In this document: positions 1 to 64,000 of the stretch, piece by piece
Numbering within the stretch: the stretch's first letter is position 1
Layout of the letters: each line of letters begins with the position of its first letter
Assembly (NCBI RefSeq): GCF_015500055.1
Contig: NZ_CP045492.1
Location: forward strand, 2,056,501 to 2,120,500
Length of the DNA: 64,000 nucleotides
Direction: 5' to 3'
Origin: Mesorhizobium sp. NBSH29
Lineage (GTDB): Bacteria; Pseudomonadota; Alphaproteobacteria; Rhizobiales; Rhizobiaceae
Translations under genes and position numbers: made by a program
Notes under the pieces: model-generated
Database searches by the model: none
What the model was told of the DNA's origin: nothing
The model's input: only the letters and a program-made list of their open reading frames with translations

Positions 1-922
1 ACTCGTCTGGTTCGACGAGGCGGAACTGATGCCGGGCCGTTCCTATATTCTGCGCACCGAGACCGACCAGACCAGCGCCACGGTAACGGCGCTGCAGCAC
101 CGGCTGAATGTAAACGATTTTTCACAGGAAACGGCAAAAACGCTGGCCATGAACGAGGTCGGCGTGGTTGAGCTGGCACTGCTGGCGCCGATTGCCTTCG
201 ACGTTTTTGCCGATAACCGCACCACCGGTGCCTTCGTGCTGATCGACCGCATGACCAACGCGACGGTGGGTGCCGGGATGATCGTCAATCCGCTCAAGCG
301 CGGCGACAACATTCACTGGCAGTCGCTCGACGTAGACGCCAAGGCGCGCGCGCTGGCCAAGCAGCAGACGCCGAAAGTCCTGTGGTTCACCGGGCTTTCC
401 GGCTCTGGCAAATCGACCATCGCCAATCTTTTGGAGCGCAAGCTCCATGCCAGTGGCCAGCACACCTATCTGCTTGATGGCGACAATGTACGCCACGGGC
501 TGAATCGCGATCTGGGTTTTTCGGATGCCGACCGGGTGGAAAATATTCGCCGCGTTGCGGAAGTGGCAAAGCTGATGGCCGATGCCGGGCTGGTGGTGCT
601 GGTGTCCTTTATCTCGCCCTTCCGCACCGAGCGCCAGATGGCCCGCGACCTGATGGGCGAGGGGTCGTTTGTGGAGGTGTTTGTCGATACGCCGTTCGAC
701 GAATGTGCCCGCCGCGACCCCAAGGGCCTCTATGCAAAAGCGCTGTCCGGCGCGATCAGAAACTTTACCGGGCTGGACTCTCCGTATGAAGCGCCGGACA
801 CTCCGGAAATTCGCCTCAAAACCCTCGGCAAGACGCCTGAGGAAATGGTAGAGGTTCTGGAAGAATGGCTGCGTGAGCGCGATTATGAAAACCAGCACTA
901 CGATAGCGGCGGCGGCATCTGA
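1..922 (+). CDS. cysNC: Bifunctional sulfate adenylyltransferase subunit 1 / adenylylsulfate kinase, 3' part
   Basis: The reading frame is open at the left edge, so only the C-terminal part (about 306 residues) is seen. The first ~110 residues fit the C-terminal beta-barrel of a CysN GTPase. From about base 380 an adenylylsulfate kinase domain follows, with P-loop GLSGSGKST (about 392-418), then [11 protein letters not shown], the [13 protein letters not shown] stretch, and [10 protein letters not shown]. The product would complete ATP sulfurylase and phosphorylate APS to PAPS in cytoplasmic sulfate activation; the fused form is common in rhizobia (CysNC/NodQ). The downstream cysQ overlaps its 3' end, which fits one sulfur operon. 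The N-terminal GTPase lies outside the window. Confidence 0.93.
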
Positions 923-1727
923 CGACAGCGCCATCCTTGCGCTGTTTGAGGAACTGGCAATCGCGGCAGGCAAGGTGGTGCTGGATGTTTTCCATACCGG
1001 CTGCGCCGTCGACCACAAACAGGACCTGTCGCCGGTCACCGCTGCGGACCGCGACAGTGAAGTGATCATCCTCGCTGGTCTGCGCCAGCATTTGCCACAT
1101 ATTCCCTGCGTGGCCGAAGAGGAAAGTGCTGCGGGCATTTGCCCGACCGACATTGGCGATACCTTTATTCTCATTGACCCGCTCGACGGGACGAAGGAAT
1201 TCGTCAACCGCAATTCTGATTTCACCGTCAACATCGCGCTGGTGCGCAATGGCGTGCCGGTGGTGGGCGCGGTGTTCGCGCCGATAAGCGGGAAGCTCTA
1301 TCTTGGCCGGCCCGGTCTGGCCGAACTGGTGATGCTGGATGACGGGTTTGCGGTGGTCTCGCGTCGGCGCATTGCGGCGCGCAAGGGCTTTGAGCCGCTC
1401 ACCATTGTGGCCAGCCGCTCACACCGCACACCAGAGACGGACGACTTTATCCTGGGCCACAAGAACGCCGAGATTGTCTCTGTCGGCTCCTCGCTGAAAT
1501 TCTGCCTGATCGCGGCGGCCGAAGCTGATCTCTATCCGCGGTTTGGCCCGACCATGGAGTGGGACACGGCAGCCGGCGACGCCGTGCTGCGCGCTGCCGG
1601 CGGCTCCACGCAAACGGTCGATGGAAAGCCGCTGACCTACGGCAAGCGCGGTCACGCCGGGGAAAAGGATTTCGCCAACCCGGCGTTCATTTCACGCGGG
1701 CTTGTCGTGGAAGCGGTGACGGGCTGA
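873..1727 (+). CDS. cysQ: 3'(2'),5'-bisphosphate nucleotidase CysQ
   Basis: A 284-residue inositol-monophosphatase-fold protein. Metal-binding motifs are visible: [15 protein letters not shown] and the C-terminal [11 protein letters not shown]. The family dephosphorylates PAP/PAPS, recycling the by-product of sulfate assimilation, which matches its place after cysNC. The GTG at 873 has a GGAAG-like ribosome site about nine bases upstream and overlaps cysNC by 50 bases; an in-frame ATG at 885 is the alternative start. Confidence 0.92.
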
Positions 1728-1740
1728 ATCGCACGGCGGT

Positions 1741-1893
1741 GTTCCTCGCCCCACGAAAGTGGGGAGAGGTGGCCCGCGAAGCGGGTCGGAGATGGGAAAG
1801 ACCTAAAAATTACGGTGCATTGACCGGAGAGAAGCAACCCCCTCTCCGCCTCGCAGCGCTCCGCACCTCTCCCCCGCGTTGCGGGGGCGAGGA
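1741..1893. repeat. RIME/REP-like palindromic intergenic element
   Basis: The space between the convergent cysQ and aminotransferase genes is filled by an imperfect inverted repeat. The left arm (cctcgccccacgaaagtggg and onward) matches the reverse complement of the right arm (ccccgcgttgcgggggcgag), with inner pairs gagaggt/acctctc. Such elements are scattered between genes in many Rhizobiales. It may fold as a shared 3' structure. No gene lies here. Confidence 0.6.
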
Positions 1894-1905
1894 ACCAGCG
1901 CGCGG

Positions 1906-3045
1906 TTATTCAGCCGCCTGGGCGGCCTGGCTTTGTAGAAAGCCGCGTATCGTGTCGATGATCCGGTCCTGATCGCTGGTGCTGAGATAGGGGTGCATAG
2001 GCAGGCACAGAATGTGCTTGGGCAGGGTTTCCGACACAGCCAGACCGGTCGGCGTGCGCGGGAAATCGCGGTAGGCGACCTGCGCGTGGAGCGGTTTTAC
2101 GTAATAGATGACGGACGGGATTTCCTTTGACCGCAGATGCGCCATCAGCGCATCGCGGTGAGTGGTTTCGATGGCGTACTGAGCCCAGGCCGAACGGCTG
2201 CCCTCGGCAACGACCGGCACCTTGGCAATATCGCCAAGGCCTTCATTGTAGCGTTGCGCAACAGCCTGGCGGGCCACCATCTCGTCTTCGAGGATAGACA
2301 GCTTTTCGATCAGGATCGCCGCCTGAATGGTGTCGAGGCGTGAGTTGAGGCCGACATGGACATTGTCGTATTGCGTCTCGCCCTTGCCGTGAAAGGCAAA
2401 CGAACGAAGGCGTTCGGCAAGGTCGCCATCATTGGTGAACATCGCGCCGCCATCGCCATAGCAACCGAGCGGCTTGGCCGGGTAGAACGATGTGCCGGCG
2501 ACATCGCCGAACGCACCGCACATTTTTGTGCCGGCTGAGCCCCCCATCGACTGGGCCGCATCCGAGATGACCATCATTCCTTCGCGCTTCGCTATCGCGT
2601 CGATGGCGCCGTAATCGGCGGCAAGCCCGAACAGATCGACCGGAATGATGGCGCGCGGATTGAGCCGGCCTTCCCTCTTCACCATCTCAATCGCCGCCTC
2701 GAGGCTGGCGATGTCGATATTGTAGGTGTCGGCATCCACGTCGACGAACACCGGCTCGGCCTTGGCCAGCGCCACCACTTCGGCTGTCGCGGCAAAGGTG
2801 AAGCTTGGCACGAACACCGCATCGCCCGGACCGATGCCAGCGGCATAGAGCGGCAGCAGCAGCGCATCGGTGCCATTGGCGCAGGCGACCACATGCTTGA
2901 CACCGGCATAGGCGGCGAGCTTCTGCTCGAACTCAGTCACTTCGGGCCCCAAAATATATTTGCCGCCTTCAACAACGCGGTTGATGGCCGTGGTCAGCCG
3001 GTCGCCAAGGCGGGCGCGCTGGGAGGCAAGATCGATAAACTGCAT
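1906..3045 (-). CDS. DegT/DnrJ/EryC1-family PLP-dependent sugar aminotransferase
   Basis: A 379-residue type-I-fold aminotransferase. Family marks are ACANGTDAL near the cofactor phosphate site, PSFTFAATAEV, and the active-site lysine context SFYPAKPLGCYGDGGA. The family transaminates nucleotide-linked keto sugars for polysaccharide or antibiotic sugars; the substrate cannot be read from sequence. The ATG at 3045 was chosen because MQFIDLASQ is the typical N-terminus and an AGGA site lies about eight bases upstream; the frame stays open further upstream without family similarity. No polysaccharide genes lie beside it, so the role stays general. Confidence 0.88.
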   Translation of the reverse strand: MQFIDLASQRARLGDRLTTAINRVVEGGKYILGPEVTEFEQKLAAYAGVKHVVACANGTDALLLPLYAAGIGPGDAVFVPSFTFAATAEVVALAKAEPVFVDVDADTYNIDIASLEAAIEMVKREGRLNPRAIIPVDLFGLAADYGAIDAIAKREGMMVISDAAQSMGGSAGTKMCGAFGDVAGTSFYPAKPLGCYGDGGAMFTNDGDLAERLRSFAFHGKGETQYDNVHVGLNSRLDTIQAAILIEKLSILEDEMVARQAVAQRYNEGLGDIAKVPVVAEGSRSAWAQYAIETTHRDALMAHLRSKEIPSVIYYVKPLHAQVAYRDFPRTPTGLAVSETLPKHILCLPMHPYLSTSDQDRIIDTIRGFLQSQAAQAAE

Positions 3046-3279
3046 GCAAAAATCCTGAAAACTCGTTTGCCTCGCATACCAGACCGAATGCGGTGTCGAA
3101 AGCATTGACGCAAACGACGACCATTCGCACCGTTTCTCGCCTGTTACCGACGCGCTGAGGGCTATCTTGGAAAAACAGCGCAAATGCGCCGCTCACAGGC
3201 ATTTATATGGCTTGAGCGCGGAGAGCCTGAGGTCGTAGCGAAACATAAAGTGATCCGGCTCAAGGGCGTTGCCGGCCAG

Positions 3280-4203
3280 CTACCGCAAATCGTCGCGCCA
3301 TGGTGGGTTGGCGCCGGCCCGCGACACGGTCACGGCGGCGGCCCTGACGCCGAGCGCAAGCGCATCGCGAAGAACCGTTTCCGAAACGCTGGCGAGGGAC
3401 GGCTTGTCCAGCACGCCGTTTTGCTGGAGCGAGGCAAGCACGCCGGCATTGAACGTGTCGCCCGCCCCAACCGTGTCTACCACGGTCACCGGAACGGCAT
3501 CGACGGTCACGCAATGGTGCTGTGTATAAGCCGTCGCACCCCGGTTGCCATTGGTCATGAAGATGAGCTTTGGACCGTTTTCCAGCCAGCGCGCAATCAC
3601 ATCGGCATGGCTTCCGGGCTCGGCGAACCACGACAGGTCCTCGTCTGAAATCTTGACGATATCCGACATCGCCACCATGCGCCGCATCCGGTCGAGATGC
3701 TTCTGCTTGTCACGGATAAAGCCGGGGCGAATGTTGGGGTCGAGCATGGTCACGCGGGTTTGGTGCTCGCGTTTCATCAGCGTCTCGAAGGCTGAGCCAC
3801 AGGGTTCTGGAATGAGGCTGATCGCGCCGAAAAGAAGCGCTTGCACGTCAGGCGCAAGGCTGGGCAGGTCGCCAAGATCAAGCATGCGCCCGGCTGTGTT
3901 CTCGTCATAGAATGCGTAGCTGGCATGGCCATTGGTCAGCCGCACGAAGGCGAGCGTCGTTGGCCGGTCTGAAATCGCGGCATATTCCCCGCTGACATTG
4001 CTAGCCGCCATGGCCTCGATCAGCTGCTGGCCAAACAGGTCGGACGAGATACCGGAGAAAAAGCCGGTTGGAACACCAAGCCGTCCGAGCGCAATGGCCG
4101 TGTTGAACAGGGCGCCGCCGGGATAGGGCGCGAATGCCGGCTCACCGCCGGTGCTCTCCCGCGGCAACATATCAATCAGCGCTTCACCACAACACAGGAT
4201 CAT
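3280..4203 (-). CDS. PfkB-family carbohydrate kinase (probable fructokinase)
   Basis: A 307-residue ribokinase-fold kinase. The N-terminus MILCCGEALIDMLP and PGGALFNTAIALGRLG form the sugar-binding glycine-rich region, and DTVGAGDTFNAG near the C-terminus is the PfkB signature 2 with the catalytic aspartate and anion hole. It lies just downstream of a ROK regulator gene and close to an frcBCA-type importer, so phosphorylation of imported fructose is the likely role; this is inferred from context. The 234-base gap to the aminotransferase shows no clear feature. Confidence 0.88.
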   Translation of the reverse strand: MILCCGEALIDMLPRESTGGEPAFAPYPGGALFNTAIALGRLGVPTGFFSGISSDLFGQQLIEAMAASNVSGEYAAISDRPTTLAFVRLTNGHASYAFYDENTAGRMLDLGDLPSLAPDVQALLFGAISLIPEPCGSAFETLMKREHQTRVTMLDPNIRPGFIRDKQKHLDRMRRMVAMSDIVKISDEDLSWFAEPGSHADVIARWLENGPKLIFMTNGNRGATAYTQHHCVTVDAVPVTVVDTVGAGDTFNAGVLASLQQNGVLDKPSLASVSETVLRDALALGVRAAAVTVSRAGANPPWRDDLR

Positions 4204-4241
4204 TTTCTATCTTTCGAAAGAGGATGAACTGACGGGTCGCG

Positions 4242-5462
4242 TCATCCGCCAGACACGGTATTGGCGCCAATCAGGAAGCGCTCGGAAAGCGGCAGGCTGG
4301 CCGCACCGAGCGCGCGCGCGTGAATGCCAACGGTGCCTTCGCGCACTTCCGGCACGCCAAGCCCCTCGACATCGATCGCGCTGATGGCAAGCGCGGTAGC
4401 CGCGACCAGACGATTGCGCACGGTCGCCGGCATCCAGCCATCAATGATGGCGGCTTCGAAGTCGATGACGGAAGAGGCGGCGATGATCCCATAAGCCAGT
4501 GCGCTGGATGCTGCATCGATCCAGCGGTCGAGCGCCGCGCCAAGCACCCCCCAGTCCTCGGGAGACGTCCACAGATGCGAGGCATCCCTGCCTTCTGCGA
4601 TCAGCGCCTGTTCGAGTATGGCGATGGACGCAATATCGATGAGTTGCGTGGGACGCCCGTCGGGTCCGGGAACTGGCATCGAGCCCAGCGCGCCGGCATT
4701 TCCCGACGAGCCGGCGTAGAGGCCGCCATTCAAAACAATGCCGCCGCCGGCAAAAGCGCCGATGTAGAAATAAATGAAATTTCGAAGCCCCCGCGTTTGC
4801 CCGAACACCAGCTCCGCACCGCAGGCCGAGGTGGCATCGTTTTGCAGATAGACCGGAAAGCTGCACTGCGCCTGTATCTCGAAGCGGATATCGCGGTGGC
4901 GCCATTCGTCCATCACCGGGCGCGGCGCGCCGGCGGTGTCGGACCAGTTCCACAGCTCGAACGGAATGGCGATGCCAAGCCCGGCAATTCTCCTGTCCTG
5001 CTCAGGCGTCAGCTGCGCGCGGATACGTTTGAGCCCTTTGGAAACGAAATCGACCGTGTCGTAAGGGGTGGGATAGCGGTAAGACATCTGCTCCGAGTGG
5101 CGCACGGTGCCCAGAAAATCGATCAGCACCAGATCGGCGCTGCGCCGCCCGATCTTCAGGCCGAGAAAATATGCGCCATCAGGATTGAGCGCCATCGGGA
5201 TGGAGGGTTGGCCGATCTTGCCGCGCACCGGCTCCTGCCGGACAAACAGCCCTTCGGTTTCAAGCTCGCGCATGATGACCGAGACGGTCTGGGCCGACAG
5301 CCCGGTCAGCCGCGCAATATCGGTTTTGGCCAGGCTGCCATGATCGCGCACCAGTGACAGCACCACGCGCTCATTGGCATCGCGCATGCCGCTCTGGTTG
5401 GTACCGCGATGAAACCGGCTTTCGCCCGGTTCGGCGGCGCGTGCTGGATAACCGGTTTCCAC
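4242..5462 (-). CDS. frcR: ROK-family transcriptional regulator, FrcR-like
   Basis: A 406-residue repressor: an N-terminal winged helix (VRDHGSLAKTDIARLTGLSA) followed by a ROK sugar-kinase fold with NDATSACGAE and FAGGGIVLNGGLYAG. The GTG at 5462 was chosen because GGAGG lies seven bases upstream, and because the conserved GTNQSGMRDANERVVLSL would be cut off by starting at the ATG at 5387. It diverges from frcBCA and precedes the PfkB kinase gene, so it probably represses sugar uptake until the sugar or its phosphate binds. The typical zinc-binding cysteine cluster of the ROK core is not evident. Confidence 0.85.
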   Translation of the reverse strand: METGYPARAAEPGESRFHRGTNQSGMRDANERVVLSLVRDHGSLAKTDIARLTGLSAQTVSVIMRELETEGLFVRQEPVRGKIGQPSIPMALNPDGAYFLGLKIGRRSADLVLIDFLGTVRHSEQMSYRYPTPYDTVDFVSKGLKRIRAQLTPEQDRRIAGLGIAIPFELWNWSDTAGAPRPVMDEWRHRDIRFEIQAQCSFPVYLQNDATSACGAELVFGQTRGLRNFIYFYIGAFAGGGIVLNGGLYAGSSGNAGALGSMPVPGPDGRPTQLIDIASIAILEQALIAEGRDASHLWTSPEDWGVLGAALDRWIDAASSALAYGIIAASSVIDFEAAIIDGWMPATVRNRLVAATALAISAIDVEGLGVPEVREGTVGIHARALGAASLPLSERFLIGANTVSGG

Positions 5463-5517
5463 CGGGCGCCTCCGTTCGCTGTTTGCCCGCCGGACAATGC
5501 GGTGAGGGTGGGGCAGT

Positions 5518-5551
5518 GTCAATAATAAATAAGAGTGAGTTATTAATTGAC
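5518..5551. promoter_or_regulatory. AT-rich dyad in the frcR-frcB divergent control region (candidate operator)
   Basis: GTCAATAATAA and TTATTAATTGAC face each other across an 11-base spacer. The element lies in the 199-base gap between divergent frcR and frcB, where ROK repressors usually bind. It is much richer in A+T than its surroundings. Assignment as the FrcR operator is inference. Confidence 0.5.
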
Positions 5552-5661
5552 AGCCTCCTCTGTTTGATGTTTCGTGCGCTTGGAGGCCGCAGCCGAAAGG
5601 CAGCGTTCTGCCAGCTTTTCCGGTGCCTGGCACCACGCGTTTCTGTTGGGAGGAATATAGA

Positions 5662-6690
5662 ATGAACATGTTTTTGAAGTCGTCTGTCTTCGGAGCGGCC
5701 ACCGCCGCTTTGCTGGCATTGGCTGCACCCGCTTCGGCAGCCGAGGTCGGCGCATGCCTGATCACCAAGACGGATACGAATCCGTTTTTCGTCAAGATGA
5801 AAGAAGGCGCCACCGCCAAGGCGGCTGAAATTGGCGTCGCCCTCAAGACCTTCGCCGGAAAGATCGATGGCGACAGCGAAAGCCAGGTCGCGGCAATCGA
5901 AACCTGCATCGCCGATGGCGCCAAGGGCATCCTGATCACCGCCTCGGATACCAAGGGCATCGTTCCCGCCGTTCAAAAAGCGCGCGACGCTGGTATCCTG
6001 GTCATCGCGCTCGACACACCGCTTGAGCCGGCTGACGCTGCCGACGCGACCTTTGCCACCGACAACCTGCTGGCTGGCGAACTGATCGGCAAATGGGCCG
6101 CAGCAACCCTGGGCGACGCTGCCAAGGATGCCAAGATTGCCTTCCTCGACCTGACGCCATCACAGCCCACCGTCGACGTGCTGCGCGATCAGGGCTTCAT
6201 GAAGGGCTTTGGCATCGACACCAAGGACATCACCAAGATCGGCGATGAAGACGATGCGCGCATCGTGGGCCACGATGTCACCAACGGCAACGAGGAAGGC
6301 GGCCGCAAGGCCATGGAAAACCTTCTGCAGAAAGACCCCGGCATCAATGTCGTTCACACCATCAACGAACCGGCAGCCGCTGGTGCGTATGAGGCGTTGA
6401 AGGCGGTCGGCATGGAAAAGAACGTGCTGATTGTCTCGGTCGATGGCGGTTGCCCGGGCGTCAAGAACGTCGAGGCCGGCGTGATCGGCGCTACCTCGCA
6501 GCAATACCCGCTGTTGATGGCATCGCTCGGCATCGAGGCGATCAAGACATTCGCCGAAACCGGTGAAAAGCCAAAGCCGACCGAAGGCAAGGCGTTTTAC
6601 GACACCGGCGTGGCACTGGTGACGGGCAAGCCTGTCGCCGGCGTGGACTCGATCGACATCAAGGCCGGCATGGATAAGTGCTGGGGTTGA
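5662..6690 (+). CDS. frcB: Sugar ABC transporter periplasmic binding protein (fructose type)
   Basis: A 342-residue type-I periplasmic binding protein. A signal peptide covers about residues 1-27 ([19 protein letters not shown]). The mature part starts [18 protein letters not shown] and carries [24 protein letters not shown] and [11 protein letters not shown], all typical of the ribose/fructose binding-protein family. The ATG at 5662 follows GGGAGGA. It would capture fructose or a related sugar in the periplasm for FrcCA. The exact ligand is inferred from the FrcB-like layout and the neighbouring kinase. Confidence 0.88.
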
Positions 6691-6723
6691 TTTGACGCTC
6701 TGACGGCGTGACACTTGGCAGTG

Positions 6724-6747
6724 GAGGGCGGTCTCCGGACCGCCCTC
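6724..6747 (+). other. Intercistronic hairpin between frcB and frcC
   Basis: Perfect 10-bp stem GAGGGCGGTC / GACCGCCCTC with loop TCCG, without a following T-run. Such hairpins behind binding-protein genes often stabilise the upstream message and give more binding protein than permease; that role is inferred. Confidence 0.6.
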
Positions 6748-6774
6748 TCTGCGACCGGCATGGGGAGGATTGAG

Positions 6775-7857
6775 ATGATGGAACCGACGGCGCAAGACCG
6801 GCGACCGCAGGAGTTTGAAAAGGCGCTCTCGGCCAGCGCCACCGAAGTCGCAACTTTTGACAGCCACAAGATTTCGACGCTTGAACGGGTGCAGCACTTT
6901 CTGCACTCCAACCCTGCGGCCGTGCCCCTGATTGTGCTTCTCGCGTCGCTCCTTTTCTTCGCCTTTCTGGTCGGTGGAAAGTTCTTTTCGGCATTTTCGC
7001 TGACACTGATCCTTCAGCAGGTCGCGATCGTCGGCATCGTCGGTGCTGCCCAGACCCTGGTGATCATGACGGCCGGCATCGACCTTTCTGTCGGTGCCAT
7101 CATGGTGCTTTCCTCGGTGGTGATGGGACAGTTTACCTTCCGCTACGGGCTGCCGCCTTCGGTCGCGATCCTCTTTGGATTTGGCGTTGGTGCGCTGTGC
7201 GGCTGGGTCAACGGTGCGCTGGTCGCTTATATGAAGCTGCCGCCCTTCATCGTCACGCTCGGCATGTGGCAGATCGTGCTGGCAACCAATTTTCTCTATT
7301 CGTCCAATGAAACCATCCGCGCGCAGGATATCGAGCAAAGCGCGCCCATCCTGCAGTTTTTCGGCAACAATTTCCGCGTCGGCAATGCGGTGTTCACCTA
7401 TGGCGTGATCGCCCTGATCCTGCTGGTGCTGCTCCTCTGGTACGTGCTCAATCACACGGCCTGGGGCCGCCACGTCTATGCCATCGGTGACGACCCCGAG
7501 GCGGCAAAGCTTTCCGGTGTGCGCGTCGAACGCACGCTGGTCTCGGTCTACGTTCTGGCAGGTGTCATCTGCGCGCTGGCGGGCTGGGCGCTGATCGGCC
7601 GCATCGGATCTGTGTCGCCCACCGCTGGCCAGTTTGCCAACATTGAATCCATCACCGCAGTGGTGATCGGCGGCATCTCGCTGTTCGGCGGCCGGGGATC
7701 GATCCTCGGAATGCTGTTTGGCGCGTTGATCGTCGGTGTCTTCCAGTTGGGCCTGCGCCTTGCCGGCACCGACCCGCAATGGACATATCTGCTGATAGGC
7801 CTTTTGATCATCATCGCCGTGGCCGTCGACCAATGGATCAGAAAGGTTGCAGGATGA
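6775..7857 (+). CDS. frcC: Sugar ABC transporter permease (fructose type)
   Basis: A 360-residue permease of the BPD_transp_2 (RbsC/AraH) family with a ~50-residue cytoplasmic N-terminus and about eight to ten hydrophobic segments. Family marks include ITAVVIGGISLFGGRGSILG and the loop AWGRHVYAIGDDPEAAKLSG, which contacts the ATPase. The ATG at 6775 (a second at 6778) is preceded by GGGGAGGA. It forms the inner-membrane channel with FrcA and accepts sugar from FrcB. Confidence 0.9.
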   Translation: MMEPTAQDRRPQEFEKALSASATEVATFDSHKISTLERVQHFLHSNPAAVPLIVLLASLLFFAFLVGGKFFSAFSLTLILQQVAIVGIVGAAQTLVIMTAGIDLSVGAIMVLSSVVMGQFTFRYGLPPSVAILFGFGVGALCGWVNGALVAYMKLPPFIVTLGMWQIVLATNFLYSSNETIRAQDIEQSAPILQFFGNNFRVGNAVFTYGVIALILLVLLLWYVLNHTAWGRHVYAIGDDPEAAKLSGVRVERTLVSVYVLAGVICALAGWALIGRIGSVSPTAGQFANIESITAVVIGGISLFGGRGSILGMLFGALIVGVFQLGLRLAGTDPQWTYLLIGLLIIIAVAVDQWIRKVAG

Positions 7858-8639
7858 AGCCGCTGGAACCCATCCTCACCGCCCGCGGGCTGGTAAAACG
7901 CTATGGCCGCGTGACGGCGCTCGACCACGCCGACTTCGACCTCTATCCGGGCGAGATACTTGCGGTCATCGGCGATAATGGCGCCGGCAAATCGACCCTC
8001 ATCAAGGCGATCTCCGGCGCAGTCCATCCCGACGAAGGCGAAATCCGCCTGGAGGGCAAAGCGGTGAATTTCAGGTCGCCGATGGAAGCCCGCGATGCCG
8101 GCATCGAAACCGTCTACCAGAACCTTGCTCTGTCGCCGGCTCTGTCGATTGCCGACAACATGTTTCTCGGCCGCGAATTGCGCCGTCCCGGCGTCATGGG
8201 GCAGTGGCTGCGTATGCTCGACAGGCCGGAGATGGAACGGCAGGCACGCGCAAAACTGACCGAACTCGGCCTCATGACAATTCAAAACATTGGCCAGGCC
8301 GTTGAAACCCTATCCGGTGGCCAGCGCCAGGGCGTGGCGGTGGCGCGCGCAGCCGCGTTCGGCTCCAAAGTCATTATCATGGATGAGCCGACGGCGGCCC
8401 TTGGCGTCAAGGAATCCCGCCGCGTGCTGGAATTGATCCTCGACGTGAAAAAGCGCGGCCTGCCGATTGTGCTGATCTCCCACAACATGCCGCACGTGTT
8501 CGAGGTTGCTGACCGCATTCATATCCACCGGCTTGGCCGGCGGCTGGCGGTGATCGATCCGAAGCAGCACTCGATGTCGGATGCCGTGGCTTACATGACC
8601 GGCGCCAAAGAGCCACCGGTGGAGGCGGTTGCAGCGTAA
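7854..8639 (+). CDS. frcA: Sugar ABC transporter ATP-binding protein
   Basis: A 261-residue single-domain ABC ATPase with Walker A GDNGAGKST, signature LSGGQRQGVAVARA, Walker B VIIMDEPTAAL and a switch histidine in LISHNMPHVFEV. Most sugar importers of this class use a two-domain ATPase; the one-domain form matches FrcA-type systems. Its ATG overlaps the frcC stop (ATGA), indicating translational coupling. Confidence 0.92.
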   Translation: MKPLEPILTARGLVKRYGRVTALDHADFDLYPGEILAVIGDNGAGKSTLIKAISGAVHPDEGEIRLEGKAVNFRSPMEARDAGIETVYQNLALSPALSIADNMFLGRELRRPGVMGQWLRMLDRPEMERQARAKLTELGLMTIQNIGQAVETLSGGQRQGVAVARAAAFGSKVIIMDEPTAALGVKESRRVLELILDVKKRGLPIVLISHNMPHVFEVADRIHIHRLGRRLAVIDPKQHSMSDAVAYMTGAKEPPVEAVAA

Positions 8640-8686
8640 CGGTCGCCGGAGCGGGTCGGACCGTTCGCCGCAGCGCCCGGCGAAAT

Positions 8687-8712
8687 AAGGGCCAGCAGAA
8701 GCGCTGGCCCTT
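8687..8712 (+). terminator. Rho-independent-like terminator after frcA
   Basis: Ten-base arms AAGGGCCAGC and GCTGGCCCTT with a six-base loop, followed by TTAA. It lies 48 bases after the frcA stop. The short T-run makes it weak in form. Confidence 0.6.
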
Positions 8713-8751
8713 TAAGTGGGGAGCGATGTGCCCCACGATTTTCCATATCGC

Positions 8752-9398
8752 CTAACGGTTGAGAGCAAGGCATAGCTCCACGAGGCCGCGATCATAGCCG
8801 GTCGGGTTTGCCATTACATCCAAACACCGCTTCTTCATCAGGGAGACCTTGCCGCTCTGGGTCGCACTCAGATTTGCATAACCCGTCTGGCTCTTGCTGC
8901 CGGCTGTTCCGGTCTGAGCGCTGGTGCCGGGCTTTCCATTGATGCCTGTGCCCGGAGTGCCTCCCTTGGTCCCGCCACCAATACCGACATCAACGTCAAT
9001 GTTCGCTAGGCTGTTGCCGCCGACTGTGGCGCCTGCACTGGCTTTGAGGGGCCGCCCGTTCCGCCAACAGAGGCTGTGGTTTGTGTGTCGGCGATGCTGT
9101 TCCCGTCAAGCACCGACGTGCGGCTGGTCGCATTGATGCCCTTGGAACCGCCCACTGAGGCGTCAACGCCGAGACTGGCTGCGCCCTTGGACGTGCCGAT
9201 GCCAGCGCCGACATCGGCCTTGACGCTCCCGATGCCAACGCTCGCGCCGATGGGACCATTGCTGCTTTTGTCCACGCTGATGCCGCCAAGAGCGCCACCC
9301 AAGCCGCCGAGATCCTCGGAGTAGGCAGGGACGCCCAGCGCAAGGATGAGAGCGCCGCTGGCTAAAAGGGAAGTAATTCTCTTTGCAAAGTTCTCCAT
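8752..9398 (-). pseudogene. Secreted Gly/Ser/Ala-rich protein gene split by a frameshift
   Basis: From ATG 9398 (GAGGAGA upstream) the first frame gives a 130-residue product ending at 9006: a signal peptide (SLLASGALILALGVPAYSE) and low-complexity repeats such as ADVGAGIGTSKGAASLGVD and DASVGGSKGINATS. A second frame continues the same repeat style (LKASAGATVGGNSLANID) through a cysteine-containing tail to a stop at 8752. One base appears to be missing near 9045-9060, in a G/C run. An intact product would be about 215 residues, exported, function unknown. A sequencing error or a real mutation are both possible. Confidence 0.65.
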
Positions 9399-11375
<1,977 letters not shown>

Positions 11376-11933
11376 CAAATCGACGGTAGCGCACGCCGCC
11401 GAATACTTTTCCCCAGCCGAACGGATCGCTTGGCAAGGGCAGTGCGCTGCCGAAACACGGGGCGACAGACAGCGCTTACGTTTGGCGGTGACCGCGCCTC
11501 CGATCACCCTTCCGCGCAAGAGGAAGGGCGAGGCCGCAATTTTGCTAATGCAAGCAGAGATTGCATCCTTCAGGATGCTTGCGAAGGTTTGCCTACACAA
11601 TTCGTGCATCATCGACCGTACTGACGCCTGCTGACACAACTTTCTTTCGTTCTGCCTTGGCAAGCAAAGGGCGATACTATTGCCGGTTGTGCAGCCCTTC
11701 GCGTTTCCATCGGCATCGGATCGCCCGGCTGTCATCGATGCGCGCACCCATGAGTGGCATCCAGCAGCGCCACAATCGAACCAATTCGACGCCGGCGTGC
11801 CGTTGCGTCATATGCGAAGATGAGCAGCCAAATGTCGCTATTGCGACGGAATCTGTGTTGCTTTGGCAAAAACTGTGATGATAATCGCGCCTGCGCCGGT
11901 CAGGGGCCGGCCAAAAAAATGGGAGTGTGTCAC
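11376..11933. other. Intergenic region between pgm and oppA
   Basis: About 560 bases with only short, overlapping open frames on both strands and no recognisable protein. It probably carries the oppA promoter; I see no clear terminator, RNA gene or operator. Confidence 0.4.
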
Positions 11934-13523
11934 ATGCATAAATTTCTCAGGACGACCATGCTCGCCACGAGCCTGATCGTGGCCGGCGGGGCTTATATGA
12001 CGCCAGCTTTTGCGGAGGTCGTCTACAACCGCGGTAATTCTGCCGATCCGGAATCGCTTGATCCGCACAAGACCTCGACGGTTTACGAGGCGCATATTCT
12101 ACGCGATCTGTTCCAGGGCCTGGTGATGCAGGACCAGAACGCCGAGCTGATTCCCGGTGCCGCCGAAAGCTGGACGGTTTCCGATGACGGGCTCGTCTAC
12201 ACGTTCAAGCTGCGGGCCGATGGCGTCTGGTCAGACGGCTCACCGGTAACGGCAGAAGACTTCGTCTACTCCTTCCGCCGCCTCCAGGACCCGACCACGG
12301 CTGCTGAATATGCCTCAATGCTCTACGTCATCAAGAATGCCGAAGAGGCGAACACCAAGGGCGGCAAGCTGGACGACATGGGCGTCAAGGCCATCGACGC
12401 GACCACGCTTGAGATTACGCTGAAGGCGCCGACTCCTTATTTTCTCGAATTGCTCACCCACCAGTCTGCCTACCCGGTCAACAAGGCTGCCATTGATAAA
12501 ATGGGCGCTGACTGGATCAAGGCTGGAAATCTGATTTCGAACGGCGCTTATACGCTCGCTGAATTCATTCCCAACGACCACATCAAGGTGGTCAAGAACC
12601 CGAAGTTCTTTGACGCAGACAGCGTCAAGATCGATGTCGTCAACTTCGTCCCGACCGAGGACCGCTCGACCGCCATCAAGCGCTTTGAAGCCGGTGAGCT
12701 TGATTCCAACGACGATATTCCCACCGAGCAGATGGCCGATCTAAAGTCCAAATTTGGCGACCAGCTGCGCATCGGTGCCTATCTCGGCACCTATTACTAC
12801 GCCATCAGGACCGACAAGGAACCATGGACCAATGTGGAGCTGCGCAATGCCGTTTCCATGGCGATTGACCGTGACTTCCTGGCCGAAAAAGTCTGGCAGA
12901 ACTCGATGATCCCAGGCTATTCGATGGTGCCTCCTGGCATCGATGGCTACACGTCAGAAGCAGCGACTTTCGCTGACATGTCGCAGATCGATCGTGAGGA
13001 CAAGGCCAAGGAAGTGCTGGCCAAGCTTGGCTATGGTCCCGACAAGCCGTTGAAGATGGAAATCCGCTACAACACCTCGGAAAACCATAAGAACACCGCC
13101 GTTGCCATCCAGGAACAGCTGAAGCCGCTGGGCATCGAAGTGTCGCTTCTCAACACCGACACCAAGACCCATTACAGCCATCTGGAGCAGAAGGGTGATT
13201 TCGACGTCGCCCGCGTTGGCTGGATCGCCGACTACAAGGACCCCGAGACCTTCCTCGGCATCTCCGTCAAGGCAAGCGGCAACAACTACTCCAACTTCAA
13301 CAACCCTGCCTATGAGGAAGCCATGACCAAGGCTGCCGCTGCCGGCGGCAATCCGGAAGAGCGTATGAAGCTTCTTTCACAGGCCGAGCGCATTCTGATC
13401 GACGAAGTCGGCCAGATCCCGCTGCTGCACTACAGCTATAAGAACCTCGTTTCCCCCAAGCTGAAAGGCTTTGAGGAAAACGTCATGGATGTGCATCCTT
13501 CGCGCTTCATGAGCAAGGAATAG
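11934..13523 (+). CDS. oppA: Oligopeptide ABC transporter periplasmic binding protein
   Basis: A 529-residue SBP_bac_5 family protein. Signal peptide about residues 1-27 (MLATSLIVAGGAYMTPAFAE). The mature start VVYNRGNSADPESLDPHKTS and the segment VYTFKLRADGVWSDGSPVTA are typical of OppA/peptide-binding proteins. The ATG at 11934 follows GGGAG. It would bind oligopeptides (possibly murein peptides) and deliver them to OppBC; ligand size is not readable from sequence. Confidence 0.92.
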   Translation: MHKFLRTTMLATSLIVAGGAYMTPAFAEVVYNRGNSADPESLDPHKTSTVYEAHILRDLFQGLVMQDQNAELIPGAAESWTVSDDGLVYTFKLRADGVWSDGSPVTAEDFVYSFRRLQDPTTAAEYASMLYVIKNAEEANTKGGKLDDMGVKAIDATTLEITLKAPTPYFLELLTHQSAYPVNKAAIDKMGADWIKAGNLISNGAYTLAEFIPNDHIKVVKNPKFFDADSVKIDVVNFVPTEDRSTAIKRFEAGELDSNDDIPTEQMADLKSKFGDQLRIGAYLGTYYYAIRTDKEPWTNVELRNAVSMAIDRDFLAEKVWQNSMIPGYSMVPPGIDGYTSEAATFADMSQIDREDKAKEVLAKLGYGPDKPLKMEIRYNTSENHKNTAVAIQEQLKPLGIEVSLLNTDTKTHYSHLEQKGDFDVARVGWIADYKDPETFLGISVKASGNNYSNFNNPAYEEAMTKAAAAGGNPEERMKLLSQAERILIDEVGQIPLLHYSYKNLVSPKLKGFEENVMDVHPSRFMSKE

Positions 13524-13534
13524 CCCTCGGCTGA

Positions 13535-13562
13535 CCGCCGCTCCGTGACAGCGGAGCGGCGG
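13535..13562 (+). other. Hairpin between oppA and oppB
   Basis: Perfect 11-bp stem CCGCCGCTCCG / CGGAGCGGCGG with loop TGACAG and no T-run. It probably protects the oppA message or partly terminates transcription so that OppA exceeds the membrane subunits. Confidence 0.65.
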
Positions 13563-13591
13563 CTTCCATCCAGTTCCCGGAAGGCAATTTC

Positions 13592-14515
13592 ATGTTTGTG
13601 TATGTGCTGCGGCGGTTGCTGACCGCCATTCCAACGCTGTTTGTGATCGTCACACTGGCGTTTTTCCTGATGCGTATCGCACCCGGCGGGCCGTTCAATC
13701 AGGAGCGTGGGCTGAGCCCGGAAATCAAGGCCAATCTCGAAGCCCAGTTCGGACTTGGCGATCCGCTCTGGCTGCAATACTGGAACTATCTGACCAACCT
13801 TTTGCACGGCAACTTCGGCCCGAGCTATGTGTTGCCGGACTTCACCGTCGGCGAACTGTTTGCCAAAGGCCTGCCAATCTCGGTGCAGTTGGGCGCCTCG
13901 GCGCTGGTTTTGGCGCTTGTGATCGGCGGCACACTCGGCATTATCGCCGCACTGAACCAGAACAAGGGCGCCGACTATGCGGTGATCGCCACCGCGACAG
14001 CCGGCAGCACCATCCCGACTTTCGTCATTGCGCCCGTGATCCAGCTGCTGTTCGGCCTGACCTGGAGCCTGTTGCCCATAGGCGGCTGGGGCAATGGAGC
14101 GCTGCTCAACAAGATCGGTCCGATCCTGACACTGGCGCTGCCGCAGATGGCCATCGTGGCGCGTCTGATGCGCGGCTCGATGATTGAATCGCTGCATTCG
14201 CACCATATCCGCACCGCCCGTGCCATGGGTCTTTCCGATTGGTCGGTGGTGATAAAGCACGCGCTGCGTGGCGCGGTGCTGCCGATCATCTCCTATGCCG
14301 GCCCCGCCGCGGCAGCACTGCTGACCGGGTCGGTGATCGTCGAAACGATCTTTTCCATCCCCGGTATCGGCCGCTATTTCGTCGAGGCCGCCCTCAACCG
14401 CGACTATACCCTGGTGATGGGCACCGTGGTGGTAATCGCCATCTTCACCATCATCTTCAACCTGATTGTCGACATCTTGTATGCGGTGGTCGATCCGAGG
14501 GTTCGCTATGACTGA
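13592..14515 (+). CDS. oppB: Oligopeptide ABC transporter permease OppB
   Basis: A 307-residue BPD_transp_1 permease starting MFVYVLRRLLTAIPTLFV, the standard OppB/DppB N-terminal membrane segment, with about six hydrophobic segments. The ATPase-contacting EAA-type loop is seen around ARAMGLSDWSVVIKHALRGA. It pairs with OppC; the two genes overlap by eight bases. Confidence 0.95.
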   Translation: MFVYVLRRLLTAIPTLFVIVTLAFFLMRIAPGGPFNQERGLSPEIKANLEAQFGLGDPLWLQYWNYLTNLLHGNFGPSYVLPDFTVGELFAKGLPISVQLGASALVLALVIGGTLGIIAALNQNKGADYAVIATATAGSTIPTFVIAPVIQLLFGLTWSLLPIGGWGNGALLNKIGPILTLALPQMAIVARLMRGSMIESLHSHHIRTARAMGLSDWSVVIKHALRGAVLPIISYAGPAAAALLTGSVIVETIFSIPGIGRYFVEAALNRDYTLVMGTVVVIAIFTIIFNLIVDILYAVVDPRVRYD

Positions 14516-15638
14516 TCTGGCCATCGACGACTTCAAGCCCGCCACCACGGTTGGGCGCTCGCTCTGGGGCGATGCCTGGGCACGGCTGAAGGCCAACAAG
14601 GCGGCCATGTTCAGCCTGTTCTATCTATGTTTCATCACCATCCTGTGCGTGGTGGGGCCTTATTTCGTGCCGCATCTCTACACCACCATCTATGCCGACT
14701 ATGTACGCCAGGCACCGAGCACCGCGCCCTATCCCCAGGCCGACATGATCGAGACCGCGCTCAACGACGCGGTCAAGCGGATGCGCGTCGACATCAAGGA
14801 ATGGCATCAGGAGGGCGACGACATTTTCGTGACGCTGTCCTCGGAAAAGAAAATCGACGAGCGCAATATCCGCTATCTCGACCGCTCCAACGCCTTTGAC
14901 GGCGCCAAGGTCGACAGCACTTCCGCCGATGGTCTGGAGATGACGCTGAGCACGCGGATCAAGCCGAAATACTTCCTGTTCGGCACCGACAATGTCGGTC
15001 GCGATCTCTTGTCACGCACGCTGATGGCCGGACGCATCTCGCTAGCGATCGGACTTCTGGCCGGTTTCGTGGCAGTTTCCATCGGCGTTGTTTACGGTGC
15101 CACCGCGGGCTTTATCGGCGGCAAGACCGACGAGATCATGATGCGCATCGTCGACGTTCTCTATTCGCTGCCGTTCATCTTCTTCGTCATCATGCTGGTG
15201 GTGTTTTTTGGCAGGAATTTTGTCCTCATGTTCATTGCCGTCGGCGCGGTGCTGTGGCTCGATATGGCCCGCATCGTGCGCGGCCAGGCCCTGTCGATCC
15301 GCCGGCAGGAATATGTCCAGGCCGCCGAAGCCATGGGGGTTTCAACCCGCGGCATTGTGCGCCGACACGTCATCCCCAATCTGCTCGGACCGGTGGTGAT
15401 CTACATGACACTTCTGGTGCCGCAGGTGATCCTTCTGGAAAGCTTCCTGTCCTTCCTGGGACTGGGCGTGCAGGAGCCGATGACGAGTTGGGGCGTGTTG
15501 ATTTCGGACGGCGCCAAGAACATCGGCACGGCCAACTGGCTGCTGCTTTTCCCTGCTTTCTTCCTCGTCTCGACGCTGTTTGCACTGAACTTTATCGGCG
15601 ATGGGCTGCGTGACGCGCTCGACCCCAAGGACCGCTAG
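14508..15638 (+). CDS. oppC: Oligopeptide ABC transporter permease OppC
   Basis: A 376-residue permease with the OppC N-terminal segment (LWGDAWARLKANKAAMFSLF) and the EAA loop AAEAMGVSTRGIVRRHVIPN. An insert of roughly 100 residues with periplasmic character lies between the first membrane segment and the core, longer than in many DppC proteins but usual for OppC. The ATG at 14508 overlaps the oppB stop. Confidence 0.94.
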   Translation: MTDLAIDDFKPATTVGRSLWGDAWARLKANKAAMFSLFYLCFITILCVVGPYFVPHLYTTIYADYVRQAPSTAPYPQADMIETALNDAVKRMRVDIKEWHQEGDDIFVTLSSEKKIDERNIRYLDRSNAFDGAKVDSTSADGLEMTLSTRIKPKYFLFGTDNVGRDLLSRTLMAGRISLAIGLLAGFVAVSIGVVYGATAGFIGGKTDEIMMRIVDVLYSLPFIFFVIMLVVFFGRNFVLMFIAVGAVLWLDMARIVRGQALSIRRQEYVQAAEAMGVSTRGIVRRHVIPNLLGPVVIYMTLLVPQVILLESFLSFLGLGVQEPMTSWGVLISDGAKNIGTANWLLLFPAFFLVSTLFALNFIGDGLRDALDPKDR

Positions 15639-15639
15639 C

Positions 15640-17259
15640 ATGACGAAAGAAAACCCCATCCTTTCGGTCAAGGATCTCTATGTGCGCTTTCGCACGCTGG
15701 ATGGCGCTGTCGAGGCGGTGAAGGGTATCAACCTTCACGTCAACGCCGGCGAGACAGTGGCGATTGTCGGCGAATCCGGCTCGGGCAAAAGCCAGACCAT
15801 GATGGCGGCGATGCGGCTTCTGGCCGGCAATGGCGAGGCCACCGGCAGCGTCGATTATCGCGGCAAAAATCTTCTGGCGATGCGCAAATCCGAGATCAAC
15901 CAGGTGCGCGGCAAAAAGATCACCATGATCTTCCAGGAGCCGATGACCTCGCTCGACCCGCTCTACACCATCGGCAACCAGCTGATTGAGCCGATCCAGC
16001 GTCACCAGAAACTCGGCGCGGCAGCCGCCCACAAGGAGGCGCTGAGGCTGCTTGAACTGGTGCAGATACCCGAGCCCGAGCGGCGGATGAAATCCTATCC
16101 CTACGAGATGTCAGGCGGCCAGCGCCAACGCGTGATGATTGCCATGGCGCTTGCCAATGATCCCGACATTCTGATTGCCGACGAGCCAACAACGGCGCTC
16201 GACGTCACCATACAAGCACAGATTCTGGCGCTGCTGGCGGAGTTGCAGGCCAAGCTCGGCATGGCGATTGTCTTCATCACCCATGATCTGGGCATCGTGC
16301 GCCGCTTCGCCGACCGCGTCTATGTGATGCGCAAGGGCGAGGTGGTGGAAGAAGGCACCACCGAAAAGGTGTTTGAGCACCCGGCGCATGAGTATACGAA
16401 AATGCTGCTTCTGGCCGAGCCAACCGGCACCAAGGCGCCGGTGCCAGCGAGTGCGCCCATTCTGCTGCAGGGAAAAGATGTCGAGGTGACCTTCCGGATC
16501 GGCGGTGGTTTCCTGGCCGGCCCGCCCATGCTGCTGAAGGCTGTCGACAAGATAAGCATCACGCTGAGGAAGGGCCAGACGATCGGCATCGTCGGCGAAT
16601 CCGGCTCCGGCAAGTCGACCCTTGGCCGCGCGCTGCTCAGGCTTTTGTCGAGCAAGGGAAATATCCGCTTCGGAGAACAGACCATTTCGGAAACCGACAG
16701 GGGAGACATGCACAAGCTGCGGCGCGAACTGCAGCTGGTGTTCCAGGACCCGTTCGGCTCGCTGTCGCCACGCATGACTGTGGGACAGATTGTTACCGAG
16801 GGTCTTCTGGTTCACGAAACACAACTCTCCCGCCAGGAGCGCGACCGCCGTGCCTGCGCGGCGCTGGAGGAGGTGGGTCTCGACCCCGCCACCCGCAACC
16901 GCTATCCGCATGAATTCTCAGGCGGCCAGCGGCAGCGCATCGCTATCGCCCGCGCCATGATCTTGAAGCCCAAAGTGGTGGTGCTGGACGAGCCGACCTC
17001 GGCGCTCGACCGCTCGGTACAAAAGCAGATCGTGGAATTGCTGCGCCAGCTGCAAAAAGATCACGACCTCTCCTACCTGTTCATCAGCCACGACCTCGCC
17101 GTGGTGCGCGCCATGGCCGACTATCTGATCGTCATGAAGCAGGGCAAGATCGTCGAAGAGGGCCTGACCGAAGACGTCTTCGACAACCCGCAAATGGAAT
17201 ACACACAGACGCTGATGGCAGCGGCTCTGGACCCGACACGGTTCAGGCTGAGCGCTTGA
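15640..17259 (+). CDS. oppDF: Fused oligopeptide ABC transporter ATPase (OppD-OppF type)
   Basis: A 539-residue protein with two complete ABC domains. Domain 1 has Walker [11 protein letters not shown], signature [14 protein letters not shown] and [11 protein letters not shown]; domain 2 has [24 protein letters not shown] and [11 protein letters not shown]. Both carry an EH(E)PxxxYT-like oligopeptide C-terminal element ([14 protein letters not shown] and [14 protein letters not shown]). One polypeptide therefore replaces OppD and OppF, common in rhizobia. It starts one base after the oppC stop. Confidence 0.94.
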
Positions 17260-17316
17260 GCGGGGTGCTCCATTTAAAATCGAGCATGGTGAGCGTCGAG
17301 TGGAGTGCGTGCCGAC

Positions 17317-17366
17317 TGGTCGGAGTGGCAGGATTTGAACCTGCGACCCCGTCGTCCCGAACGACA
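17317..17366 (-). other. 3' fragment of tRNA-Pro(CGG): attachment site core
   Basis: Read on the minus strand, the sequence gives an anticodon stem-loop TGTCG-TTCGGGA-CGACG (anticodon CGG), variable loop, T-arm GCAGG-TTCAAAT-CCTGC, acceptor CACTCCG, discriminator A and encoded CCA. The D-arm and 5' acceptor strand (expected CGGAGTG) are absent upstream, where phage sequence begins. This is the usual product of integration into a tRNA 3' end; the intact tRNA should lie at the other end of the element. The core may extend a few bases past 17366. Confidence 0.8.
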
Positions 17367-17482
17367 ACGGCCCGCAGGAAATTCAATGAAATCAACAGGT
17401 CTGATCTCGATTGACCGCTGTTTGTTCAACTCATGTTCCGCTTATCGGTGCGCAATCGGTGCGCACGAACGTTTTGTTCTCT

Positions 17483-18601
17483 TCAATAGGCGTCAGCAGC
17501 TGCCTGTTGAAAGTTTGGATCGTTGTGCAGGTAGGTTCGCTCATACTCATCGACCGTCAACCCAAGAGACGCAGCTGCCTCGCCTGCAGGCACTCCCGCT
17601 TGCGCCAACCATGTCCCACGAGTGTGACGCAATATGTGGGGCGTGACATCACCCGACAGCCCGGCCGCAGCGACGGCGCTGCGGAACGCTTTGTTCAATT
17701 TTGTGATCGGCTGGCCGTGGTAGTGCACAATATGGCGGATGCCGTTGGTGTAGCGATCCCATCCATCAATCCGGCGCCAACGTCGTAAATGGCCGAGCAG
17801 CTTCCGGGCAATCTTGACCGGCGGCTTCCGCTTGTTGTGAGCCACACGTTCGCCATCGGCGCGCCGAAAGATCACCCCGCTGTCGAGGTCTGCCCACCCA
17901 CCTGTGGTGGTGCGTATCCACTGAAGGTCCAAAATAGCTCCTGGGCGGGTGCCGGTGTAGAGACCGATCAAGATCAGCCGGACCAAGTGCGCCCGCTTCG
18001 GGTCTTTCTGTTTGTGCCACGATGGCCGCCCATCGGTCATTACCTTGACCGAACCACGCGCTGCGCGCAAAAGCGCTGCAGCTTCCGTCCGCGTGAGGAA
18101 CCTATCCCTCGGCAGTCCCTTCGGCGGAAGAGTGACTCGCGGAACGGAGTCGAGCTCGTAGTTCTCATGGTAGTAGTGCAGGGCAGCGCTCAGGTAAACG
18201 AGGTCTCGCCTGGCGCCGGCATCGGTGCCGCGCTGCCGGGCAAACTTTCGGCATAGCGGGCCTTTGATGTCTTTGACCGACCGATCGCCAAAGAATTCAT
18301 TCAACCGGATGACTGTTTGTTTAACCCTCTTCGGGTCTGCTGATTGATCAGCCTTTTCCTCGAGATAGACGCTCAAGACGTCAGCGACGAAGACCTCAGC
18401 TGCAAGACCGCCCCGTTGGGGCTCGTGCTTTTCGGCGATATATTCAGCGAGTTTTTGTCCGGCCTCTGCAGCTTGATCCGCAAAGCATCCTGTGCGGACA
18501 TGCTTTGTTCCGTCCTTGATGACCCACCGCGGGCGGACGTTGCCCCGACTGTCGGTTTCGGTTCGAAGCCAGAGGCGGGGGGGCTTTTTTGAACGCGGCA
18601 T
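17483..18601 (-). CDS. int: Phage tyrosine-type integrase
   Basis: A 372-residue tyrosine recombinase. The catalytic arginine lies in LYTGTRPGAIL (R219), the H-x-x-R box in PHILRHTRGTW (H322, R325), and the nucleophile is most likely Y357 in YERTYLHND. The N-terminal half holds an arm-binding/SAM-like domain. It sits about 120 bases from the tRNA-Pro fragment and points toward it, the standard layout for integration into that tRNA. Its N-terminal 229 bases overlap the excisionase-like gene in another frame. Confidence 0.94.
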   Translation of the reverse strand: MPRSKKPPRLWLRTETDSRGNVRPRWVIKDGTKHVRTGCFADQAAEAGQKLAEYIAEKHEPQRGGLAAEVFVADVLSVYLEEKADQSADPKRVKQTVIRLNEFFGDRSVKDIKGPLCRKFARQRGTDAGARRDLVYLSAALHYYHENYELDSVPRVTLPPKGLPRDRFLTRTEAAALLRAARGSVKVMTDGRPSWHKQKDPKRAHLVRLILIGLYTGTRPGAILDLQWIRTTTGGWADLDSGVIFRRADGERVAHNKRKPPVKIARKLLGHLRRWRRIDGWDRYTNGIRHIVHYHGQPITKLNKAFRSAVAAAGLSGDVTPHILRHTRGTWLAQAGVPAGEAAASLGLTVDEYERTYLHNDPNFQQAAADAY

Positions 18602-18801
18602 TTTTGCTTCATCGCCGAAATCCCCCGCTTTGTCACGAAGTCTTTTCGCGCGATCTGAATGATCTCAAGGTTCCCCTTCGCGCATTCCGTTCGTAGGGCT
18701 GTAGGTTTGATGGCCCCATGGAAAAACAATCGGCAGGCGACCTCAAGACGGATTGGTTCATCCTCGCCGATATCATCCGCTGTGATTGGGAAACTCTTCA
18801 T
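18373..18801 (-). CDS. Putative excisionase-like protein overlapping int
   Basis: A 142-residue protein. The first ~75 residues (EPIRLEVACRLFFHGAIKPT, then TECAKGNLEIIQIARKDFVT) resemble small rhizobial-phage helix-turn-helix excisionases that sit just upstream of int. The last ~70 residues are read from the same DNA as the integrase N-terminus in another frame and look low-complexity. The start at 18801 shares one base with the stop of the upstream gene (TGATG). A shorter functional unit cannot be excluded, but no stop interrupts the frame. Confidence 0.6.
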   Translation of the reverse strand: MKSFPITADDIGEDEPIRLEVACRLFFHGAIKPTALRTECAKGNLEIIQIARKDFVTKRGISAMKQKCRVQKSPPASGFEPKPTVGATSARGGSSRTEQSMSAQDALRIKLQRPDKNSLNISPKSTSPNGAVLQLRSSSLTS

Positions 18802-19283
18802 CAGTCGTAACCTTCCATCCAAAGGCGGTATTTTGCGTACATTGTCTCCCAAGCCTCGGCCGCGTCCCCGTCGTGATCCAGGTCGGCTCGGCTTGTGATG
18901 CTGCAGCGACGGCATAGCTCGGCAGCGGCTTCTTCCTTGCTCCCCACATCGAGGTACTTCTGAAACGCGCCTTCCCCGCATAGGATGGCAGCACGGCGGG
19001 CTATAGGCCCGCCCTTGGGCTTCTCCGGCTCTGCTGGCGTCCCTGGTTCCTCCTGGGGGTCCTCGCGCACTTTATCGGAGTCTGAGGAGTTCACGTCCTC
19101 ACCTTGGCAGTTAACTCCCAAGGGTGAGGAGTCGACCAGTTCCGCGCCCGGGCCGATTATGTCGATGACGAGCTGTCCGTACTCGAACCGGATTTCGCGA
19201 TGCATGCAGTCCTCGACATGGCCGAATGCCTTAACAACCTCGTCGGTCGAATAGACATGGCGATGAATCACTGTGGCAATCAT
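18801..19283 (-). CDS. Hypothetical phage protein, acidic linker
   Basis: 160 residues, family not recognised. The N-terminal half (MIATVIHRHVYSTDEVVKAF) precedes a Pro/Glu-rich linker (EDPQEEPGTPAEPEKPKG) and a small helical tail with two cysteines (AELCRRCSITS). It is coupled to the excisionase-like gene (TGATG) and to the small gene upstream. Confidence 0.65.
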   Translation of the reverse strand: MIATVIHRHVYSTDEVVKAFGHVEDCMHREIRFEYGQLVIDIIGPGAELVDSSPLGVNCQGEDVNSSDSDKVREDPQEEPGTPAEPEKPKGGPIARRAAILCGEGAFQKYLDVGSKEEAAAELCRRCSITSRADLDHDGDAAEAWETMYAKYRLWMEGYD

Positions 19284-19384
19284 TTCCCTGCTCCTGCCTC
19301 GATTACGTCAGCCGGCAGAACGACAGGCCAGCCGCAATTTGTGCCGCCGATATGCTTCCATTGGTGGGCGCGCTTGACACTCAT
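19280..19384 (-). CDS. Small hypothetical protein (34 aa)
   Basis: A 34-residue frame starting MSVKRAHQWKHIGG and ending EAGAGK. Its ATG overlaps the upstream stop (ATGA) and its own TGA overlaps the ATG of the next gene, closing an otherwise empty 100-base gap in a fully coupled operon. That tiling is the main support. Confidence 0.6.
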   Translation of the reverse strand: MSVKRAHQWKHIGGTNCGWPVVLPADVIEAGAGK

Positions 19385-19662
19385 TGGCGGGCCGGACCTG
19401 CATAGGTGACACCTTCCAACGAGTGCAGCGGTGCCTCAAAGATCATAGTCTCGCCATCGAATACGCGCACGCGTTCCATGTTGCAGTGCAGGCCTGGAAG
19501 ATCTGCGGTCACGGTAATGGAGGTGACTTTGCCTCCTATTGCATATTCACCGAGTATCCTGCGAACGTAGGGCGACCCTACGTGATAGTGGATACCTTCA
19601 TCACCGCAGTCGCCACGCGGGATACCCGAAATGGACTCGGCGTGCCTGATATCGTCAACCAA
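19381..19662 (-). CDS. Hypothetical phage protein
   Basis: 93 residues, no recognised family. The sequence looks like a small beta-rich domain (GGKVTSITVTADLP, RVRVFDGETMIFEAP). It overlaps the end of the HerA-like ATPase gene by eight bases and couples to the 34-residue gene downstream. Confidence 0.6.
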   Translation of the reverse strand: MVDDIRHAESISGIPRGDCGDEGIHYHVGSPYVRRILGEYAIGGKVTSITVTADLPGLHCNMERVRVFDGETMIFEAPLHSLEGVTYAGPARQ

Positions 19663-21352
19663 TCTTGCCTCCTGAAAACAAAAAATCAGCTGCCTTCACA
19701 AGGCTGCCCGGCAGCGTTTGGATAAACCCGAGCCGGGAAACTTTTGCGAGGTAGACGCCGAGCGTGCTTGCGCTTCGCGAAAGACCCATAAGATCGGCCA
19801 GATCACCACGGCTGATCGGCTCCGGGTGAACACCGATCACCAAGTCGAACACACGGGCTGGCTGAGGCTCAAGCAGCGCCCGCGCGCTGGTGTGCACGTC
19901 CAATGAGGCGGGGATAACGGACTGGGCAACGCCGGCGTCAGTGAGGCGAATGTGGCCGGGTGTGGACACTTCGAGTAAGCCGCGCTCGACTAATTTGGAA
20001 ACGTAGACGCCAAATGTCGATGCTGTTGGGCTTAGGCCAGCCGTGATGGCCGCTCGGTTCCGCGCAACCTCATCAAATCCAATCGAACGCCACCATGCGA
20101 CAGAGTCCAGCGCCTTTTGTAGGGACGGAGGCAAGTCGGCTGCAGGAACGGTGCGAGGAAAATTTGCAACAGGTTCGAGCCCTGCCACGACCACTGGTTT
20201 CTTTTCTGCTGAAAATGGAGCGGGAGTATTCGGTGCACGGATAGTTATAGGAACAGCGATATCGGATGGCTTCCCCCCGCCATTGGAACGGATATCCTCG
20301 GCTACGGCGCTGACGCGATCGGCAAACATCTTGGTGAGCGCGTTCCGGGCGGCAAAATACCCATCTTTGTATCCATTGTCATAGGCCCGCTTCTCGGCCG
20401 CATCGATGTCGACATTCGCTGTCGCACGCGCGCTCTTTGCTCCCTCATTTTTGGACGAAGAAATTATCATGGCCTCTCGCAAGGCTTTGACGTCGACGGC
20501 CGCCAATGCTGGTGCTGTTAGTACCTCACCGATCTGCGGGGTCCGGCTGCTGTCAAACGTGCGGATTGGGGGGAACATCACGCGCTCCAGGACGTCGTCA
20601 GCAGGTGACCAAACCCATCCCTCACCACGCTGCAGCGTGGGCAGGCTTGTCATCACAGCGCGGGCCTGGTCTGCGTCCGCGTTGCCCTTCACCCATTCGT
20701 TGACCGCTTTCCGGTCTTGGGGGCTGGTCAGCTTCAACGCGATAAGAGTTCCGATCTGCGAAAGGACGTTTTTGTGGATGACGGCCGGGCGTTGGGAGAT
20801 CATCAGGGGCCGAAACCCTTTGATGCGGCCTCGGCGAACAATTTTGTCAAACGCCCCGAAAAGCCTTTGTTCTCCATCAGCAAGGTTCTGAGCTGCAACC
20901 TCGTCGGCTTCGTCGACGATCAAGTGCAGCGCTGCCTTGTTCTTGGCATAGAGATTTTCCAGAAATGGCGTCAGGAAGCGGTTTTTCTCGCCACCTGTCA
21001 TTTCCGACGTGTCTATAATCGCTTGAACATCACGCTCGGCCAGCGCCAGCGCCAGCGCCTTACCGGCTTCGGCCGTAGGTTCTAGCCGAACGTCGGCATG
21101 ATACCCACCAAAAATCAGAACCGGAAAGCCCCCGCTCGGCGATCCATCAGCGCCAGCCCGCAGCCCGTACCAAGCGCCAGTCGGATCGATGATTATAACT
21201 CGCCGCCCGAGAGAGAGCAGATGCTCAACGGCCCCCTTTGCAGCGAAAGACTTGCCGGCACCGGTTGTCCCGACAATCGCAGCGGGCCGGTCCAGAAACA
21301 TCGCCAGGCGCGCAGCGTCCTGTAAAACAGTCATGGCTTGATTGTCGATCAC
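19655..21352 (-). CDS. HerA/FtsK-like ATP-binding protein (DUF87-type)
   Basis: 565 residues. The N-terminal ~300 form a P-loop ATPase: Walker A VGTTGAGKSF (near residue 27), RRVIIIDPTGAWYGL, Walker B LHLIVDEADEV and PLMISQRPAVIHK, matching HerA-type hexameric translocases. The C-terminal ~150 residues contain two similar winged-helix-like repeats (GLSPTASTFGVYVSKL and GLSRSASTLGVYLAKV). It may translocate or process DNA ends with the phage recombination proteins. It starts with GTG whose bases overlap the upstream stop (GTGA). Confidence 0.75.
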   Translation of the reverse strand: MIDNQAMTVLQDAARLAMFLDRPAAIVGTTGAGKSFAAKGAVEHLLSLGRRVIIIDPTGAWYGLRAGADGSPSGGFPVLIFGGYHADVRLEPTAEAGKALALALAERDVQAIIDTSEMTGGEKNRFLTPFLENLYAKNKAALHLIVDEADEVAAQNLADGEQRLFGAFDKIVRRGRIKGFRPLMISQRPAVIHKNVLSQIGTLIALKLTSPQDRKAVNEWVKGNADADQARAVMTSLPTLQRGEGWVWSPADDVLERVMFPPIRTFDSSRTPQIGEVLTAPALAAVDVKALREAMIISSSKNEGAKSARATANVDIDAAEKRAYDNGYKDGYFAARNALTKMFADRVSAVAEDIRSNGGGKPSDIAVPITIRAPNTPAPFSAEKKPVVVAGLEPVANFPRTVPAADLPPSLQKALDSVAWWRSIGFDEVARNRAAITAGLSPTASTFGVYVSKLVERGLLEVSTPGHIRLTDAGVAQSVIPASLDVHTSARALLEPQPARVFDLVIGVHPEPISRGDLADLMGLSRSASTLGVYLAKVSRLGFIQTLPGSLVKAADFLFSGGKIG

Positions 21353-21636
21353 GGCCGGGCTCCGCTGAGGGCGGCGCTCGCAACCTCGCTCATATAAGTG
21401 GCGCGGGCTGCGATCTCAGCAGCCTTCTTCGAATCTCGTCTGCCGGATAAGGACAGTCGGTCGACAAGGTTTGCAGCCTCGTCGTCGGTCGCAACCTTCA
21501 CAACCTCACAGTCTGAAATCTTGGCTTGGCATTCCGGCCAACCGCACGGCGCCATAAAGCCGCTGATCGGGTCCGCCCATGCGACAACCCAGGTTTCTTC
21601 GGATGGCTTGTGGTAGACGTGATCACCTGTGCGCAT
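21349..21636 (-). CDS. Hypothetical phage protein
   Basis: 95 residues, not recognised. It has a basic, SH3-like start (RTGDHVYHKPSEETWVVAWA), two cysteines around the middle, and a helical C-terminus. Start ATG 21636 shares a base with the stop of the upstream 30-residue frame (TGATG); a GTG one codon earlier is possible. Confidence 0.6.
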   Translation of the reverse strand: MRTGDHVYHKPSEETWVVAWADPISGFMAPCGWPECQAKISDCEVVKVATDDEAANLVDRLSLSGRRDSKKAAEIAARATYMSEVASAALSGARP

Positions 21637-21728
21637 CACCCTTCCTCCCCTGTACGAGTGAGGAAAAGCCCTCGTAGCGTCTCAGCAATCGTTTCGGGCC
21701 GCTCAATCATTTCTGCTATGTCAGTCAT
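21636..21728 (-). CDS. Small hypothetical protein (30 aa)
   Basis: A 30-residue frame (MTDIAEMIERPETIAETLRG...) whose start lies inside the end of the DUF3850-like gene (ATGACTGA) and whose stop forms TGATG with the next start. It fills the only gap in this part of the operon. Possible function unknown. Confidence 0.55.
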   Translation of the reverse strand: MTDIAEMIERPETIAETLRGLFLTRTGEEG

Positions 21729-22017
21729 GATTTTCTCCACTATCACCTGCGTCGCCCAATCCAAGAATACAATAGCGGGGCTCGATCCCAAATTGACCGC
21801 CTTGCAGTAGATAGGTCACGCGTTTGCAGATTTCGTCGTATCCGACCGATACTCCATCAGGAGCGATGGCGTACCCGCTCTCGCTTATCTTACGGAGTAT
21901 GATAATGTCGCCTGTCTGAAAGGCTCTATCATTCAAGCGAACCTCGAATGTCTTTTCGCCTCGACGGACTGCATCGAAATATCGGTCGATGGTCCTTAAG
22001 TAATGGATTTGGGTCAT
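21721..22017 (-). CDS. DUF3850-like (ASCH/PUA-fold) protein
   Basis: 98 residues. The pattern IDRYFDAVRRGEKTFEVRLN followed by DRAFQTGDIIILRKI and VTYLLQGGQFGI matches the DUF3850 branch of ASCH-like domains, found in many phages and thought to bind RNA or modified nucleotides. The exact role is unknown. Confidence 0.75.
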   Translation of the reverse strand: MTQIHYLRTIDRYFDAVRRGEKTFEVRLNDRAFQTGDIIILRKISESGYAIAPDGVSVGYDEICKRVTYLLQGGQFGIEPRYCILGLGDAGDSGENHD

Positions 22018-22319
22018 GACGCGCTCCCTTCATCGGGAATGCGGGTGAGGTCGGAAAGATCAGCGACGCCCCTTGTTCTGTTGGGGTACAACACCCACGC
22101 TACGTCTTTGTGGATAGCGAGTATTTTGATAAGAGCATTGCCCCACATAACCTTGTCGCCAACAGCGAAAGGGCGCTCAACGAGTTTGAGTGAAGGTTCG
22201 GTTGGCTGGATACTAACCTGGTCGTCACCGATGCTAACATCGAGGTAACGGCTTATTGCCCCTATGTTCACAATCGTCCCCTCAACCGTCACGCGGTCGC
22301 CTATGCGGTATTGGGTCAT
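22014..22319 (-). CDS. Hypothetical phage protein, small beta-rich domain
   Basis: 101 residues (YRIGDRVTVEGTIVNIGAIS..., then PFAVGDKVMWGNALIKILAI). Two 'GD-V' turns suggest SH3/KOW-like barrels, an inference only. It is tiled between neighbours by overlapping start/stop codons. Confidence 0.6.
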   Translation of the reverse strand: MTQYRIGDRVTVEGTIVNIGAISRYLDVSIGDDQVSIQPTEPSLKLVERPFAVGDKVMWGNALIKILAIHKDVAWVLYPNRTRGVADLSDLTRIPDEGSAS

Positions 22320-22705
22320 CACGCTGCACTCCCATTGGTGGCGAGGGGAATGAACCTGCCATCGTTAAACTCATCATGCGGCCTCGCCCACAGTTTGCCG
22401 TCCTTAGCGCGGTAAATCACAAGGACAGCGGTTTCCTCGCATGGGCTGGTTGTTTGCAGGCTGGCATAGCCTTCAATGCGGTATGTCGAACCGCGCTTGA
22501 CGTGCTGGTGTGTGGGCTGCCAGCAGTCATCGATGCTAGGTGCGGGAGGGGTGGCGAGGGCGGATCGTGCGATCGCGGCTATTTGTTCGCAGATGAGATC
22601 GGCGGATAAGCCATAGCTGACGCCAAGGTCCGCCTTGTCGCGGATCTCCTGCAAAGCCGCAATCATTGAACCTGGCTGCGCTGGTGTGCCGACCACAGGA
22701 TTCAT
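22319..22705 (-). CDS. Hypothetical phage protein
   Basis: 128 residues. The C-terminal part (VKRGSTYRIEGYASLQTTSP..., DGKLWARPHDEFNDGRF) resembles a domain often seen in alphaproteobacterial phage and plasmid proteins; function unknown. The N-terminal half is helical. Confidence 0.6.
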   Translation of the reverse strand: MNPVVGTPAQPGSMIAALQEIRDKADLGVSYGLSADLICEQIAAIARSALATPPAPSIDDCWQPTHQHVKRGSTYRIEGYASLQTTSPCEETAVLVIYRAKDGKLWARPHDEFNDGRFIPLATNGSAA

Positions 22706-22935
22706 TTCCCTTTTCCCCTCGTTTGTGGTGCGTGTTCTGGCGAAGCAAAATCGCTGAGCATATTGTTGCTCGGCACCTTGGTGATCTGCCGATCGGACTG
22801 GTCACTGATCCTCGCGCGGTCCAAAGCATCGAGCGCGGCCTCAATGTCCGACTCTGAAGCTTCAGGGTGCTCGCTAGTTCGATGGAAGTTTCGAAGGATA
22901 TTTGCTGCTCGCTGGCGAAATAGAATGGCACTCAA
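22702..22935 (-). CDS. Small hypothetical phage protein
   Basis: 77 residues, helical and charged (ESDIEAALDALDRARISDQS). It overlaps both neighbours by four bases. No family recognised. Confidence 0.55.
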   Translation of the reverse strand: MSAILFRQRAANILRNFHRTSEHPEASESDIEAALDALDRARISDQSDRQITKVPSNNMLSDFASPEHAPQTRGKGK

Positions 22936-23246
22936 GAGAAAACCTCCTCGATAAAGGCGTCGAGGCCTTCGGGCCGGTCGACGGGATTAAAACACACTCG
23001 GATCGCGCACCAGTTCGCATGCTGCAGCCGGTCGATCGCGTTGGTCCGAAAGCCAAGCCCCGGCATCCGAATAAGCCGGTCGATCTTGCGCCGCCGTTTG
23101 GAAAGCTGCCGGTGCCGCTTGACCAGAGATGGGGGAGCCATCTTCCAGCACTTGTGGCAGACAATCTCCCAACCAGCCGGGTACTTCGCCGCGGGCGCTG
23201 TGCGACCGCAACGCGGATTGATACAGGGGATGCGGTCGGGCTTCAT
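22932..23246 (-). CDS. Putative zinc-ribbon protein
   Basis: 104 residues. Two pairs of cysteines (CINPRCG and CHKCWK) form a probable zinc ribbon, followed by a very basic stretch (KRHRQLSKRRRKIDRLIRM), which suggests nucleic-acid contact. Start ATG 23246 overlaps the stop of the small membrane protein upstream (ATGA); the frame extends further but without coding character. Confidence 0.6.
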   Translation of the reverse strand: MKPDRIPCINPRCGRTAPAAKYPAGWEIVCHKCWKMAPPSLVKRHRQLSKRRRKIDRLIRMPGLGFRTNAIDRLQHANWCAIRVCFNPVDRPEGLDAFIEEVFS

Positions 23247-23377
23247 GGCTGCAATCTCTCGTAAATGAGAGCGGTCATGACGAAGGTGGCGGCATCGAAC
23301 GCCCCCATCCACGCAAGCAGTAAGGCCAGAGTGAATACGAACACCCGCGCAGCGACTATGACAGCACCCTTCATCAT
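23243..23377 (-). CDS. Small single-span membrane protein (44 aa)
   Basis: 44 residues with one strong hydrophobic stretch (VFVFTLALLLAWMGAF). The ATG at 23377 shares a base with the ssb stop (TGATG), and the stop overlaps the next start. Probably an inner-membrane micro-protein. Confidence 0.6.
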   Translation of the reverse strand: MMKGAVIVAARVFVFTLALLLAWMGAFDAATFVMTALIYERLQP

Positions 23378-23838
23378 CAGAATGGGATTTCGTCATCGAG
23401 GTCGCGGCTGGCACGGCCGGAATCTTGCGCTCCCTGGCTCCGCTGACTGCCGCCCCCATTATCGCTCTTGGCTTTTCCACCGTCGCCGTCACTCTTGCTT
23501 TCGAGAAGATATAGCCTCCCGTCAAAGCTCCCGATTACGATCTCGGTTGTTGTGTGCTTCTGCCCGTCCTTCTCCCATTGGCGGTATTGGATCTCTCCCT
23601 CAACGCCAACTTGAGCGCCCTTGGTCACGTATGAATCGACGATTTTGATGATGTTTTGATTTTGGATCTTCACCCGGTGCCACTGAGTTTTTTCCTTGCG
23701 CTCACCGCTCGTTTTGTCCCGCCAGCTCTGCGACGTCGCCAGCGAAAACTCCGCAATTTTGTCGCCACTACTGAAAGATTTAATTTCCGGGTCCATGCCT
23801 ACGCGGCCCACCAGAATGACTTTGTTTATGCCTGCCAT
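23377..23838 (-). CDS. ssb: Single-stranded DNA-binding protein
   Basis: 153 residues. The OB-fold starts MAGINKVILVGRVGMDPEIK with EFSLATSQSWRDKTSGER and TQWHRVKI, and the acidic tail ends DLDDEIPF, the docking peptide for SSB partner proteins. The linker is Gly/Ser-rich. It would coat single-stranded DNA during phage replication and RecT-mediated recombination. Confidence 0.96.
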   Translation of the reverse strand: MAGINKVILVGRVGMDPEIKSFSSGDKIAEFSLATSQSWRDKTSGERKEKTQWHRVKIQNQNIIKIVDSYVTKGAQVGVEGEIQYRQWEKDGQKHTTTEIVIGSFDGRLYLLESKSDGDGGKAKSDNGGGSQRSQGAQDSGRASRDLDDEIPF

Positions 23839-23872
23839 TTCGTTACTCCATTTGGGTTTGTGTGTTTCGAGA

Positions 23873-24997
23873 TCACGAGACCACCAATGTAAGGTGATTG
23901 GCCGCCCTGGTGACTGCAGTGTAGAGATGGCGCTGCCAGTCGGTGCCGAATGCGGAGCTCTCGTCGAATACGCAGACGTTCTGCCATTGCGATCCTTGGG
24001 ATTTGTGGACCGTCATCGTGTAGCCGTAGTCAAACTGCTGCATCCCTCGCTGGGCCTTCCAGTGAATGTCCTTGGCTGTGTTTGGGGTGGAAAAGAATTG
24101 ATCGAAGACCCTTACGGAAATTTTGCCCCGCTCAGGCGCATCCGGATCTTCGATCGAGAAATAGTGCACTCGCCCCTCAATGCGCTGCTCAGTCTTGTTG
24201 CGGCGCGATATTTTGAAAGATTCGCCATTGTAGATTTGCAATAGACGGTCGTTACGAAGGCACATGACTATCTCGCCCTTCTGTGGAGGAAGGGTGGGAT
24301 TAAATCCTCGGACCTGGCGCATCCGTCTGTTGAAGGCATTTCTGGTGGCGTTCCTGCCGACGATCACTGCGTCGGCCCCTGTCACTGCGGCCGGGTTAAG
24401 GTCGGCCTTGCGGCACATTGTCAGACCATCGGTGACCACCAGGTCGTTTCGGTTCCACCGACCCTCGCGAACGTCAGTGGCAAGCCGTATGATCGGACTG
24501 TCCTTTGCCTGCCGATGGATATCGGTGAGCATGTAGTGGGGCGGGCCCGACGTGAAATATCCGCCGCCGCTGACTGGTGGTAGCTGGCCAGGATCACCAA
24601 GCGCCAAGATAGGAACATTGAAGGACATGAGGTCCTGGCCAAGTTCTTGGTCGACCATGGAGCACTCGTCGATGATGACCAGAGCAACGTCATCAAGCGC
24701 TCTCTTGTTCAAGTGCCGCTTCACCGCCCCGGTCGATTCGTCAGTGGAGTGCGTGTAGATCAGAAAGTGGATGGTCGAAGCATTGGTGCAGCCAGCATCG
24801 CGCATGACCTTGGCGGCCTTGCCAGTGAACGCGGCAAACCTGACCTCGCCGTTCTGCATGGATGCGATGTGCTTGGCGAGAGTGGTTTTCCCCGTCCCGG
24901 CGTAACCGGCGAGATAGAATGAAGTCTCCCATTTGGTGCGCAGCCATGCGCCTACGACTGACATGGCATCGCTTTGCTGTTTCGACCAATTGGTCAC
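23873..24997 (-). CDS. RecD/Dda-like superfamily 1 DNA helicase
   Basis: 374 residues. Motif I is GYAGTGKTT, motif II IIDECSMVD, then LALGDPGQLPPV (III), and the C-terminal SH3/UvrD_C_2 part has VHKSQGSQWQNVCVFDES and YTAVTRAANHLTLV. It resembles short RecD2/Dda helicases of phages. The GTG at 24997 is chosen because it forms GTGA with the upstream stop and follows a G-rich ribosome site; the frame is open further up. Confidence 0.88.
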   Translation of the reverse strand: MTNWSKQQSDAMSVVGAWLRTKWETSFYLAGYAGTGKTTLAKHIASMQNGEVRFAAFTGKAAKVMRDAGCTNASTIHFLIYTHSTDESTGAVKRHLNKRALDDVALVIIDECSMVDQELGQDLMSFNVPILALGDPGQLPPVSGGGYFTSGPPHYMLTDIHRQAKDSPIIRLATDVREGRWNRNDLVVTDGLTMCRKADLNPAAVTGADAVIVGRNATRNAFNRRMRQVRGFNPTLPPQKGEIVMCLRNDRLLQIYNGESFKISRRNKTEQRIEGRVHYFSIEDPDAPERGKISVRVFDQFFSTPNTAKDIHWKAQRGMQQFDYGYTMTVHKSQGSQWQNVCVFDESSAFGTDWQRHLYTAVTRAANHLTLVVS

Positions 24998-25272
24998 AAC
25001 GCTCCCCCCACCACATCGAATAAGACAGTCCCGCCACCGATCGTCGCCCGCTGCATAACTGTGGCCAACCGGTAAAAACCGGCATGCCCTGCGAGCCACT
25101 CAGCTGAATAGACCTGCTGCGACCAGCGGGAGCCGTGCGCCTTCATCATGAACAGTCTGGCGGTGTGGTGGCTCTCGCTGATGATCTCGACGTAGCATCC
25201 GGAATACTCATGGCTGGCGTCGAAGGTGGCATAGTGCCTCTCCTGGTCGGCGATGGGTGGTTTCTCCGTCAC
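24994..25272 (-). CDS. Hypothetical phage protein
   Basis: 92 residues, family unknown. It lies between the DEDDh exonuclease and the helicase and overlaps both by four bases, so it may assist them. No motif stands out. Confidence 0.55.
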   Translation of the reverse strand: MTEKPPIADQERHYATFDASHEYSGCYVEIISESHHTARLFMMKAHGSRWSQQVYSAEWLAGHAGFYRLATVMQRATIGGGTVLFDVVGGAL

Positions 25273-25976
25273 TGCGCTCTCCTCTTGAGTTCAAGCCGGG
25301 CGGTGTGCACCACGTCCTCTCGTTTCGGGTCGTTCGGCATTTCAGATTTGTTGACGATCCAATCGAGGTAACCGTCGGGGAGATCGGAGAAGCGAACGCC
25401 TTTGTGTTCACCAAAGCCGATCTTCAACAGCACGACGGGCTGTCTCGATATCGTGACCATTTCCTGCAGGGTCAGCAGCGGCAGCAGCCGCAGAAGAATG
25501 TGGGCGGTGACCCATGTATCGGGGCCAGCGTGGTGCGAGGGTTCCGCCCTCGGGTCGTCCAGACAGAGTTCCAGTTCGTAGCGGATCGCCCCGTTCTTGT
25601 GGCTCTGCAGCGTGGGCCAGACGCGCCGAGCGCATTTGTGGGTACAGATCCACGGCAGGGGGTGCGGAATGTATTTGCGGTCGAATTCGGCGTTGTGGGC
25701 GCAGAGATAGTCCGCGCCACCGGTGACCAGACGACGAGCCTCGGCAGGTGAAATGCCCGTCTCGGCTTCGGCCTGACTGATATGGTGCGTGGCCATCGCG
25801 CCGAACTTGATCTGCATGCCGGGGTTGACGAGCCGGGCATGAGGCCCGGACTCGATCTCCCATGACGATCCAAACCAGCGCACGTCCGTCCAGCCGATCT
25901 CGACCAATTCAGAGGGGTCGTCGAGATCGGTGGTTTCGGTGTCGATCACCCGGATAAGAGTAAGCGGTGGGATCAC
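25269..25976 (-). CDS. DnaQ-like DEDDh 3'-5' exonuclease with C-terminal DUF3820-like domain
   Basis: 235 residues. ExoI DTETTDLDD, ExoII CAHNAEFDRKY and ExoIII HHAGPDTWVT supply the four acidic residues and histidine. The C-terminal ~55 residues (FGEHKGVRFSDLPDGYLDWI) match the small DUF3820-type domain often joined to phage exonucleases. GTG start with a GTGA overlap. It probably trims or proofreads DNA within the recombination operon. Confidence 0.88.
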   Translation of the reverse strand: MIPPLTLIRVIDTETTDLDDPSELVEIGWTDVRWFGSSWEIESGPHARLVNPGMQIKFGAMATHHISQAEAETGISPAEARRLVTGGADYLCAHNAEFDRKYIPHPLPWICTHKCARRVWPTLQSHKNGAIRYELELCLDDPRAEPSHHAGPDTWVTAHILLRLLPLLTLQEMVTISRQPVVLLKIGFGEHKGVRFSDLPDGYLDWIVNKSEMPNDPKREDVVHTARLELKRRAQ

Positions 25977-26248
25977 GATGCGACCTTGAGCCTGCCGTCA
26001 GCCTTCTGGCGCTCGCCGCTGTCGCCTTCGTACTCGGCCCGCTTGGCAGCGTCGGCCATTTCCCCGAACTTGCCGACGCCTTCCCGACGATCGATGCCGA
26101 AGGCCGCCGCGTTGGCACGGCGAAGCGCCTGCATCAGTTGAAGCTGGTTGTTCAGCTCGTCGATCTGCGCAGTGAGCGCCCGGTCAAACGTATGAGCAGC
26201 TTCAGTTGTCGTTTCAGGAAGTGAGAGTCCGAAGGTGGTAGGTGTCAT
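25973..26248 (-). CDS. Hypothetical phage protein with coiled coil
   Basis: 91 residues, mostly helical (AQIDELNNQLQLMQALRRAN). The start at 26248 follows an AAAGGA site and one copy of the dispersed dyad repeat at 26265. It is the first gene of the coupled unit leading to ssb. Function unknown. Confidence 0.6.
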   Translation of the reverse strand: MTPTTFGLSLPETTTEAAHTFDRALTAQIDELNNQLQLMQALRRANAAAFGIDRREGVGKFGEMADAAKRAEYEGDSGERQKADGRLKVAS

Positions 26249-26264
26249 AGTTGTGTCCTTTCGT

Positions 26265-26277
26265 TGCCATGATGGCG
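26265..26277 (-). repeat. Dispersed dyad repeat, copy 1
   Basis: Minus strand CGCCA-TCA-TGGCA, 16 bases before start 26248. It has a three-base centre instead of four, and is the only copy outside the 41-60 kb block. A hairpin with an UUCG loop (26289-26304) lies just upstream. Confidence 0.7.
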
Positions 26278-26288
26278 GGGGTAGGCGG

Positions 26289-26304
26289 CTGGCCCGAAGG
26301 CCAG
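26289..26304 (-). other. cUUCGg hairpin upstream of dyad copy 1
   Basis: Minus strand CTGGCC-TTCG-GGCCAG. The closing C(UUCG)G is a very stable RNA tetraloop. No T-run follows, so RNA processing or stabilisation is likelier than termination. Confidence 0.55.
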
Positions 26305-26317
26305 TCGGAAGAGTCTG

Positions 26318-26386
26318 CTATGCTTTGGATTTGGAGCGGGTCTTGGTCTGCAGCAGGGCCGCCAGGTCGGATGCCCAAGCCTCCAT
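26318..26386 (-). CDS. Possible micro-ORF after recT (22 aa)
   Basis: MEAWASDLAALLQTKTRSKSKA starts four bases after the recT stop behind GGAGGGG. Short and without similarity known to me; supported only by the strong ribosome site and the gap it fills. Confidence 0.35.
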   Translation of the reverse strand: MEAWASDLAALLQTKTRSKSKA

Positions 26387-26390
26387 GGGT

Positions 26391-27545
26391 TCACCCCTCC
26401 GACTGCTTTTCAGCGCCGTCGTCGTAACCCTCAAGCCAAGCCTGTTTCAGGGCCGGGTCGTTGCTGATCACGGCGGGGATCGCCTTGCGGGCGATGCCTT
26501 TGGCTTTAGCCTCCCGACCAGCGCGATAGGCTTTTGCGTCGTCACTGGATTCGTCGGCGGCTGACTCCTGAGAGGGGGGGGTGGAGCCAGCCGCCTGGTC
26601 GCCTTCCTTAGGAGAGGAAGGCGAATCCGCGTCTTGGGTGTCTTTTGCATGATTGCGGGTGGACGCGGGTTTGTTGGTTGAGAGAGAGTCGTTGTCGAGG
26701 ATGACGCCATCATCATCGTGTTGCGGCGTGTGGTCGATCCGTCCCACAGCACCAGTCGCCTCATCGAGGCGGGCCGTCAACGAGCCGGCAGGCCTGCGCG
26801 TATCGGAAATGGCTGGCCGGTCATCCATCTGGTAAAGGAAGTCATCGCGCTCGAGTAGCGGCATGATTTCGCGCGACATTGGGAGCCGCTTCGCCAGCCG
26901 GCGAAAAACCGACTTTTTCCACATTTCCTCAGGCCAGTCTCTCCATGGGCCGGAATCCTTTGACTTCGATGCGTTGCGGATCTTATCCAGATCATCTATC
27001 CGCATGGTTTCAACGAACACGCCGCCGGCAGCCATGACAACCTGCGCATAGACGCGCCGCACGACGCTGCGGTCCTGCTGGTCCCCTTCTTCATGGAACA
27101 GGTGCTCGCCCGCGTCGTCTGTCCAGGCTCGGAAATCGTCGCCAGCATATACAATCCCAACCGTGGCGCTTTTCACTTTCCCGGTGTTGTAAAGCTTGGT
27201 GAGAATCCCTCGGATCATAGGCATCCACTGGACTTTCTTGATCCAGATGTCCTTGCTTCCATCTTTGATTTTTGTGAAGTAGATGACCATTGCGCCCTCT
27301 TTCTTGTCAGGCAACAGGCCGTCATTGGCAGCGTTCTTGGCAGCCTCGAATAGGGATATCCGATCGGCGCCGAGTAGGTTCGGATCGGCCATCACCGACG
27401 AGAGTAGAGTGCTCTTGAACAGCGCCGGCGAAATATGCGGGGGCAGGGCTTCCGCAAAAGAGTCGAGCCGGGCCTCGAGCTGATTGCGGAACACGACGAT
27501 AGGAGCCGCTTCTTTCTTCTCAACCTTGTTGGTCACTGCATTCAT
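26391..27545 (-). CDS. recT: RecT-family single-strand annealing recombinase
   Basis: 384 residues. The core holds ADRISLFEAAKNAANDGLLP, KVQWMPMIRGILTKLYNTGK and WPEEMWKKSVFRRLAKRLP, the recognisable RecT/RecP region. The C-terminal ~110 residues are acidic, Ser/Pro-rich and probably disordered, with a short helical end, like other RecT proteins that dock SSB. With the YqaJ nuclease gene nearby it forms a phage homologous-recombination pair. Confidence 0.92.
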   Translation of the reverse strand: MNAVTNKVEKKEAAPIVVFRNQLEARLDSFAEALPPHISPALFKSTLLSSVMADPNLLGADRISLFEAAKNAANDGLLPDKKEGAMVIYFTKIKDGSKDIWIKKVQWMPMIRGILTKLYNTGKVKSATVGIVYAGDDFRAWTDDAGEHLFHEEGDQQDRSVVRRVYAQVVMAAGGVFVETMRIDDLDKIRNASKSKDSGPWRDWPEEMWKKSVFRRLAKRLPMSREIMPLLERDDFLYQMDDRPAISDTRRPAGSLTARLDEATGAVGRIDHTPQHDDDGVILDNDSLSTNKPASTRNHAKDTQDADSPSSPKEGDQAAGSTPPSQESAADESSDDAKAYRAGREAKAKGIARKAIPAVISNDPALKQAWLEGYDDGAEKQSEG

Positions 27546-27581
27546 CGTACTGTCTTTCTTTGGTGAAGGGCGGTCGGAGTA

Positions 27582-28403
27582 TCAGCCTCGCAGGCGGGTC
27601 TTTTCGTCCTGAAAAATAGTCACGCCGGCCAGCGGCTTTGTGTTCTTGTGCGTCCTGACATGCTTGCGAATTGCTTTTTCGATTTCATCCGAGGTGAAAC
27701 TGTCGCGCAATTCCCGAAGGTCGAGCTTTGCCCAATCGGTGACCCTGAACTCCCACGTCTTGGTGCTAAACACGGTTCCCGCCTCGGTTCGGACAGGTCC
27801 GCTCCCGGCTGTCACCGCTAAAGCTGCCATTTTTTGCGCGAAGTTTTCTGCCGCTGCCGCCTCGTTCATCACCACGTCGCTCTGAACGCTATGTTCAACC
27901 TGGGTGGCTTCATCGAGCTTGGCCTTAGCAATCTCTTCGGCCTTGCGTGCTGCCGCTGCAGCCTCTCGACGTTGGGCATCACGCCTTGCGCTGTCGTAGT
28001 CCCCGATCATGCTATCGAAGCTGCTTTTGACCCTGGTCGGGCGGTCCACGATCGCGGTGAAAAATTTATTTGTTTCCTCGACTTCCTCGCGCAGCGGCTT
28101 GGTAGTGAGAAGGCGGGTTTCATCGACTTTTTTAATGAGCTTGGCAGCTTGCAGACTAAGGGTGACAAGAGCTTCACGCTGCTCGTCAGTCTTGATTGCT
28201 GGTTTCTCGCCTTCAACCAAGCCCACCGAGAGTTGGTCCCTTTGATCGTTGGCCTTGGATGCAAGCGCATCGACGTCTGAAATGAGCGCGACTTGGGAAA
28301 ACCGAAGCTTTTCCGAAATGGTCAACGGAGTTTCAATTGGCGGGGCGTTGTGGCCCAACACGGCCCGTTCGTTCTCGGCGGTTTCAGAAGCGGCTTGCGT
28401 CAA
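27582..28403 (-). CDS. Coiled-coil phage protein between recT and yqaJ genes
   Basis: 273 residues, largely alpha-helical with an Ala/Arg/Glu-rich stretch (DAQRREAAAAARKAEEIAKA) and a conserved-looking C-terminal domain (WAKLDLRELRDSFTSDEIEK). Similar proteins accompany YqaJ/RecT pairs in many phages, but I cannot name the family. TTG 28403 is the probable start (GAAGGG upstream), overlapping the yqaJ end by 20 bases; no ATG occurs until far inside. Confidence 0.6.
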   Translation of the reverse strand: MTQAASETAENERAVLGHNAPPIETPLTISEKLRFSQVALISDVDALASKANDQRDQLSVGLVEGEKPAIKTDEQREALVTLSLQAAKLIKKVDETRLLTTKPLREEVEETNKFFTAIVDRPTRVKSSFDSMIGDYDSARRDAQRREAAAAARKAEEIAKAKLDEATQVEHSVQSDVVMNEAAAAENFAQKMAALAVTAGSGPVRTEAGTVFSTKTWEFRVTDWAKLDLRELRDSFTSDEIEKAIRKHVRTHKNTKPLAGVTIFQDEKTRLRG

Positions 28404-29346
28404 CGTCGTGATCCCTTCTCGGTTTAATTCGCAGCACGCGCGACTGTGACTCCGAGGCGACATACGACGCTCGGATTTGGGTGCTGGCTCTGATGTCATA
28501 GGAGGCGGTTTTGCCGGCCGCCGAATTGCCAAGGGCAAAGATGATTTGCGGCTTGAGCGTGTCGGCAAGTTTCTTGCCGCTTGATTCCAACTCTTTCGCT
28601 TCCTTGTATCGACGGATAATCACGTCGAGGGCTGCGTCGTCAGAAAGATCGCGAACGTCGGTATAGGAATCTCGATAGACGTCGAGCACCGTCGAGCCGT
28701 CCTTCTCCCAATCGATAGGTGGGTGCTCTCCCGCGTCCACCACGCGCCAGAACTCGGCGACGCCCGTTTTGATTGCGACCCAATGTCGTTCGATCAAAGG
28801 GATATCGATCACATAAAGTCTCAACGTGCCGCGCCAGGTAATGACAACCAACGCTACACAAGCCCAATCGCAACCAGTAAGCCTCGCCTCAGTGATCGCC
28901 TGAAGGGCAATCCAAGTGGGGGGGATAACCTGCTTCGTGTCAGGGTCGATCCAGTAATCTTTGAATGCGCTTTCCGACGCGCTTTTAATCTGGACGTTGC
29001 CGCGCCCCTCCCTGCCCGGGTCAACAGCAAACGCATCCGGCGTAGCACCAATGCGAATTTTCTCGTCTCGATAGTAGGCATTGTCGGCGTGGTATTCGAC
29101 AGCCCATTCCGGCTTCTGATCGCGCAACATCGCGACGCCGACGGGTTCGATGTAGACGCCCCGCATCATCGCGTCGGTAGCTTCACCATCGGGTGAGAGC
29201 CGACCGGTCTTTTCGGCCCACAGCTGATACTGAGAAGTGTATGGATGCACGTTCAAAACAGCCGCTGCGACAGATGCCGTGACGTCCTGTCGGCGCGCGT
29301 CGAGCCAAGCGGCCCGATCTGCTGGTCGGATCACCGTGACGCTCAC
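28384..29346 (-). CDS. YqaJ-like (lambda exonuclease family) viral recombinase nuclease
   Basis: 320 residues. WLDARRQDVTASVAAAVLNV, MMRGVYIEPVGVAMLRD, GATPDAFAVDP and VQIKSASES provide the E...D...(Q)xK core of the PD-(D/E)XK nuclease fold. It should digest one strand of linear DNA to give RecT its substrate. GTG start overlapping the preceding stop (GTGA). Confidence 0.88.
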   Translation of the reverse strand: MSVTVIRPADRAAWLDARRQDVTASVAAAVLNVHPYTSQYQLWAEKTGRLSPDGEATDAMMRGVYIEPVGVAMLRDQKPEWAVEYHADNAYYRDEKIRIGATPDAFAVDPGREGRGNVQIKSASESAFKDYWIDPDTKQVIPPTWIALQAITEARLTGCDWACVALVVITWRGTLRLYVIDIPLIERHWVAIKTGVAEFWRVVDAGEHPPIDWEKDGSTVLDVYRDSYTDVRDLSDDAALDVIIRRYKEAKELESSGKKLADTLKPQIIFALGNSAAGKTASYDIRASTQIRASYVASESQSRVLRIKPRRDHDVDASRF

Positions 29347-29579
29347 AGGTTCGCTCCCTCGAACAGGCGCACCTGCGCATCCGTTGCGTCAAGCATCACT
29401 CCCTGGCAGGCAACCAGACGCTCCCTCAAAGCCACTCTGTTCGCACGATTGGCGTAGTCGACAACTTCCTCCTCGGCCTTAGTCAACGGCTCGGCCCCGA
29501 TCATCCACTTGCGGAGAATAGGGGTCACGTCCTCACGTGGGAGGGGGAAGGGTTCGAAAAATGAGGTCGGATGCGGCAC
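29343..29579 (-). CDS. Small hypothetical protein, first gene of leftward early operon
   Basis: 78 residues (VTPILRKWMIGAEPLTKAEE...), no family recognised. GTG start behind AGGAG. It lies directly under the leftward promoter region at 29.6 kb and is therefore the first early gene. Confidence 0.6.
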   Translation of the reverse strand: MPHPTSFFEPFPLPREDVTPILRKWMIGAEPLTKAEEEVVDYANRANRVALRERLVACQGVMLDATDAQVRLFEGANL

Positions 29580-29599
29580 AAAGAATCTCCTGTGCCGAA

Positions 29600-29629
29600 A
29601 TACTTATAGGGGCACTTGTGCCGCGTCAA
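29600..29629 (-). promoter_or_regulatory. Candidate leftward early promoter
   Basis: Minus strand TTGACG (29629-29624) and TATAAG (29608-29603) are 15 bases apart; shifting to AAGTAT gives 18. An immunity-type palindrome fills the spacer, as expected of a repressed early promoter. Start of the first gene is about 25 bases further on. Confidence 0.6.
29610..29623. promoter_or_regulatory. Immunity operator, left copy 1
   Basis: GGGCA-CTTG-TGCCG, differing at one outer base from the perfect CGGCA-N4-TGCCG palindrome. It lies between the -35 and -10 elements of the leftward early promoter. Confidence 0.65.
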
Positions 29630-29638
29630 TGCGAAAGA

Positions 29639-29652
29639 CGGCAATTGTGCCG
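29639..29652. promoter_or_regulatory. Immunity operator, left copy 2
   Basis: Perfect arms CGGCA-ATTG-TGCCG, 15 bases upstream of copy 1 edge to edge. Paired operators fit cooperative repressor dimers. Confidence 0.65.
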
Positions 29653-29962
29653 CTAATTTATTTTTGAATATTTGACGCGATTTTCGGGGGAACCGCGGGA
29701 GCGCCCGCGTGTGGGGAACGTAGCGCTAAAGCGCCTGGGGGGGACCAAAGGCCCCCCCGCCGAGAGGTGTTTACTTACAGTCGAGATCTAAGCGCAACGC
29801 CGGCGCAAGCGATCAAATGTAGTAAGAAGGATGGTAGTTGTTACTAAAATTCGCGCGTTCGCGGTCGCGCGCTACACGCTCGCGAAAACAGATCAAAACG
29901 ATCTGGTCAATCCGGGAAGAGCTTCTGGCTGAGAAGAAAAAAATAATTGGTCCAGAGCGTAG
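29653..29962. other. Gene-free stretch between left promoter and repressor operon
   Basis: About 310 bases. It holds a G/C hairpin at 29737-29758 (GGGGGGG-accaaagg-CCCCCCC) and several alternating CGCG stretches near 29850-29885. A short plus-strand frame here has no protein character. The hairpin may end the repressor-operon message. Confidence 0.4.
29737..29758 (-). terminator. G7/C7 hairpin downstream of the repressor operon
   Basis: Seven G and seven C form a stem around an eight-base centre, about 205 bases after the last gene of the repressor unit. No clear T-run follows on the minus strand, so termination is uncertain. Confidence 0.35.
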
Positions 29963-30274
29963 TTATTCGGTGATCACGTCCCGGACAACCCAGAGACATC
30001 CTTCGAAATCATCGCCCTCCACGCAGACTGTTCCCATCCAATGGGTCTGGTTGATTTCAACTTTCTGGCCTTTGTGAAGGAATCTGCACTGACCTCCCTT
30101 TGCGAGGCGCAATGCATTCGCCATGAACATTTGCGACCCCTGGTCCTGCGCGATGCGAACCAAGTGGTATAAATCCTCTCGGTCACTGCAGGCGATCATC
30201 TCGTCTTGCACAGCAGCCGCGCTCGCAGCGGCAGCCACCAATGACAGCAGGATAGACGCGATGAGCGTTTTCAT
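29963..30274 (-). CDS. Secreted protein translationally coupled to the repressor
   Basis: 103 residues with a clear signal peptide (MKTLIASILLSLVAAAASAA, cleavage probably after ASA) and three later cysteines. Its ATG overlaps the repressor stop (ATGA) with GGTGGAGA as ribosome site, so it should be made whenever the repressor is made, that is, in the lysogen. A cell-envelope role such as superinfection exclusion or host-fitness 'moron' is plausible but not shown. No family recognised. Confidence 0.75.
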   Translation of the reverse strand: MKTLIASILLSLVAAAASAAAVQDEMIACSDREDLYHLVRIAQDQGSQMFMANALRLAKGGQCRFLHKGQKVEINQTHWMGTVCVEGDDFEGCLWVVRDVITE

Positions 30275-30960
30275 TCTCCACCTCTCAAAATGTAGTGTAC
30301 CGAAACGACTTTGGATTCATCGAACGATAGGCTTCTTGCCGGTTTGAGCTGCTCCAACACAAGTTCCTTCGCGTTCCGGCTGACAAAACGTTTCACGTAG
30401 GCCAGCGTTGGGCCACCAGCCTCTGGCCGGATTTGCGCGATCACATAGTCTCCCCGCTTCACCCTCTTTTGGGGGTTAACGAAGACCACCTCACCGTCCT
30501 CATACCGAGGGTCCATTGTCTCACCGCTCACGGTTACCGCGTAAGCGCCCAGGACCTCTTCGAGACTTGCCGGCGCCTCGATGTCGCCACAGCGATTGTC
30601 GTCTAGCATAAATTCCCCCTCAACTCCGCCGACTGCGCTGCTGTAAAGCGGAACAGTCACCCCCTCTAACGGATTACCGCCAGTAACATGACCGTTGGGA
30701 GCGTTACGATCAAATGCCTGAATGTCGATATGGTGAACGTTGCCAGGGTCATTGGGGGACGTGAGCCATGAGACTGGCCACTTCAAAAACGTGGCCAAGG
30801 CTTCCAAATTTTCGCCGCGGGGAAATTTCGAGCGTCCGCGCTTGATACCTCGAATCAAGTCCTTGTTGCGTCCGTTGGTTATGATCAGCGAGGCTTCGTG
30901 ATCTTTCATATTCGGGTACAGTTCGTGCACTCGTGCTCTGATGCGCTCATATGCAGTCAT
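30271..30960 (-). CDS. CI-like repressor with S24 peptidase domain
   Basis: 229 residues. An N-terminal helix-turn-helix domain (about residues 1-65, ending FLKWPVSWLTS) is followed by an S24/LexA-like domain (VPLYSSAVGG through ILRGGE). The usual G-D-S-M nucleophile motif reads G-E-T-M (T148), while the general-base lysine context LAYVKRF is kept. The gene diverges from a Cro-like gene across CGGCA-N4-TGCCG palindromes. It should maintain lysogeny; the Ser-to-Thr change raises doubt about RecA-stimulated self-cleavage. Confidence 0.88.
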   Translation of the reverse strand: MTAYERIRARVHELYPNMKDHEASLIITNGRNKDLIRGIKRGRSKFPRGENLEALATFLKWPVSWLTSPNDPGNVHHIDIQAFDRNAPNGHVTGGNPLEGVTVPLYSSAVGGVEGEFMLDDNRCGDIEAPASLEEVLGAYAVTVSGETMDPRYEDGEVVFVNPQKRVKRGDYVIAQIRPEAGGPTLAYVKRFVSRNAKELVLEQLKPARSLSFDESKVVSVHYILRGGE

Positions 30961-30996
30961 CGCCCAGGCCCCTTATTTTCTACGGGTTTCAGAGCC

Positions 30997-31010
30997 CGGC
31001 ATTATGGCCG
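30997..31010. promoter_or_regulatory. Immunity operator, right copy 1 (imperfect)
   Basis: CGGCA-TTAT-GGCCG; one mismatch between the arms. It is nearest the repressor gene and likely governs its own promoter. Confidence 0.55.
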
Positions 31011-31030
31011 GATTGATCAGGCACTGTAAG

Positions 31031-31044
31031 CGGCAATAATGCCG
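31031..31044. promoter_or_regulatory. Immunity operator, right copy 2
   Basis: Perfect arms CGGCA-ATAA-TGCCG directly abutting the TTGACT -35 box of the rightward promoter. Confidence 0.65.
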
Positions 31045-31073
31045 TTGACTAACCGGCACAAGTGCCGCATAAG
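31045..31073 (+). promoter_or_regulatory. Rightward early (cro) promoter
   Basis: TTGACT (31045-31050), 17-base spacer, CATAAG (31068-31073). The cro-like start codon follows at 31082, so the message would be nearly leaderless. An operator occupies the spacer. Confidence 0.65.
31054..31067. promoter_or_regulatory. Immunity operator, right copy 3
   Basis: Perfect arms CGGCA-CAAG-TGCCG inside the promoter spacer, so a bound repressor would exclude RNA polymerase. Confidence 0.7.
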
Positions 31074-31081
31074 GTCTGACC

Positions 31082-31390
31082 ATGGACCTGAAAACACAAC
31101 TCCTGCACGTCGCCGACCGCTTTGGTGAGCTTACCAATCGGAGTCGGGCACGCGTCTCGTCGATGGTCTTGAACCAAGGCCAAAGGCTTGACCGGTATTC
31201 AGACGGGTCACTCAGCCCGAGCGTCAAATCGTTCGAGCGCGCAATGGTGTGGTTTTCCAGCAACTGGCCGGCAGGGCAGGTATGGCCGGCGAATATATCG
31301 CGTCCACCGGTAAACCCGATTGTGGAAGCTCCTGCAGTACATGACGCCGGCGCCGCCGTCGGCGCAGTTGTAGAAATGGCGCAAGAATGA
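31082..31390 (+). CDS. Cro-like DNA-binding protein
   Basis: 102 residues. The N-terminal ~60 look like a small helix-turn-helix domain (LLHVADRFGELTNRSRARVS...), followed by an Ala/Pro/Val-rich tail. It diverges from the repressor gene and lies right behind the operator-bearing promoter, the classic Cro position. Family similarity is weak; the call rests largely on position. Confidence 0.6.
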   Translation: MDLKTQLLHVADRFGELTNRSRARVSSMVLNQGQRLDRYSDGSLSPSVKSFERAMVWFSSNWPAGQVWPANISRPPVNPIVEAPAVHDAGAAVGAVVEMAQE

Positions 31391-31611
31391 ATCCTGACCG
31401 CAAACCAGCGCGGTTCGGTGCCCGGCAGCTGCCCGTTGCTGTCCGTGGCTTGGTGGGTCGTTCTGGCGGCGGAATGACCCACCAATTGCATTGCTTGGAA
31501 CATTTTGAAACGCCTTCGATCTCTCATGGATCAAAGGTTACGAGAAGCCAAAGCCAATTTCTTGGCTGTGTTTTCCAAGAATCGGCCAGTCAAAATATGG
31601 GAGCCGTCACC

Positions 31612-32019
31612 ATGTCAAAAACTGAGCAGGCACGACGTTTAATGCATGAAATCGGAGATCTACTTGCTCCGGAAATGCCAGCGAAGGTTCGTTACCAAAA
31701 GGCCTTCCTGAAACTCGTACAACATTTGCCAGCCCTCACGCATCGCCGTGTGCGGTCGCTTCATAACGGGGAAGCACATCGCGTCGACCTCGAAGAAATC
31801 GACGCGATGACGAACTTATTGGAGATCGAGATGGCCGAGCGCGAACGTCTACAGTTTGTAGCGTACACCAACAAACTGGTCGCGCTCCACGCTGTAGGTG
31901 CAACCACGTTGACACGCCAGGAAGTTTCCACCCTCGCAAAGGTGGCCAGCCGCCCTGCCTATATCTCGAAGTCTGCAAACTCGAACCGTCAAGGTGATCT
32001 TGGTCTCCGGGCTGGATAG
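31612..32019 (+). CDS. Hypothetical phage protein
   Basis: 135 residues, helical and basic (AKVRYQKAFLKLVQHLPALT; EEIDAMTNLLEIEMAERERL). ATG 31612 has GGGAG upstream; the frame is open back to 31387 but that part does not look coding. The 220 bases before it therefore appear to be leader sequence. Function unknown. Confidence 0.6.
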   Translation: MSKTEQARRLMHEIGDLLAPEMPAKVRYQKAFLKLVQHLPALTHRRVRSLHNGEAHRVDLEEIDAMTNLLEIEMAERERLQFVAYTNKLVALHAVGATTLTRQEVSTLAKVASRPAYISKSANSNRQGDLGLRAG

Positions 32020-32077
32020 GCGCGCGTCCCAAGCCACCTTGTCGAAAATAATTCAACCCAATCGAAGGATTTCCAAA

Positions 32078-32518
32078 ATGACAAAAGTATTGGAGCAAGG
32101 TCGCAATAGAGCCAAGCCTGACGAAGCTGCGTCCTTCGTGGAGAAGTTCGAGCAGCTTGAAGCCGAGAAGCTCATCGAGAAGATGACCTCAATGGCGAGG
32201 ATCAAGAAGATCGTCGACCAGCAGAGCGAGCTGCTGGATGATGCGAAAGGGCAGGGTGTCCCGAAAAAGGTTATCCGCACAGTCGTCAAGGCACGCTCCT
32301 ACGAGGCGAAGTCTAAGGCCGCAATGGAGGAGCTCGAGGATGATGATGCAGCAGATGCTGTAGCCATCCGCAAGGCGCTTGGCGACTTTGCCGACCTGCC
32401 CCTCGGTGCGGCTGCAATAGAGCGCGACGATACAACGTCGGCTGTGGTCAAAGCGGTGAACGATTCCCTGTCTGACCAGGAACGAGAATCCGCACGCCAG
32501 GCGCCTCCGATCCACTGA
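32078..32518 (+). CDS. GapR-like (DUF2312) nucleoid protein
   Basis: 146 residues. The N-terminal ~75 follow the GapR pattern: FVEKFEQLEAEKLIEKM, then a helix ending DDAKGQGVPKKVIRTVVKAR, equivalent to GapR's 'EAKGNGFDTKALRxVxRxRK'. GapR binds overtwisted DNA ahead of forks in Alphaproteobacteria. The C-terminal ~70 residues are an acidic extension absent from chromosomal GapR. It may help phage replication or compete with host GapR (inference). Confidence 0.65.
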   Translation: MTKVLEQGRNRAKPDEAASFVEKFEQLEAEKLIEKMTSMARIKKIVDQQSELLDDAKGQGVPKKVIRTVVKARSYEAKSKAAMEELEDDDAADAVAIRKALGDFADLPLGAAAIERDDTTSAVVKAVNDSLSDQERESARQAPPIH

Positions 32519-32621
32519 CAAGTTTTTCCCTCTTCTTGAAGAGGGGACGAGAAGGGCGGCGGTTTGAACGACGCCGGGGTGGCTGCTGGCAAAGCCGATA
32601 AACGTCAATGTGCAGCCCCCT

Positions 32622-32645
32622 GACCGGACCTTAACGGGTCCGGTC
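32622..32645 (+). terminator. Hairpin between GapR-like and RuvC-like genes
   Basis: GACCGGACC / GGTCCGGTC with loop TTAACG; a second short dyad (CCCTCTTC / GAAGAGGG) lies at about 32529-32546. No T-run, so attenuation or message protection are as likely as termination. Confidence 0.45.
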
Positions 32646-32688
32646 GCCCCCACCACCTTCAACAAAACCTAAATTCTATGGGGGCTAC

Positions 32689-33312
32689 ATGCGCAATTCA
32701 ACAGCGCCACGCATACTCGCGCTCGACGTCGCCACTCACGTCGGATGGTGTTACGGGCCAGCTGGCCTGCCCCCTACCTCCGGCAGCTTCCGATGCGCCA
32801 AGCCAGATTCATCGAGAGGGTCAATTTTCTCCGGCGCGGGCAGGTGGGCTACCGCATTTATCACCGCCAATCCGGTGGATATTCTCGTAATCGAGGCCCC
32901 GCTGCCGGGGAGTCATGTCCAGGGAAAGACCACGATCCAGACCGCGACCATCCTCATGGGTCTGCCGGCAGTGATCGAGTTCATGGCCTACCAACTCAAG
33001 GTATACGAACAGCACCGTGTTCTTTTGTCCTCCGTTCGCAAGCACTTTATCGGCAAGGGAGGACTTCAGGGTGACGTCGCTAAGCCTCTCGTTTGGAGGA
33101 AATGTCTCGCTCTCGGCTGGATCCAGCCCGATGATACCGATCTCTCCCACGATCGCTCGGATGCGATCGCCGTGTGGTCCTATGCTGAAGCAGAGTTTGC
33201 ACCCAAGCTAGCGCAGCCTGTCGACGATCTTTTCGTCAAGGCGGCTCAGCGCGCGCGTGTCGCTGCCGCGAAAGTTGAAAGCACTACCCCGCAGCTGATG
33301 GAGCGGTTTTGA
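32689..33312 (+). CDS. RuvC-like Holliday-junction nuclease
   Basis: 207 residues of the RNase H-like RuvC fold. ILALDVATHVGW supplies the first aspartate, DILVIEAPLP the glutamate, and DLSHDRSDAIAVWSYAE the last acidic residues. Phages use such enzymes to resolve branched DNA before packaging. Confidence 0.82.
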   Translation: MRNSTAPRILALDVATHVGWCYGPAGLPPTSGSFRCAKPDSSRGSIFSGAGRWATAFITANPVDILVIEAPLPGSHVQGKTTIQTATILMGLPAVIEFMAYQLKVYEQHRVLLSSVRKHFIGKGGLQGDVAKPLVWRKCLALGWIQPDDTDLSHDRSDAIAVWSYAEAEFAPKLAQPVDDLFVKAAQRARVAAAKVESTTPQLMERF

Positions 33313-33440
33313 TGCTCCGGTTCCGCAAAATTGTCTCACGTCCAAAACGCACTTTCGCAATCACCGACGTCATCGTGGGGTTTGCAGTGCGCGGTCCCGG
33401 AAGCGACTTCGCTGTAACTGTGAAATGGAGGCAGCCTTGA
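33312..33440 (+). CDS. Small hypothetical protein (42 aa)
   Basis: MLRFRKIVSRPKRTFAITDV... a basic 42-residue frame that starts on the last base of the RuvC-like stop (TGATG) and ends overlapping the TTG start of the next gene (TTGA). Tiling supports it; function unknown. Confidence 0.55.
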   Translation: MLRFRKIVSRPKRTFAITDVIVGFAVRGPGSDFAVTVKWRQP

Positions 33441-34153
33441 GCACCCAGGTTATCGCGTTCGCTCCTCTGAAGCATAGCCGCAGGAAAATCGAGATTGCAG
33501 CGGGCCTTGCCAATATGGCGCTGACCTACGTGTCGACGCTCAAACAATTTCTCCCTCTGCTTGAACGTGACCCCTTGTCGATCGGGGTCTGCTGGTCAAG
33601 CAATCGCCTTTCTGCCCTTGAGCAGTGCCACATCACTCGCGCCCGTCTGGACAATCTGTTGTTCATGCTTCTGCCGATTTCTGCCGGCCACAAGGCAGTC
33701 GTCGATTTGCTGACTGCGGGATCTGACGATGTTCAAACCGACGACACAGACCCTCGTGAGCTTGCGGCCCGACTGGCGGCATTAGCAGCCCGGCGTCGTG
33801 ATTATGTGTCCAGCAAGTTTAGTTTTTGCGGTTGCTCATTTGACGCGGTGGCGGGGACAGTTATGTCCCCATCGGCTTTCACCCGCCTGACAAAGTATGA
33901 ATCGAGCGTGTTGTCCTTGCTGATTGGCCATCGCGGTAACTTAGTGGCAAAGCGGGCAATCCTCGACGGGGTCTACCAGGGTCGCGACGAACCCGACATA
34001 AAAATCATCGACGTTTTCGTCTGCAAGCTCCGCAAAAAACTATTCGACGTAACCGGCGGACGTGACGTGGTCGAGACGGTTTGGGGTAGGGGCTACCGGT
34101 TTGTCCCAACCGGATTCGAACCAAAGTTTTCCCACATTAGAAAGGGCGATTGA
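33437..34153 (+). CDS. Stand-alone CtrA-like winged-helix DNA-binding protein
   Basis: 238 residues. The last ~90 are an OmpR/PhoB-type winged helix whose recognition region DEPDIKIIDVFVCKLRKKL and VETVWGRGYRFVP is strikingly like the DNA-binding domain of the cell-cycle regulator CtrA. The ~140-residue N-terminus lacks the aspartate-phosphorylation receiver fold. It may bind CtrA sites in host or phage DNA without phospho-control. TTG 33437 is preferred (GGAGG five bases upstream, TTGA overlap); ATG 33425 is possible. Confidence 0.72.
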   Translation: MSTQVIAFAPLKHSRRKIEIAAGLANMALTYVSTLKQFLPLLERDPLSIGVCWSSNRLSALEQCHITRARLDNLLFMLLPISAGHKAVVDLLTAGSDDVQTDDTDPRELAARLAALAARRRDYVSSKFSFCGCSFDAVAGTVMSPSAFTRLTKYESSVLSLLIGHRGNLVAKRAILDGVYQGRDEPDIKIIDVFVCKLRKKLFDVTGGRDVVETVWGRGYRFVPTGFEPKFSHIRKGD

Positions 34154-34729
34154 ATGACTCTGCGTCCTTCGTCCTTCCCACCAAGACCCAACAATCTCTA
34201 CGAGACAGAACCGTGGGCGACGGAAGCCCTTCTACGCCACGTTGATATCTCAGACAAAACCATTTGGGAGCCTGCTGCCGGGCGCCACAAGATGGCGAGG
34301 GTTCTTGCTCGGCGCGCCCTCCATGTCATCACCAGTGACATTGTCCACTACGAGGTCAGGCACGACCACATTTTTGATTTTCTACAGCAAGACGACCACG
34401 AAATGATGCTGCGCCCAGACGGCATAATCACCAACCCACCGTATGGACCTCAGAACCGGGACGCCGTTCGCTTTTGCGAACTGGCGCTGCAGCGGACCCA
34501 CGGTATTGTTGCGATGTTGATGACCGCAAAGTTCGACAGTGGGAGCACTCGATCTCACCTGTTGCGCGACAATCCGAGATTCAGAGCAAAAATAGTTTTG
34601 GTCGATCGCATCCAGTGGTTCCCCGGCTCATACGGCGGGACGGAGGACCACGCATGGTTCGTGTGGGGTCCTCAATCCCCTTTCCCGTCCCCTCCAATTC
34701 TCCGGTACGAAGGCAAGGCCACGGCATGA
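34154..34729 (+). CDS. Methyltransferase-like protein with NPPY motif
   Basis: 191 residues. TIWEPAAGRHKMARVLARRA is a class I SAM-binding start and ITNPPYGPQNRDAVRF carries the NPPY motif of amino-methyltransferases (DNA adenine, or RNA/protein glutamine type). The usual target-recognition domain is missing, so it is short. Substrate unknown. Confidence 0.75.
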   Translation: MTLRPSSFPPRPNNLYETEPWATEALLRHVDISDKTIWEPAAGRHKMARVLARRALHVITSDIVHYEVRHDHIFDFLQQDDHEMMLRPDGIITNPPYGPQNRDAVRFCELALQRTHGIVAMLMTAKFDSGSTRSHLLRDNPRFRAKIVLVDRIQWFPGSYGGTEDHAWFVWGPQSPFPSPPILRYEGKATA

Positions 34730-35199
34730 CGTACGACGCACGGATCGCACTAGCGATGTCGCTTCGCGACGAGAGATTGATCCTCTCCAGATTTGAGTGG
34801 GAAACGCTCGCCAAAGGCGCTCAGGAAGAATGGTGCCGCCGAGCCGATCACGTTGAGCGGCTTCTGAAAGCCCACGGTTACATGCTGGTGCAGGTTGGCG
34901 ATCCCAAACGAAAACCTGTCTACAAAGGCTCCACCGTCATCGTCAGCAACCAGTTGGCACACGAGCCTGGTACAGATCGCAGAGTCCGGTTTGATGGCGA
35001 CAAATGGTCTATTGTGACCGCAGACAAAAAAACCGGCGAAACGACGATCGAGCAGTCATTTACGATCGCCGAAGCAATTACGGTTGCGGGCATGATCCTG
35101 GCTGGCAGCCCTGAGCCAGCTCAGCGAGCCGGCGTCGGCCGACTGCTCGCGGCCATGATCGAAATCTACAGACTCAATGCAGACGGGATGACCGAATGA
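34726..35199 (+). CDS. Hypothetical phage protein
   Basis: 157 residues (FEWETLAKGAQEEWCRRADH; middle part with beta strands, helical end AITVAGMILAGSPEPAQRAG). The ATG overlaps the methyltransferase-like stop (ATGA). No family recognised. Confidence 0.6.
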   Translation: MTYDARIALAMSLRDERLILSRFEWETLAKGAQEEWCRRADHVERLLKAHGYMLVQVGDPKRKPVYKGSTVIVSNQLAHEPGTDRRVRFDGDKWSIVTADKKTGETTIEQSFTIAEAITVAGMILAGSPEPAQRAGVGRLLAAMIEIYRLNADGMTE

Positions 35200-35489
35200 A
35201 CGGGGTGGATGCTCGAAGTCGAGAAATTTTGGGTGGCTATCACGGCGAGTTCCGAAAGGTCCACAAAGCCGCTTGGGAAGTCGTATGCCTCGGAGGTACG
35301 CCATGTGTTTTTGAAACCGCCCAGGAGGCGGAAGTAGCAGCATGGCGCGCACTGCGATCCCATCTTTGTAACGACATAGTCGGTTCCGGGGCCAAAGCCT
35401 CATCAGGCAAGAGTAAAGCCGAGGAACTGTTCGGCTCTATTTTCAAGCGCGGGAAGCGTATCCAGGTGGAGCGCAAAAAAGGTGCCTGA
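35196..35489 (+). CDS. Hypothetical phage protein
   Basis: 97 residues (FRKVHKAAWEVVCLGGTPCV, FETAQEAEVAAWRALRSHLC), basic C-terminus. It overlaps both neighbours and directly precedes the Toprim-helicase gene. Function unknown. Confidence 0.6.
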   Translation: MNGVDARSREILGGYHGEFRKVHKAAWEVVCLGGTPCVFETAQEAEVAAWRALRSHLCNDIVGSGAKASSGKSKAEELFGSIFKRGKRIQVERKKGA

Positions 35490-37704
35490 CGTTTCTGAAT
35501 TCACCGCCATCATGGCAGACGTGGCCAACGAGGTCATGACTCCAATTGCCGGTCCTTTCAATAAATCCATGTCGAACTCAAAAGAGCGTCGATGGGGTGA
35601 GAAAGGTGCATTCTCTGTCGACCTGCAAAAGGGCGTGTGGCGCGATCATTCGGACAATACAGGCGGTGGGGTTCTGGACCTCCTAGCCGTCTACGCTGGC
35701 CTTTCCAAGCCGGCCGCCCTGGCATGGCTGGCTGAGCGCGGTCATCTCAAAAGGAACACTGACAACCGTTCCTCGTCGGGATCCAATGATGGGCAGCAGA
35801 TCGACAAGTTCGCCGGGTTCATGGACGATCACCCTGTCGCGATTTTCAAATACTACGACGATAAGGGTGGGCTTGCCTACGAGGTCCTGAAATTTGCAAA
35901 GACAGCACCACGCCGATACATGCAGCGCCGGCCTCATCCTGCCGGCAAGGGGTGGATATGGGGTCTCCAAGAGGGGAAATATGGCCAAACCCGATCCGGT
36001 GACTGGTTTAAATTCAAGGACGACAAAAAGTACGAGGCAACCGAGGAGTTCGAGGATGCGCGCTGGTTCCTTTATCACCGCGCCGAAGTCGTAAAGGCCG
36101 TTTCCGAGGGGAGGCCTATTATCCTCGTCGAGGGGGAGAAGGACGTCGAGACGCTGCGGACGTGGGGCCTAACGGCCACCACGAACCAAGGTGGCGCGAA
36201 GAACTGGAAACCTGAGCTCGACGGCGACCTCAAAGGTGCTGACGTTGTCATCTGCTCCGACTTAGACAAAGCCGGGAATGCCCGCACACTGATGCGCGGC
36301 GCAGCATTGCGCTCTGTGGCCAAATCGGTGCGTGTTCTCGATATGGCGAACCACTGGAAGGACGCTCCCGATAAAGCGGACGTCACCGACTGGAAGGAAC
36401 AGGCTGGCGGCACAGGGAAAGTGTTTGAGGAATTTGTTGCCACCGCCCCGGCATGGAAACCAGAACGTCCTAAATCTCGGTTCGGTGCGATTCCTTGGTC
36501 TGACCGTCAACGCAAGCAGAAGCGATTGGAATTCCTTGTCGACGGCTGGCTGACGGAAACTGGCGTGACCTTCCTCGGTGGACCTTCAGGGTCTGGCAAG
36601 TCGTTCCTCGCCCTGCACATCGCCATGTGCGTCAGTCGTGGAGTCGACTTCTTCGATAGACCAGTGAAGCACCGCGGTGTCATCTATCAGGCCGGAGAAG
36701 GCGGCGTAGGCCTTCTCGACCGCATGGACGCCTTCGCCAAGCACTTCCAGGTTTCTGATGAAGAGGAAATTCCTTTTGAACTGTTGCCGGCGAAGATCGA
36801 CATTTTTTCTAAGGACAGTAGAGACACCGAGAACCTGATCCAAGAAATCAAAGCTCTTGCACTCGGGATGGCCGTCCCGGTCGGCCTGGTCGTAATTGAC
36901 ACGCTGTCAAAGGCGACAGTGGGCGCCGACGAGATCAACGGCAAGGATACAGCGGCAATCCTCGCAAATGTCGAGAGAATCCGCGACGAGTGCAACGTCA
37001 ATGTCATTGTGGTTCACCACATGAATGCTGACGGAAAGAAACTTAGAGGGCATACGTCGCTCCGCGATAACGCTGACACGGTGATCCTGATCACTAACGA
37101 CAAAGAAACCGGCATTCGAGACGCTATTCTTGACAAGCAGAAGGACGCCGAGGACGGGCTGCGGTTGAAGTTTTCTCTCGGCGCTGTGGCTGTCCGTGTC
37201 AACGAGGTTACTGGCTCAGACGTAACATCGTGCGTCGTATTGTCGGTGAGTGAAAAAGAACGTCTGAAAGCGGAGCAAGCCCGCATTGGATATGGTCCGA
37301 GTCAGACCGAACGGCGCATTCTCTTGAACTATTTCGATACGGTCGATCGGCATGGCCGGCTGGTCACAAGCGAAAAAGAGGGGCCTCGGGCTGCACTTGG
37401 GAAAGTGGTCGTCAACTACCTCGACTATCAGGCCGTCGCGCTCGAGAAACTTATCGAGGTCGAAGACAAAGCAAAAGCAGTCGACCAGATCAGAAAGGAA
37501 TTCTCTCGGGCAAAGGATGGTTTGGCCCGCTATGGAATCCTTGAAATGCATAAACCCTTCGTCTGGTGGACAGGCAAGCCCATCCGCGGTTTCCCACGGA
37601 CGTTCAAAAAACGTGACGACGAATTGGATGTTGGGCAAAACTCCATTAGCCCAGGTCTGCAAGAAATTATGACAAGCGGCTCAGACTACGAGATCTTGCT
37701 ATGA
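35482..37704 (+). CDS. Toprim/AAA (RepA-like) primase-helicase
   Basis: 740 residues. The N-terminal part has a Toprim-like core (PIILVEGEKDVETLRTWGL, then DVVICSDLDKAGNA). The middle is a RepA/AAA_25 ATPase: Walker A FLGGPSGSGKSFLALH, Walker B GLVVIDTLSKATVGAD, and VIVVHHMNADGKKLRGHTSL. The likely job is phage replication initiation and fork unwinding, perhaps with priming. GTG 35482 overlaps the upstream stop; ATG 35512 is an alternative start. The far C-terminus is of unknown type. Confidence 0.85.
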   Translation: MPDVSEFTAIMADVANEVMTPIAGPFNKSMSNSKERRWGEKGAFSVDLQKGVWRDHSDNTGGGVLDLLAVYAGLSKPAALAWLAERGHLKRNTDNRSSSGSNDGQQIDKFAGFMDDHPVAIFKYYDDKGGLAYEVLKFAKTAPRRYMQRRPHPAGKGWIWGLQEGKYGQTRSGDWFKFKDDKKYEATEEFEDARWFLYHRAEVVKAVSEGRPIILVEGEKDVETLRTWGLTATTNQGGAKNWKPELDGDLKGADVVICSDLDKAGNARTLMRGAALRSVAKSVRVLDMANHWKDAPDKADVTDWKEQAGGTGKVFEEFVATAPAWKPERPKSRFGAIPWSDRQRKQKRLEFLVDGWLTETGVTFLGGPSGSGKSFLALHIAMCVSRGVDFFDRPVKHRGVIYQAGEGGVGLLDRMDAFAKHFQVSDEEEIPFELLPAKIDIFSKDSRDTENLIQEIKALALGMAVPVGLVVIDTLSKATVGADEINGKDTAAILANVERIRDECNVNVIVVHHMNADGKKLRGHTSLRDNADTVILITNDKETGIRDAILDKQKDAEDGLRLKFSLGAVAVRVNEVTGSDVTSCVVLSVSEKERLKAEQARIGYGPSQTERRILLNYFDTVDRHGRLVTSEKEGPRAALGKVVVNYLDYQAVALEKLIEVEDKAKAVDQIRKEFSRAKDGLARYGILEMHKPFVWWTGKPIRGFPRTFKKRDDELDVGQNSISPGLQEIMTSGSDYEILL

Positions 37705-38045
37705 GTGCTTTCAGCGGATTTCGACGCCAAGTGCATGCGGACCGCACGATTTACATCGTCTATGTGCTATGGATGATCGGTCACTCGCATCGGACGATTG
37801 CGGCAGCACTAGGGATGAGGTCAAAGCAGGTCGCTGGCATCATCCACAATTCGAAAGTCTATCGCGGCCGAGCAGCAATGACAGACGATGAACGCCGGCA
37901 GCACCTTGAGGACCTCAGGGTAATTAGAGCAGGTGATGACGGCCAGACTATCGATAACGGGGCGCTCGACAGAATACCGTTCAAGGTACGGCCTCTCAAA
38001 GCACGTCAGGGTCGGGGACCACTGAAACGAAAGGTCGGATTGTGA
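37701..38045 (+). CDS. Small helix-turn-helix-like phage protein
   Basis: 114 residues. MIGHSHRTIAAALGMRSKQVAGII reads as a helix-turn-helix of the GcrA/resolvase type; the tail is basic (VRPLKARQGRGPLKRKVGL). It overlaps the helicase end (ATGA). It may be a sequence-specific regulator; target unknown. Confidence 0.6.
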   Translation: MSAFSGFRRQVHADRTIYIVYVLWMIGHSHRTIAAALGMRSKQVAGIIHNSKVYRGRAAMTDDERRQHLEDLRVIRAGDDGQTIDNGALDRIPFKVRPLKARQGRGPLKRKVGL

Positions 38046-38947
38046 GCGGTTCGGTTGTCAAACGACGTTTAAAATCCCTCGAGCAGATGAGATCTGACAA
38101 CGCTGCGAAGGGTATCGCAAGCAAGACCCGCAAGATGGAACGCGATGCCCAGATAGCTCGGGACGTCCAGGAGGCGGAGAAACTGGGGGTAACGATCTTC
38201 ATGCTGTCTGCCCAACGGCGCGGTCCCATCGTTCTCCCTATGTCAGCGTACTACACTCGGGATGGAGAACATGAAATGAGGCGGGCAACGTTCTATCGCA
38301 ACATCGCCCTCGTATTTGGATCCCCCGGTTGGCATTTCTCGAACTCAGGGATACGGAGCAAAGCGGGTGACGTTGGGCACGGTGGCCGTGCTCGAGACGT
38401 CCAAGCTGTCGGCCGAGGCAGCATTGCGCTGGACATGAACGCGGCTTCCGCGCCGCTCGAATGGCTGGCTTCAACAGGTCGCTTGGAAACTCATGCCGAT
38501 CCAGCCGGCCAGCGAATGCTTCGCTTCGCTGTTGCCACAAGCTTTCGGGATATCCAGCAGGGAGCCGAGTTCGCAGGGTTGAAAGGCCAGGCCTACGACG
38601 GAAGTGGAGGCGGCGGCGGCGGTGCTGGGCGCCCGGTGACGGACCACATGATCGACTGTGTAAACCTGCTCATTAAAATCAGGGCGTCGATGCACCCTGG
38701 CCTATTTCGAACCATGGTCCGAACCGTCTGCGACGATGAATGGATTTGGGAAAAAACGAGCACGCCAAGCGACCGTCTCGCGATCATATTGCATCTTCAC
38801 CAGGCGATAGACAAAACGGCCGTCACATTGCGCTACATGACGGCCGCAGATTTTCGAAAGCGGTGGGGCAAGTTTACGCCGCTTTGGATTCCTCCGAAGC
38901 GGAAGCGGAAGAAGAAGGCTCTTGACGAGCAACAGCCCGCTCAATGA
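38042..38947 (+). CDS. Hypothetical phage protein with Gly-rich linker
   Basis: 301 residues, GTG start forming GTGA with the upstream stop. A basic N-terminus (VVKRRLKSLEQMRSDNAAKG) leads to a middle domain, a glycine linker (GSGGGGGGAG) and a C-terminal helical region (IRASMHPGLFRTMVRTVCDD). The last 74 bases overlap the 3' end of the convergent small XRE-like gene. Family unknown to me. Confidence 0.6.
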   Translation: MSGSVVKRRLKSLEQMRSDNAAKGIASKTRKMERDAQIARDVQEAEKLGVTIFMLSAQRRGPIVLPMSAYYTRDGEHEMRRATFYRNIALVFGSPGWHFSNSGIRSKAGDVGHGGRARDVQAVGRGSIALDMNAASAPLEWLASTGRLETHADPAGQRMLRFAVATSFRDIQQGAEFAGLKGQAYDGSGGGGGGAGRPVTDHMIDCVNLLIKIRASMHPGLFRTMVRTVCDDEWIWEKTSTPSDRLAIILHLHQAIDKTAVTLRYMTAADFRKRWGKFTPLWIPPKRKRKKKALDEQQPAQ

Positions 38948-39176
38948 TCCGCTGAACAGCCCCAACGTCAGCTATTGCCGCATCTGTTTCCGGCGTCCAC
39001 GCCGGCAACCCGGCTCGCACCGCCGCCAAGGCCAGCCGTTCTGTCTCGCTCAGCTCACGCGCCCCACGGCTTACCAAGCTTGCCAGATCTTTTCTGAAGC
39101 CGATCAGCGCGCCCGCTTCGCTGACCTGCTTGCGGTTGAAACCCATCTTCTCCATCCATTCCTGAAAATTGTTCAT
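38874..39176 (-). CDS. XRE-like small regulator with its own operator
   Basis: 100 residues. MNNFQEWMEKMGFNRKQVSE, then LIGFRKDLASLVSRGARELS resembles a small helix-turn-helix of Cro/XRE type; the tail is Ser/Ala-rich. It converges on, and overlaps by 74 bases, the end of the rightward block. A CGGCA-AGTT-TGCCG palindrome lies 29 bases upstream of its start, so it is probably under the phage repressor. It might act as antirepressor or late switch (inference). Confidence 0.6.
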   Translation of the reverse strand: MNNFQEWMEKMGFNRKQVSEAGALIGFRKDLASLVSRGARELSETERLALAAVRAGLPAWTPETDAAIADVGAVQRIIERAVARQEPSSSASASEESKAA

Positions 39177-39205
39177 TTTTCACCTCCAACTGTTTCGATG
39201 AATAC

Positions 39206-39219
39206 CGGCAAGTTTGCCG
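39206..39219. promoter_or_regulatory. Immunity-type operator upstream of the XRE-like gene
   Basis: Perfect arms CGGCA-AGTT-TGCCG, same geometry as the sites beside the repressor gene eight kilobases away. Confidence 0.6.
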
Positions 39220-39284
39220 GTAGATTGGTACATTCGCGAAAGACCATAAGATCCGTCATAGGGTGACTCTCGCCCCGACGGAGT

Positions 39285-39815
39285 TCATTCCTTGTCCTGG
39301 GCACGCTCAGTAATCGAACGTGCCTTCACAAAGTTCTCTTCTGTAGCAATGAGCTTGACGAGGACGTGGGCCGAATGCGGCACGTCCGCCGCTCCGTCCA
39401 GCCACATCATAACCCGAGCATAAGGGACGCCATAAATCTCAGCGAAGTAGGTAGGGGTTATGTTCGCTTCGTCGAGGGAGACGGCAAAATCCGCCGCCGT
39501 GATCCTCTTGTACGCGCCCGCCTTTCGGGTATCGACCGTCCTGGATGTGAGAATGCCGAACAAGGCTTTGCGTGCCGCATTCTCGGCGTCCTTCACGCTT
39601 TGGTATCGCCCGGCGCCACTGCTGTCCTCGTTGACGAGCATAGGCACCATTCCGGGTAGAGCGAACTGTGCGTAAAACTCGCCGCTGTCATCCCGGATAG
39701 GCAGGGCTTTTGCAATAGGTCTGGATGCAGGCTTGTCGGCCACGGAACGTACCTCGTCGATGTGCGATGCTTCGCGATCGACGGGAACATAATCTAAGCC
39801 GACCATCAGCGCCAC
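39285..39815 (-). CDS. Hypothetical phage protein, helix-turn-helix-like C-terminus
   Basis: 176 residues. The C-terminal part (RITAADFAVSLDEANITPTY, FAEIYGVPYARVMMWLDGAA) looks like a small DNA-binding helix pair. The middle holds a beta-rich region (GEFYAQFALPGMVPMLVNED). It overlaps the end of the DUF4942 gene by ten bases. Confidence 0.55.
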   Translation of the reverse strand: MALMVGLDYVPVDREASHIDEVRSVADKPASRPIAKALPIRDDSGEFYAQFALPGMVPMLVNEDSSGAGRYQSVKDAENAARKALFGILTSRTVDTRKAGAYKRITAADFAVSLDEANITPTYFAEIYGVPYARVMMWLDGAADVPHSAHVLVKLIATEENFVKARSITERAQDKE

Positions 39816-41356
39816 CGGCGGAAGGGGTGGCCGTCCATGTTCACACGGACAATCACCGTGGAGACATTGGTTCCGACTTCCGAAAATGATCCAATGGGGA
39901 GGTCTTCCCAGAGAGCGCCGAATTTTGTCATCATCGCTCGGAAGGCCAAAGATTTTTTTGTCTCCCGGAACTCAGTGCCTGCAGACATGATGGCATGCAG
40001 CTCGCCGGTTGGCTTGAGGAACTTCATTGCATGGACCACATGATCGATGTCGCGTTCTCGATCAAACGGTGGATTCATCACGACGCGGTCATAGAGCCCG
40101 GTAACTTTGGGGTCGAGACGGATGAAGTCCTGACAGAACACGCGATTGTAGATCCTCTCATCCGACAAGGCGGCTGCATAAGTGGGTTGGATCTCCACGC
40201 AATCCACAATGGTCTGCTTCACTATGGAATAGCGACGACCATACGACTCGGTAGGCAGCTCTTTGTGGACCAGAAGCCGAGCAAGGTTGCCAGTTCCGGA
40301 ACTCGGTTCGAGTATTCGCAGCGGCTGAGCCTTGTCTGCATCAATGGTAAGATGCACTCCACCGACCAGGGTGCCCGCAGCGGCACTTGGAGTTGGAAAA
40401 AACCCGTATCGCTTCGCAGGGGTCATTTTCGGATTGTTGAGCGGGTCCTCTTCCTTCGTCTGGCCGTCGCCGATTGTCTCACCGTACCACTCAGCGAGGA
40501 TCTGATTGACCTTGGTCACCAGGTCATCTCGGGTGAACCACAGATGGGCATTCCCATTCTTAAAACACCTCACCTTGAAATAGGCGCCTTCATGCTCCGA
40601 CTGTTGCGGGTCGCCCCATTTGCCGCTCTGTCGACGTTCTTGCTCGACCTGGCCAACGATGCCGGCATAGGCAGCCTTCACGGACTGGCCGTCGACGATC
40701 AAGAATGTTCTCTCGATGTCCAACAGCGTGTCTCGATGGTTTGTGCTGAAGCTATAGCTGCCGAACTGGTTGAAAGCGTAGTCCAGGATCAATCGCGCCC
40801 CGATCTTGAACCCGTCATGGCTGCGGAATCTCCGATCAAGCCTGGAGAAGGCATTGGCCACGCCGCGCCTGAAAATGTGATCGGAGTCGAGCATGAACGT
40901 TTCAAGAGTGGCGAAAATATTCTCGACTGTGACATCGGGCATGCCCTTGTCTATTTCCTCCTGGTTGATCAGTTGGCCGTGACGATCCAGTCTGTCGGGT
41001 ATATACCTCATCTGGTTGCGCAGCTGATCCTTGGCCTCCTTGTCCATCAGGCGCTCAAGGTCGGTGCGCTCGACGATCCACGACCACACGTTGACGTCGA
41101 TCAGCCGGCGTGCTGTCCGCAGGTAGAGATCTCGCTCCGGAAGGCTGACCGCCTGATTGAACTGCTTGATCTCGTCGATTTGGCTATCGTTGTAGGAATT
41201 GATCCCAGGCGATGCTCGGCTGGCCATTTTCTTCGCAGCCCGGATTGCGTCATCCGCTTCTGCAATTTTGGCGTAGGCGTCTGCGTATAGCTCGAGGGCT
41301 TGGTTGCGGAAACTGACGATGTCCTCGACAGTGTTGCGTGGCATGATTGCGTTCAT
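39806..41356 (-). CDS. DUF4942-type protein with methyltransferase domain
   Basis: 516 residues. The N-terminal half (EDIVSFRNQALELYADAYAK through a long helical region) resembles DUF4942 proteins of phages and plasmids. The C-terminal half has a SAM-binding start LRILEPSSGTGNLARLLVHK and the motif VVMNPPFDRERDIDH, typical of N6-adenine methyltransferases. It may modify phage DNA. ATG 41356 follows CAGGAGA; the upstream frame is not coding. The dyad sequence GCAATCATGCC appears in the first codons as well as upstream. Confidence 0.78.
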   Translation of the reverse strand: MNAIMPRNTVEDIVSFRNQALELYADAYAKIAEADDAIRAAKKMASRASPGINSYNDSQIDEIKQFNQAVSLPERDLYLRTARRLIDVNVWSWIVERTDLERLMDKEAKDQLRNQMRYIPDRLDRHGQLINQEEIDKGMPDVTVENIFATLETFMLDSDHIFRRGVANAFSRLDRRFRSHDGFKIGARLILDYAFNQFGSYSFSTNHRDTLLDIERTFLIVDGQSVKAAYAGIVGQVEQERRQSGKWGDPQQSEHEGAYFKVRCFKNGNAHLWFTRDDLVTKVNQILAEWYGETIGDGQTKEEDPLNNPKMTPAKRYGFFPTPSAAAGTLVGGVHLTIDADKAQPLRILEPSSGTGNLARLLVHKELPTESYGRRYSIVKQTIVDCVEIQPTYAAALSDERIYNRVFCQDFIRLDPKVTGLYDRVVMNPPFDRERDIDHVVHAMKFLKPTGELHAIMSAGTEFRETKKSLAFRAMMTKFGALWEDLPIGSFSEVGTNVSTVIVRVNMDGHPFRRWR

Positions 41357-41373
41357 AGATCGTTCTCCTGAGT

Positions 41374-41387
41374 TGGCATGATTGCCG
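41374..41387 (-). repeat. Dispersed dyad repeat, copy 2
   Basis: Minus strand CGGCA-ATCA-TGCCA, 17 bases before start 41356. GGCA/TGCC arm version. A second GCAATCATGCCA lies at about 41339-41350 inside the coding start. Confidence 0.75.
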
Positions 41388-41394
41388 GGGGGCA

Positions 41395-41416
41395 GGGCGC
41401 CGGCGAACCGGCGCCC
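41395..41416 (-). other. UUCG-loop hairpin between dnaN and the DUF4942 gene
   Basis: Minus strand GGGCGCCGG-TTCG-CCGGCGCCC, nine base pairs. No T-run follows; the next structure downstream is dyad copy 2. Confidence 0.6.
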
Positions 41417-41463
41417 CCTCAAACGAGTTGGAAAAAAATTACTTATCGAATGTGGATCACCGA

Positions 41464-42696
41464 TTACACCCGCATTGGCATGAGCACGCCCAGCCAGCCG
41501 TTTTCCTCACCTCTAATCAATATCGGATCGCTGGCACTGGCCATTTGAAAGACAATGTCGCCACCAGCGGGACAGGCGTTCGCGATCATCGAGGTGAGGT
41601 AGTCAGCGTTGAACCCGATCTCAATCCGCTCTCCTTCGTAATCGCATCCAAGGTCACTGGACGCGGCGCCGGTGTCCGGATTATTGACCGACAAAGTGCA
41701 TTTGCCACCTTCAAACACCGCCTTCACCGCACGCCCTCGCTCTGAGGCAATTACCGTGACGGCCTGCAGGGTGTCATTGAGATCCTTGGCGTCCAAAGTG
41801 GCGACCTTGTCATTCCCGGTAGGCATGACGCGACCATAGTCGGGAAACTCGCCGTCAACGAGTTTTGTCGCAATCTGCACGTTGTCCCAACCGATGACGA
41901 AAAGCTCCTCGTCCATCTTTATGTCGACCTGTCGAGGAGCGAATTTCCCCTTGAGCAGCTTGTGCAAGACATTGACTGCTTTGGATGGGATGATGACGCC
42001 AGGCATTTTGAGGCTGCCCTTTGCAGCGCTCATGGTTTGGCTGTACAGGCGATGTCCGTCGGTTGCAGTGGCTCGCAAAAACAACGACTTTCCACCCTCG
42101 GCATCGTCGTCGTATCGATAGGTTGCGTCACTCGCCAAGTGAAAATATACGCCGTTTAAATAGTAGCGGGTTTCCTCTGTCGAGATCGCGGCTTTGACTG
42201 CATCAAACGCGTTCCAGAGCGTTGACCCCGGCAGCGCGAAACGGTGAGGTTTGGCCTTGAACGTCTTGGCCTCCGGAAAGTCGGTTGGGGATATGGTTTG
42301 CAACCAGAAAACAGCCTTGCCAAATTCGAAGCGAGCAGACGCTGCCTCGCTGGCATTGTCTCCGGTGTTGTCCTCCTGTGCAGCGGGTAAGCTCATCACG
42401 ATGCGGTCCGATTTTGGCGATTTACTGCACATTGATGCGAGCAGAGAGACCGGGACGGTGGTGCTGAATCTGCTGTCGACCTCGCCAGGAACACGAATAC
42501 GGATATCCATGGAGATATCTGTACCAGTCAGCACCAGGTCGCCTGCTTCGGCGGCAAGTTTCACATTGGCCAGAATCGGGATTATGTCGCGGGTCACTGT
42601 CACCAGCTTGATTTTCTCGACAGCAGCGCTGAATGCTGCTCGATCGATCACCGCGATCGGGGTCGCTGTTGCAGCAATTTTGGGTTCGTTTTTCAT
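41464..42696 (-). CDS. dnaN: Phage DNA polymerase III beta sliding clamp
   Basis: 410 residues. AVIDRAAFSAAVEKIKLVTV, GDLVLTGTDISMDIRIRVPG, IEIGFNADYLTSMIAN and the C-terminal GVLMPMRV match the three-domain DnaN clamp, although the sequence between is diverged from chromosomal DnaN. A clamp would tether the host replicase to phage DNA. It stands between parB and the DUF4942 gene. ATG 42696 has GGAGA upstream; the longer frame is not coding. Confidence 0.9.
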   Translation of the reverse strand: MKNEPKIAATATPIAVIDRAAFSAAVEKIKLVTVTRDIIPILANVKLAAEAGDLVLTGTDISMDIRIRVPGEVDSRFSTTVPVSLLASMCSKSPKSDRIVMSLPAAQEDNTGDNASEAASARFEFGKAVFWLQTISPTDFPEAKTFKAKPHRFALPGSTLWNAFDAVKAAISTEETRYYLNGVYFHLASDATYRYDDDAEGGKSLFLRATATDGHRLYSQTMSAAKGSLKMPGVIIPSKAVNVLHKLLKGKFAPRQVDIKMDEELFVIGWDNVQIATKLVDGEFPDYGRVMPTGNDKVATLDAKDLNDTLQAVTVIASERGRAVKAVFEGGKCTLSVNNPDTGAASSDLGCDYEGERIEIGFNADYLTSMIANACPAGGDIVFQMASASDPILIRGEENGWLGVLMPMRV

Positions 42697-42714
42697 CGTG
42701 TGTTCTCCATTGGT

Positions 42715-42727
42715 TGCATGGGGTGCG
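42715..42727 (-). repeat. Dispersed dyad repeat, copy 3 (degenerate)
   Basis: Minus strand CGCA-CCCCA-TGCA, 18 bases before dnaN start 42696. Short-arm version with a five-base centre. Confidence 0.55.
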
Positions 42728-42741
42728 GGGGGGGGAATGTT

Positions 42742-42772
42742 AATGGGCGGGGAAAGTGCATCCCCGCCCATT
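42742..42772 (-). other. Hairpin between parB and dnaN
   Basis: Twelve-base arms AATGGGCGGGGA / TCCCCGCCCATT with a seven-base loop. Lies after the parB stop and before dyad copy 3. No T-run on the minus strand. Confidence 0.6.
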
Positions 42773-42795
42773 TTGATTGGCTTCGAAAGAAAGGG

Positions 42796-44583
42796 TCAGG
42801 CCTTTAAGATTTTCCAACCCTTGGTTCTGAGGGGTTTGGGTATCCAACCGGTTGCCGCACACGCATTGGCCGCCTCGACAACCATGTCCGATTTTTTCGG
42901 CCCCTTCCCGATATTGCCAGTCATCTCCACTAGCGCGTCGTTGATAAGAGGCTTGCTGCAGCTGGTGAAATAAGCAGTCGCGTCGAAGTGGGGCTTAACG
43001 TCGGCTTCAAACGAGGTCAGGAACGCAGTGCGCGTCTTGTCTCGAATGTTGTCAGCAGTGAAATCTTTGGTGAACCACTTTTCGGTGAGATCGATAGTAC
43101 CCGCAAATAGCGCTGCGATCGCCTTGTTGAGCTTCTCCGGTTCCATTTTGGAATAGGCGGCGAAGGAGGTGCCAATTTCTCGCGTTTTGGCATCCGATTT
43201 CATGCCGTAATCGATTGTCTCGATTTTGATACGAGAGGGTCGACCACCACCATGCGTCGAATTCACCGATTGCTCGAGGATGGCGGCGAGCAAAGCCAGG
43301 GCCTTTCCCGGCTGGGCCACAATTTCATGTTGGAGAGCTTTCGTTGCGGTGTGGCCGATGATGTCCTTGAGGGGCTGTGACAAGGCGAGGGGATCCTTTG
43401 CCTTGGCACTGGTCGATTCATCGGCGCCGCCTTTGCCGCCTTTCTCCGCGGTGCTTGGTCGAAGCACCCCCTTTTGAACTCTCATAGTCTCTGTGTCGAT
43501 AAGGACGCCTGATATCGCCATTTGGTCGGGAGTGAAAAGCGATTGTCGCGAGTTGAGTTCGTCGAACTCGGCATCGAGCGCATTGTAGCTGGCGAGTTCA
43601 TCGCTCGATAAGCATTCTGGATCGACATCGCTGGTCAGTTCGGAAATAGCGTCTAGCCGATTCAGCTGCTCCGGGGTCAACGCAACTTGCGTTGGATGCA
43701 ACCGCTTCACCGACCATATATCTTCGCCGAATTCTTCGGTAGTTTCGAAGAACGACCACCCCTCTAGCAGTGCCTCCTCGCGCATCTCGGCAAGGCGGGC
43801 ATCCTTTAGGTCGGCGATGAGTTCTGCGCTCGACCAGTAAACCTCTTCACCGAACAGATCCTGCTCGACGATGCCGCCTGCAGCGAGGTAGCGTTCCTCG
43901 GTGATGAACTCGGCAAGGCTGCTCGACGCCCTCACACTTTCGCGGCGCAATGCGCTGGTGATGGATTGCGGATTATTTCGCTGATATGAACCATCCAAGC
44001 GCGAAAAGCAGGCAAGCTGGGCCTCGGGGTCCGAACTGGCTGTGTAAGCGGCAGCGGCCGCAAAGCCGAGCACACCATTCTCGAACGCCGTGAGAATAAC
44101 TGGGTGCAGTTTTCCAAGCGCCAGGCGCCCTTTGACGAAGCGTTCCGTTTGACCAAAACGCAGGGCTATATCTTCGGTTGTTGCGCCGAGATCTGCCAAG
44201 TCCTTGAATGCTCGAAATTCGTCGGTGGGGGACATCTCGCGCCGAATGATGTTTTCGGCAAGGGACATTCCCAAAGCCCTTCTGTCGTCGACGTCGCGGT
44301 CGATAACGGGGATGGCAAAATCGTTGGGGAGCTCCTTTTCAGCTATCAGCTCGGCCAGCGCACGCATTCTGCGGCCGCCAGCAAGGACACGATAGCGCTG
44401 CCCACCGAGATCTGCGTCGCCGGCCTGGGGTGGTCTGACGGCAAGAGGCTGAATGATCCCATAGGAGAGGATCGAGGCTTTCATCGACCGGATGCTGTCC
44501 TGGTCATATTTTTTCCGTGCGTTGACGCCGTCAAGAACGAGGCGGTCAAAGGTGACGTTGAATTGTTGGTGATTGATTTCCAT
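42796..44583 (-). CDS. parB: ParB/Spo0J-family protein, large, without ParA partner
   Basis: 595 residues. The N-terminal ParB/Srx fold has NARKKYDQDSIRSMKASILS, AGGRRMRALAELIAEKEL and SLAENIIRREMSPTDEFRAF, followed by a helix-turn-helix region (TTEDIALRFGQTERFVKGRL). The C-terminal ~250 residues form a distinct extension. ParB proteins are CTP-dependent DNA clamps for segregation, but large phage and plasmid variants also act as regulators or nucleases. No parA gene is in view. ATG 44583 follows AAGGAGA. Confidence 0.88.
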   Translation of the reverse strand: MEINHQQFNVTFDRLVLDGVNARKKYDQDSIRSMKASILSYGIIQPLAVRPPQAGDADLGGQRYRVLAGGRRMRALAELIAEKELPNDFAIPVIDRDVDDRRALGMSLAENIIRREMSPTDEFRAFKDLADLGATTEDIALRFGQTERFVKGRLALGKLHPVILTAFENGVLGFAAAAAYTASSDPEAQLACFSRLDGSYQRNNPQSITSALRRESVRASSSLAEFITEERYLAAGGIVEQDLFGEEVYWSSAELIADLKDARLAEMREEALLEGWSFFETTEEFGEDIWSVKRLHPTQVALTPEQLNRLDAISELTSDVDPECLSSDELASYNALDAEFDELNSRQSLFTPDQMAISGVLIDTETMRVQKGVLRPSTAEKGGKGGADESTSAKAKDPLALSQPLKDIIGHTATKALQHEIVAQPGKALALLAAILEQSVNSTHGGGRPSRIKIETIDYGMKSDAKTREIGTSFAAYSKMEPEKLNKAIAALFAGTIDLTEKWFTKDFTADNIRDKTRTAFLTSFEADVKPHFDATAYFTSCSKPLINDALVEMTGNIGKGPKKSDMVVEAANACAATGWIPKPLRTKGWKILKA

Positions 44584-44599
44584 GCTGAATCTCCTTGTT

Positions 44600-44613
44600 G
44601 TGCATGGTTGCGG
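44600..44613 (-). repeat. Dispersed dyad repeat, copy 4
   Basis: Minus strand CCGCA-ACCA-TGCAC, 16 bases before parB start 44583. Short GCA/TGC arms. Confidence 0.65.
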
Positions 44614-44619
44614 GGGTAA

Positions 44620-44647
44620 ACAGGCGGGGCCAACGGGCCCCGCCTGT
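44620..44647 (-). other. Strong hairpin upstream of parB
   Basis: ACAGGCGGGGCC / GGCCCCGCCTGT, twelve base pairs, four-base loop. It sits between the stop of the preceding gene and dyad copy 4. Confidence 0.6.
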
Positions 44648-44652
44648 GGACA

Positions 44653-45129
44653 TCAGGCAGCGTCGGTTTGCTTGAAGAGAGTTATGGCTTCGTCGCGTGC
44701 CATGAGATTGAGAATGGGCACGTCGTCGCCGTGCTTCGCCTTGAGCAACGCAACGAGCGAATCCATCTCCAATTTTCCCTTTGGCACTTCATAGATGCGG
44801 CCTTGGGCTCGGTAGAGAACCTTGCGCTTAAGCGCCTTGTTCATGTCGCGCTCGACCATGTGGTCAGAAATTTGATCGGCACACCAGATTTCGAGGTCGC
44901 ACGACGTTTCAATGTCATCCGAGATGAACGCCGGGGGCAAGTTGTTGGCAATCCAGGCGTTCACGCCGTTCAGCATTCCCTGCTCGATGCGCTGTTCGTC
45001 GCACCCACCGTGTCCAGCGTTTCCCACGGTTCCCACGTTGCTCCCGTCGACCCAAAGGGTGGCCGAGTAGCAGTAGGTCTCGTGGGACATACCCTCGTTG
45101 ACCTCGATGTTTTTCAGTTCCAGTTTCAT
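44653..45129 (-). CDS. Hypothetical phage protein
   Basis: 158 residues. Begins MKLELKNIEVNEGMSHETYC with a beta-rich first half and a charged second half (MVERDMNKALKRKVLYRAQG). No family recognised. ATG 45129 follows GGAGAGA. Confidence 0.65.
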   Translation of the reverse strand: MKLELKNIEVNEGMSHETYCYSATLWVDGSNVGTVGNAGHGGCDEQRIEQGMLNGVNAWIANNLPPAFISDDIETSCDLEIWCADQISDHMVERDMNKALKRKVLYRAQGRIYEVPKGKLEMDSLVALLKAKHGDDVPILNLMARDEAITLFKQTDAA

Positions 45130-45142
45130 GATCTCTCCGTTG

Positions 45143-45156
45143 CTGCATTGTTGCGG
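45143..45156 (-). repeat. Dispersed dyad repeat, copy 5
   Basis: Minus strand CCGCA-ACAA-TGCAG, 13 bases before start 45129; short arms, centre ACAA. Confidence 0.6.
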
Positions 45157-45170
45157 GGGTAGTGGAAGTT

Positions 45171-45506
45171 CTAAGTCCAGACCCGTCTGTGAAAAAGGAC
45201 AGCCGGGCCCGCTATCGCCGGCAGGGACTCGGGGTCCGTGCCGGGATTGTGTGTGAGCCAGTTGTTCCGGTAAATCTCGGTGGCTCTTACATTCCGAATT
45301 CCGCCGCCGCTGTCATCGCCGACGAACATATCTTTGTAGGTCTCGCAGTCGAGGACTCGCACTCTCTCGAGTCCCTGGCCGTCGAGGTAGGGTTCGACGA
45401 CGACGCGCAGCTCGCTCAGAGTTGGGCTGGACTTCATTTCCAGCCACACCTCCTTTTTGGCGCCGATCACCGGAATGATTGTGATCATTGTTGGGAAATG
45501 GTCCAT
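45171..45506 (-). CDS. Hypothetical phage protein
   Basis: 111 residues. A beta-rich N-terminus (MITIIPVIGAKKEVWLEMKS) and a C-terminus LPAIAGPAVLFHRRVW reminiscent of small phage domains of DUF3846 type, though I am not sure of that. Start ATG 45506 shares its first base with the upstream stop (TGATG). Confidence 0.55.
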   Translation of the reverse strand: MDHFPTMITIIPVIGAKKEVWLEMKSSPTLSELRVVVEPYLDGQGLERVRVLDCETYKDMFVGDDSGGGIRNVRATEIYRNNWLTHNPGTDPESLPAIAGPAVLFHRRVWT

Positions 45507-45763
45507 CACCGGATGGCTTCCGTAGGGGCCTCATCATGATAGTATCGAACCATGCCGATCAGGGCATAGGCTGACACCTTCCGACCGTAGCGGTTGCAAA
45601 TTTTTTCTGCGGGTGTATCGCCTATCTCGGCGACCTGATTGGGCCATGAAGGGTGAGCGCCTTTGCGAGCCTCAATCGCTTCCTCAAGAGTTGGGAAAAT
45701 CATCCAAGGAATTATCAGGCTACTTTGGCTGTCAAACTCGTCAACAAGACATCCTTTTGCCAT
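45506..45763 (-). CDS. Small hypothetical phage protein
   Basis: 85 residues (MAKGCLVDEFDSQSSLIIPW, FPTLEEAIEARKGAHPSWPN). It starts two bases after the stop of the next gene upstream. Family unknown. Confidence 0.55.
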   Translation of the reverse strand: MAKGCLVDEFDSQSSLIIPWMIFPTLEEAIEARKGAHPSWPNQVAEIGDTPAEKICNRYGRKVSAYALIGMVRYYHDEAPTEAIR

Positions 45764-45764
45764 G

Positions 45765-46415
45765 TCAACACCCCTCGCAAACCGGAGTAAGGCCCAACTT
45801 TTCGCCCAACTCATAGTTGCTCCGGTGCGCGGCCATGACCGCTCCTGCTGCTTTGTCGGGGTCTGGGAAACTAGCCGGCTCGATAAAAGGGCAGCCGTCG
45901 CTATCGACGCAGTGGGACAAAATGAGCGGGATCACCTCCCAATCATAAGCAATGGTATCGAAGAAATTTTTATCGGCCGATGTGCAGATGTCGTAGACCT
46001 CCAGGCACCACTGGCCGAGCGGGATTGATGCATGACGCATCTGAACTGATCCGACGCCTTCGCGAAGTTCATGCCATCGCTGGTCGCCTTTCCCGTCCGG
46101 CGCGTTAACTGTCCAATCGTTGATGCACTCCCATACGCAAAGCGCAGCTTCCATCTCGAGGTGAGTGTAAGAACCCTTACCGCGGCGCTCGTTGGAAAGA
46201 TCGTCCGGGATAGGAAGAGCACGGCCCTCAAAGGCTGCGACGCCTTCCCACGCGCGGGTCAGGTAGGTCGTTCGGTCGGTTACGGCCTGTTTAGGACTGT
46301 CCCAACGGTCATCCTCCAGGGCGAAGGCGAGGGCCTGCTTGAAGTTGTCGGCGATGTAGGTCGTCTGCCGGTAGAATGGAACGCGGTAGGTCGCTTCGAT
46401 GGTGAACATCGGCAT
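45765..46415 (-). CDS. Hypothetical phage protein
   Basis: 216 residues, starting MPMFTIEATYRVPFYRQTTY with an Asp/Trp/Cys-containing body and C-terminal VCEGC. I recall similar proteins from rhizobial phages and plasmids but no function. ATG 46415 with AAGGAGA upstream. Confidence 0.62.
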   Translation of the reverse strand: MPMFTIEATYRVPFYRQTTYIADNFKQALAFALEDDRWDSPKQAVTDRTTYLTRAWEGVAAFEGRALPIPDDLSNERRGKGSYTHLEMEAALCVWECINDWTVNAPDGKGDQRWHELREGVGSVQMRHASIPLGQWCLEVYDICTSADKNFFDTIAYDWEVIPLILSHCVDSDGCPFIEPASFPDPDKAAGAVMAAHRSNYELGEKLGLTPVCEGC

Positions 46416-46431
46416 AGTCAGTCTCCTTGTT

Positions 46432-46445
46432 TGCCATAATTGGCG
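46432..46445 (-). repeat. Dispersed dyad repeat, copy 6
   Basis: Minus strand CGCCA-ATTA-TGGCA, 16 bases before start 46415. It begins only nine bases after the stop of the preceding gene, leaving no room for a separate intergenic promoter. Confidence 0.75.
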
Positions 46446-46454
46446 GGTGGTCGT

Positions 46455-46712
46455 TCAGGGTTTTAGCAGGACGTATTCACCTTTAACGATGTCGATTTCG
46501 ATGCGACGCAGCGGCACGCCGAGCTCTTCGGCGTGATAGTCGCGAAGCGCATCGATTTGCGCTTGGCAGTAAATTGTCCATTCCCCATTATCAATGGGCG
46601 GCTGGTTGTTGCTGAAGCGTCGAAAGACATCCTTAGCATCGACCTCGTACTGAGCATGGAGGAGGCGGTCGGCCTCCTCCCATAGAGCTTCGCTGATCGA
46701 CTTGGCACCCAT
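46455..46712 (-). CDS. Small hypothetical phage protein
   Basis: 85 residues (MGAKSISEALWEEADRLLHA; QAQIDALRDYHAEELGVPLR). ATG 46712 is preferred; a TTG one codon earlier abuts the upstream stop. Family unknown. Confidence 0.55.
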   Translation of the reverse strand: MGAKSISEALWEEADRLLHAQYEVDAKDVFRRFSNNQPPIDNGEWTIYCQAQIDALRDYHAEELGVPLRRIEIDIVKGEYVLLKP

Positions 46713-46715
46713 CAA

Positions 46716-47078
46716 TCACGCCGTTCCCTTGGTCGGATAGGCTTTGGCAAAATCGGCCATTTTGGTCGCTCGCCACTCGTCAATTTCGGCCTGGATCAAG
46801 CCCATGCGTCTCATGTCGTTCTCCGTAGGGTCGGCGTCCGGATCGAGCGTGGCCATGATGCTGGTCCAAATATGCTCGGCGCCGCTCATATATGCATCCC
46901 GCAGCCGGGCTAGGTCAGGCGCAGTGGCAGGGTCAACCTTGTGACGCATGCACCAGGCTGCGAAGCCACCAACGATAAGCCTGCCATCGTTGATCAAATT
47001 GTGGGTGAAAGCGATGCCGGCTTTCTCCGCCGGTGTCAGCTTGTCCTTCTTTCGCTTTGCTTCGCCCATTTCATGCAC
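46716..47078 (-). CDS. Hypothetical phage protein
   Basis: 120 residues, starting MHEMGEAKRKKDKLTPAEKA, helical. ATG 47069 is a second possible start. It overlaps the 3' end of the next gene upstream by eight bases. Confidence 0.58.
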   Translation of the reverse strand: MHEMGEAKRKKDKLTPAEKAGIAFTHNLINDGRLIVGGFAAWCMRHKVDPATAPDLARLRDAYMSGAEHIWTSIMATLDPDADPTENDMRRMGLIQAEIDEWRATKMADFAKAYPTKGTA

Positions 47079-47427
47079 TCCTGATTGCGGCGAAGCCTTT
47101 GATCTTCACGCGTTCCATTGTCATTTCCCAGAGAGCGCCAAATTCGCCCCGACCCTTTCCAACCCACTCGCGGAATTTTGTCTGGTTTTGATCGTTCAGC
47201 GCGTCGTGCAGTGTCAGCATCATTCGGGCAGTTGACCGATCGAGAAGAAGCGGATCGAACGCGCCGGCATGCGCATCGTTGAAGTGCCATGTCTCTCCAC
47301 GGAACTCGCCTTCATCGGGCCATACGAATGCAGTGGAGAGGCCGTCTGCGATCGACTTGAGCACGTCGAAACTTGCCATGGTGCAGTCTTTCCATGACGA
47401 GGGGCGGTCCAGCTTGCGCTTACCCAT
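47071..47427 (-). CDS. Hypothetical phage protein
   Basis: 118 residues (MGKRKLDRPSSWKDCTMASF; ARMMLTLHDALNDQNQTKFR). ATG 47427 overlaps the upstream stop; ATG 47442 is an alternative. No recognised family. Confidence 0.55.
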   Translation of the reverse strand: MGKRKLDRPSSWKDCTMASFDVLKSIADGLSTAFVWPDEGEFRGETWHFNDAHAGAFDPLLLDRSTARMMLTLHDALNDQNQTKFREWVGKGRGEFGALWEMTMERVKIKGFAAIRSA

Positions 47428-47902
47428 TTGCGTGCCCCCCATTTGTGGCCAGCTTCGCGACGCGGGCAGCGGCCTCTCGGTTGAGATTGTCCCAGAGGCT
47501 GCCGTTCACCCAAGCCCACCCAGCTCTGTCGTGCGCCTCGTAGGCTTTTTTGGCGAGATTAAGGGTGTAGGGGTCGAGCTGCGGCTTTCTACCGGCGAGC
47601 ACGGCGCGGATCGCGGCGAGTTGGTCATCGATGCCTTCCTGCATCGGGTCGCCCTCGAAACCGGCCATGAATTGCTCGGCCAGATGCAAGGCAGACAACA
47701 TCATGTAATTCGGGCCGGTATCGTCGACATAGGCGAGGGCGCCACACTCCGGGCATTCGCCTGCCGGAACGATCTCTCCAGGATCAATACGCTGCTCCAT
47801 GTCCTTGATCGCAGCGAGATCCGAAAAGTGCGTGACCCTGCCACAATCGGCACACCGGCAGGGTGAATAGTCGTTGTAGTAATTCAATTGAACGTGGGAC
47901 AT
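47420..47902 (-). CDS. Zinc-ribbon-containing phage protein
   Basis: 160 residues. CRCADCGRVTHFSDL and GECPECGALAYV supply two CxxC knuckles, a probable zinc ribbon, followed by a helical C-terminus. Similar proteins occur in rhizobial phages and plasmids; function not known. ATG 47902 with GGAGAA upstream and dyad copy 7. Confidence 0.65.
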   Translation of the reverse strand: MSHVQLNYYNDYSPCRCADCGRVTHFSDLAAIKDMEQRIDPGEIVPAGECPECGALAYVDDTGPNYMMLSALHLAEQFMAGFEGDPMQEGIDDQLAAIRAVLAGRKPQLDPYTLNLAKKAYEAHDRAGWAWVNGSLWDNLNREAAARVAKLATNGGHANG

Positions 47903-47922
47903 TTTGGGGTTTCTCCATGTTT

Positions 47923-47936
47923 TGCCATACTCGGCG
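47923..47936 (-). repeat. Dispersed dyad repeat, copy 7
   Basis: Minus strand CGCCG-AGTA-TGGCA, 20 bases before start 47902. A G-T wobble closes the arm next to centre AGTA. Confidence 0.65.
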
Positions 47937-47946
47937 GGTTGGTCGA

Positions 47947-48771
47947 CTATTTTGTTCGTCGGAGCTTTCGTGCCATGTGCTCCATTTTAACGACGGTCAT
48001 GATTACCGGCTTCAACTCAGCCGGCGCGGCGTCGTAGCCGCGCCCCCACTTTCCGTTTAGGCGTGGCAGCAGTGCGCGGGGCACCAAGGCCCAATTTGAA
48101 GGGTGAGTGTTCCCCTTGTTACCGTCGAGACATTTCAGGCAGTGGCCTTCTGGCACTGGCCCGTTAATTTCCTCCCAAAGCAACATATGGACGCCGCGCC
48201 ACCGCGATTGAAGTGGAAGGCCATCGTGCACCTTGCGTTCGACGTACCCTTCCTTTGAACGGCGCTCAGCGCCAACCGGCTTGTAGTTTACGTTGGCTCG
48301 GCCGGTCAGGTTCCCTTTCTTGAACTGTGTCTGCGCAGAGTTGGCATTGAAGGGCATTTTCTTACCTTTGTTCGCCGGCGTCGCGCCTTTCTCAAAATGC
48401 CCGTCGCGTCCGGTTTTCCAGCCGTTGCGAGTGCACAGCGCTTTGATGTCATCGACTTTGATGTCAGAACGCACGAACTCCTTCACGAACGCTTCGTGCA
48501 ATGCGCGCCGGCTCATAGACTGCCGAGATTCTATGAAGGACAATTCCTCCGCGCTATAGCGGCGGTTTCGTTGTCGCCCGACAAAGCGCCCAGGCTCGCG
48601 CCCAACCTTCCAGCCATATCTCTTACGCAGTGCGTGAAGGTGGGGCGCTTTCACATCGTCGCGGCCGAAGGCTTCCACAAACGCGCGATGATAATCGCTG
48701 ATCACCATCATCCGGTTGGCATCGAGCCATGCCAGTTCGATGCTGGAATAGATGATCTTGCCTCGCTTCAC
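47947..48771 (-). CDS. HNH endonuclease (homing-type)
   Basis: 274 residues. Two N-terminal repeats of a small DNA-binding module (SIELAWLDANRMMVISDYHR and LSFIESRQSMSRRALHEAFV), then an HNH_3-like core LLWEEINGPVPEGHCLKCL, DGNKGNTHPSNWALVPRA. This architecture fits free-standing phage homing nucleases. GTG start forming GTGA with the upstream stop. Confidence 0.82.
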   Translation of the reverse strand: MKRGKIIYSSIELAWLDANRMMVISDYHRAFVEAFGRDDVKAPHLHALRKRYGWKVGREPGRFVGRQRNRRYSAEELSFIESRQSMSRRALHEAFVKEFVRSDIKVDDIKALCTRNGWKTGRDGHFEKGATPANKGKKMPFNANSAQTQFKKGNLTGRANVNYKPVGAERRSKEGYVERKVHDGLPLQSRWRGVHMLLWEEINGPVPEGHCLKCLDGNKGNTHPSNWALVPRALLPRLNGKWGRGYDAAPAELKPVIMTVVKMEHMARKLRRTK

Positions 48772-49040
48772 GACTTCTCACCCTCAATCTGCTTCACAGC
48801 CGATGACGGCTGCGCTGAGAGCATGGGCAGGTCTTTTCGGAACCTGTCACCATGGTTCGCCACAAGCGTGGCGGCCTGAATGCCCAGACGTGCATTTTCT
48901 ACAATCTGATCGGCAACTTTTACCATGCTGTCAGATCTCTTGATTTCATCCTCGAGCTTATCGCCTGTGAGGCCTTCTTCGGCCAGGCGCTCCATCTGAG
49001 CGAAAAGGTGATCGTTGAGATCGGTGATCCGATTTTTCAT
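48768..49040 (-). CDS. Hypothetical phage protein, helical
   Basis: 90 residues (DLNDHLFAQMERLAEEGLTG; MVKVADQIVENARLGIQAAT), helical with coiled-coil character. ATG 49040 chosen by spacing to GGGAGA; ATG 49046 is possible. Family unknown. Confidence 0.6.
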   Translation of the reverse strand: MKNRITDLNDHLFAQMERLAEEGLTGDKLEDEIKRSDSMVKVADQIVENARLGIQAATLVANHGDRFRKDLPMLSAQPSSAVKQIEGEKS

Positions 49041-49058
49041 GTGCATTTCTCCCATTGT

Positions 49059-49072
49059 TGCCATGATTGGCG
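49059..49072 (-). repeat. Dispersed dyad repeat, copy 8
   Basis: Minus strand CGCCA-ATCA-TGGCA, 18 bases before start 49040. It follows the stop of the preceding gene by only a few bases. Confidence 0.75.
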
Positions 49073-49077
49073 GGGGG

Positions 49078-49515
49078 TTAGTCGAGGTTGCGGAAACGGG
49101 CCAGTGCCTCTCCTACTACTGCTGTGGCATTGAAAATTAACGCGCCGCCTTGCTCAACGAAAAGCCACACTGCCGACCGATCTTCAGTGATCATCACATG
49201 ATGCGGATCGGCTTCTTTTCGGTTCAGCAGCGCGGCTACATAATGGGGCGCATCTTCCGATGCGAGTGCCGCAAATCGAGTTTCGATCACTGCGACGATT
49301 TGGAAGGCTAAGGGTTGCGAGACGCCCTGTCTGTAAATTTGCTGCGCGAGGTAGAGAACGCAAATGTCTTTGACCGACCATCGTCGGGCGGCCCCCGGGC
49401 GGCCGTGTGGCGTTATGGGCAAGCGATCCGCCCACCAAATCAGAGTGGCTCGTTCAATGTCTAAGATGGCTTCAACCTGACGGCTGCTGAAGCAACGTTT
49501 CACAATATCATCCAT
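49078..49515 (-). CDS. MerR/HTH-like DNA-binding phage protein
   Basis: 145 residues. CFSSRQVEAILDIERATLIW, WADRLPITPHGRPGAARRW reads as a MerR-type helix-turn-helix with wing; the rest is helical then beta. No effector domain is recognised. It may regulate part of this block. Confidence 0.65.
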   Translation of the reverse strand: MDDIVKRCFSSRQVEAILDIERATLIWWADRLPITPHGRPGAARRWSVKDICVLYLAQQIYRQGVSQPLAFQIVAVIETRFAALASEDAPHYVAALLNRKEADPHHVMITEDRSAVWLFVEQGGALIFNATAVVGEALARFRNLD

Positions 49516-49519
49516 CGTT

Positions 49520-49999
49520 CTAACCCCGTTTTCTGTAGGGAAACTGCGGCAGCACAGAGAAGATTGTTCCCAAGTATTCATGAATAGCTTTTTCCCCTCT
49601 TGGGGCGAGTCTGGCCTCAAGCTCATCGCGCTCGTTTTGTAGCTCTCCTCCGATCGCCTTGACCCGCATTCTCGCGGCTTCCTCGACACGAATGACGCGG
49701 TCTTTTAGAGCCTCGACCTGGCTGCGGGAGGACACCGAAGCAACGGCCCCTGCTCTGGACAACCTCTTCCTCCCTGGAACCTTGAATGTCTTAGGCCCGA
49801 CCGCCTCTACCGGGCCGAGCACTACGAGCGCATCGCTGGTGGCGCGATAGTTGCGGTATGCGTCACTGTCTGGGTTGTCGACCAGCATGAGCACGGCCCC
49901 TCCCATAACTTCCCCGAGGGTCGTGCCTGGGAGGTATTCCCACTGTTGGATCTCATAAAAGAGAAGAAAATCACCGACTTGCATTGGGACCAACATCAT
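49520..49999 (-). CDS. Hypothetical phage protein
   Basis: 159 residues (MQVGDFLLFYEIQQWEYLPG; a coiled-coil region SRSQVEALKDRVIRVEEAAR; basic end FPYRKRG). It follows the VWA gene with overlapping ATGATG, so it may belong to that module. Family unknown. Confidence 0.58.
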   Translation of the reverse strand: MMLVPMQVGDFLLFYEIQQWEYLPGTTLGEVMGGAVLMLVDNPDSDAYRNYRATSDALVVLGPVEAVGPKTFKVPGRKRLSRAGAVASVSSRSQVEALKDRVIRVEEAARMRVKAIGGELQNERDELEARLAPRGEKAIHEYLGTIFSVLPQFPYRKRG

Positions 50000-51165
50000 G
50001 CCACCTCCAACAAGATCGCCTCGCCGAACGGGGTATTCTCGGTAAGCTGGTCGAACGTGGCGCTGTCGCCCTGCACGGCCCAAATCACCGGGGCGGCCGG
50101 TTCTTTGCCAAAATCACCGACATAGAGGTCAGTGAAATATGCGATGACGGTGGCGTCGGAGGCGTTCTTGGCTATCCATTCGAACGTATTGGAAAAAGCC
50201 GTGCCGCCGCCGCCCTTCGCCTCGAGCGTCACGATATCGCCGGCCGTGAACTCCTGGACGTGGTGAACATCGGTGTCGGCATAGATCACCGTCATCTTGT
50301 CGATCATGCTTTCCTCAAACGCGGCGCGGATCTCGGAGGCGAATTGGGCAAGCGCCTTCTGGTCGATCGACCCCGACGTGTCGACGGCGATCACGAAATG
50401 CGACAGGCCGATCGACACCATGCCGGGCAGGACGAGGCCGGAAGCCAGGAACCGGCGATTGGGCTTGGCCCAGGATGAATCCTTGGTCAGGCTCTCATCG
50501 ACGAAGCGCCGAAGCACCTCGCGCCAGTCAACTTTTGGGCGAAGTAGTTTATCGACGATGCGCTTGATACCGGCGGGCAGACTGCCGGCGTTCATCCCCT
50601 TGGCGATCGCTGCCGCCTGGCGCACTTTGGACTGCATGTCGGCCTGAGCGTCGGCGATCGCGGCCTTGTCTCCCATTGGCGCGCCGTCGATGACTTCCCC
50701 GCAGCCGCCCGGATCACCACCTTGACCCTCGTCGCTGTCATCGCCATCATTTTCATCGTCGAGGATGCGATAGACCTCTTCGGCCGACAGGCCGACGAAG
50801 CGCGGCTCAAACAGTCCGCCCTTCGGCATGGTGCCGACTTTGCACTCGATCAGGTCTCCATTGATGACGTAATCGGCAGCCTTGTTCCAGCGGCCGGGCT
50901 TGCGGTGCTGGCGCCGAAGGTGATGTTCGCTGGCGTTGTGGATTACCTCGTGAGCGCTGACGAACAACAGCTCGTCCTTGGTCAAACCCATCACAAAGTT
51001 CTCGTCATAGAACAGGTGCTTTCCGTCGGTCGCCATCGTGTTGATGGCGGGGTCTTCGGTCGCGTCCACCACCTGCAGCTGGACGGCCAGGGAGCCAAAA
51101 AATGGGTGGTCCCACATCAACGACGTGCGCGCGGCCAGGATCTTGTTTTCTACTGGCGTGTTCAT
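49996..51165 (-). CDS. VWA-like / DUF2201-type metallopeptidase-related protein
   Basis: 389 residues. The N-terminal half carries a zinc-peptidase-like motif LLFVSAHEVIHNASEHHLRR (HExxH). The C-terminal half is a VWA domain with MIDAS motif FVIAVDTSGSIDQ and later VIYADTDVHH and AKGGGGTAF. This layout (DUF2201 N-terminus plus VWA) is paired with MoxR-type AAA ATPases in bacteria and phages, like the CobS/CobT chelatase parts. It likely works with the ATPase gene upstream. ATG 51165 follows AAGGAA. Confidence 0.82.
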   Translation of the reverse strand: MNTPVENKILAARTSLMWDHPFFGSLAVQLQVVDATEDPAINTMATDGKHLFYDENFVMGLTKDELLFVSAHEVIHNASEHHLRRQHRKPGRWNKAADYVINGDLIECKVGTMPKGGLFEPRFVGLSAEEVYRILDDENDGDDSDEGQGGDPGGCGEVIDGAPMGDKAAIADAQADMQSKVRQAAAIAKGMNAGSLPAGIKRIVDKLLRPKVDWREVLRRFVDESLTKDSSWAKPNRRFLASGLVLPGMVSIGLSHFVIAVDTSGSIDQKALAQFASEIRAAFEESMIDKMTVIYADTDVHHVQEFTAGDIVTLEAKGGGGTAFSNTFEWIAKNASDATVIAYFTDLYVGDFGKEPAAPVIWAVQGDSATFDQLTENTPFGEAILLEVA

Positions 51166-51473
51166 GCGTGTTCCTTTCTCATGAGGATCGACTGCGCTAT
51201 GCAGCCAGCGATAGTTTCGGGCGAAAGGCGGGATACGAGGTAGGAATCCATCCCTTGGCAGGTGTTCACAGCGACCCGTTTTCTGCGCTTTGAAGTACGG
51301 CGAACGGCGCTGATAACTCTGAATTTTCGATCCACCAGTCCGAAGCCCAGGATGAACTTGCGGATCACCTTGCCTTCGCGCCTCTGTTCGAACTCCCATA
51401 GGTTTGAAAGCTCGTTTGAGGGAACAGGACCGCCTACCATGCGATCAAGCACAGCTTTGCGGGTAGGGGTCAT
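51162..51473 (-). CDS. Small hypothetical protein within the MoxR-VWA module
   Basis: 103 residues, basic (VRRTSKRRKRVAVNTCQG). The N-terminus (MTPTRKAVLDRMVGGPVPSN) could be a small winged helix. ATGA overlap with the upstream gene. Function unknown. Confidence 0.55.
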   Translation of the reverse strand: MTPTRKAVLDRMVGGPVPSNELSNLWEFEQRREGKVIRKFILGFGLVDRKFRVISAVRRTSKRRKRVAVNTCQGMDSYLVSRLSPETIAGCIAQSILMRKEHA

Positions 51474-51841
51474 GGGTCGACCCCCATCGCGGGTCGTCTG
51501 AACCAACCCTGAGTGATCGACAGTGCCGAGGCTGCCGCGATCTCTAGGGCAGGCAGCATTGCCCTAAACGCCTCGGAGAGCGTTCCTTTGGGCAGGTCGC
51601 TGCGCAGGACGGCCGCCGGTCTGAACAGCGCCGACAGCTCGGCCATGTGGCCGCGCTCCCATTCGTTGAGGGTCTGGCCATAATGCCGAAACTTCCGGTG
51701 CTCGGCGTCATAGACCAGCACCCATCGGCGTACTTCGCCGTGGGCTGTTGCTCCGATGAAGTCCCATTGCAGGGCAGGATTGAGAACATTGCCGGCATAG
51801 CCGACCGGCCCAGTTATCCAATGAGGGGCCTTATTAGCCAA
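51470..51841 (-). CDS. Hypothetical protein within the MoxR-VWA module
   Basis: 123 residues (WVLVYDAEHRKFRHYGQTLN; AFRAMLPALEIAAASALSIT). The likely start is TTG 51841, overlapping the end of the MoxR gene; this is weakly supported because no good ribosome site is visible. Family unknown. Confidence 0.5.
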   Translation of the reverse strand: MANKAPHWITGPVGYAGNVLNPALQWDFIGATAHGEVRRWVLVYDAEHRKFRHYGQTLNEWERGHMAELSALFRPAAVLRSDLPKGTLSEAFRAMLPALEIAAASALSITQGWFRRPAMGVDP

Positions 51842-52826
51842 GGGTCACGTCCTGGTTGCGAACAGCCCAATCTGTGAAAGTTTTTGTATGGGAAAGGCCG
51901 GGGTCTCGGCGCACCGCGTCCACGGCGAACATGATTTCAAACTCCCTTGGCAATCGGGAGATATATGCCATGCCTGCATCGAAGGTTTTGGCGTTCACTT
52001 TTCGACCCAGCCCGACCGAGATTGCAAACCGCGCAGAAGGCTCCGAAGGAACGGGGGCGCTGTTGGGATTGGCAAGCACTAGGTCGAGCGATGGAAGGTT
52101 TTTGTAGACGTTGATGAAACCCTCGAGCTCCGCGCCTGCACCCTCCCCTACGATGCCTGCAATTGCGCCCCGACGATCGGCAGAGGGCAAGGCAATATAT
52201 TTGGCGGCCTGTTCCCAGGAGCGCGGGGTTGGGAACGAACGCAGCTCTGGATTCTCCATGTTGTGCAGCAACCCTGGCCGGAAGCGCAAGAACGCTGTGA
52301 GCATCGGGTCTAGACCGATGTCATTGAAATGGTTGACCGACGTTTCGAGGTGCGGAACGATGTCGATATGTGCGAAACGATTGGCGAGCGCTGATGGCAT
52401 GCGCTGCGCTGCCGCCCTGTCGCTTTGCCGGTTGCCAGATCCAGCAACACGCCATCCTTTCGGGAGAACGTACTCGCCTACCCTCCGATCAAGAACGAGG
52501 CCATAACAGGCAGCCTGCATAGAGGGGGAGGCGACATTGATCTCGTCAAGGTGAAGAACCCCGGACTCACCGTCTCTCTCAACCTGCGGGAACTCGTCAG
52601 GAACCTTCCATTTGGTGGTGTCGCCTTCCACGTTCGGGATGCCCATGAGGGCAACCGCATCGCGGGTGGATGCTCGGAAGTCGATCATGCCGATCTTTCG
52701 TTCGATGCAGAATTGTTTGACCAGCGATGATTTGCCGACTCCGGGCGGGCTCCACATCATTGTGGGGGTGTCGCCGTCGAAGTAGATGCTAAAGAGGGCT
52801 CGTGCGTCGGTGAGGTTCATTTCCAT
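51834..52826 (-). CDS. MoxR-type AAA+ ATPase
   Basis: 330 residues. Walker A MMWSPPGVGKSSLVKQF, Walker B GVLHLDEINVASPSMQAACY, a sensor-1-like GSGNRQSD and SALANRFAHIDIV (arginine-finger region). Such ATPases remodel or load partner complexes together with VWA proteins (CobS-CobT, RavA-ViaA). Together with the VWA gene two genes downstream and the DUF3150-like gene upstream it forms a conserved phage trio of unknown function. Confidence 0.88.
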   Translation of the reverse strand: MEMNLTDARALFSIYFDGDTPTMMWSPPGVGKSSLVKQFCIERKIGMIDFRASTRDAVALMGIPNVEGDTTKWKVPDEFPQVERDGESGVLHLDEINVASPSMQAACYGLVLDRRVGEYVLPKGWRVAGSGNRQSDRAAAQRMPSALANRFAHIDIVPHLETSVNHFNDIGLDPMLTAFLRFRPGLLHNMENPELRSFPTPRSWEQAAKYIALPSADRRGAIAGIVGEGAGAELEGFINVYKNLPSLDLVLANPNSAPVPSEPSARFAISVGLGRKVNAKTFDAGMAYISRLPREFEIMFAVDAVRRDPGLSHTKTFTDWAVRNQDVTLG

Positions 52827-52846
52827 TTTGGGTCTCCGTGTGTTGT

Positions 52847-52860
52847 TGCCATGTTTGGCG
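52847..52860 (-). repeat. Dispersed dyad repeat, copy 9
   Basis: Minus strand CGCCA-AACA-TGGCA, 20 bases before the MoxR gene start. Confidence 0.75.
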
Positions 52861-52871
52861 AGGGGGAAAGG

Positions 52872-53384
52872 TCAGGCTGTTTTTCTGCCGAAAATCTTGA
52901 GGTAGGAGTGAACAGAAGGAGAGGCAGTCATTTTGGGAAGGCTGTCGCCGGCTGCGATGTGTGTTCTCTCGATCAAGTCGTCGATAGCCGTGAGCGGGTT
53001 GGCGTTCTTTCGCGCCTCGATGAGGGCCAGGAGCCCAACCATGACGCCATCATCTGTGCTGCATTGATGCTCAGTCTTGTCTGGCATGATGGTTCTCACG
53101 CCGGCGCCGTATCCACCGCCGGCATCGAAATAGGTCGAACAACCCATCCCAGGGGCGGCTTTGACGGCAGCTTCATAATCGTCGAAGGTGCCATAATTCA
53201 CTTCGCTATCTTCGTCCTCAAGATACCGGTTTTCCTCGATGGCCTCTCGCAGAGCTGAGGTCCAAGAATTTATGTCCTGGTTGTCGAACGTACTTTCAGA
53301 CATCATTCGCAGAAACAGTTCAGTGTCGGCTACCGTTTCCAGATGGCCACCGATCATGATTAGAGCATGCGTGCGGTCACCCAT
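52872..53384 (-). CDS. Hypothetical phage protein
   Basis: 170 residues (THALIMIGGHLETVADTELF; acidic centre YLEDEDSEVNYGTFDDYEAA; C-terminal AGDSLPKMTASPSVHSYLKI). No family recognised. It overlaps the gene upstream by eight bases. Confidence 0.58.
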   Translation of the reverse strand: MGDRTHALIMIGGHLETVADTELFLRMMSESTFDNQDINSWTSALREAIEENRYLEDEDSEVNYGTFDDYEAAVKAAPGMGCSTYFDAGGGYGAGVRTIMPDKTEHQCSTDDGVMVGLLALIEARKNANPLTAIDDLIERTHIAAGDSLPKMTASPSVHSYLKIFGRKTA

Positions 53385-53853
53385 TGGCTTTACTCATCTC
53401 CGCAGGGAGGATGGCTCGGGCCATTGCGTTGACAGGTGTCCATCCCCCGCTCGCCCAATGGCCCGCCGCGACATTCTCGGGAGCTGGAAATTCCGCGCGC
53501 AATTCGTCGGCGTCACCATAGCGCTCTGGTTGATTTATCATGTAAGCCATCATTGCTGCATGCTCTCGATCCAGCCATGCGTTGAAAGCGTCGATGGTTT
53601 CAGGACGGACTTGCCCGGCATTGTCGCAGACACTTCGAACCAATAGGCCTAAACGCGACTCTATCTCGGCGAGAGCATCCTGCGACCAACCCTCACGCCA
53701 ATATTCGGAAATTATAGTTTGCAAGCTTGCCGTATAGGTCTCGCCGCTTGGCTCACGGATTTCATAATCCGTGCCGCCGGCAAACCCGCATTTCCATTTG
53801 AACCAATAGCGAGCGCCATTATAGGTGATTGAATTGTCAGTGACATAAGACAT
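53377..53853 (-). CDS. Hypothetical phage protein
   Basis: 158 residues, aromatic-rich N-terminus (SITYNGARYWFKWKCGFAGG), helical body. A leader motif ACCCATACC just before its ATG is shared with the next gene upstream (54058). Family unknown. Confidence 0.57.
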   Translation of the reverse strand: MSYVTDNSITYNGARYWFKWKCGFAGGTDYEIREPSGETYTASLQTIISEYWREGWSQDALAEIESRLGLLVRSVCDNAGQVRPETIDAFNAWLDREHAAMMAYMINQPERYGDADELRAEFPAPENVAAGHWASGGWTPVNAMARAILPAEMSKANG

Positions 53854-53881
53854 GGTATGGGTGCCTCTCATTGGGGGTTGC

Positions 53882-54058
53882 TTAGGCTGCGCGGGCGATT
53901 TTGAGAAAGGCCTTTCTGTAGCCAACAGCCATGCGGTAGTCGTCGCACACAATCCGGTCGGCGGTGTCACCAGCCCCGGTACGTAGGCGAACCGTCCAGT
54001 ATGCGCCTGTCTTTTCGAAAGTGACGTATTTGCCGTGCTTCCCTTCGTAAATTTTCAT
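53882..54058 (-). CDS. Small hypothetical phage protein
   Basis: 58 residues (MKIYEGKHGKYVTFEKTGAY), beta-rich and basic. GGAGACCCATACC precedes the ATG, closely matching the leader of the 53853 gene. Confidence 0.55.
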   Translation of the reverse strand: MKIYEGKHGKYVTFEKTGAYWTVRLRTGAGDTADRIVCDDYRMAVGYRKAFLKIARAA

Positions 54059-54388
54059 GACGGTATGGGTCTCCGAAAGGTCAAAGGGGTTGCAATTCCT
54101 AGAGGTTTGCTCCGAGCCATTCGCGGCCCGAAACAAGCCCCTATCAAGAGTGGAGGGTACGGAAATGGGTTACATTTTTAAGTCTCCTGCGTTGCCGTTC
54201 GATCCCTGATAAAATCTACAACGTGGCACCACTTTGCGGGATCTAAGGTTGGGGTACGGACCTATGGTGCTCCTGGTCCTACCTTGCTGGCGAGATGGCC
54301 AACCGGCCAAGGCCAAGTGCCCTGTTTGGCTAGTTCCCAATGCTTGTTTGGCAAACCAAAAGGGCGCGATGGCGACCCGCTAGGGTTC
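54059..54388. other. Gene-free stretch before the DUF3150-like gene's end
   Basis: About 330 bases lacking a supported frame. Several GGCCA/TGGCC pairs (54293-54316) could form small hairpins. The absence of a dyad repeat here contrasts with its neighbours; this may be where a separate promoter for the genes at 53.4-54.1 kb lies. Confidence 0.4.
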
Positions 54389-55303
54389 CTATGCGAGAAT
54401 TCCCGAAACGCTATCGAGGATCTGCTGTGCTTCCCTTGCGACATCGCGGCGAAGGGCAGGGCTGTCGCGAAGGGCGGCAGCGTCGTGTTGAGTCAACGGC
54501 CGAAGCTTGCGCACCATCTCGTCCAGCCTCGGATCTGCCGTGATGTTCAACGCCGGCATAATGTCGACGAGGTCGCGGATATTGTCGACGAGGCTGGCGC
54601 GGAAAATACCCGTCGCCTTATCGCCGCGGCCGGCTGACGGCTTATAGGAATTGAGCCTTTCGACCATGCGACCGACAACCTTTTCGATGCGCTCGAACAC
54701 ATCGGTCACGGCGCCGTGTGTCGCGGCTGCGACACGATCCTCGATCTGTGTTCTGATCTGATCGGCCTGGGCCTCACTGATATTGGCTCGAAAGTCAGCT
54801 GCCGTGGGTACTGGCAGGGTGATGATCTCCATGGAAAATTTCTTGGAGATTTCGTCGGGCGTCGGGTAATCGGCTATGTCGAAGGCATCGCCCAGCCGCT
54901 TAGGGGCATCGGTGATGTAGCTCCCATACTGAGCGAGGAATTTGCTCACTTCGCCCTCGAAAAGGACTTTCTGCACACCGAGCCACCGGCACAGGCTCAT
55001 ATGCGCTTCGATTGCGATGATGCGTCCGGCACCCTTGTCGATCCACGGCAGCGTGCGGGTGTTGAATTCATCGCGGGTTTTGCCGGCCAGCGATGAAATG
55101 CCCTCAAGGGCCTCTTTTGGAAGGAGCTTCTTGTTCGCGCGGATTGCGTCGGCGTCGGCATTCTTCGCGGCATTTATTTCATTCGTGATCTTGCGATCGA
55201 GGCAGCGACCGTCCCACTGAGATATCTTCAGGGACACGATGGCGGCTCGCGTCGAAAGCAAGTTCGGCGCGGCGACAGGCATAATTCTGGTGTGAGCGTT
55301 CAT
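54389..55303 (-). CDS. DUF3150-like protein of the MoxR-VWA module
   Basis: 304 residues, almost wholly helical. AAIVSLKISQWDGRCLDRKI, KKLLPKEALEGISSLAGKTR, FNTRTLPWIDKGAGRIIAIE and SMEIITLPVPTAADFR follow the pattern I know from DUF3150 proteins, which accompany MoxR/CobS ATPases and VWA proteins in phages. ATG 55303 lies behind GGAGACCTG and dyad copy 10. The biochemical role is unknown. Confidence 0.68.
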   Translation of the reverse strand: MNAHTRIMPVAAPNLLSTRAAIVSLKISQWDGRCLDRKITNEINAAKNADADAIRANKKLLPKEALEGISSLAGKTRDEFNTRTLPWIDKGAGRIIAIEAHMSLCRWLGVQKVLFEGEVSKFLAQYGSYITDAPKRLGDAFDIADYPTPDEISKKFSMEIITLPVPTAADFRANISEAQADQIRTQIEDRVAAATHGAVTDVFERIEKVVGRMVERLNSYKPSAGRGDKATGIFRASLVDNIRDLVDIMPALNITADPRLDEMVRKLRPLTQHDAAALRDSPALRRDVAREAQQILDSVSGILA

Positions 55304-55325
55304 GAGATCAGGTCTCCGTATTGGT

Positions 55326-55339
55326 GCCATAATTGGCGG
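55326..55339 (-). repeat. Dispersed dyad repeat, copy 10
   Basis: Minus strand CGCCA-ATTA-TGGCA, 22 bases before start 55303, the longest spacing in the set. Confidence 0.75.
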
Positions 55340-55390
55340 GTGAACATGTGGTAGCGCATCTGTACGTGGCTGGCGAGGCCTTTTTCCGCC

Positions 55391-56152
55391 TTAAATCATG
55401 TCTCCATCTTCGTCGAACAGATGTCCATCCGACAGGCTCTCGTCCGCAACGTCGTCGGACGTTAGATGATCGTGTTCGGCTTCTAGCTGCCCATAGATCC
55501 AGCACATGAAGGATCTCAGAGCTTGGGACACTTCATCTTCCCATCCTTCCATGCCCCGACCGCGCTGGACGGCGGCCCAGGTCAGTTCTTGAAGCTCGTT
55601 CCATTCTTCGCATCCATCGGGACCTTCCGTGTCCATCTCGATGCTGACGGAATTCTCGTGACAGTAGCGGCCAGTGTGCTTGATGGTGAAGCGACTGCGG
55701 CCATTGTGATCGCTGTTTGGTCCGTGGCGTTCGGAAAGCTCGGCAAAGACAAGCGCTATATCGTGGAGCGCCCCATCCACCGGGGCGTAGTAGAGGATCT
55801 CATCGAGCAGCGCCGACGGCTCATTGACGGGCTGCCACCGCCCTTCGAAGCACGCACCGTCACCCTGCGACCAGAACCCGGAGAAATGAATTGCATGCTC
55901 GGTGACGTCGCGGCCATCCCTTGTCTTGCCCACGACCTTGTCGTCCAAGTCGATGCCTAAAATCGGAGCGATTGTCCCGACATCATCGTAAGTGCTGTCC
56001 CACCATTCATGGCAGGGTTCATCCACCCGCCAGTTGTCGCGTGCTCTTTCCTTCGCTTCATCGGACAGTTCCGCGAAGGTGAACTCGGTCTTTTCTTCCT
56101 CCTCGATGTCAGGCGGGAGGAGAAGCAGTTGCGTCGGCTGAGCCTGAAGCAT
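55391..56152 (-). CDS. Phage protein of the type often annotated 'antitoxin of toxin-antitoxin stability system'
   Basis: 253 residues, acidic. FTFAELSDEAKERARDNWRV, CHEWWDSTYDDVGTIAPILG, IHFSGFWSQGDGACFEG and WIYGQLEAEHDHLTSDDVAD give a highly characteristic pattern widespread in phages and plasmids of Proteobacteria. The usual database label is not supported by biochemical work known to me. ATG 56152 lies within the end of the small gene upstream. Confidence 0.72.
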   Translation of the reverse strand: MLQAQPTQLLLLPPDIEEEEKTEFTFAELSDEAKERARDNWRVDEPCHEWWDSTYDDVGTIAPILGIDLDDKVVGKTRDGRDVTEHAIHFSGFWSQGDGACFEGRWQPVNEPSALLDEILYYAPVDGALHDIALVFAELSERHGPNSDHNGRSRFTIKHTGRYCHENSVSIEMDTEGPDGCEEWNELQELTWAAVQRGRGMEGWEDEVSQALRSFMCWIYGQLEAEHDHLTSDDVADESLSDGHLFDEDGDMI

Positions 56153-56336
56153 TCTCGGTCCTTTCGTTCCAGTGAAATTCGGTCGCTTCGCCGATCGGGG
56201 CGAGGCAGGCGGCATAAAGGTCTGGGTTGGCGAGTGCCGTTTCGTAGGAGACGCGCGCCTCGGCTTCGGTCCCAACGACCCAAAAGTCCTCGACATCATC
56301 CCGGCCGCGCGTCAGCGCCCATGCTGTGATCCACAT
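56109..56336 (-). CDS. Small hypothetical phage protein
   Basis: 75 residues (MWITAWALTRGRDDVEDFWV, EARVSYETALANPDLYAACL). AAGGAT precedes the ATG. It overlaps the next gene by 44 bases. Confidence 0.55.
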   Translation of the reverse strand: MWITAWALTRGRDDVEDFWVVGTEAEARVSYETALANPDLYAACLAPIGEATEFHWNERTENASGSADATASPPA

Positions 56337-56340
56337 GCGG

Positions 56341-56727
56341 TCATCCTTCTTTCATGGGGATTTTGGTTGAAGGGAGCTGCCCGACTATGCGGACCCGGGC
56401 GGCGTCTGAGACGTCAACGCCGGCCAGCAGCGTGGCGGCGGCGTCGGCGAGTTTGTCGCCCTTAAAACGTGGATAACCGACGCAGGGGTAAGGCGAGAGA
56501 TCTTCAGGGACGGCATACTTTGCGAAAAGCGACGAATGCGACGTTGGTCCTTTGGGCGAAGTCACAGGCCTGGCTCGAGCTTTTAGCGCGCGGTCATTGG
56601 CATCGATGTGCACCTCGTAACGGCCATGAAGGGCGCTGCCATCCTCGTGCACAAGGGCAAACCAGAACTTCAGTTTTGAAGCCGTTACCTGTCGGGCATA
56701 GGGCCCGACGAGATTATATTTGCTCAA
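56341..56727 (-). CDS. Hypothetical phage protein, TTG start
   Basis: 128 residues (YNLVGPYARQVTASKLKFWF; SSLFAKYAVPEDLSPYPCVG). TTG 56727 is chosen because GGAGG lies five bases upstream and it forms TTGA with the preceding stop. Beta-rich; family unknown. Confidence 0.58.
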   Translation of the reverse strand: MSKYNLVGPYARQVTASKLKFWFALVHEDGSALHGRYEVHIDANDRALKARARPVTSPKGPTSHSSLFAKYAVPEDLSPYPCVGYPRFKGDKLADAAATLLAGVDVSDAARVRIVGQLPSTKIPMKEG

Positions 56728-57047
56728 GGCAACCTCCAAAAAGCTGAAGCGGTGAGACGTGCGGCGCGGGCATCGGCGATGCAGGCTCGAGCCGAGGCGA
56801 TGCTCATTGAGCGTTCCGCCGAGTTGCGGCTCCACCGGAGGGCAATCTCTCGGTAGGTGACAGCCCAGGCGAGGTCGACCGCACCGCGTTGGCGGGGCGA
56901 GCGGTCACGGATGATAGAGGGCAGAACCCTGACGACACCATGGATTTTGGCGACGCTCCAATAGGTGCCGTTAATGGTCGGCAGCAAGGCGTTTGTGCGG
57001 CCTTCTCGGACAGCGCGCCAGAGGGCGTGCCAGTGCTGGCGGGTCAT
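56724..57047 (-). CDS. Hypothetical phage protein, basic
   Basis: 107 residues, strongly basic and Ala/Arg-rich (LRWSRNSAERSMSIASARAC). ATG 57047 follows CAGGAGAAA. The composition is odd, but the start context and the coupling with the next gene support it. Confidence 0.5.
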   Translation of the reverse strand: MTRQHWHALWRAVREGRTNALLPTINGTYWSVAKIHGVVRVLPSIIRDRSPRQRGAVDLAWAVTYREIALRWSRNSAERSMSIASARACIADARAARLTASAFWRLP

Positions 57048-57093
57048 GGACGTTTCTCCTGTGGGATATGGGATTGCAGGGGTTGGCGCTGCA

Positions 57094-57183
57094 CTAAGGA
57101 GGCGGTTGGGCTTCCTCGTCGGGAAGGGTGGCCACGACCGCGCTTGCGGCGAGGGTGAATAGAAACGCGCGTCGGGTCATCAT
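57094..57183 (-). CDS. Small exported peptide (29 aa)
   Basis: MMTRRAFLFTLAASAVVATL... an RR-containing, Tat-like hydrophobic leader, then an acidic and proline end. It lies in the gap between two genes; the short length lowers certainty. Confidence 0.45.
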   Translation of the reverse strand: MMTRRAFLFTLAASAVVATLPDEEAQPPP

Positions 57184-57198
57184 TTTCAAATATCCTTT

Positions 57199-57291
57199 TC
57201 ACGCGGGGACTTGGGAAAGCCAGATTGCGGCCGCTGCCAGAAAGCCGGACATGGCGGCGAGTGCGAGGAGATCGCGCAGGAAGTCCCTCAT
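57199..57291 (-). CDS. Small single-span membrane protein (30 aa)
   Basis: MRDFLRDLLALAAMSGFLAA... one hydrophobic helix. The ATG overlaps the upstream stop (ATGA), which supports translation. Confidence 0.5.
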   Translation of the reverse strand: MRDFLRDLLALAAMSGFLAAAAIWLSQVPA

Positions 57292-57575
57292 GGCGCGCTC
57301 CTCAGATCGGTTTCGGTGAAGAAGCGGCGCAGTAAGCGGAGCTCGGTCACGTCCTCGTCATTATCGGCGTTGATGCCGGCCTGGGTCGCTTGTTGCGAAG
57401 CGATAGACAGGCAATCTGCGGTGTGCTGAAGGCATTGGCGCCGATGATCCGCGCCGATGGGGCGGGCGTCGTTGGGCGGGAAAGTGTAAAACACGAAGCC
57501 GGGGTCGGTAGCGTGCATATAGCTGCCCCATTGGGAGGCGATGGCGTAAGCGGCTGCGGGGCTAATGATGCCCAT
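57288..57575 (-). CDS. Hypothetical phage protein
   Basis: 95 residues (MGIISPAAAYAIASQWGSYM; NDARPIGADHRRQCLQHTAD). ATG 57575 follows AAGGAGA and dyad copy 11. No family recognised. Confidence 0.58.
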   Translation of the reverse strand: MGIISPAAAYAIASQWGSYMHATDPGFVFYTFPPNDARPIGADHRRQCLQHTADCLSIASQQATQAGINADNDEDVTELRLLRRFFTETDLRSAP

Positions 57576-57592
57576 GGCGGAATCTCCTTTTG

Positions 57593-57606
57593 TGGCATGG
57601 TTGCCG
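57593..57606 (-). repeat. Dispersed dyad repeat, copy 11
   Basis: Minus strand CGGCA-ACCA-TGCCA, 17 bases before start 57575. GGCA/TGCC arm version. Confidence 0.75.
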
Positions 57607-57667
57607 GGGGTCGGTCGGGTTTTGCGCTGTCGGGAAGGGCGCTCGGGCTTGCAGTATGCGCAGCCAC

Positions 57668-57820
57668 TCACATGCCAAGCCATACACGCAAGCGGTTGTC
57701 GCCGGCGCATAGTGTCGGGCAAGTGCGGCGGATATCCCGCATGGCGGTGCGGTGCGCGCCAGCTGCTGCTTGTGCGGACCAGAGGGCGATAAAGCCGGCA
57801 AGAATTAGGAAGAGGGTCAT
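57668..57820 (-). CDS. Small exported or membrane protein (50 aa)
   Basis: MTLFLILAGFIALWSAQAAA... hydrophobic leader followed by a basic, Cys-containing tail (RRTCPTLCAGDNRLRVWLGM). It begins three bases after the stop of the secreted protein upstream. Confidence 0.5.
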   Translation of the reverse strand: MTLFLILAGFIALWSAQAAAGAHRTAMRDIRRTCPTLCAGDNRLRVWLGM

Positions 57821-57823
57821 TGC

Positions 57824-58360
57824 TTAGAATTCTCCTTCGATGAGGCCATTTTCTAGGGCAACGTATTCCGCAAACGCGCGCTTTGCGGCGTCGTCGTTGC
57901 CAACGCAGGCAAAGAATCCGTTGTCTGGCAGGGTGCGGTTATAGGCTTCGCCGTAGCACTGGGCGGGGACATCATAGGATTTGATGACTTCGACGACAGG
58001 GATCGCGCGGACAACCTGGACGAGGGTGAAAGGGGTTGCATCGGATCCGAGCGGCATGTCGCGCCACGGCTCGCCCTTGCAGGGCTCAACCGCGAAGTGC
58101 GCCGGGGCGAGGGAGGCAAAGCCGCACTGGTACGCTTCCGAGGCGAGCATATCGAAGCGCACGTGGCCATAAACAAGCCAATCGGCGGCACGGCAAATCG
58201 GGGTCACGATCTCATAGAGGCCGGAGACCGGATTTTGGGTGTCTGACCGCTCGCAAAAATGCGCGAATTCAGCGACGTGGTTTTCGACGGGAACGCGGGC
58301 GATGAACCCGGCTGTCGCGGCGGAAAGCGCGAGAGCTATGGCGGGGAGAGCGCGTTTCAT
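57824..58360 (-). CDS. Secreted cysteine-containing phage protein
   Basis: 178 residues. Signal peptide MKRALPAIALALSAATAGF; the mature part has six cysteines (AHFCERSD, TPICRAAD, YQCGFA, EPCKGE, AQCYGE, FACVGN), suggesting disulfides in the periplasm. Function unknown; a role in lysis control or surface exclusion is possible. Confidence 0.65.
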   Translation of the reverse strand: MKRALPAIALALSAATAGFIARVPVENHVAEFAHFCERSDTQNPVSGLYEIVTPICRAADWLVYGHVRFDMLASEAYQCGFASLAPAHFAVEPCKGEPWRDMPLGSDATPFTLVQVVRAIPVVEVIKSYDVPAQCYGEAYNRTLPDNGFFACVGNDDAAKRAFAEYVALENGLIEGEF

Positions 58361-58453
58361 GGGAAGGGTCTCACTTGGCTGGAGGCGGGGAAGGAAGGGG
58401 CAAAGCGCCGTTTCGGGGACGGGATGCGCTTCGCCGTTGGTCCCGTCAGCGGG

Positions 58454-58720
58454 TTACAGGGCGGACTCCGGAATGCAGGCGGTGAAGCTGCCCCACGCGT
58501 TGAGGTAGCGGGTAGCATGGATGCAGGCCGCTTCCGTCATTTGGCGGGCAATGACTGTCTTGATGTCCTGCATCGTGAAGTGGAGGATGTCGAAATACGT
58601 ATCCTCAGCGATTTGCGCCAAGGTGAACGTCGGGGCAGGTTCCGCGCGGACTGGTCGCGTGAAAGTCGACGTGGCCAGCATTGCGAGGGCCAGCGCGGCG
58701 AGCGCGTGGCGGCGGTTCAT
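58454..58720 (-). CDS. Small secreted phage protein
   Basis: 88 residues. Signal peptide MNRRHALAALALAMLATSTF ending near VRAEP; the mature part is helical with two cysteines (EAACIH, FTACIP). Its ATG overlaps the stop of the 61-residue gene upstream (ATGT/TGA region). Function unknown. Confidence 0.62.
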   Translation of the reverse strand: MNRRHALAALALAMLATSTFTRPVRAEPAPTFTLAQIAEDTYFDILHFTMQDIKTVIARQMTEAACIHATRYLNAWGSFTACIPESAL

Positions 58721-58902
58721 GTGCACCAACCGGATTCGAGCACGCGAGCTGTCGCGAGGCGTGCGCGTAGCGCGTCGAATTCGGCGCAATCGCGGGCGAT
58801 TTCATCGACGAAGGCCTCCCGCTGCGCTTGCCGCGCGGTCATATAACCGGGATGATGCAGTGGCGGTGCGGGTTGCTGATAGACGGATTCCATGCGGGGC
58901 AT
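58717..58902 (-). CDS. Small hypothetical phage protein
   Basis: 61 residues (MPRMESVYQQPAPPLHHPGY; helical RQAQREAFVDEIARDCAEFD). GGAGA upstream and dyad copy 12 before it. Family unknown. Confidence 0.57.
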   Translation of the reverse strand: MPRMESVYQQPAPPLHHPGYMTARQAQREAFVDEIARDCAEFDALRARLATARVLESGWCT

Positions 58903-58920
58903 TTGTCAGATCTCCATTTT

Positions 58921-58934
58921 TGCCATGATTGGCG
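58921..58934 (-). repeat. Dispersed dyad repeat, copy 12
   Basis: Minus strand CGCCA-ATCA-TGGCA, 18 bases before start 58902. Confidence 0.75.
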
Positions 58935-58940
58935 AGGGTT

Positions 58941-59073
58941 GCAGACGCCTAGCGGGCTAGGTCATTTCGCTGGCCTTCCGGCGATTGGCGGGCGGCATAA
59001 TGGGTTGCTAGGCGTCTGCATTCGGCGTGAAGCCGTGAAGGCGCTACGCGCGGCGAGGGCGGTAGCGGCTTCA
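58941..59073. other. Structured gene-free region with nested inverted repeats
   Basis: GCAGACGCCTAGC (58941-58953) pairs with GCTAGGCGTCTGC (59007-59019). Next, TGAAGCCG (59028-59035) pairs with CGGCTTCA (59066-59073), enclosing CGCTAC / GTAGCG. No frame is supported. The ordered stems suggest a structured leader or small RNA, strand unknown. Confidence 0.5.
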
Positions 59074-59080
59074 GAGGTTC

Positions 59081-59116
59081 ACGTGAAAAAGCCACCCCGA
59101 GTATACGGGGTGGCTT
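59081..59116 (-). terminator. Rho-independent terminator after the 59.7-kb gene
   Basis: Minus strand AAGCCACCCCG / CGGGGTGGCTT, followed by TTTTTCAC. Canonical form, 22 bases after the stop at 59138. It would end the first transcript of the leftward block, so the next gene needs its own promoter or read-through. Confidence 0.8.
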
Positions 59117-59137
59117 GATGGATTTGGGAATAACAGG

Positions 59138-59713
59138 TTAGGCGGCAGCGGCGACCTTTTCGACCTTTGCAGCCTTTGGGGCTGTAGCAGCCGCCTTTGC
59201 CTTGCGCGCCTTTATCACGGTTGTCGCTGCAACAACGTTGACCGGTGCGGCTGTCTCGCCGGTAAACATGCGCTGCACGCCTTCGAGCGCCTTCACCATC
59301 TTTTTAGAAGCGCCTTTTTCGCGGAATAGCTTAATCATGGATTCCAAGCGCTTCATTTCGTCGAATTCGGCGGTCGACTTGGTGGAGTCCTTCACAAAAT
59401 CAGCGGGCGATATTTTCATGGCGCCCGGCATATCGGAAACCTTGGCTTTGGCATAGGTGAAGCCCGCGCCGGCTTTTGGGTCAAAGGCGACCTTGCCGAA
59501 TGCAACCGCCCATTTCACCAAGGCGTTGCGATAGTTTGCAGGCGTGGCGTTGAAAAGCGCGTTCATATATTTGGCGTCATGGTGTAGCTCAACGTGATTC
59601 AACGCCGAATATGCAAGCTGATGCGTTGCCTTGGCATAGGTTGCAGATACTTTGCCAAAGCCGGCGATACGGGCTGCGAGGGTTTTGCCGGTCAAGATTG
59701 CAAAATTGGTCAT
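59138..59713 (-). CDS. Hypothetical phage protein, first large gene of the leftward block
   Basis: 191 residues. LAARIAGFGKVSATYAKATH and NHVELHHDAKYMNALFNATP resemble a small early protein seen in several podo/siphophages; the C-terminus is Ala/Lys-rich and low-complexity. Strong AAGGAAA site and dyad copy 13 upstream; the terminator after it suggests high, separate expression. Confidence 0.65.
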   Translation of the reverse strand: MTNFAILTGKTLAARIAGFGKVSATYAKATHQLAYSALNHVELHHDAKYMNALFNATPANYRNALVKWAVAFGKVAFDPKAGAGFTYAKAKVSDMPGAMKISPADFVKDSTKSTAEFDEMKRLESMIKLFREKGASKKMVKALEGVQRMFTGETAAPVNVVAATTVIKARKAKAAATAPKAAKVEKVAAAA

Positions 59714-59725
59714 TTTCAGTTTCCT

Positions 59726-59842
59726 TTATTTGCCATGATTGGCGGGGTTGTGCTCGGTTGTGAGCGGAAAGCGGTTTTTCCATTGAAACCGTTTTCCGCT
59801 CACAACGAAAAAGCCGGCGACGACGATTGCCGCCGGCTTCAT
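59726..59842 (-). CDS. Possible leader peptide (38 aa) over a long palindrome
   Basis: MKPAAIVVAGFFVVSGKRF... starts eight bases after dyad copy 14 with AAAGGAA, and its stop TAA lies just before the AAGGAAA site of the next gene, so the frame ends exactly where a coupled leader would. Most of it is encoded by the arms of a 21-bp inverted repeat. It could be a leader controlling the next gene, or chance. Confidence 0.45.
   Translation of the reverse strand: MKPAAIVVAGFFVVSGKRFQWKNRFPLTTEHNPANHGK
59731..59744 (-). repeat. Dispersed dyad repeat, copy 13
   Basis: Minus strand CGCCA-ATCA-TGGCA, 17 bases before start 59713; also forms the last codons of the 38-residue leader frame. Confidence 0.75.
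59757..59806. repeat. Long inverted repeat
   Basis: Arms 59757-59777 and 59786-59806 (outer GTTGTGAGCGGAAA / TTTCCGCTCACAAC, inner CGGTTT / AAACCG) match with one mismatch around an eight-base loop. The strongest hairpin in the window. Lies between dyad copies 13 and 14. Confidence 0.8.
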
Positions 59843-59850
59843 TTCCTTTT

Positions 59851-59864
59851 TGCCATAATTGGCG
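59851..59864 (-). repeat. Dispersed dyad repeat, copy 14
   Basis: Minus strand CGCCA-ATTA-TGGCA, eight bases before the 38-residue leader frame; the most upstream copy. Confidence 0.7.
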
Positions 59865-60634
59865 ATTTGAATTTCTTTGATTGTGCTTTCTTGAAACATC
59901 TCGCACTTGCGAGGGGCTAGGCTGAGCGGGGCTGAATTTACAGCGCATTTTTTCCGTTCCTTTATCCGTCGAGCCAGTCCACTAATTCCCGTTTGCTTTT
60001 ACTCTTAGGGAAAGATTGCATTCCTGCAGTCTTAAATCCGTTCTGGATTTCCTCGCCTTTCAGCTTGTGCGGTTGTTTTCAGACAGTGCCCAAAAATCGC
60101 TTCGTGCGGCTTACCTTGGATAAGCGATATTTTCAAAAAGTCGGCGCTATCGCAGCGCCCGCTAGACTGGAAAGGTTGTCAATCCTTCCGCTGATCTAGC
60201 ACCTATTACGAAAGCGGAAATCCGTTTCCATCCAGTTTGACCAATCGTCGAAACTTGCCGCTTGCGCAACGTTGTTCGATACACCGGCCAAAGGGTTGGC
60301 GGTAAATTCCGTTTCTGAATTTCAAAGAACCCGGCAAACCTTGCCGCCCGGTTTCAAACCGTGATTAAAGCTATATCGGCCAATTTCCGTTATGTAAACC
60401 CCTATAACGCAAAATAACCGTTATAAAGTGAAGAATGCCGGAAATCAGCGGTTTTGCAGGCTTTACCCCGCCCTACAAGGGGCAGACCAGGTTCACCCCT
60501 TGTCAAAAAAAGCCGTGTCATACCCCGATTTTGATTAGCCACTGATTTTTGAAGCCCGGCGTTGCGGCAATGCGGATTCGCGGAAATGAAAGGACCAAAG
60601 CAAAGCCTTGCCGCCTTGCTGCAGGTTTGAAGGC

Positions 60635-60719
60635 ATCTCGCCTCGCCCTCTCGCCTCTCGCCCTCTCGCCCTCTCGCCTCGCCCTCTCGCCTCGCCCTCT
60701 CGCCTCTCGCCCTCTCGCC
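60635..60719. repeat. CTCGCC / CTCTCGCC tandem repeat
   Basis: About 85 bases of alternating tctcgcc, ctcgcc and cctctcgcc units. All-pyrimidine apart from G at CG steps. It produces artificial Arg/Glu/Gly frames on the minus strand. Confidence 0.85.
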
Positions 60720-60927
60720 AGCGGCTTGCCACTGGCAGCGGCGATAACCCCTCGCCGCCTGATAGCGTACCCATGCATGGCAGCCGCTTCGCCATTGCCT
60801 GCGAGAGAAACAAACCAAGCAACCCCGCTCGCCGCCTCGCCTTAGTGCTCGAAATGCTGGCGTGCGCCTGTCGCTTGGTTGTGCCGCCCATTGTGCCGCC
60901 ACCAAGCGCGCCCGCCGCCGCCCTCCC

Positions 60928-60966
60928 CCCCCCGGTGTGGGTCCTTCCCCCCCGGCACCCCCCACC
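60928..60966 (-). other. G-run tract (quadruplex-capable)
   Basis: On the minus strand GGGGGGTGCCGGGGGGG, a 13-base gap, then nine G, A, GGG. At least four G-runs are close enough for a quadruplex with one long loop. Confidence 0.4.
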
Positions 60967-61278
60967 GCGGGCAGGGCGCAGCGCAGGATTTAAGCGTTTC
61001 TGGGCCAAAATAGTTCGCAGTTTCAGTTTTATTCGACCAGATCGCTCTCGAATTGACCAAAACACACATGAAACGGGGCGAGATCGATGTGGGAGCGGGC
61101 GAATCACCGCGTGACTTCGCACCCATTTCCCCCTCCCCACGTCAAATCTGAGGGGCGATCCTCACTCTGAAAAAGAAATTTTGCTGTGGAAAATGGGATT
61201 TCCAAAAATAAACTTCGCCGGCACGCAAAAGCCACCCCGTCCAGGAGGCCTGCCCGATCGCCGTTTTTATCGATTTTT

Positions 61279-61311
61279 CGGACGAGGCTCGGACGAGGCT
61301 CGGACAAACAG
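61279..61311 (+). repeat. 11-bp direct repeats, set 1
   Basis: CGGACGAGGCT, CGGACGAGGCT, CGGACAAACAG in strict 11-base phase; a further CTCGGACAGAG follows at about 61319. Confidence 0.8.
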
Positions 61312-61447
61312 CCTCAAAACTCGGACAGAGCGATCATCGGATGCACTGCCAGATGGCCCCTTGGGCGCATAAAACCGAGTGTTTCCGGGCCTGCGGGGGC
61401 ATGCACCTATTCGAACTGAAAGCGCCGCCAAGCCTGCAGCAAAATCT

Positions 61448-61480
61448 CGGACGAAACTCGGACGAGGCTCGGACAAACCC
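61448..61480 (+). repeat. 11-bp direct repeats, set 2
   Basis: CGGACGAAACT, CGGACGAGGCT, CGGACAAACCC: the same three-unit order as set 1, 169 bases further on. The last unit again ends AAAC. Confidence 0.8.
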
Positions 61481-61504
61481 CTCGCGCGCGGAGTTATCTA
61501 GGCT

Positions 61505-61540
61505 GAAAGAGGAGAGGGGGGGAGAATCCCCCCCTCTTTC
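61505..61540 (+). terminator. G/C hairpin upstream of terminase genes
   Basis: GAAAGAG...GGGGGGG pairs with CCCCCCCTCTTTC around AGAAT, with a small bulge. It may insulate the terminase operon or be part of the packaging site. Confidence 0.4.
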
Positions 61541-61707
61541 CCTTGTTACAAGTTGGTAGATTGAACTTGCGCGCAGTTGACAAAAATCGAGTTTTGCGGT
61601 CAATGCAGAACCCATACCGGATGACTGCGCCCAAGAGGCACCCCCGGTTGACCCCCAAACGGATTGTAGGCCAGCTTGTGCGGAACCAGATCGCAGGAGT
61701 GACTTTG

Positions 61708-61893
61708 ATGTTCGATGTTATCAGCAAAGGGCTGAGGCTCACCGCTAACATTGCCACGCTGCCAGTCTCCCTGGCTGTCGACGCTGTCACCTTCGGCGGT
61801 GAGCTGACCGACAGGGAGGAGGCCTATACGGTCTCCAAGACAAAGCGGATCGCCGACGACTTCAGCGATATCATCGAGGACATCGCCGGCTAA
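61708..61893 (+). CDS. Small hypothetical phage protein before terminase genes
   Basis: 61 residues (MFDVISKGLRLTANIATLPV, DAVTFGGELTDREEAYTVSK). AGGAG before ATG 61708 favours this start; the frame opens earlier (ATG 61603, TTG 61543) with a basic, less protein-like extension. Similar small proteins occur near phage terminase or head genes; function unknown. Confidence 0.6.
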   Translation: MFDVISKGLRLTANIATLPVSLAVDAVTFGGELTDREEAYTVSKTKRIADDFSDIIEDIAG

Positions 61894-61907
61894 AGGATGC
61901 CAAGCAC

Positions 61908-62591
61908 ATGCGCGTCGTTATCCGGAAGCAGAACATCAAATTAATTCTGTCGTTCCAGGAAAGAGCGAAGCTGCTTGGAAACAAGCATTGGCAAACCGAG
62001 GCTTTCCGAGGCGTGGTTGACGCTGGCAGAAAAACCAAGACCCAAGTCCAGCGATCCGTCCACAACCAGATGGCCATGAAGAAATATGGCTTCACCGCAC
62101 AGAACACGCGGGGCACACCCCGCCGCGCAGAGCTGGCGTTCGAAATCTACGCGCTCAAAGGCGGTCAGCGAGTTGAAGAGTACAAGGGTCTGAGAGCCCT
62201 CTCCCCTGGCGGATCAGCCGCTGGCAAGATGAACACTGGCCGTTCGAACAGCGACGCAGGGTTCGTTAAATCGAGCGTCTGGAACTCACCCAGAACCTTC
62301 AAGAGGTCGTTCGCCACCAATGGCGGCTACTTCGCGATGCTGCCAGGTGGGACGAGCACCAAGGCACCCAAGATGCTCTGGACGTTTGGCGCCAAGAAGA
62401 GCCAGCCTCGCGGGGCGGGCGGTCGGTTCGGGAAATCCTCACAGCGATACGGCAAGATCCGGCGCCTGTTTGGCCCCGCTCTCCGGAAAGAGTTGGTCAA
62501 GGACCAAGCGCTGTCCACTTTCTACCGCGTAGGGCCGAAGCTGCTCGAAGATAAGGTCATGAAGCGGATGGAAAAGCTGATAAAGTTCTGA
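61908..62591 (+). CDS. Putative phage structural protein, gpZ-like minor tail/completion type
   Basis: 227 residues, basic. The end GKIRRLFGPALRKELVKDQA, TFYRVGPKLLEDKVMKRMEK resembles the C-terminus of lambda gpZ-like minor tail proteins ('RLYGPSLP..'). The N-terminal part is a long helical region (RGVVDAGRKTKTQVQRSVHN). Finding it before the terminase genes is unusual. Overlaps the terminase small subunit gene start by one base. Confidence 0.5.
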   Translation: MRVVIRKQNIKLILSFQERAKLLGNKHWQTEAFRGVVDAGRKTKTQVQRSVHNQMAMKKYGFTAQNTRGTPRRAELAFEIYALKGGQRVEEYKGLRALSPGGSAAGKMNTGRSNSDAGFVKSSVWNSPRTFKRSFATNGGYFAMLPGGTSTKAPKMLWTFGAKKSQPRGAGGRFGKSSQRYGKIRRLFGPALRKELVKDQALSTFYRVGPKLLEDKVMKRMEKLIKF

Positions 62592-63121
62592 TGGCCAAAA
62601 AAACAAAAGCCGAGACAGCGCGCACCGGCAATATTGCGCCCGTTGTCAACCGCACAGAGATGGCGATCCACCTGGGGGTCACCATTCAGTGGATCGGAAA
62701 GCTTGCGGAAGAAGGCGTGCTTATTCGCGCCGATGGCCGGGGCAAGTTCCAATTCAGCGAGTCTGTCCAGTCGTTTATTCGGCACAAGACGGCGAGCATC
62801 GAGCGCCAAAGCCAATCGACTTCTGCCGATGCGCTGCGCGACCAGCGCGCCCACGAGATTTCGATCAAAATCGCAAGGCAAGAGCGCGACCTGATCCCAC
62901 TCGACGATGCAATGGCCGTCACTGAAAAGCTGGTTGGGATATTTCTCGAATCGATCTCCGGTTTGCCGGCGCGAATGACAAGGGTTCCACGTGAACGACA
63001 GCGCTTTGAAGCCATCTGCGACGAAGAAAGGCTCCGTCTTTCAGACCGCTTCGGAGAATTGGCGAAAACTGTTCGTACGGGCATCGACTCTTCAGAGACC
63101 CTCTCCGAGGACAACGCCTGA
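62591..63121 (+). CDS. terS: Terminase small subunit, Nu1-like
   Basis: 176 residues. VNRTEMAIHLGVTIQWIGKL, AEEGVLIRADGRGKFQFSES is the winged-helix DNA-binding start of Nu1-type small terminases, followed by a long helical part (QRAHEISIKIARQERDLIPL) for assembly with the large subunit. It would recognise the packaging site, perhaps the 11-bp repeats upstream. Confidence 0.85.
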   Translation: MAKKTKAETARTGNIAPVVNRTEMAIHLGVTIQWIGKLAEEGVLIRADGRGKFQFSESVQSFIRHKTASIERQSQSTSADALRDQRAHEISIKIARQERDLIPLDDAMAVTEKLVGIFLESISGLPARMTRVPRERQRFEAICDEERLRLSDRFGELAKTVRTGIDSSETLSEDNA

Positions 63122-64000
63122 CGATTGGGCTCGTAAGAACCGCGTCTATCCGGCCACGTCGGGCATACCTGGCCCTCGCAAGCCCGAGTTAACGCCATAT
63201 ACGATCGCATTTTCCAGAGCGGTGCACGGCCGCACGCACAAAAGGGTTGTCCAAGTTCTTTCTGCTCAGTCAGGGAAATCTGAGGCGCTGCTTGATATTA
63301 TCGGTTCTAGGTTGGACCAGGCACCGGTCCCGCTGTTGTACGTTGGGCCTACGCAGCAGATGGTTCGGGAGCAATTCGAGCCGCGCGTCATGGCGCTGCT
63401 CGACGAGGCACCGTCCCTCATGCGCAAGGTTTCTCGCGGCAAGAAAATGTCAAAAACACGGAAATTTATTTCCGGTGTCCCGCTCCGATTGGCCCATGCG
63501 GGTTCATCTGCCGCACTAAAGTCGGACCCGTTTGGCTTGGCCATCACCGACGAAGCAGACGAACTGGTGAAGGACGTTAAGAAGGCCGGAAACCCGATTG
63601 AACTGATAGACCTTCGCGGCGACACCTACGCTGACTTCGTACACGCGATCGTATCGACACCGGGTAAGGGGCCAAGCGAAGTGGCAGTCGATGAGGAAAG
63701 CGGTCTCGAGTTCTGGGCCGACGTAGATCAAGAGGAGGTCGAGTCCGCAATATGGCGGCTCTGGCTCTCTGGCACTCGCTACCATTGGGCCTGGCCCTGT
63801 CCCCATTGCAACGAATATTTCATTCCGCGCTTCAAGTGCCTCGCGTGGGATAAAGAAATTGATCCTCACACCGGCAAGGAGTTGCCGTCGACAGCATCAA
63901 TGGCGCGGAGAACTGCGCATCTGGTGTGCCCGCGCAACGGCTGCGTGATAGAGGATGACGACAAGGCCGACATGAATGCGAAGGGTGTTTACGTCTCCCC
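62991..64000 (+). CDS. terL: Terminase large subunit, GpA family, 5' part
   Basis: Open at the right edge; about 336 residues seen. DDWARKNRVYPATSGIPGPR and ELTPYTIAFSRAV form the family start; VLSAQSGKSEAL is the P-loop, FGLAITDEADEL the Walker B, and WPCPHCNEYFIP plus VCPRNGCVI look like a zinc ribbon typical of GpA (lambda-type) terminases. GTG 62991 behind AAGGG is the likeliest start, giving a 131-base overlap with terS; TTG 63006 is possible. The nuclease domain lies outside the window. Confidence 0.85.
   Translation, partial: MNDSALKPSATKKGSVFQTASENWRKLFVRASTLQRPSPRTTPDDWARKNRVYPATSGIPGPRKPELTPYTIAFSRAVHGRTHKRVVQVLSAQSGKSEALLDIIGSRLDQAPVPLLYVGPTQQMVREQFEPRVMALLDEAPSLMRKVSRGKKMSKTRKFISGVPLRLAHAGSSAALKSDPFGLAITDEADELVKDVKKAGNPIELIDLRGDTYADFVHAIVSTPGKGPSEVAVDEESGLEFWADVDQEEVESAIWRLWLSGTRYHWAWPCPHCNEYFIPRFKCLAWDKEIDPHTGKELPSTASMARRTAHLVCPRNGCVIEDDDKADMNAKGVYVS

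Follow-up and report, generated by a model that had tools for sequence, protein, structure and literature searches.

In the 4.0 Mb genome of Mesorhizobium sp. NBSH29, a temperate prophage spanning 60 kb or more carries a gene for a CtrA-like regulator whose DNA-binding half is of CtrA type and whose N-terminal half is a receiver by fold and profile and a pseudo-receiver by residues. This suggests that the phage supplies a mimic of CtrA to which host signals no longer apply. CtrA is the cell-cycle master regulator of the bacterium and, in many Alphaproteobacteria, sets the timing of replication, of division and of the building of flagella and pili.

The window (the whole stretch of 64,000 nucleotides that was analysed) contains the start of the prophage, near the integrase gene, and the prophage extends beyond the window end. 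Genes for an integrase, a CI/S24 repressor, RecE/RecT-like proteins, a primase-helicase and a small terminase lie inside the window and bear out the phage origin that a sequence-only reading of this DNA had proposed; past the window end, open reading frames of the same locus (L047) resemble, by eye, large terminase, portal, protease-capsid and tail proteins, which brings the prophage to at least 60 kb. No near DNA match to window positions 20000–44999 was found in the phage collection. The genes and sites that make up the setting of the regulator are:

17483–18601, minus strand: prophage integrase (phrog_1, E 1.1e-32)
29610–29652, no strand: two CGGCAnnnnTGCCG-type palindromes (29610, with one mismatch, and 29639) ahead of the leftward recombination operon
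30271–30960, minus strand: CI-like repressor with a Peptidase_S24 domain, divergent from the early operon
30997–31067, no strand: three more palindromes of the CGGCAnnnnTGCCG type, at 30997 (one mismatch), 31031 and 31054, which presumably serve the rightward operon as operators for the repressor
31994–32518, plus strand: GapR-like DNA-binding protein gene (PF10073, E 6.7e-7, above cut-off), preceding the CtrA-like gene
32689–33312, plus strand: RuvC-like resolvase gene (phrog_159, E 3.2e-12), preceding the CtrA-like gene
33437–34153, plus strand: CtrA-like regulator gene, 238 aa from TTG 33437 (open reading frame with Shine-Dalgarno sequence; Trans_reg_C; best NCBIfam match a CtrA model)
34154–34729, plus strand: DNA methyltransferase-like gene (phrog_799, E 3e-45), directly downstream of the CtrA-like gene
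35482–37704, plus strand: phage primase/helicase gene (AAA_25, E 5.2e-33; phrog_239, E 1.1e-30)
62591–63121, plus strand: terminase small subunit (phrog_57, E 1.8e-13)

The CI-like S24 repressor gene lies between the leftward operon, with the RecE/RecT-like genes, and the rightward operon, which runs from 31082 and in which the CtrA-like gene stands together with phage replication genes. Allowing at most one mismatch, the window has 22 palindromes of the CGGCAnnnnTGCCG type where 5.6 are expected, a count that no shuffle out of 100 attained, and five of these near-matches fall in the two regulatory gaps flanking the repressor gene. The layout of repressor, divergent operons and palindromes is lambda-like and, judging from position, the repressor probably binds the palindromes and keeps the rightward operon silent in the lysogen. 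An open reading frame at 37701–38045 looked GcrA-like by eye, an identity we rejected as it has no Pfam (E <= 0.1) or PHROG (E <= 0.01) family; a GcrA search of the whole host genome found one place, outside the prophage. Short tandem repeats with CTCGGACGAGG-like units occur at window positions 61278–61475.

The proposed open reading frame of the regulator is present: its TTG start at 33437 has a GGAGG 5 nt upstream and falls at the place matching the starts of its relatives, while a longer alternative from ATG 33425 (242 aa) has no evident Shine-Dalgarno sequence. The parts of the gene, all on the plus strand, are:

33437–33805, plus strand: predicted pseudo-receiver domain, residues 1–123 (model, structural superposition, profile alignment to CtrA, residue table)
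33590–33592, plus strand: codon 52 (Cys), at the column of the CtrA phospho-aspartate D51 (MAFFT alignment and table; hhalign)
33725–33793, plus strand: codons D97, D98, E108, R112 and R119, presumed dimer face (invariant in 14 of 14 sequences)
33815–34108, plus strand: OmpR/PhoB-type winged helix of CtrA type (Trans_reg_C, model, tree, alignment)
34004–34051, plus strand: recognition helix, model residues 190–205, IIDVFVCKLRKKLFDV (helix in the model; identity counted over residues 186–203)

The DNA-binding half contains an OmpR-type winged helix, with a Trans_reg_C match (PF00486, E 6e-16) above cut-off. Its likeness to CtrA exceeds chance, the best NCBIfam match being the CtrA model NF045991 (E 2.5e-30). 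At 105.9 bits this match lies far below the curated cut-off of 350, although the name of the model indicates Rhodobacterales and such a threshold may be a demanding one outside that order. The CtrA-like recognition-helix stretches quoted in the sequence-only reading are real: compared with host CtrA (L002, G000:C1:56203-56640), the domain is identical at 40 of its 92 aligned positions, and residues 186–203 at 14 of 18. We placed these sequences in a DNA-binding-domain tree of 50 rows and 94 columns, with 18 open forks, comprising the window protein, 14 pseudo-receiver forms, 11 ordinary-receiver CtrAs, 18 short phage forms (14 of them taken from 73 IMG/VR loci) and six other OmpR/PhoB-type regulators of the host. 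The latter six split from all CtrA and phage rows at 100/99, so that the relatives are of CtrA type and a generic PhoB regulator, one of the outcomes that would have told against the sequence-only reading, is rejected; the window protein has both the recognition helix and the clustering of a CtrA orthologue. The 33 phage rows with a pseudo-receiver or short form split in turn from the 11 CtrA rows at 98/96, a grouping that may be due to long-branch attraction and hence is no proof of a single origin. Two relatives (L141 and L142) have a diverged recognition helix, so specificity need not be constant. On the host chromosome, the OmpR-type regulator L007 (G000:C1:110579-110986) has a receiver half that also looks degenerate by eye; we take it to resemble the rhizobial regulator Rem.

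For the N-terminal half, structure prediction and alignment to CtrA supported one part of the sequence-only reading, a CtrA-type protein that has lost its phosphosites, and overturned another, namely that this half is not a receiver. In an AlphaFold model from a 14-row alignment (mean pLDDT 89; pTM 0.56, so that the mutual arrangement of the domains is not predicted), the elements of this half (E4-8 H12-24 E28-32 H35-44 E49-53 H57-70 E74-79 H81-94 E98-101 H106-123) follow the strand-helix order E-H-E-H-E-H-E-H-E-H. Receiver-only chains among the matches listed superpose over 113–122 residues at 1.9–2.5 A with Z 16–18; the KdpE D52A receiver, for example, superposes on residues 1–123 over 118 residues at 2.0 A (Z 18.1). 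A profile–profile comparison (hhalign) with seven CtrA sequences spans 221 columns from residue 1 with probability 100 and E 4e-43. Model, superposition and profile alignment together rule out a non-receiver, and Pfam Response_reg had no match in the window protein or in the four prophage relatives tried, which means that the domain escapes single-sequence reading.

The residues that make a receiver work are gone. Across a table of 14 sequences, the window protein and 13 IMG/VR relatives (L129 and L134, near-copies of L131, were left out of alignment A3), the D51 column is without Asp and the K101 column without Lys in every sequence, and a complete acidic pair is missing throughout, three rows retaining one acid. 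The window protein itself has Cys at the D51 column, no Lys and no acidic pair, and in this departs from a CtrA orthologue; a regulator of CtrA type that is unable to be phosphorylated at the usual site, as first proposed, is therefore what we find, since the receiver fold is present and its aspartate absent. Five positions, D97, D98, E108, R112 and R119, are invariant in all 14 sequences, and we take them to be the alpha4-beta5-alpha5 dimer-face residues of OmpR/PhoB proteins; nine ordinary-receiver CtrA rows from viral contigs have D-D-R-R in nine of nine and E in eight of nine. Identity to host CtrA is uneven along the protein, at 8/68 in residues 1–78 and 15/42 in residues 79–120 against 40/92 in the DNA-binding domain.

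Both domains are under purifying selection. Ten pairs of sequences were computed, of which seven are informative for the receiver; dN/dS is 0.08–0.25 for the pseudo-receiver in these seven (pS 0.43–0.64, some pairs having common members) and 0.04–0.27 for the DNA-binding domain in the nine pairs with a value. L131 paired with L129 and with L134 had too few receiver changes, and the near-saturated pair L133–L136 gave 0.44 for the pseudo-receiver and no value for the DNA-binding domain. The low ratios indicate that the pseudo-receiver is kept by selection, which bears on whether the gene might be ordinary cargo with no role in infection, be it an OmpR/PhoB regulator of generic kind or the remnant of a CtrA in decay. 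We regard this as very improbable: Pfam does find only the generic Trans_reg_C above cut-off, but selection on both domains, the 100/99 split from the six host OmpR-type regulators and a conserved neighbourhood all speak against it. All 17 relative loci that were examined have a GapR-like homologue upstream of the CtrA-like gene; with L043/L044 and L045/L141 being duplicates, 15 of these loci are distinct.

An IMG/VR scan with the five-row alignment A2 yielded 73 loci, all of which were classed: 15 have the pseudo-receiver, 15 an ordinary receiver, six a CxxC segment before the domain (three of these, L166–L168, being alike in length and score) and 37 no receiver, the last class including eight 3′ ends of ordinary ctrA, two contig-end cuts (L161 and L172) and one broken frame (L148). 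Among cellular genomes, the pseudo-receiver form occurs in eight of 394 genomes of the host family (six of 109 genera, one match each) and, in an order-wide draw, in two of 397, one being Mesorhizobium sp. NBSH29 and the other marginal (E 3e-13). Ordinary CtrA is a separate gene: at E <= 1e-20 there is a match in 285 of 297 family genomes, almost always to their own CtrA. The annotated phages contribute 51 records at E <= 0.01, none of them matching over 80% of the protein.

How might such a protein act? The reading we tentatively favour, and hold to have close to an even chance, is that the phage makes a CtrA-derived factor cut loose from the host phosphorelay, early in lytic growth and acting chiefly at host sites. 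CI would repress the rightward operon in the lysogen, so that the CtrA-like protein would be made early in the lytic cycle; needing no phosphorylation, it would use alpha4-beta5-alpha5 to form homodimers and possibly also heterodimers with host CtrA; and it would occupy CtrA sites, mainly those on the host chromosome, at any stage of the cell cycle, in what may amount to a hijack of the host cell cycle. A pseudo-receiver that is conserved and selected points more naturally to constitutive or heterodimeric action. Published work describes many pseudo-receivers as dimerising without phosphorylation and aspartate-less receivers as largely retaining the canonical dimer interface (PMC12632262, PMC4395418), and the kept dimer face would also allow a heterodimer with host CtrA, for which BldM–WhiI (PMC4125116) is a precedent among atypical regulators. 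The loop ahead of the recognition helix, GRDEP in the window protein against GMDEP in host CtrA, leans to agonist action, and its EP pair is kept in 11 of 14 relatives, where the loop is looser. Points against the favoured reading are the NCBIfam score far under its cut-off, the diverged recognition helix of L141 and L142, the pTM of the full model, the dN/dS of 0.44 in one near-saturated pair and the phage's lack of surplus canonical CtrA boxes.

This loop also bears on the opposite action, in which the protein would silence the CtrA programme, for example lifting the replication brake, by pairing with host CtrA or by occupying the phosphotransferase ChpT. We consider such an antagonist quite unlikely, as GRDEP is kept as if activation were kept (the loop of the relatives being looser) and as the first two thirds of the receiver, presumably the part facing ChpT, is its most diverged part (8/68 in residues 1–78). 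An antagonist would nevertheless fit the presumed dimer face, invariant and common to ordinary-receiver CtrA (D-D-R-R 9/9, E 8/9), and the existence of heterodimers such as BldM–WhiI (PMC4125116).

The protein might instead regulate the phage's own genes, as an early-to-late switch or a control of replication, through a site that has drifted from the CtrA box, with host promoters being incidental. Its gene adjoins replication genes, as this would have it, and CtrA regulation of phage promoters is known (PMC9437464). We nonetheless judge it unlikely, if not strongly so, because CtrA boxes are not enriched in the window, 15 of 16 viral loci have no match at eight of nine positions, no other repeat common to the phages was established and a recognition helix nearly the same as that of host CtrA argues against a new site. 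The search for TTAA-N7-TTAA sites in the phage, put forward as a check in the sequence-only reading, gave no support, with no exact site in the 64,000-nt window and, for TTAA-N7-TTAAC with one mismatch, two sites against 2.7 expected. The host genome has 30 exact TTAA-N7-TTAAC sites on both strands (15 for the reversed control), a density of about 0.35 sites per 47 kb, so that zero exact sites is uninformative either way. At seven of nine positions, window positions 17301–64000 contain 26 matches, fewer than the 40.8 +/- 6.3 of 30 Markov resamplings, though avoidance of TAA alone may account for the shortfall. When 16 viral loci were scanned at eight of nine positions, no box was found except in L143 (an ordinary receiver with D51N), which has two against 0.3 expected, at the same place on both strands; at seven of nine, L132 has 10 against 6.6 and L143 15 against 6.9, the other 14 loci being near or below expectation. 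There is thus no general excess of canonical CtrA boxes in the prophage and no support for self-regulation through them, and a search of the prophage for perfect 6-base direct repeats with a spacing of 10–12 gave no convincing site near the gene.

Loss of the phospho-aspartate extends to viral CtrAs that have an ordinary receiver, a convergence that counts in favour of a factor freed from the phosphorelay. Among 15 of these from viral contigs, position 51 is D in eight, E in four (L145, L150, L152 and L155), N in two (L143 and L153) and A in one (L157), so that D51 is absent in 7/15 against 1/80 genome loci, where it is D in 79 and E in one; the 80 are the best 80 of a longer list with no random draw, and because sequence patterns guided the choice of the sample, the counts are not population frequencies. 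Some of the viral-contig rows with D51 may be host DNA. The one exception among the genome loci (L058) is a Geminicoccaceae MAG contig encoding a CtrA with Glu at D51. Genes for a phage-type DNA polymerase or a thymidylate synthase are found in the neighbourhood of L150, L152, L155 and L157, while L143 has a methyltransferase and an exonuclease nearby; of the other neighbour proteins tried, a second one at L155 and the single one at L145 had no match. A 43-row tree (the host, 15 viral rows and 27 of the 80 genome loci), from which the D51 column was left out and in which several rows have long branches, requires five changes between D and non-D in all, four of them for the viral non-D group, of which the starred branches force only two. 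D51E is an experimentally used phosphomimetic form of CtrA (PMC10589892). We put forward, as a possibility somewhat short of even, that phages of Alphaproteobacteria have repeatedly captured or reshaped CtrA and broken the CckA–ChpT link in three ways (a point change that removes D51, often to the phosphomimetic Glu; a receiver turned pseudo-receiver with its dimer face retained; and CxxC or coiled-coil-like segments in place of the receiver), yielding an always-on CtrA that would set the host cell-cycle programme during infection. Such a natural series of D51E, pseudo-receiver and no receiver would show which parts of CtrA are needed for phosphorylation-free action on DNA.

The window protein resembles several known systems and differs from each in some respect. 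Host CtrA is alike in domain order, whole-length profile alignment, recognition helix and wing, with 38% identity over query residues 80–225; unlike it, the window protein is phage-borne, has no phospho-aspartate, lysine or complete acidic pair, and ends in KGD without the Ala-rich end that has a degron role in CtrA. Roseobacter phage RDJL Phi 1 encodes in gp37 (HM151342.1, ‘transcriptional regulator CtrA’) a CtrA-type winged helix that is 41% identical over the domain and 45.8% in the tblastn piece; this protein is annotated ctrA in the GenBank record, while a text count gave no ‘ctrA’ in the RDJL Phi 1 genome paper. The top BFVD match of the window protein is the RDJL Phi 2 relative of gp37. 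In contrast to the window protein, in which a receiver fold is present, gp37 is 151 aa long and Pfam finds only its DNA-binding domain, starting near residue 19.

Atypical OmpR/PhoB regulators with a pseudo-receiver, among which we would also count CosR, form a further point of comparison. The window protein shares with them the receiver fold (Z 16–18; pLDDT 89), the missing phosphotransfer residues (14 of 14 sequences without Asp and Lys) and the OmpR-type winged helix; HP1043, which is among the structural matches listed and whose PDB title says phosphorylation-independent, ChxR and RitR likewise combine a receiver fold lacking phosphorylation residues with an OmpR-type effector (PMC12632262, PMC4395418, PMC3960148). 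These are cellular genes of other lineages, whereas the window protein is CtrA-derived and phage-borne. Finally, host CtrA controls phage genes (Mascolo et al. 2022, PMC9437464; Jorvik, PMC10589892) and, as in those phages, the life cycle here would be tied to the CtrA system; those phages use host CtrA via sites in their own genomes, whereas this prophage brings a CtrA-like protein and has no site enrichment. Annotated phage ctrA, atypical OmpR/PhoB regulators and host CtrA control of phage genes are thus already known. A phage-encoded CtrA without phospho-control was not found in the literature on phages and CtrA (titles and abstract openings among the matches listed), and neither a CtrA-derived pseudo-receiver protein of phages nor a recurrent D51 loss among viral CtrAs appeared in those matches; both are apparently new. 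A phage that supplies its own phosphorylation-free CtrA, if this is true, would be the reverse of host CtrA controlling phage genes.

Two further kinds of locus came out of these searches. First, in short phage CtrA-type proteins, a CPxC-type or coiled-coil-like segment replaces, by eye, the receiver (L009, L040, L158, L165, L166, L175; L173, L176–L180, L195). Second, eight viral contigs (L159, L160, L162, L163, L164, L170, L171 and L174) contain only the 3′ end of ordinary ctrA (from ...LNHLYGGMDEP), around locus position 8001 and adjoining unrelated sequence, with, as judged by eye, a tyrosine-recombinase-like open reading frame beside it in L164 and a LigA-like one downstream in L159. The 3′ part of ctrA itself thus seems to be an integration site for different prophages.
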